A stretch of DNA of 9,904 nucleotides, taken from contig JASHVX010000145.1 in assembly GCA_030044375.1 (NCBI GenBank), positions 1 to 9,904 on the forward strand, in the 5' to 3' direction. The DNA is from Nitrososphaerales archaeon. Lineage in GTDB: Archaea; Thermoproteota; Nitrososphaeria; Nitrososphaerales; Gagatemarchaeaceae. Shown here one piece after another: positions 1 to 9,904 of this stretch (positions are counted from its first letter, which is position 1; every line of letters starts with the position of its first letter). The position numbers and the translations under genes are program-made. The notes under the pieces were generated by a model. It was not told where the DNA came from, searched no databases, and was given only the letters and a program-made list of their open reading frames with translations.

Positions 1-122
1 ACATGATGATGGTCCCCTTCGGCTTCGACCTTCTGATCGACGCCTCGGCTACCGCTCTATTCATGCTGGGCTCGGTGATGCTGCTGTACGGGGCGCGTCC
101 CAGCATCTTCACTGTCGCGTAG
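1..122 (+). CDS. C-terminal fragment of a membrane protein (possibly transporter permease)
   Basis: An open frame enters from the left edge and ends at a TAG at 120-122. The visible 39 residues run from MMMVPFGFD to the end ARPSIFTVA. They contain one strongly hydrophobic stretch (about ASATALFMLGSVMLLYG) that looks like a last transmembrane helix followed by a very short tail. The ATG codons at 3-11 are probably internal rather than a start, because the peptide has no domain of its own. A final helix plus short tail would fit an ABC-2-type permease such as the one at the right end of the window, but that is only a guess. Family unassigned; the gene is cut by the window edge. Confidence 0.5.
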   Translation, partial: MMMVPFGFDLLIDASATALFMLGSVMLLYGARPSIFTVA

Positions 123-185
123 CGAGTTCAGGAAGACCCAGCCTACTACATCTCTCAGTCCGGGCGACGAGACGGGCTCCTGACA

Positions 186-198
186 AAAGGCTTAACAC
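186..198 (+). promoter_or_regulatory. Putative TATA element for rps8e-srp19
   Basis: The stretch AAAAGGCTTAACACC contains a TTAA core at 192-195, about 37 nt before the rps8e ATG. The same GGCTTAAC octamer occurs on the minus strand in front of trm1 (4566-4573), which supports its use as a promoter element. The predicted transcription start, about 25 nt downstream, falls near 217-221, giving a short leader of about 10-15 nt. Position and composition are seen; function is inferred. Confidence 0.45.
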
Positions 199-207
199 CC
201 CTGGGTC

Positions 208-221
208 CTTGGCCGGCCAAG
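208..221. repeat. 14-bp perfect palindrome at the rps8e 5' end
   Basis: CTTGGCCGGCCAAG is self-complementary over all 14 bases. It lies 11 nt before the rps8e ATG, at the position expected for the transcription start. It could be an operator half-buried in the promoter or form a small hairpin at the mRNA 5' end. In such GC-rich DNA, a chance palindrome of this length is not very surprising. Confidence 0.3.
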
Positions 222-231
222 TCCGACAAGC

Positions 232-618
232 ATGAGGCCGCTCGAGAACCTGACCAAGCGCAAGGCGACGGGAGGAAGGTCGCGACCGTCAAGAGGCAGG
301 AGGGCCTACGAGCGGGACGGCTACTCCACGGAGCCTGTCTTGGGAGAGAGCACCAGCAGGCCTTCGAGGACCAGGGGAGGCGGCGTCTCCACGGCCGTGG
401 TGACGTCAGACGTAGCGAACGTCTCCGACTCCAAGGGTAAGACTACGAAGTCCAAGATCCTGAGGGTGAAGAAGAGCCCCGCCAACAGGGACTACGAGAG
501 GAGGGGCGTCATAACCAAGGGCGCGGTCATAGAGACGGAGGCCGGCGAGGCGGTCGTCACCTCTCGGCCGACCGACGACGGCGTCATCAACGCCGTACTT
601 CTCGCGAAGTCGAACTGA
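232..618 (+). CDS. rps8e: Small-subunit ribosomal protein S8e
   Basis: This 128-aa protein matches archaeal/eukaryotic S8e along its whole length. It has a basic N-terminus with KRKATGGR (residues 9-16), then RTRGGG (47-52), the block DVANVSDSKGK, KILRVKKSPANRDYERRG, and the diagnostic ITKGAVIETEAGEAVVTSRP followed by GVINAVLL at the C-terminus. S8e belongs to the 30S subunit and binds rRNA; bacteria lack it. The length is typical of archaeal S8e. The start is the ATG at 232, just after the palindrome at 208-221; no better in-frame start is visible. The stop TGA is immediately followed by the srp19 ATG, so the two genes are presumably co-transcribed and translationally coupled. Confidence 0.95.
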   Translation: MRPLENLTKRKATGGRSRPSRGRRAYERDGYSTEPVLGESTSRPSRTRGGGVSTAVVTSDVANVSDSKGKTTKSKILRVKKSPANRDYERRGVITKGAVIETEAGEAVVTSRPTDDGVINAVLLAKSN

Positions 619-942
619 ATGAAGGAATACGACAGGTACGTCATCTGGCTCGACTACTTCGACTCTGAGCTCAAGCGGACGCAGGGGAGGAGAGCGCCGC
701 TCAACTCGGCGACCAGGGCTCCCACCCTTCAGGAGCTCAGCGAGGCGTGCCGCAGGCTCAACCTGCAGCCTGTCGAGCAGGCCGCCCGGTACCCCTCCTC
801 CTCGAGGGACTCCGGATACGTGTCAGTGGTCAAGGCCAAGGGTCAGACCAAGCAGCCGCTGGTCCTCAAGGTCGCCCGGGAGCTGTCCGCTGTGCGAGGG
901 AGCGCGGTGAAGAAGCAGGGGCCCCCCGTCCGGAAGAAGTGA
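619..942 (+). CDS. srp19: Signal recognition particle 19 kDa protein
   Basis: The 107-aa product has the SRP19 fold signature: YVIWLDYFDSELKRTQGRR at residues 7-25 (the YVIWPxYFD...GRR motif of the family), then PTLQELSEACRRLNLQP (35-51) and a YPSSSRDSGYVSV strand. It ends in a Lys/Arg-rich tail. SRP19 binds helices 6 and 8 of 7S RNA and prepares it for SRP54, so it acts in co-translational targeting to the membrane. The size is normal for an archaeal SRP19. The ATG abuts the rps8e stop codon with no gap. After its stop lies a 75-nt spacer containing the gar1 promoter. Confidence 0.93.
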   Translation: MKEYDRYVIWLDYFDSELKRTQGRRAPLNSATRAPTLQELSEACRRLNLQPVEQAARYPSSSRDSGYVSVVKAKGQTKQPLVLKVARELSAVRGSAVKKQGPPVRKK

Positions 943-952
943 AAGGCCTCGC

Positions 953-970
953 TTGTGTTAATTATCACAA
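953..970. repeat. Imperfect 18-bp palindrome upstream of gar1
   Basis: TTGTGTTAATTATCACAA reads the same on both strands at 16 of 18 positions, with half-sites TTGTG and CACAA around an AT-rich core. It is a conspicuous AT-rich island in a GC-rich sequence. It lies about 15 bp upstream of the gar1 TATA element, where an archaeal activator or repressor could bind. The TTAATTAT core could itself be an alternative TATA box. The symmetry is seen directly; a regulatory role is inferred. Confidence 0.4.
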
Positions 971-983
971 ACTGTCTCACGAA

Positions 984-992
984 GGTTTAAAG
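984..992 (+). promoter_or_regulatory. TATA box for gar1-tfb-TFEbeta-rlmE
   Basis: GTTTAAAGG is a good archaeal TATA element, centred about 30 nt before the TTG start of gar1. The transcription start expected about 25 nt downstream falls at or just before position 1018, so the mRNA should be leaderless or nearly so. Confidence 0.6.
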
Positions 993-1017
993 GTAGGAAG
1001 TGCGTTCTTGAAATCTC

Positions 1018-1239
1018 TTGCTCAGAGTAGGCACTTTGCTGCACCAGGCTAAAAGCGGACGCCTCATCGTGCGTCTCACCAGCGAGGTCAGGCCTGGGGC
1101 CACGGTTTTGGACGACAAGGGCAGACGTCTGGGACGTGTGTTGGAGATCATAGGACCGGTCAGGGCTCCCTACGCATCGGTCGCCGCGGCGAGCTCGAGG
1201 TTCGGCAAGCCCGGCGATGGCGTGTATGCAGAGAGATGA
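1018..1239 (+). CDS. gar1: H/ACA RNP protein Gar1
   Basis: This 73-aa protein has the Gar1/Naf1 core: LLRVGTLLHQAKSGRLIVRL at residues 1-20, then AxVLDDKGRRLGRVLEIIGPVRAPYASV (27-54), whose GRVLEIxGPVxxPYxSV stretch is the family hallmark. Gar1 is a small beta-barrel subunit of the H/ACA ribonucleoprotein. With Cbf5, Nop10 and L7Ae it carries out RNA-guided pseudouridylation of rRNA, aiding substrate turnover. The start is TTG at 1018: an in-frame TGA at 1009-1011 excludes longer forms, and the distance to the TATA box suits leaderless initiation. Its C-terminus (SSRFGKPGDGVYAER) is short and lacks a long GAR tail, as usual in archaea. The gene is 9 nt upstream of tfb; gar1-tfb adjacency is a common archaeal arrangement. 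Confidence 0.9.
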   Translation: MLRVGTLLHQAKSGRLIVRLTSEVRPGATVLDDKGRRLGRVLEIIGPVRAPYASVAAASSRFGKPGDGVYAER

Positions 1240-1248
1240 ATCGAAAGA

Positions 1249-2196
1249 GTGAGCCTCTGGAACGCTAGCAGGGACGGGACGCTCATGGGCTCGTGCCCCA
1301 TCTGCGGGAACAAGCTCATAGGCGACACCGAGAAGGGAGAGGAGGTCTGCCCGACCTGCGGCTACGTGACCTACGCCCCAGCGGACCAGGGCCCCGAGTG
1401 GAAGGCGATGGACCTCGAGGAGAAGAACAAGAGGGTCCGCGTCGGCGCACCGACCACGCTCGCCCTGCACGACCTCGGCCTTAGCACTGAGATCAGCAGG
1501 ACGATGCGCGACTCGCACGGCAGGTCCCTGGACCCGGCCATGCGGGCGGCAACTGAAAGGATGAGGAAGTGGCAGAGCCGCGCCAGGACGAGCACCAGCG
1601 AGGAGAGGGGGCTCTCCAACGTGCTGGCGAAGATAAACGAGCTGTGCCAGACGCTGAACCTCCCCGACAACGTGGCCCAGACCGCGGCCCAGATCTACAG
1701 GAACTCGGCCAAGATGAAGGTGGCGAAGAGCAAGTCGATACTCGGCATGACCGCTGCGACGGTCTACCTCGCATGCAGGAAGTGCGGCGTCTCGAGGACC
1801 CTGAAGGAGGTGGCTAGGGCGGCCGGGATGGAGAAGGGGAACGTCGCGAGGTACTTCAGGCTCGTGCTCAAAGAGGTCGAGAAGGAGTACGTGCCTCCTC
1901 CGTCGGTGGAGAAATACATCTCCAAGTTGATAAACACGGCCAAAATCGACCCGAAGGTGGAACATCTGGCCCTGACGCTGTCGAGGAAGACGGTCGACTC
2001 GCGGATCTCGAGCGGGAAGGCGCCCGCGGGGCTGGCGGCGGCGTACGTCTACCTCTCGTCCGTGCTCATAGGCGCGCACCTCCCGCAGAGAGAGATAGCC
2101 GAGTTCGCCGAGGTCACCGAGGTCACCGTCAGGAACAGGTGCAGGGAGATACTCGACGACTACGTGATAAGACAGGAGTTCGGCCAACCCAGTTGA
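1249..2196 (+). CDS. tfb: Transcription initiation factor TFB (TFIIB homologue)
   Basis: TFB binds TBP-TATA and the BRE, recruits RNA polymerase and directs start-site choice. Counting from the GTG at 1249 (315 aa), the zinc ribbon uses C16, C19, C34 and C37 (CPIC and CPTC). The B-reader/linker region, with GAPTTLALHDLGLSTEI, follows at about 66-82. Two cyclin repeats cover roughly 120-210 and 217-308. The second ends in the helix-turn-helix region REIAEFAEVTEVTVRNRCRE, which corresponds to the BRE-recognising part. All core domains are present and the length is typical. The ATG at 1285 (giving MGSCPICG) is an alternative start that would still keep the zinc ribbon. The gene sits between gar1 and a TFE-beta-like gene, probably in one transcript. 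Confidence 0.95.
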   Translation: MSLWNASRDGTLMGSCPICGNKLIGDTEKGEEVCPTCGYVTYAPADQGPEWKAMDLEEKNKRVRVGAPTTLALHDLGLSTEISRTMRDSHGRSLDPAMRAATERMRKWQSRARTSTSEERGLSNVLAKINELCQTLNLPDNVAQTAAQIYRNSAKMKVAKSKSILGMTAATVYLACRKCGVSRTLKEVARAAGMEKGNVARYFRLVLKEVEKEYVPPPSVEKYISKLINTAKIDPKVEHLALTLSRKTVDSRISSGKAPAGLAAAYVYLSSVLIGAHLPQREIAEFAEVTEVTVRNRCREILDDYVIRQEFGQPS

Positions 2197-2225
2197 CGGC
2201 ACTAAAGCAGGCCACGGTCCAGAAG

Positions 2226-2738
2226 ATGCACCCGCAGAAGAAGGCGGGGCCGGACAAGGGCGCCCACGAGCGGCCGGCCAAGAGCCCGAAGGTCGCGAAG
2301 AGGAAGGAGGAGAAGCCTTCGAAGCCGGTGGAGCGGACGGAAGAGGAGTTGGTGGACCTGACCTCGAGGGTCTACAAGCTGGTGGTGGAAAGAGGCAGGG
2401 ACGGCGTCCTCCAGAGCGAGATCTGGAAGGAGCTGGGCCTGACGAGCAGGGACGGCTCGAGGCTCGCGATCAGGCTGGAGCGCCGGGGCCTCATAGGCAG
2501 GGTGAAGGTCCTCGAAGAAGGGCGCTGGACCTACAAGCTCACCCCTCTGCGCTTCCCGACCGACATGGCCTCCATAGAGAAGGCGCCCTGCGTGGTCTGC
2601 CAGTTCGAGCCGAAGTGCAGCGTGGACGGACAGATCAGCCCGTCCATCTGCCCGTGGATAGGGCCCTGGGTCATAGAGGAGGCGCGTGCGGCGTCCTCGG
2701 GAGCGGCCGCGGTGGCGTCCCAGGTGCCTACGGGTTAG
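2226..2738 (+). CDS. TFE-beta (RPC34/39-like) winged-helix Fe-S transcription factor
   Basis: Counting from the ATG at 2226 (170 aa), a Lys-rich tail of about 38 residues leads into a winged-helix domain (about 42-106: VDLTSRVYKLVVERG, then SEIWKELGLTSRDGSRLAIRLERRGLI and a WTYKL wing). A C-terminal cluster of four cysteines follows, C122, C125, C131 and C142, spaced C-x2-C-x5-C-x10-C and ending CPW. This architecture is that of archaeal TFE-beta, the homologue of RNA polymerase III subunit RPC34/RPC39, whose cysteines hold a 4Fe-4S cluster. TFE-beta pairs with TFE-alpha and helps open the promoter. Its place directly behind tfb fits. Alternative starts are TTG 2193 (overlapping the tfb stop as TTGA) and ATG 2139. 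The family call rests on architecture, not a database search. Confidence 0.78.
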   Translation: MHPQKKAGPDKGAHERPAKSPKVAKRKEEKPSKPVERTEEELVDLTSRVYKLVVERGRDGVLQSEIWKELGLTSRDGSRLAIRLERRGLIGRVKVLEEGRWTYKLTPLRFPTDMASIEKAPCVVCQFEPKCSVDGQISPSICPWIGPWVIEEARAASSGAAAVASQVPTG

Positions 2739-2757
2739 CCGAAGCCGAGTCCGAAAG

Positions 2758-3420
2758 TTGAGGCTACATGAGGCGAAGCGAGACCTCTACAGGAGGCTCG
2801 CAAAGGAACAGGGCTACAGGAGCAGGGCGGCCTTCAAGCTCATCCAGGCCAACGAGAGGTTCCGCTTCCTAAGGAAGGGGTTCAGGGTCGTAGACCTCGG
2901 GTCGGCCCCGGGCGGATGGGTGCAGGTCGCGTCCCACGCGGTAGGCGACTCGGGGTTCGTCGTCGGGGTCGACATCCACGACATCAGGGTGAGGGGCCCT
3001 AACATCAAAGGGATCTTGATGGACGTGAACGGAGAGAAGCTCGTCGAAGCCGTGCTCGCGGCCCTCCGCGGCGCCAAGGCCGACGTCGTGCTCTCTGACC
3101 TCGCGCCTTCGGTCTCCGGGGTGTGGGAGCTCGACCAGGGGGCGCAGGCCGACCTGACCTTGAGGGCGCTGGACCTCTCGGAGTCGCTGCTTCGGGCGGA
3201 CGGCTCCGGCTTCTTCAAGCTCTTCGAGGGAGAGCGTTCGCAGGAGGTCAGAGACGAGTTCCGAAGGGCCTTCAGGGCCGTGCACACGCTGAAGCCGGCC
3301 GCGAGCAGGAGCGTCAGCTCAGAGCTGTACTACTACTGCGAAGGCTGGAAGCCCGGGGTCAGAGCCCCGGACGACTCAGAAGCGAAGCTCAGCGGCCCCG
3401 CCTCGCGGCCGCGCCCTTGA
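2758..3420 (+). CDS. rlmE: RlmE/FtsJ-type ribose 2'-O-methyltransferase
   Basis: This is an FtsJ/RrmJ-family enzyme that transfers methyl from SAM to a 2'-hydroxyl. In bacteria the target is 23S U2552; the same role in archaea is inferred. Counting from TTG 2758 (220 aa): GYRSRAAFKL (19-28), SAM motif VVDLGSAPGGW (44-54), VVLSDLAPSVSG (110-121), GFFKLFEGE (151-159) and SSELYYYC (187-194). The catalytic tetrad K27, D114, K154 and E189 is complete. No TRAM domain follows. TTG 2758 gives the usual short N-terminus; GTG 2686 would add an unconserved Arg-rich tail that overlaps the preceding gene. The gene begins 19 nt after the TFE-beta-like stop. Its last 32 bp overlap the end of trm1 on the other strand. 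Confidence 0.9.
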   Translation: MRLHEAKRDLYRRLAKEQGYRSRAAFKLIQANERFRFLRKGFRVVDLGSAPGGWVQVASHAVGDSGFVVGVDIHDIRVRGPNIKGILMDVNGEKLVEAVLAALRGAKADVVLSDLAPSVSGVWELDQGAQADLTLRALDLSESLLRADGSGFFKLFEGERSQEVRDEFRRAFRAVHTLKPAASRSVSSELYYYCEGWKPGVRAPDDSEAKLSGPASRPRP

Positions 3421-4540
3421 CCGCCTCCGAGACCGCCCTATACGGGGCGTCTGTCTTCAGCCCGGTCTTCTCGAACGGCTGCTTCATCGTCCTGAATCCT
3501 GCCTCCCCTAGGAGCTCCGCCACCACCGCGTCGGAGACGCCAGGTATCCTGAGCGAGGAGCAGACGCCCTCGACGCTGAAGCTCCAGGGCGGGAACTCGT
3601 CGACGCCCCTGAGTGACGCCAGCACCTTCGCCGCGTCGCCCAGACCCAGGGCCTCGGCGGACGCCACCGCCTCCCCGAGCAGGGCTCGGTCTGTGACCGG
3701 GCCGAGCCACAGGGGCCCCGCCACCCTCCACTTCGCCCCGCAGGCGGGGCACTCCGCGGCCAGGACTGGCCCCGAGGCGAGCTCGCCGCACTTCCTGCAC
3801 CACCCGACGCTCCCTTCGTTTCGCCTCCCTGCCTCAGCCTCCGTGGCCCCGACCTCCACGCGCACGTAAGCCCTCAGGTAGTGGAGGGTGCTGTGGGCCA
3901 GCAGAGGCTGCACCCCCAGGTCCAGCGCGGCCGCCTGCCTCCTCACGGCGCCGAGAAGCAGCCTAAGGGCGGTCTCGTGGTGGAAGTGGTTGTTGATTGG
4001 GGTCCCGCCGTACCTCCTCTCCGCCACCCTGACGTGCACGCCGCAGAGCACGGCCGTGTCGGTGGCAGTCAGCGACAGGACGCCGCCGTCCTTCACGGCC
4101 CTCAGGGCCGCCTGGAGATAGGGGACCGGCGTGCCGAAGGGGTCTATGTCGACATGGTCGAACTTCTCGTCCCTCCCGTACCTCGAGTAGAGGAAGGAGT
4201 TCGCCTCTCCGGCGACGAACTCGCAGCGGCCGGCCACGCCGTTCGCGGCTGCGTTCCTCCTCCCCAGCCTGATCGAGTCCCTGTTGATGTCCACCAGCGT
4301 CGTGCTCCGCGTCTTTCTGGCCGACGGCTCTCGCAGGACCCTTATCCCTCTCGCCCCCATCCCGGCCAGGGCGTCGCAGAACGCCCCCCCTCCAGAGGCA
4401 TCGACCACGGCCACAGAGACAGACCTGTTCACAGAGGCCGCCGGGTTGTAGAACACCGGGAGGGTCGGGGGCGCGGGAGAGAAGCTCTCCTTGGGGACGA
4501 GCAGCTCCGTCACCCCTTCGAGCCTTCGGACCAGCTGCAA
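3389..4540 (-). CDS. trm1: tRNA (guanine-26,N2)-dimethyltransferase Trm1
   Basis: Trm1 methylates G26 of many tRNAs, at the junction of the D and anticodon stems, using SAM. The 383-aa protein shows VFYNPA (29-34), the SAM-site segment DALAGMGARGIR (56-67; usually DALSATGIRGIR), LVDINRDSI (82-90), DHVDIDPFGTPVPYLQAA (128-145) and LTATDTAVLCG (157-167). A zinc site of CRKC (C248, C251) and CPAC (C264, C267) follows. The length is normal for archaeal Trm1. The start is TTG: a stop occurs 15 codons upstream, and a TTAA promoter element lies about 26 nt before it, suggesting a leaderless transcript. It is divergent from the THEP1 gene and converges on rlmE with a 32-bp antisense overlap. Confidence 0.95.
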   Translation of the reverse strand: MQLVRRLEGVTELLVPKESFSPAPPTLPVFYNPAASVNRSVSVAVVDASGGGAFCDALAGMGARGIRVLREPSARKTRSTTLVDINRDSIRLGRRNAAANGVAGRCEFVAGEANSFLYSRYGRDEKFDHVDIDPFGTPVPYLQAALRAVKDGGVLSLTATDTAVLCGVHVRVAERRYGGTPINNHFHHETALRLLLGAVRRQAAALDLGVQPLLAHSTLHYLRAYVRVEVGATEAEAGRRNEGSVGWCRKCGELASGPVLAAECPACGAKWRVAGPLWLGPVTDRALLGEAVASAEALGLGDAAKVLASLRGVDEFPPWSFSVEGVCSSLRIPGVSDAVVAELLGEAGFRTMKQPFEKTGLKTDAPYRAVSEAVKGAAARRGR

Positions 4541-4565
4541 CCTGGCCGAGCTGCTGCCTTCGCCT

Positions 4566-4573
4566 GTTAAGCC
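4566..4573 (-). promoter_or_regulatory. TATA element for trm1
   Basis: On the minus strand this reads GGCTTAAC, identical to the element before rps8e. It ends about 26 nt upstream of the trm1 TTG start, the spacing expected for leaderless transcription. The 84-bp region between trm1 and the THEP1 gene carries divergent promoters. Confidence 0.5.
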
Positions 4574-4593
4574 AATCGCCGCGCTCTAGAAAG

Positions 4594-4603
4594 GGTATTC
4601 TAC
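4594..4603 (+). promoter_or_regulatory. Putative TATA element for THEP1 gene
   Basis: The stretch GGTATTCTA is the only AT-rich run in front of the THEP1 start, about 25 nt before the ATG at 4625. It is a weaker match than the TTAA-type elements elsewhere in the window, so support is modest. Confidence 0.35.
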
Positions 4604-4624
4604 CGCCTCGCGACCCTCTCACTC

Positions 4625-5176
4625 ATGGGTCGGATCTGGCTCCTAACCGGGCCGCCAGGCGTGGGCAAGTCCACGGTCGTCTCCAGGGTGGTCCTCAGGC
4701 TCAAGGGGTCGGGGACAATAGTGGGCGGTTGCGCCACGTCAGAGAAGAAGTCGGGCGGGACCAGGGTAGGCTTCGAGATGGTCAACCTCACCGACGGCAC
4801 GAGGGGCGAGCTCGCCTCCGCAACGAGGAGCCTCGGCCCGCGCGTGGGCCGCTACAGGGTCAACCTCGCCGACATCGCCAACATCGGGGCCGCCGGCCTG
4901 TCGAAGGCCGCCGAAGTCTCCGAGCTGATAGTCATCGACGAGGTCGGGCCCATGGAGCTCGTCAGCCCGGAGTTCAGGCGTGCGATCAGAGTCTGCATCG
5001 ACTCCGGCAAGCCCATCCTCGCAGTCGCGCACGAAAGGCTCGACGACGACCTCCTGAACGAGCTCAGGGACAAGGCAGAGAAGACCCTCGCAGTGACAGT
5101 GGAGAACAGGGACGACGTGGTGGAGGAGCTCGCTGCAGACCTTCTCGGCGCGGTCGGCGGCCCGAAAACAAGTTAA
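4625..5176 (+). CDS. THEP1-family nucleoside-triphosphatase
   Basis: This 183-aa P-loop NTPase begins MGRIWLLTGPPGVGKST, with Walker A GPPGVGKST at residues 9-17. The Walker B segment LIVIDEVGPMEL (101-112) has D105 and E106, and EVGPMEL is characteristic of the THEP1/NTPCR family (COG1618). Family members hydrolyse NTPs slowly with broad base specificity; the physiological role is not settled. The size, about 180 aa, is usual for archaeal members. The ATG at 4625 starts directly before the P-loop strand, so no residues are missing. The gene is followed 24 nt later by rnhB on the same strand; whether they share a transcript is unclear, because rnhB may have its own TATA element inside the end of this gene. 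Confidence 0.9.
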   Translation: MGRIWLLTGPPGVGKSTVVSRVVLRLKGSGTIVGGCATSEKKSGGTRVGFEMVNLTDGTRGELASATRSLGPRVGRYRVNLADIANIGAAGLSKAAEVSELIVIDEVGPMELVSPEFRRAIRVCIDSGKPILAVAHERLDDDLLNELRDKAEKTLAVTVENRDDVVEELAADLLGAVGGPKTS

Positions 5177-5178
5177 GG
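5168..5178 (+). promoter_or_regulatory. Putative TATA element for rnhB
   Basis: ACAAGTTAAGG contains the same TTAA core seen before gar1, trm1 and nop5. It lies about 25 nt before the TTG start of rnhB and overlaps the last codons of the THEP1 gene. rnhB may therefore have its own leaderless transcript in addition to read-through. Confidence 0.4.
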
Positions 5179-5200
5179 CCCTCGAGGCCGCGCGAGGGAG

Positions 5201-5857
5201 TTGCCCTCTCTCATCGGAGGCGTCGACGAGGCGGGCAGGGGCTGCGTCGTGGGCGCGATGGTCGTCGCCGGCGTGTCTGCGACCAGGGAGGCCCTGAAGG
5301 AGCTGAAGGAGGTCGGCGTCAAGGACTCCAAGAGGCTCACCCGCAGGCAGAGGGAGACCCTCTATCCGGAGATACTGAAGCTCAGCTCCCGGGTCTACTG
5401 GGCCCAGATCGACCCGGTGGAGATCGACGTCGCGGTGGCGCTGGGCCGGAGGTACAGGAACCTGAACTACCTGGAGGCGAGGTACTTCGCAAAGGTCATC
5501 GACGAGCTGGACGCGCGCACCGTGACCGTGGACGCGTGCGACACCGTGCCCGAGAGGTTCAAGGGGGCCATCGCCGACAACATGAGGTCGAGCTGCAGGC
5601 TCAGGGCGCTCCACAAGGCCGACAGGGACTACCCCGCGGTCTCAGCGGCGTCGGTCGTGGCGAAGGTGGAGAGAGACAGGCAGGCTGACAGGCTCAGGCA
5701 GCTTCACGGCGACTTCGGCTCGGGGTATCCGTCGGACAGGAAGACGAAGGACTACTTCGCCCGCTGGCTGCGGGACGGCAAGCAGCCGCCCGATTGGACG
5801 AGGAGGAGCTGGAGGTCGTGGGAGTCCTTCAGGCAGACCGTCCTGGCGCCGGTGTGA
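5201..5857 (+). CDS. rnhB: Ribonuclease HII
   Basis: RNase HII removes single ribonucleotides and RNA from DNA-RNA hybrids in replication and repair. The 218-aa protein carries GGVDEAGRGCVVGAMVVAG at the N-terminus, VKDSKRLTRRQRE (40-52), VTVDACDTVPE (108-118) and HKADRDYPAVSAASVVAKVERD (138-159). The four metal-binding acidic residues are all present: D9, E10, D111 and D141. The length fits archaeal RNase HII. TTG 5201 is the only start close to the first conserved strand. The end is convergent with flpA, leaving 13 bp between the two stop codons. No fusion or truncation is seen. Confidence 0.95.
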   Translation: MPSLIGGVDEAGRGCVVGAMVVAGVSATREALKELKEVGVKDSKRLTRRQRETLYPEILKLSSRVYWAQIDPVEIDVAVALGRRYRNLNYLEARYFAKVIDELDARTVTVDACDTVPERFKGAIADNMRSSCRLRALHKADRDYPAVSAASVVAKVERDRQADRLRQLHGDFGSGYPSDRKTKDYFARWLRDGKQPPDWTRRSWRSWESFRQTVLAPV

Positions 5858-5870
5858 CCGCTACCTCTCG

Positions 5871-6536
5871 TCAGCCCCGGCCGCCCGACTTCGCGTATAT
5901 CATCGCGTGGTCCTTCTCGAAGGGCCCTAGGTCCGTAGCCGCGACGACCCTGAACCCTGCCGACTCGAGCTTCGCCCTCTCCTCGCGGAAGACCCTCTCG
6001 GGCTCCTTCAGGACGTCTATGCTCCGCGACTTCACCACGAGGAGCAGCCTTCCTCCCGGCTCCAGCATCGCGGCGCAGTTCGCCAAGGCTATCTCTGTCT
6101 GGTCCGGCTGGGCTATGTCGCAGTAGACCACGTCCACCCTCGAGACGTTGTACTTGGACGGGTCCCTCGCGTCCACGATGTACGGGATGACGTTCTTCCT
6201 CTGCCTCGCGACCTTCTCGACGAACTCCCTCGCCACCCTCGGCGCGAACTCCACGCCTATCACCAGGCCCCCGTCTCCCACGATGTCGGACACGTGCGAC
6301 GGGGTCGTGCCCGTCGAAGTCCCCAAGTAGAGGACCCTGTCTCCCTCCCGCACCATGTCGTCGGGCAGGCCCTTCAGTATGGCCGCGGCCAGCTTGCTCC
6401 TGAAGGGGTCCCACGTCCTGTACTCTGCCCCCTCCCTCACTACGAGCTCCTCGTTGTAGACCCTCTGCCCCTTCGCGAGGTTCGGCGTCAGGAGGAAGGT
6501 CCTGCCGTGCCGCTCCTCCCGAAGGATGCGGCTCAT
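5871..6536 (-). CDS. flpA: Fibrillarin-like rRNA/tRNA 2'-O-methyltransferase
   Basis: FlpA is the catalytic subunit of the archaeal C/D-box RNP, methylating ribose at guide-specified positions with SAM. Counting from the ATG at 6536 (221 aa): RVYNEELV (25-32), RTWDPFRSKLAAAILKG (40-56), VLYLGTSTGTTPSHVSDIVG (68-87), GVEFAPR (94-100), VDVVYCDIAQPDQTEIA (134-150) and LLLVVKSRSID (164-174). The SAM loop reads GTSTGTT; archaeal fibrillarins more often have an Ala/Ser-rich GxASGTT there, but the glycines are kept. The start ATG overlaps the nop5 stop by 4 bp (ATGA), showing translational coupling with its RNP partner. A longer in-frame reading exists upstream, but it only shadows nop5. Confidence 0.95.
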   Translation of the reverse strand: MSRILREERHGRTFLLTPNLAKGQRVYNEELVVREGAEYRTWDPFRSKLAAAILKGLPDDMVREGDRVLYLGTSTGTTPSHVSDIVGDGGLVIGVEFAPRVAREFVEKVARQRKNVIPYIVDARDPSKYNVSRVDVVYCDIAQPDQTEIALANCAAMLEPGGRLLLVVKSRSIDVLKEPERVFREERAKLESAGFRVVAATDLGPFEKDHAMIYAKSGGRG

Positions 6537-7456
6537 CGCCTGCGGTACTTCTGGCGCCTGTCGCGCGGCCGGTCGCGCCTCTGCTGGGGGCGCTCCCGCC
6601 TCTCCGGCTGCCTCGGCGGCGGCTCCTTGTACTTCTCCCTGATGCTCTCCAGCCTCTTGTCCAGGCCCGCCTTGATGGAGGCCTCCTCCGACCCCCTGTA
6701 GTAGTCGACCCGCGCCGCGATGGCGACCTTGTTCGCTATCGTCCGGGCTATCTTGCCCCGCTGCCACTTCGGCGCCGCGTGGACGGCCTCGTGCTGGAAG
6801 AGTATCCCGTGCTTGGGCGGCCTCGCCCCCGTCCTGAGGGCGCGGAAGAGCGCCTTCTCGGCCCCTAGTATCTGTATCGTGCTCGCGGGCAAGGTGGCCA
6901 GCCTGTCGAGGCCCCCTGCCTTCGCCATCAGGCGTGCGCCTATGGTGGCGCCCGCCACCTCGCAGACGTTGGGGGCGATCCTGTGCATGGCCGACTCCAC
7001 GTACTCGTTCAGCTTCTCCCTCTCGCCGCTCAGCTCCACGGCAAGGGAAGACAGCGACCTGACCCTCGCGAGGTCGGCGTCGGAAAGCTCGCCTCCCTTC
7101 GACCTCTCCTTGGCGGTGAGTATGGCTTCTATCTTCTTCTCGGTGAGACCTCTCCCCTGCAGGAGCTCAGCGTTGAAGCCGTCCCTCTTCCCGGCGGCGA
7201 GCACCAGCCTGCAGAGGGCGACGTTGTCCTGCACCATCTGTGCCAGTTCGGGAAAGTGGAGGCCGTACCACTCGGCGGCCCTCGTCGCTGTGATGTTCAG
7301 GAACTTGTCGGAGTCGTCGAGCGCCTGTATCGCCTGGACCAGGTGGAGGTCCGGCCTGGACGACGCCTTCCTTATCGTCTCCTCGGCCGCCAGTATGGAC
7401 TTCTCCCTTAGGTCCTGCAGGGACTTCGCGTCCCCCTGCGGCGCCTGCGATGCCAT
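6533..7456 (-). CDS. nop5: C/D-box RNP scaffold Nop5 (Nop56/58), short form
   Basis: Nop5 bridges guide RNA-L7Ae and fibrillarin in the C/D-box RNP. The 307-aa product has the coiled-coil/Nop region: LVQAIQALDDSDKFLNI (39-55), EWYGLHFPEL (62-71) and the Nop signature LATLPASTIQILGAEKALFRAL (186-207), followed by PPKHGILFQH (213-222) and APKWQRGKIARTIANKVAIAARVD (228-251). An Arg/Pro-rich tail runs from about 279 to the end. What is missing is the roughly 100-residue N-terminal domain that binds fibrillarin in Pyrococcus and Sulfolobus Nop5: only about 20 residues precede the coiled-coil region. The ATG at 7456 is supported by a TATA element about 28 nt upstream; the open frame continues upstream through the promoter, but shows no Nop5-like sequence there. 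Confidence 0.92.
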   Translation of the reverse strand: MASQAPQGDAKSLQDLREKSILAAEETIRKASSRPDLHLVQAIQALDDSDKFLNITATRAAEWYGLHFPELAQMVQDNVALCRLVLAAGKRDGFNAELLQGRGLTEKKIEAILTAKERSKGGELSDADLARVRSLSSLAVELSGEREKLNEYVESAMHRIAPNVCEVAGATIGARLMAKAGGLDRLATLPASTIQILGAEKALFRALRTGARPPKHGILFQHEAVHAAPKWQRGKIARTIANKVAIAARVDYYRGSEEASIKAGLDKRLESIREKYKEPPPRQPERRERPQQRRDRPRDRRQKYRRR

Positions 7457-7483
7457 GGGGTTCGCCAACCGCAGGCCCTGACC

Positions 7484-7494
7484 GGTTAAAGGGT
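7484..7494 (-). promoter_or_regulatory. TATA box for nop5-flpA
   Basis: The minus strand reads CCCTTTAACC, a clear TATA element about 28 nt upstream of the nop5 ATG. It suits a leaderless or near-leaderless mRNA and fixes the nop5 start at 7456 rather than at longer upstream readings. Confidence 0.55.
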
Positions 7495-7543
7495 TTCGGG
7501 GCCAAGGCTTTCGTCGGGTCTGTCCCACAGTCCAGTCGCTAGC

Positions 7544-7556
7544 AAGATTAATAGAC
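7544..7556 (+). promoter_or_regulatory. Putative TATA element for rps30e-elp3
   Basis: AAGATTAATAGAC is the only AT-rich run between the nop5 promoter and rps30e. It would start transcription near 7575-7580, giving a leader of about 20 nt that carries the ribosome-binding site. The 141-bp region 7457-7597 therefore holds divergent promoters for nop5-flpA and rps30e-elp3. Confidence 0.45.
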
Positions 7557-7576
7557 TCCGGAGCGCGAGCGCACCC

Positions 7577-7584
7577 AAGGAGGT
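7577..7584 (+). promoter_or_regulatory. Strong Shine-Dalgarno site before rps30e exon 1
   Basis: AAGGAGGT matches the anti-Shine-Dalgarno end of 16S rRNA and lies 13 nt before the ATG at 7598. It is the clearest such site in the window, where most genes appear leaderless. It independently supports 7598 as a true translation start even though the uninterrupted frame from there has only 23 codons. Confidence 0.6.
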
Positions 7585-7597
7585 CTGACAAAGAACA

Positions 7598-7796
7598 ATG
7601 CCGACCCACGGGAGTCAGCAGCACAGCCTAGAGCTGGCTGCCTCCAGTCACCAAGGCTGGGAAGGTTAGATCGCAGACACCGAAGCTAGAAGGCAAGCCG
7701 AAGCCTGGCAAGACACCTAAGGTAAGGAACAGGCGCACCTACGAGAAGCGTTTCACGCTCAAGCGCAAGCCTGGCCAGAACTGGATGCGCTCGTGA
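7598..7796 (+). CDS. rps30e: Small-subunit ribosomal protein S30e, interrupted by a 31-nt intron
   Basis: The coding sequence is join(7598..7616, 7648..7796). Exon 1 gives MPTHGS plus the first base of codon 7; exon 2 begins TC, completing CTC (Leu), and continues TKAGKVRSQTPKLEG. Other recognisable parts are KTPKVRNRRTYEKRF and the end KRKPGQNWMRS. The spliced protein has 55 aa, the normal size of archaeal S30e, a basic 30S protein homologous to eukaryotic Fau/S30. Neither frame alone is enough. The exon-1 frame stops at TAG 7667-7669 after 23 codons. The exon-2 frame has a TAG at 7629-7631 and no ATG, GTG or TTG before the conserved TKAGK. The stop codon overlaps the elp3 GTG as GTGA, implying coupled translation. 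Expression should depend on splicing. Confidence 0.88.
7617..7647 (+). other. 31-nt pre-mRNA intron with bulge-helix-bulge motif
   Basis: The RNA folds as follows. Central 4-bp helix: 7611-7614 GGAG with 7642-7645 CUCC. 5' bulge: UCA (7615-7617). Intron helix: GCAGC (7618-7622) with GCUGC (7637-7641), one bulged A (7623), CAGC (7624-7627) with GCUG (7633-7636) and a 5-nt loop. 3' bulge: AGU (7646-7648). The tRNA splicing endonuclease cuts between bulge nucleotides 2 and 3. Here that means UC|A and AG|U, exactly the junctions that restore the S30e frame. Outside the 3' bulge only one pair (G7610-C7649) forms, so this is a relaxed motif lacking a proper outer helix, as often seen in Crenarchaeota. 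The fold and frame are seen; actual splicing is inferred. Confidence 0.85.
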
Positions 7797-9388
7797 GCGA
7801 GTCCGCGAGGGCCAAGGAGGCGGCGTCTTTCATCGCCGCCGAGGTCGGGAGGGGGGCCGTCCAGTCGCGCGAGGCCCTCGAGAAGCTGAAGAGAGAGACG
7901 GCAAAGAGGTTCTCCCTCTCCGAGTTCGTCTCCAACTCCCAGATCATCTCCGAGCTGGGCCCGTCGGCGAGCGGCCCTCTGCAGGGCCCGCTGCTGCAGG
8001 TCCACCCCAGGAGGAGCGCGTCAGGGATAGTCGTGGTCACGGCCTTCTCCGCGCCCGACTCCTGCCCGCACGGGACCTGCGTGTTCTGCCCAGGCGGGCT
8101 GAGCTGGGGGACGCCGCAGAGCTACCTGCCGCAGAGCCCGGGCATGAAGACGGCCATAGGCGTCTCCTTCGACCCCTTCCTCCAGGTCAGGCGCTCGCTG
8201 GAGAAGTACGAGGCGAACGGCCACCCGACTGAGAAGGTCGAGACGATCATAGAGGGAGGCACCTTCATCTCGCTCAGAGGCGACTACCAGGCCTCGTTCG
8301 TCAAAGGGGTCTACGACGGCCTCAACGGGTTCGCGTCCCGCGACCTGAGCGGGGCCCAGGAGGCGAACGAGTCTGCTCGCAGCAGGTGCGTGGGCCTCAC
8401 CCTGGAGTCGAAGCCCGACTGGTGCAGGCCGGAGGACATCGACCTGATGCTCGGCTACGGGATCACGAGGCTGGAGATAGGAGTCCAGAGCCTGAGGGAC
8501 GGCACCCTCGCGCGCAGCAACCGCGGCCACACCGTGGCGCACACCGTCGACGCCTTCAGGACGGCGCGCGACGCCGGCCTCAAGGTGACCGCTCACATGA
8601 TGCCGGGCCTCCCTGGCGCGACCCCCGCGCAGGACCTCGAGGACCTCCGCACCCTCTTCGAGAGCCCGGAGCTCAGGCCCGACATGATGAAGGTCTATCC
8701 CACGCTCGTTGTCCCGGGGACGTCGCTCGCCAGGCAGTTCGAGGCGGGGCTCTACAGGCCGTACGACACCGAGACCGTCGTGGAGCTCCTCAGCGACATG
8801 AAGCGCTTCGTGCCCAGGTGGCACAGGATAATGCGGATACAGAGGGAGATACCGGCCGCAGAGATATCGGCCGGCGTGAGGAACGGCAACCTCAGGGAGC
8901 TCGTCCTCGCGAGGGCCTCGGAGAAGGGCTGGGGCTGCAGGTGCATCAGGTGCAGGGAGGTGGCCCTGGGCTCCCCCACGGACGCCGACCCCGGCGACTC
9001 CTTGGGCTACTCGGAGGAGAGGTACGAAGCCTCGGATGGCGCCGAGGTCTTCGGCTCGATGGAGTACTCCGAGACAGGCAGGATAGCTGGCTTCGTGCGG
9101 CTCAGGGCCCCCTCGGAGAGGGCCCACAGGCCGGAGCTCAGGGGCGGAGCGACCGTAGTCAGGGAGCTCCGAGTCTACGGCCGCCAGGTCGGGCTGGGCA
9201 AGAGGAGGGGGGACGCCTGGCAGCACAGGGGGATCGGGGCCGCCCTGATGGCGGCCGCGGAGCGTGTCTCCAAGGAGGACTTCGGCGCGAGGAGGATGCT
9301 CGTCACCAGCGCGGTGGGCACCAGGGGCTACTACAGGAGGCTCGGCTACGAAAGGCTCGGCCCGTACATGTCGAAGCGCTTGGCGTGA
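7793..9388 (+). CDS. elp3: Elp3: radical-SAM / acetyltransferase tRNA U34-modifying enzyme
   Basis: Elp3 uses SAM and acetyl-CoA to start 5-carboxymethyl-type modification of the wobble uridine of tRNAs. The 531-aa protein has the 4Fe-4S motif SCPHGTCVFCPGG with C91, C96 and C99 (C-x4-C-x2-C). It is followed by VETIIEGGTF, LESKPDWC, GITRLEIGVQSLRD, HMMPGLPG and MKVYPTLVVPGTSL, all in the family order. A segment rich in Cys (WGCRCIRCREV) links to the GNAT domain, whose acetyl-CoA loop is QHRGIG at 477-482, and the protein ends GYYRRLGYERLGPYMSK. Both catalytic domains look complete. The GTG start overlaps the rps30e stop (GTGA), so translation is probably coupled to spliced S30e mRNA. The end is convergent with the permease gene, 7 bp apart. 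Confidence 0.95.
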   Translation: MSESARAKEAASFIAAEVGRGAVQSREALEKLKRETAKRFSLSEFVSNSQIISELGPSASGPLQGPLLQVHPRRSASGIVVVTAFSAPDSCPHGTCVFCPGGLSWGTPQSYLPQSPGMKTAIGVSFDPFLQVRRSLEKYEANGHPTEKVETIIEGGTFISLRGDYQASFVKGVYDGLNGFASRDLSGAQEANESARSRCVGLTLESKPDWCRPEDIDLMLGYGITRLEIGVQSLRDGTLARSNRGHTVAHTVDAFRTARDAGLKVTAHMMPGLPGATPAQDLEDLRTLFESPELRPDMMKVYPTLVVPGTSLARQFEAGLYRPYDTETVVELLSDMKRFVPRWHRIMRIQREIPAAEISAGVRNGNLRELVLARASEKGWGCRCIRCREVALGSPTDADPGDSLGYSEERYEASDGAEVFGSMEYSETGRIAGFVRLRAPSERAHRPELRGGATVVRELRVYGRQVGLGKRRGDAWQHRGIGAALMAAAERVSKEDFGARRMLVTSAVGTRGYYRRLGYERLGPYMSKRLA

Positions 9389-9395
9389 AGCCTGC

Positions 9396-9904
9396 TCAGG
9401 CCATCCTTCTGTCTATGACCCCGTCCCTCCTCGCCTTCCTCTCGGCCGCGAAGTAGACGAGGAGCCCCGACGCCAGGAGCACCAGGCCGCCGGCGAGGCA
9501 GAGCGAGAGAGAGTACAGGTAGTTCCCGGAGACACCGGGCACGATTGCGACACGCGCCGCGGCGATGAACTGGGTGAAGGGGAGGTACGTGCCGGCGACG
9601 GACAGCGGCCACGGGAGTATCGAGGGAGGGAAGAGGGCGCCGGAGAAGACCATCAGGAGGCCGGCTATGTATCCGGGCAGTGACCACTCGAACTTGCTCG
9701 CATAGAGGGAGTAAGCGCCCAGGAAGTATCCCAGGCCGAGGGCGGCCGGGAAGTCTACCACCAGGGCGAGGCCGACCATGGACGCCGACAGGGGCGTCAC
9801 GCTGAGCGGGATCGTCGTGTGGAGGAATCCCCCGAGGACGTAGTAGGCGGCCGCCAGCGCCGCCGCCGACGCCGTCGTGGAGATGGCGAACGCGGAGACC
9901 GCCC
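9396..9904 (-). CDS. ABC-2-type transporter permease, C-terminal part
   Basis: The open frame on the minus strand enters from the right edge and ends at TGA 9398-9396. The visible 168 residues hold about four to five hydrophobic helices: the entering Ala-rich helix (ALAAAYYVLGG), GLALVVDFPAALGLGYFLGAY, YIAGLLMVFSGALF, TQFIAAARVAIV and SLCLAGGLVLLASGLLVYFA. The segment FSGALFPPSILPWPLSVAGTY, then LPFTQFIAAAR, resembles the ABC-2 permease consensus of a Gly-rich helix, a re-entrant FP...LP loop and a P-x-T/Q turn. A short basic tail (ERKARRDGVIDRR) ends it. It would export a substrate that cannot be told from the sequence; the ATPase must lie outside. A GTG at 9800 is probably internal, because coding-like hydrophobic sequence continues upstream of it. 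Confidence 0.7.
   Translation of the reverse strand, partial: AVSAFAISTTASAAALAAAYYVLGGFLHTTIPLSVTPLSASMVGLALVVDFPAALGLGYFLGAYSLYASKFEWSLPGYIAGLLMVFSGALFPPSILPWPLSVAGTYLPFTQFIAAARVAIVPGVSGNYLYSLSLCLAGGLVLLASGLLVYFAAERKARRDGVIDRRMA

What the first reader, a model, noticed from the sequence alone, without database searches (positions are those of the whole stretch)
7598..7796. A 31-nt bulge-helix-bulge intron splits the ribosomal protein S30e gene
Seen: an ATG with a strong Shine-Dalgarno site begins MPTHGS, the canonical archaeal S30e N-terminus. The rest of S30e (TKAGKVRSQTPK onward) is in another frame after a short insert. The insert and its edges form a BHB fold with a 4-bp central helix (GGAG/CUCC), two 3-nt bulges (UCA and AGU) and a stable intron hairpin. 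Known: the archaeal tRNA splicing endonuclease cuts BHB bulges between nucleotides 2 and 3. Applying that rule here, without adjustment, gives AGUC joined to UCACC, which reads MPTHGSLTKAGK in frame. Two independent constraints, structure and reading frame, therefore agree to the nucleotide. Known archaeal pre-mRNA introns are few, the best studied being in cbf5 of Crenarchaeota; I do not recall a described one in rps30e, nor one this short in a protein gene. If confirmed, the enzyme processes a ribosomal-protein mRNA at codon 7.
Basis: partly seen in the sequence, partly recalled or inferred. Interest (0 to 1): 0.95.

Follow-up and report, generated by a model that had tools for sequence, protein, structure and literature searches.

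The report
Tiny introns in archaeal S30e gene
In one family of uncultured archaea the gene for ribosomal protein S30e is interrupted, at one or both of two places, by inserts of 19 to 46 bases that are predicted to be cut out of the messenger RNA by the enzyme that splices transfer RNAs, which would make it only the second archaeal protein gene reported to carry such introns inside its coding sequence.

Summary
The finding holds and is larger than reported. Window 7598-7796 encodes S30e, split after nucleotide 19 by a 31-nt insert (7617-7647) that folds as a bulge-helix-bulge (BHB). The canonical endonuclease cut restores S30e exactly and is the only strict BHB in the region. The genome belongs to the family of Ca. 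Gagatemarchaeum. There, 27 of 31 rps30e genes found are interrupted: 10 by this intron (A), 11 by a second intron (B, 19-20 nt, after nt 35), 6 by both; 4 are intact. A blind scan finds the frame-restoring BHB cut in 26 of 27. Differing insert lengths rule out a fixed frameshift. Both structures covary, exon wobble bases included. Exon 2 is under protein-level selection, and elp3 follows in 31 of 31 loci. EndA matches in 40 and RtcB in 43 of 46 family genomes. Of 54 named loci outside the family, 53 are uninterrupted there and one has a one-base insertion. Papers seen report only cbf5 as a coding BHB intron. Splicing is inferred; no RNA data were at hand. Intron A switches in step with the start codon (ATG/TTG with it, ACG without).

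The parts
7544..7552 (+). putative TATA-like promoter element (AAGATTAAT)
   Evidence: read from sequence; GATTAA lies 25-75 nt upstream of the start in 15 of 16 intron-A genes; function inferred
7577..7584 (+). Shine-Dalgarno sequence AAGGAGGT
   Evidence: read from sequence
7598..7616 (+). rps30e exon 1 (MPTHGS plus first base of codon 7)
7617..7647 (+). 31-nt BHB intron (intron A)
7648..7796 (+). rps30e exon 2, ends with TGA
7611..7614 (+). central helix, 5' strand GGAG (in exon 1); 7612 is the wobble base of the Gly codon
7615..7617 (+). 5' bulge UC|A, predicted cut between 7616 and 7617
   Evidence: structure; cut rule from the known enzyme (stated in PMC2738675)
7618..7641 (+). inner hairpin GCAGC-A-CAGC / GCUG-GCUGC
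7642..7645 (+). central helix, 3' strand CUCC (in intron); 7644 pairs with 7612
7646..7648 (+). 3' bulge AG|U, predicted cut between 7647 and 7648
7793..9388 (+). elp3 (radical SAM plus GNAT domains), overlaps the rps30e stop (GTGA)
   Evidence: follows rps30e in 31 of 31 family loci

Best explanation
The insert at 7617-7647 is a bulge-helix-bulge intron of the rps30e pre-mRNA that is predicted to be cut out by the archaeal tRNA splicing endonuclease (EndA), after which a ligase, likely RtcB, would join the exons into an in-frame S30e message. Shown from sequence: the BHB fold, exact frame restoration at the canonical cut, covariation across relatives, a second BHB intron (B) at codon 12 of the same gene in relatives, and no convincing other S30e copy in the interrupted genomes. 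Inferred: cleavage by an alpha-beta type EndA, ligation, release of a small intron circle, and that unspliced message gives only a short aborted peptide (23 residues here). The introns have come or gone repeatedly within the family.
For: Canonical cut gives S30e in 27 of 27 interrupted genes; blind scan agrees in 26 of 27. A: 95.1% of cells paired, 4 of 13 pairs changed on both sides; B: 100% paired, 6 of 11 pairs changed on both sides; RNAalifold unaided gives the central and inner helices of A and the whole BHB of B. Insert lengths 31/32/46 and 19/20. Codon-position differences in exon 2 of 0.141, 0.106, 0.462. EndA matches in 40 of 46 and RtcB in 43 of 46 genomes; EndA alpha with its catalytic His in the window's genome.
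Against: No RNA or protein data. The outer helix of intron A is one pair. In wide flanks the BHB is not the minimum-energy fold for 15 of 33 introns (0.4 to 2.2 kcal/mol above it; worst in the window), and the 68-nt window fold is unremarkable. G019 has a mismatch in the inner helix of its intron A. The count of further pair types did not exceed the shuffle control (101 and 251 of 500 shuffles as high). RtcB and a beta subunit were not found in the window's own genome, which is 72% complete. 15 of 46 family genomes show no S30e at all.
Confidence: 0.94

Rival explanations
1. Translational recoding: ribosomes shift frame or hop over the hairpin, and the RNA is never cut.
For: The insert is short and hairpin-forming; an AGTCA repeat flanks it in the window.
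Against: Lengths 31, 32, 46 (A), 19, 20 (B) and sums 51, 50, 65 need different frame changes. The AGTCA copies lie 33 nt apart, so a hop between them would not restore the frame, and the downstream copy is not kept (AATCA in G010 and G021, ATTCA in G034). Covariation is centred on the BHB.
Confidence: 0.02
2. Pseudogene or assembly error.
For: The window is from a 72%-complete draft genome in 166 contigs.
Against: The same insert with covarying differences in 16 genomes of five genera; substitutions concentrated at third positions; no convincing second copy in interrupted genomes (one weak extra match in G027, 38% identity with a stop).
Confidence: 0.01
3. The BHB is cut but the exons are not rejoined: cleavage serves to switch the message off or to release a small RNA.
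For: BHB cutting in a Haloferax 5' leader is reported to matter for expression (PMC7714728, passages).
Against: Exact in-frame joining in 27 of 27 genes and selection on exon 2 mean that joined message must be made; no other copy could supply S30e.
Confidence: 0.03

Closest known systems
cbf5 pre-mRNA intron of Crenarchaeota (PMC2738675, outline and section 8 part 1 seen; Watanabe 2002 seen only as a citation)
   Same: BHB intron inside a coding sequence, cut expected between nucleotides 2 and 3 of each bulge, mostly unconventional BHB, gain and loss among relatives
   Different: Other gene (S30e, ribosomal), other phylum (Nitrososphaerota), two intron positions with both in six genomes, intron B only 19-20 nt; cbf5 itself shows no interruption in this family (full-length match in 42 of 46)
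BHB in the 5' untranslated region of HVO_1309 mRNA, Haloferax (PMC7714728, passages)
   Same: mRNA substrate of the splicing endonuclease
   Different: Not within the coding sequence
Archaeal tRNA introns of the relaxed BHB kind (PMC4090602, PMC12397907, passages)
   Same: Same motif and, by inference, same enzymes; Thaumarchaeota are said to have alpha2-beta2 endonucleases
   Different: Host RNA is an mRNA

Membership tests
Archaeal BHB (EndA-type) introns | Central helix of 4 bp between two 3-nt bulges on opposite strands | tested here: met
   Window and 27 of 27 interrupted genes; kept through both-side changes
Archaeal BHB (EndA-type) introns | Cut between nucleotides 2 and 3 of each bulge joins the exons correctly | tested here: met
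   27 of 27 in frame as S30e
Archaeal BHB (EndA-type) introns | Inner helix and outer helix (full hBHBh') | tested here: inconclusive
   Inner helix met except a mismatch in G019 A; outer helix 3 bp in B (15 of 15 distinct sequences), only 1 bp in A. Relaxed motifs are accepted by some archaeal enzymes (PMC12397907, passages)
Archaeal BHB (EndA-type) introns | Host encodes the endonuclease | tested here: met
   EndA alpha in G000; beta-like subunit without the catalytic His in 9 of 9 relatives read, not found in G000
Archaeal BHB (EndA-type) introns | Host encodes an RNA ligase (RtcB) | tested here: inconclusive
   43 of 46 family genomes, but not the incomplete window genome
Archaeal BHB (EndA-type) introns | Spliced RNA and excised intron observed | not testable with these tools
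   No RNA reads available
cbf5 intron family | Lies in cbf5 | tested here: not met
   Lies in rps30e; cbf5 uninterrupted in 42 of 46 family genomes
Group I or group II introns | Ribozyme core of hundreds of nucleotides | tested here: not met
   Inserts are 19 to 46 nt; the size of such ribozymes is recalled

The most novel reading that the evidence does not exclude
The 5' end of rps30e in Gagatemarchaeaceae is an expression valve that evolution has set in two interchangeable ways: either an ACG start codon, or an AUG/UUG start followed by a BHB intron that the tRNA endonuclease must remove. Splicing would then tie synthesis of a ribosomal protein to the cell's tRNA and rRNA processing capacity.
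Probability: 0.2. Interest if true: 0.9.

Novelty: new member of a known kind. Interest (0 to 1): 0.82.

Why it matters
A 2020 paper states that to date one BHB intron in an mRNA coding region, in crenarchaeal cbf5, had been reported (PMC7714728, passages), and the searches of the held papers that bear on introns listed no paper on an rps30e intron. A second host gene, encoding a ribosomal protein, in another phylum, with two positions, both filled in some species, and presence that varies among close relatives, makes the origin and loss of archaeal mRNA introns open to direct study. It also means that gene finders would miss or truncate such genes.

Tried and rejected
Recoding, pseudogene or assembly error, and cleavage without joining were considered and rejected (see rivals). 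A covariance model of intron B over the 46 family genomes found intron B in 17 of 17 carriers plus four weak matches (E 0.0017 to 0.094) whose alignments lack a proper BHB and which I read as chance; no further host gene appeared, but the model is tied to rps30e sequence, so this is weak evidence of absence. No model was built for intron A. The 15 family genomes without an S30e match were probed with a C-terminal DNA pattern: no exact match; the six one-mismatch hits (10 in the backwards control) are not S30e by their surroundings, so the gene is most simply absent from those drafts. cbf5 was checked for the classical intron: none. A duplicate-locus explanation was rejected because elp3 follows rps30e in 31 of 31 loci. 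A search for ACG starts in archaea (listing only) gave nothing that I followed.

Full report
Observation. The window holds an rps30e gene whose start (ATG 7598) is out of frame with its body. Removing 7617-7647 gives a 55-residue protein that matches Pfam Ribosomal_S30 at 2.6e-12. The insert and its edges form GGAG/CUCC between two 3-nt bulges, with a nine-pair inner hairpin holding one bulged A; a 51-nt stretch folds so at -19.8 kcal/mol, 1 of 200 shuffles doing as well. Results against: in 68 nt a rival hairpin across the 3' junction is preferred and 25 of 200 shuffles fold as well; in 70 nt the BHB lies 2.2 kcal/mol above the minimum, the worst of the 33 introns tested with wide flanks. The BHB is the minimum itself in 18 of those 33 (7 of 16 A, 11 of 17 B; where a gene has both, B was folded with A taken out).

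Where it comes from. The window is contig C43 of a 0.94-Mb draft genome, 72% complete. Of 46 held genomes of its family, 31 have an S30e match at E up to 0.01. One of them, G067, coincides in coordinates with record PLUF01000027.1, Ca. Gagatemarchaeum stordalenia bog_1369, named as type material of the family Gagatemarchaeaceae in PMC10640624 (passages; the words intron and splicing do not occur in its main text). NCBI places the genus in Nitrososphaerota.

Two introns. Of the 31 genes, 10 carry intron A alone (window included), 11 carry a second intron B alone, 6 carry both, and 4 are intact. A follows nucleotide 19 of the coding sequence and is 31 nt (11 genes), 32 nt (4) or 46 nt (1); carriers belong to five genera. 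B follows nucleotide 35 and is 20 nt (11) or 19 nt (6); carriers belong to three genera. B is a full BHB with 3 outer, 4 central and 4 inner pairs. The canonical cut gives (start)PTHGSLTKAGKVR in frame in 27 of 27. A scan that did not know the frame found a frame-restoring BHB in 26 of 27; G019 fails because of a mismatch in the inner helix of its intron A. Some genes have further candidates that do not restore the frame (up to six candidates in G013 and G015); three intact genes have none and G061 has one. Shuffles gave 0.32 candidates per 150-nt region (1080 shuffles).

Covariation. Distinct sequences only (14 of 16 A, 15 of 17 B). A: 95.1% of 182 cells paired, 4 of 13 pairs changed on both sides, among them the central pair that is G-C in 7 and A-U in 7 and whose 5' base is the wobble base of the glycine codon. 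B: 100% of 165 cells paired, 6 of 11 pairs changed on both sides; the last central pair is G-C, C-G or U-G, again with a glycine wobble base on the exon side. Sliding the partners by 1 to 3 columns left 28 to 59% paired. Against: the number of further pair types did not exceed the column shuffles (101 and 251 of 500 as high), and shuffles do not remove relatedness. RNAalifold unaided gave the central and inner helices of A and the whole BHB of B.

Removal from RNA rather than recoding. Lengths 31, 32, 46, 19, 20 and the sums in double carriers (51, 50, 65) need different frame changes. In exon 2 (codons 14-52) 0.141, 0.106 and 0.462 of compared sites differ at codon positions 1, 2 and 3, so it is translated as S30e. 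Interrupted genomes show no convincing other copy; G027 has a weak second match (E 3e-4, 38% identity, a stop inside).

Machinery. PF01974 matches in 40 of 46 family genomes. The window's genome encodes a subunit with the motif GPGIDHAP, as do 8 of 8 subunits of that type read; it is closest to the endonuclease chain 3p1z_B (2.9e-39), and chain 3ajv_B has Ala at that His. That this His is catalytic and that these chains are from A. pernix is recalled. A second, shorter-scoring type lacks this His in 9 of 9 read, the pattern of an alpha-beta enzyme; PMC4090602 says that Thaumarchaeota have alpha2-beta2 endonucleases (passages). RtcB occurs in 43 of 46, not in the window's incomplete genome.

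Distribution. Of 80 named loci (kept from 91), 56 are uninterrupted at this place and 24 are not. Of the 24, 23 carry A and/or B (read) and one, L078, has a one-base insertion without a BHB. Three of the 56 (L044, L064, L066) are intact family members. Among 400 genomes of the order 355 match; in the printed part of that table the one match outside the family that starts after residue 2 is G103, apparently the same record as L078; rows beyond the cut were not seen. On a Cbf5 tree of 35 genomes (29 with known state) A needs at least 6 changes and B at least 10; gain cannot be told from loss.

An unexpected link. The 16 genes with A start with ATG (10) or TTG (6); the 15 without A have ACG at that place. 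In 13 of these 15 an in-frame stop lies upstream with no ATG, GTG, TTG or CTG between; G061 has a CTG between, and G065 has no stop within 39 codons. The switch goes together in 4 of 4 independent pairs on starred branches, too few for significance (p 0.125). The promoter element differs too: GATTAA in 15 of 16 with A, TATATA in 12 of 15 without. Either the whole 5' region is exchanged between lineages, or intron and weak start are alternative brakes; the latter is the novel case.

Literature. Ten searches of the held open papers, eight of them on introns. PMC7714728 (passages) says that besides its own 5'-leader case only cbf5 had been reported; PMC2738675 (outline, section 8 part 1) describes gain and loss of that intron. 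Also seen in passages: PMC12397907, PMC3189178, PMC13149111, PMC4090602, PMC11782384, PMC8707768. None of the listings or passages mentions an rps30e intron; most subscription journals and all preprints are not held.

Verdict. A conserved pair of BHB introns in a ribosomal protein gene; a new member of a known and very small class; splicing inferred, not observed.

Noticed in passing
L002, L003, L015, L021, L023, L025, L026, L029, L031, L032, L035, L036, L040, L041, L042 (family); L028 and L077 (outside it): rps30e appears to start with ACG behind a Shine-Dalgarno sequence: 15 of 15 family genes without intron A, 0 of 16 with it.
   Followed up: partly
L070, L072, L080: Other loci of the 80 named ones show CTG (L070) or GTA (L072, L080) where the rps30e start is expected.
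   Followed up: no
25-75 nt upstream of rps30e in the family loci: Promoter-like element differs with intron state: GATTAA in 15 of 16 with intron A, TATATA in 12 of 15 without.
   Followed up: partly
L037 (G068) against L038 and L039: Intron A of G068 is 15 nt longer by CGT/CAT-type triplets in the hairpin tip: a tiny repeat growing inside the intron.
   Followed up: no
G002, G012, G023, G025, G061, G066: RtcB matches come in two pieces (about 1-50 and 27/49-426) within open frames of about 1000 residues, as an intein would give.
   Followed up: no
L078 and L223 (G103:C156): rps30e of another family has one extra base after codon 7 and no BHB; sequencing error or frameshift.
   Followed up: partly
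G026 C67 and C69: This intron-free, 88%-complete genome shows two EndA matches over the beta-like profile range and none over the alpha-like range.
   Followed up: no
window 1249-9388: The window is a run of RNA and translation genes: TFIIB, FtsJ, Trm1, RNase HII, fibrillarin, Nop5, S30e, Elp3 (Pfam).
   Followed up: no
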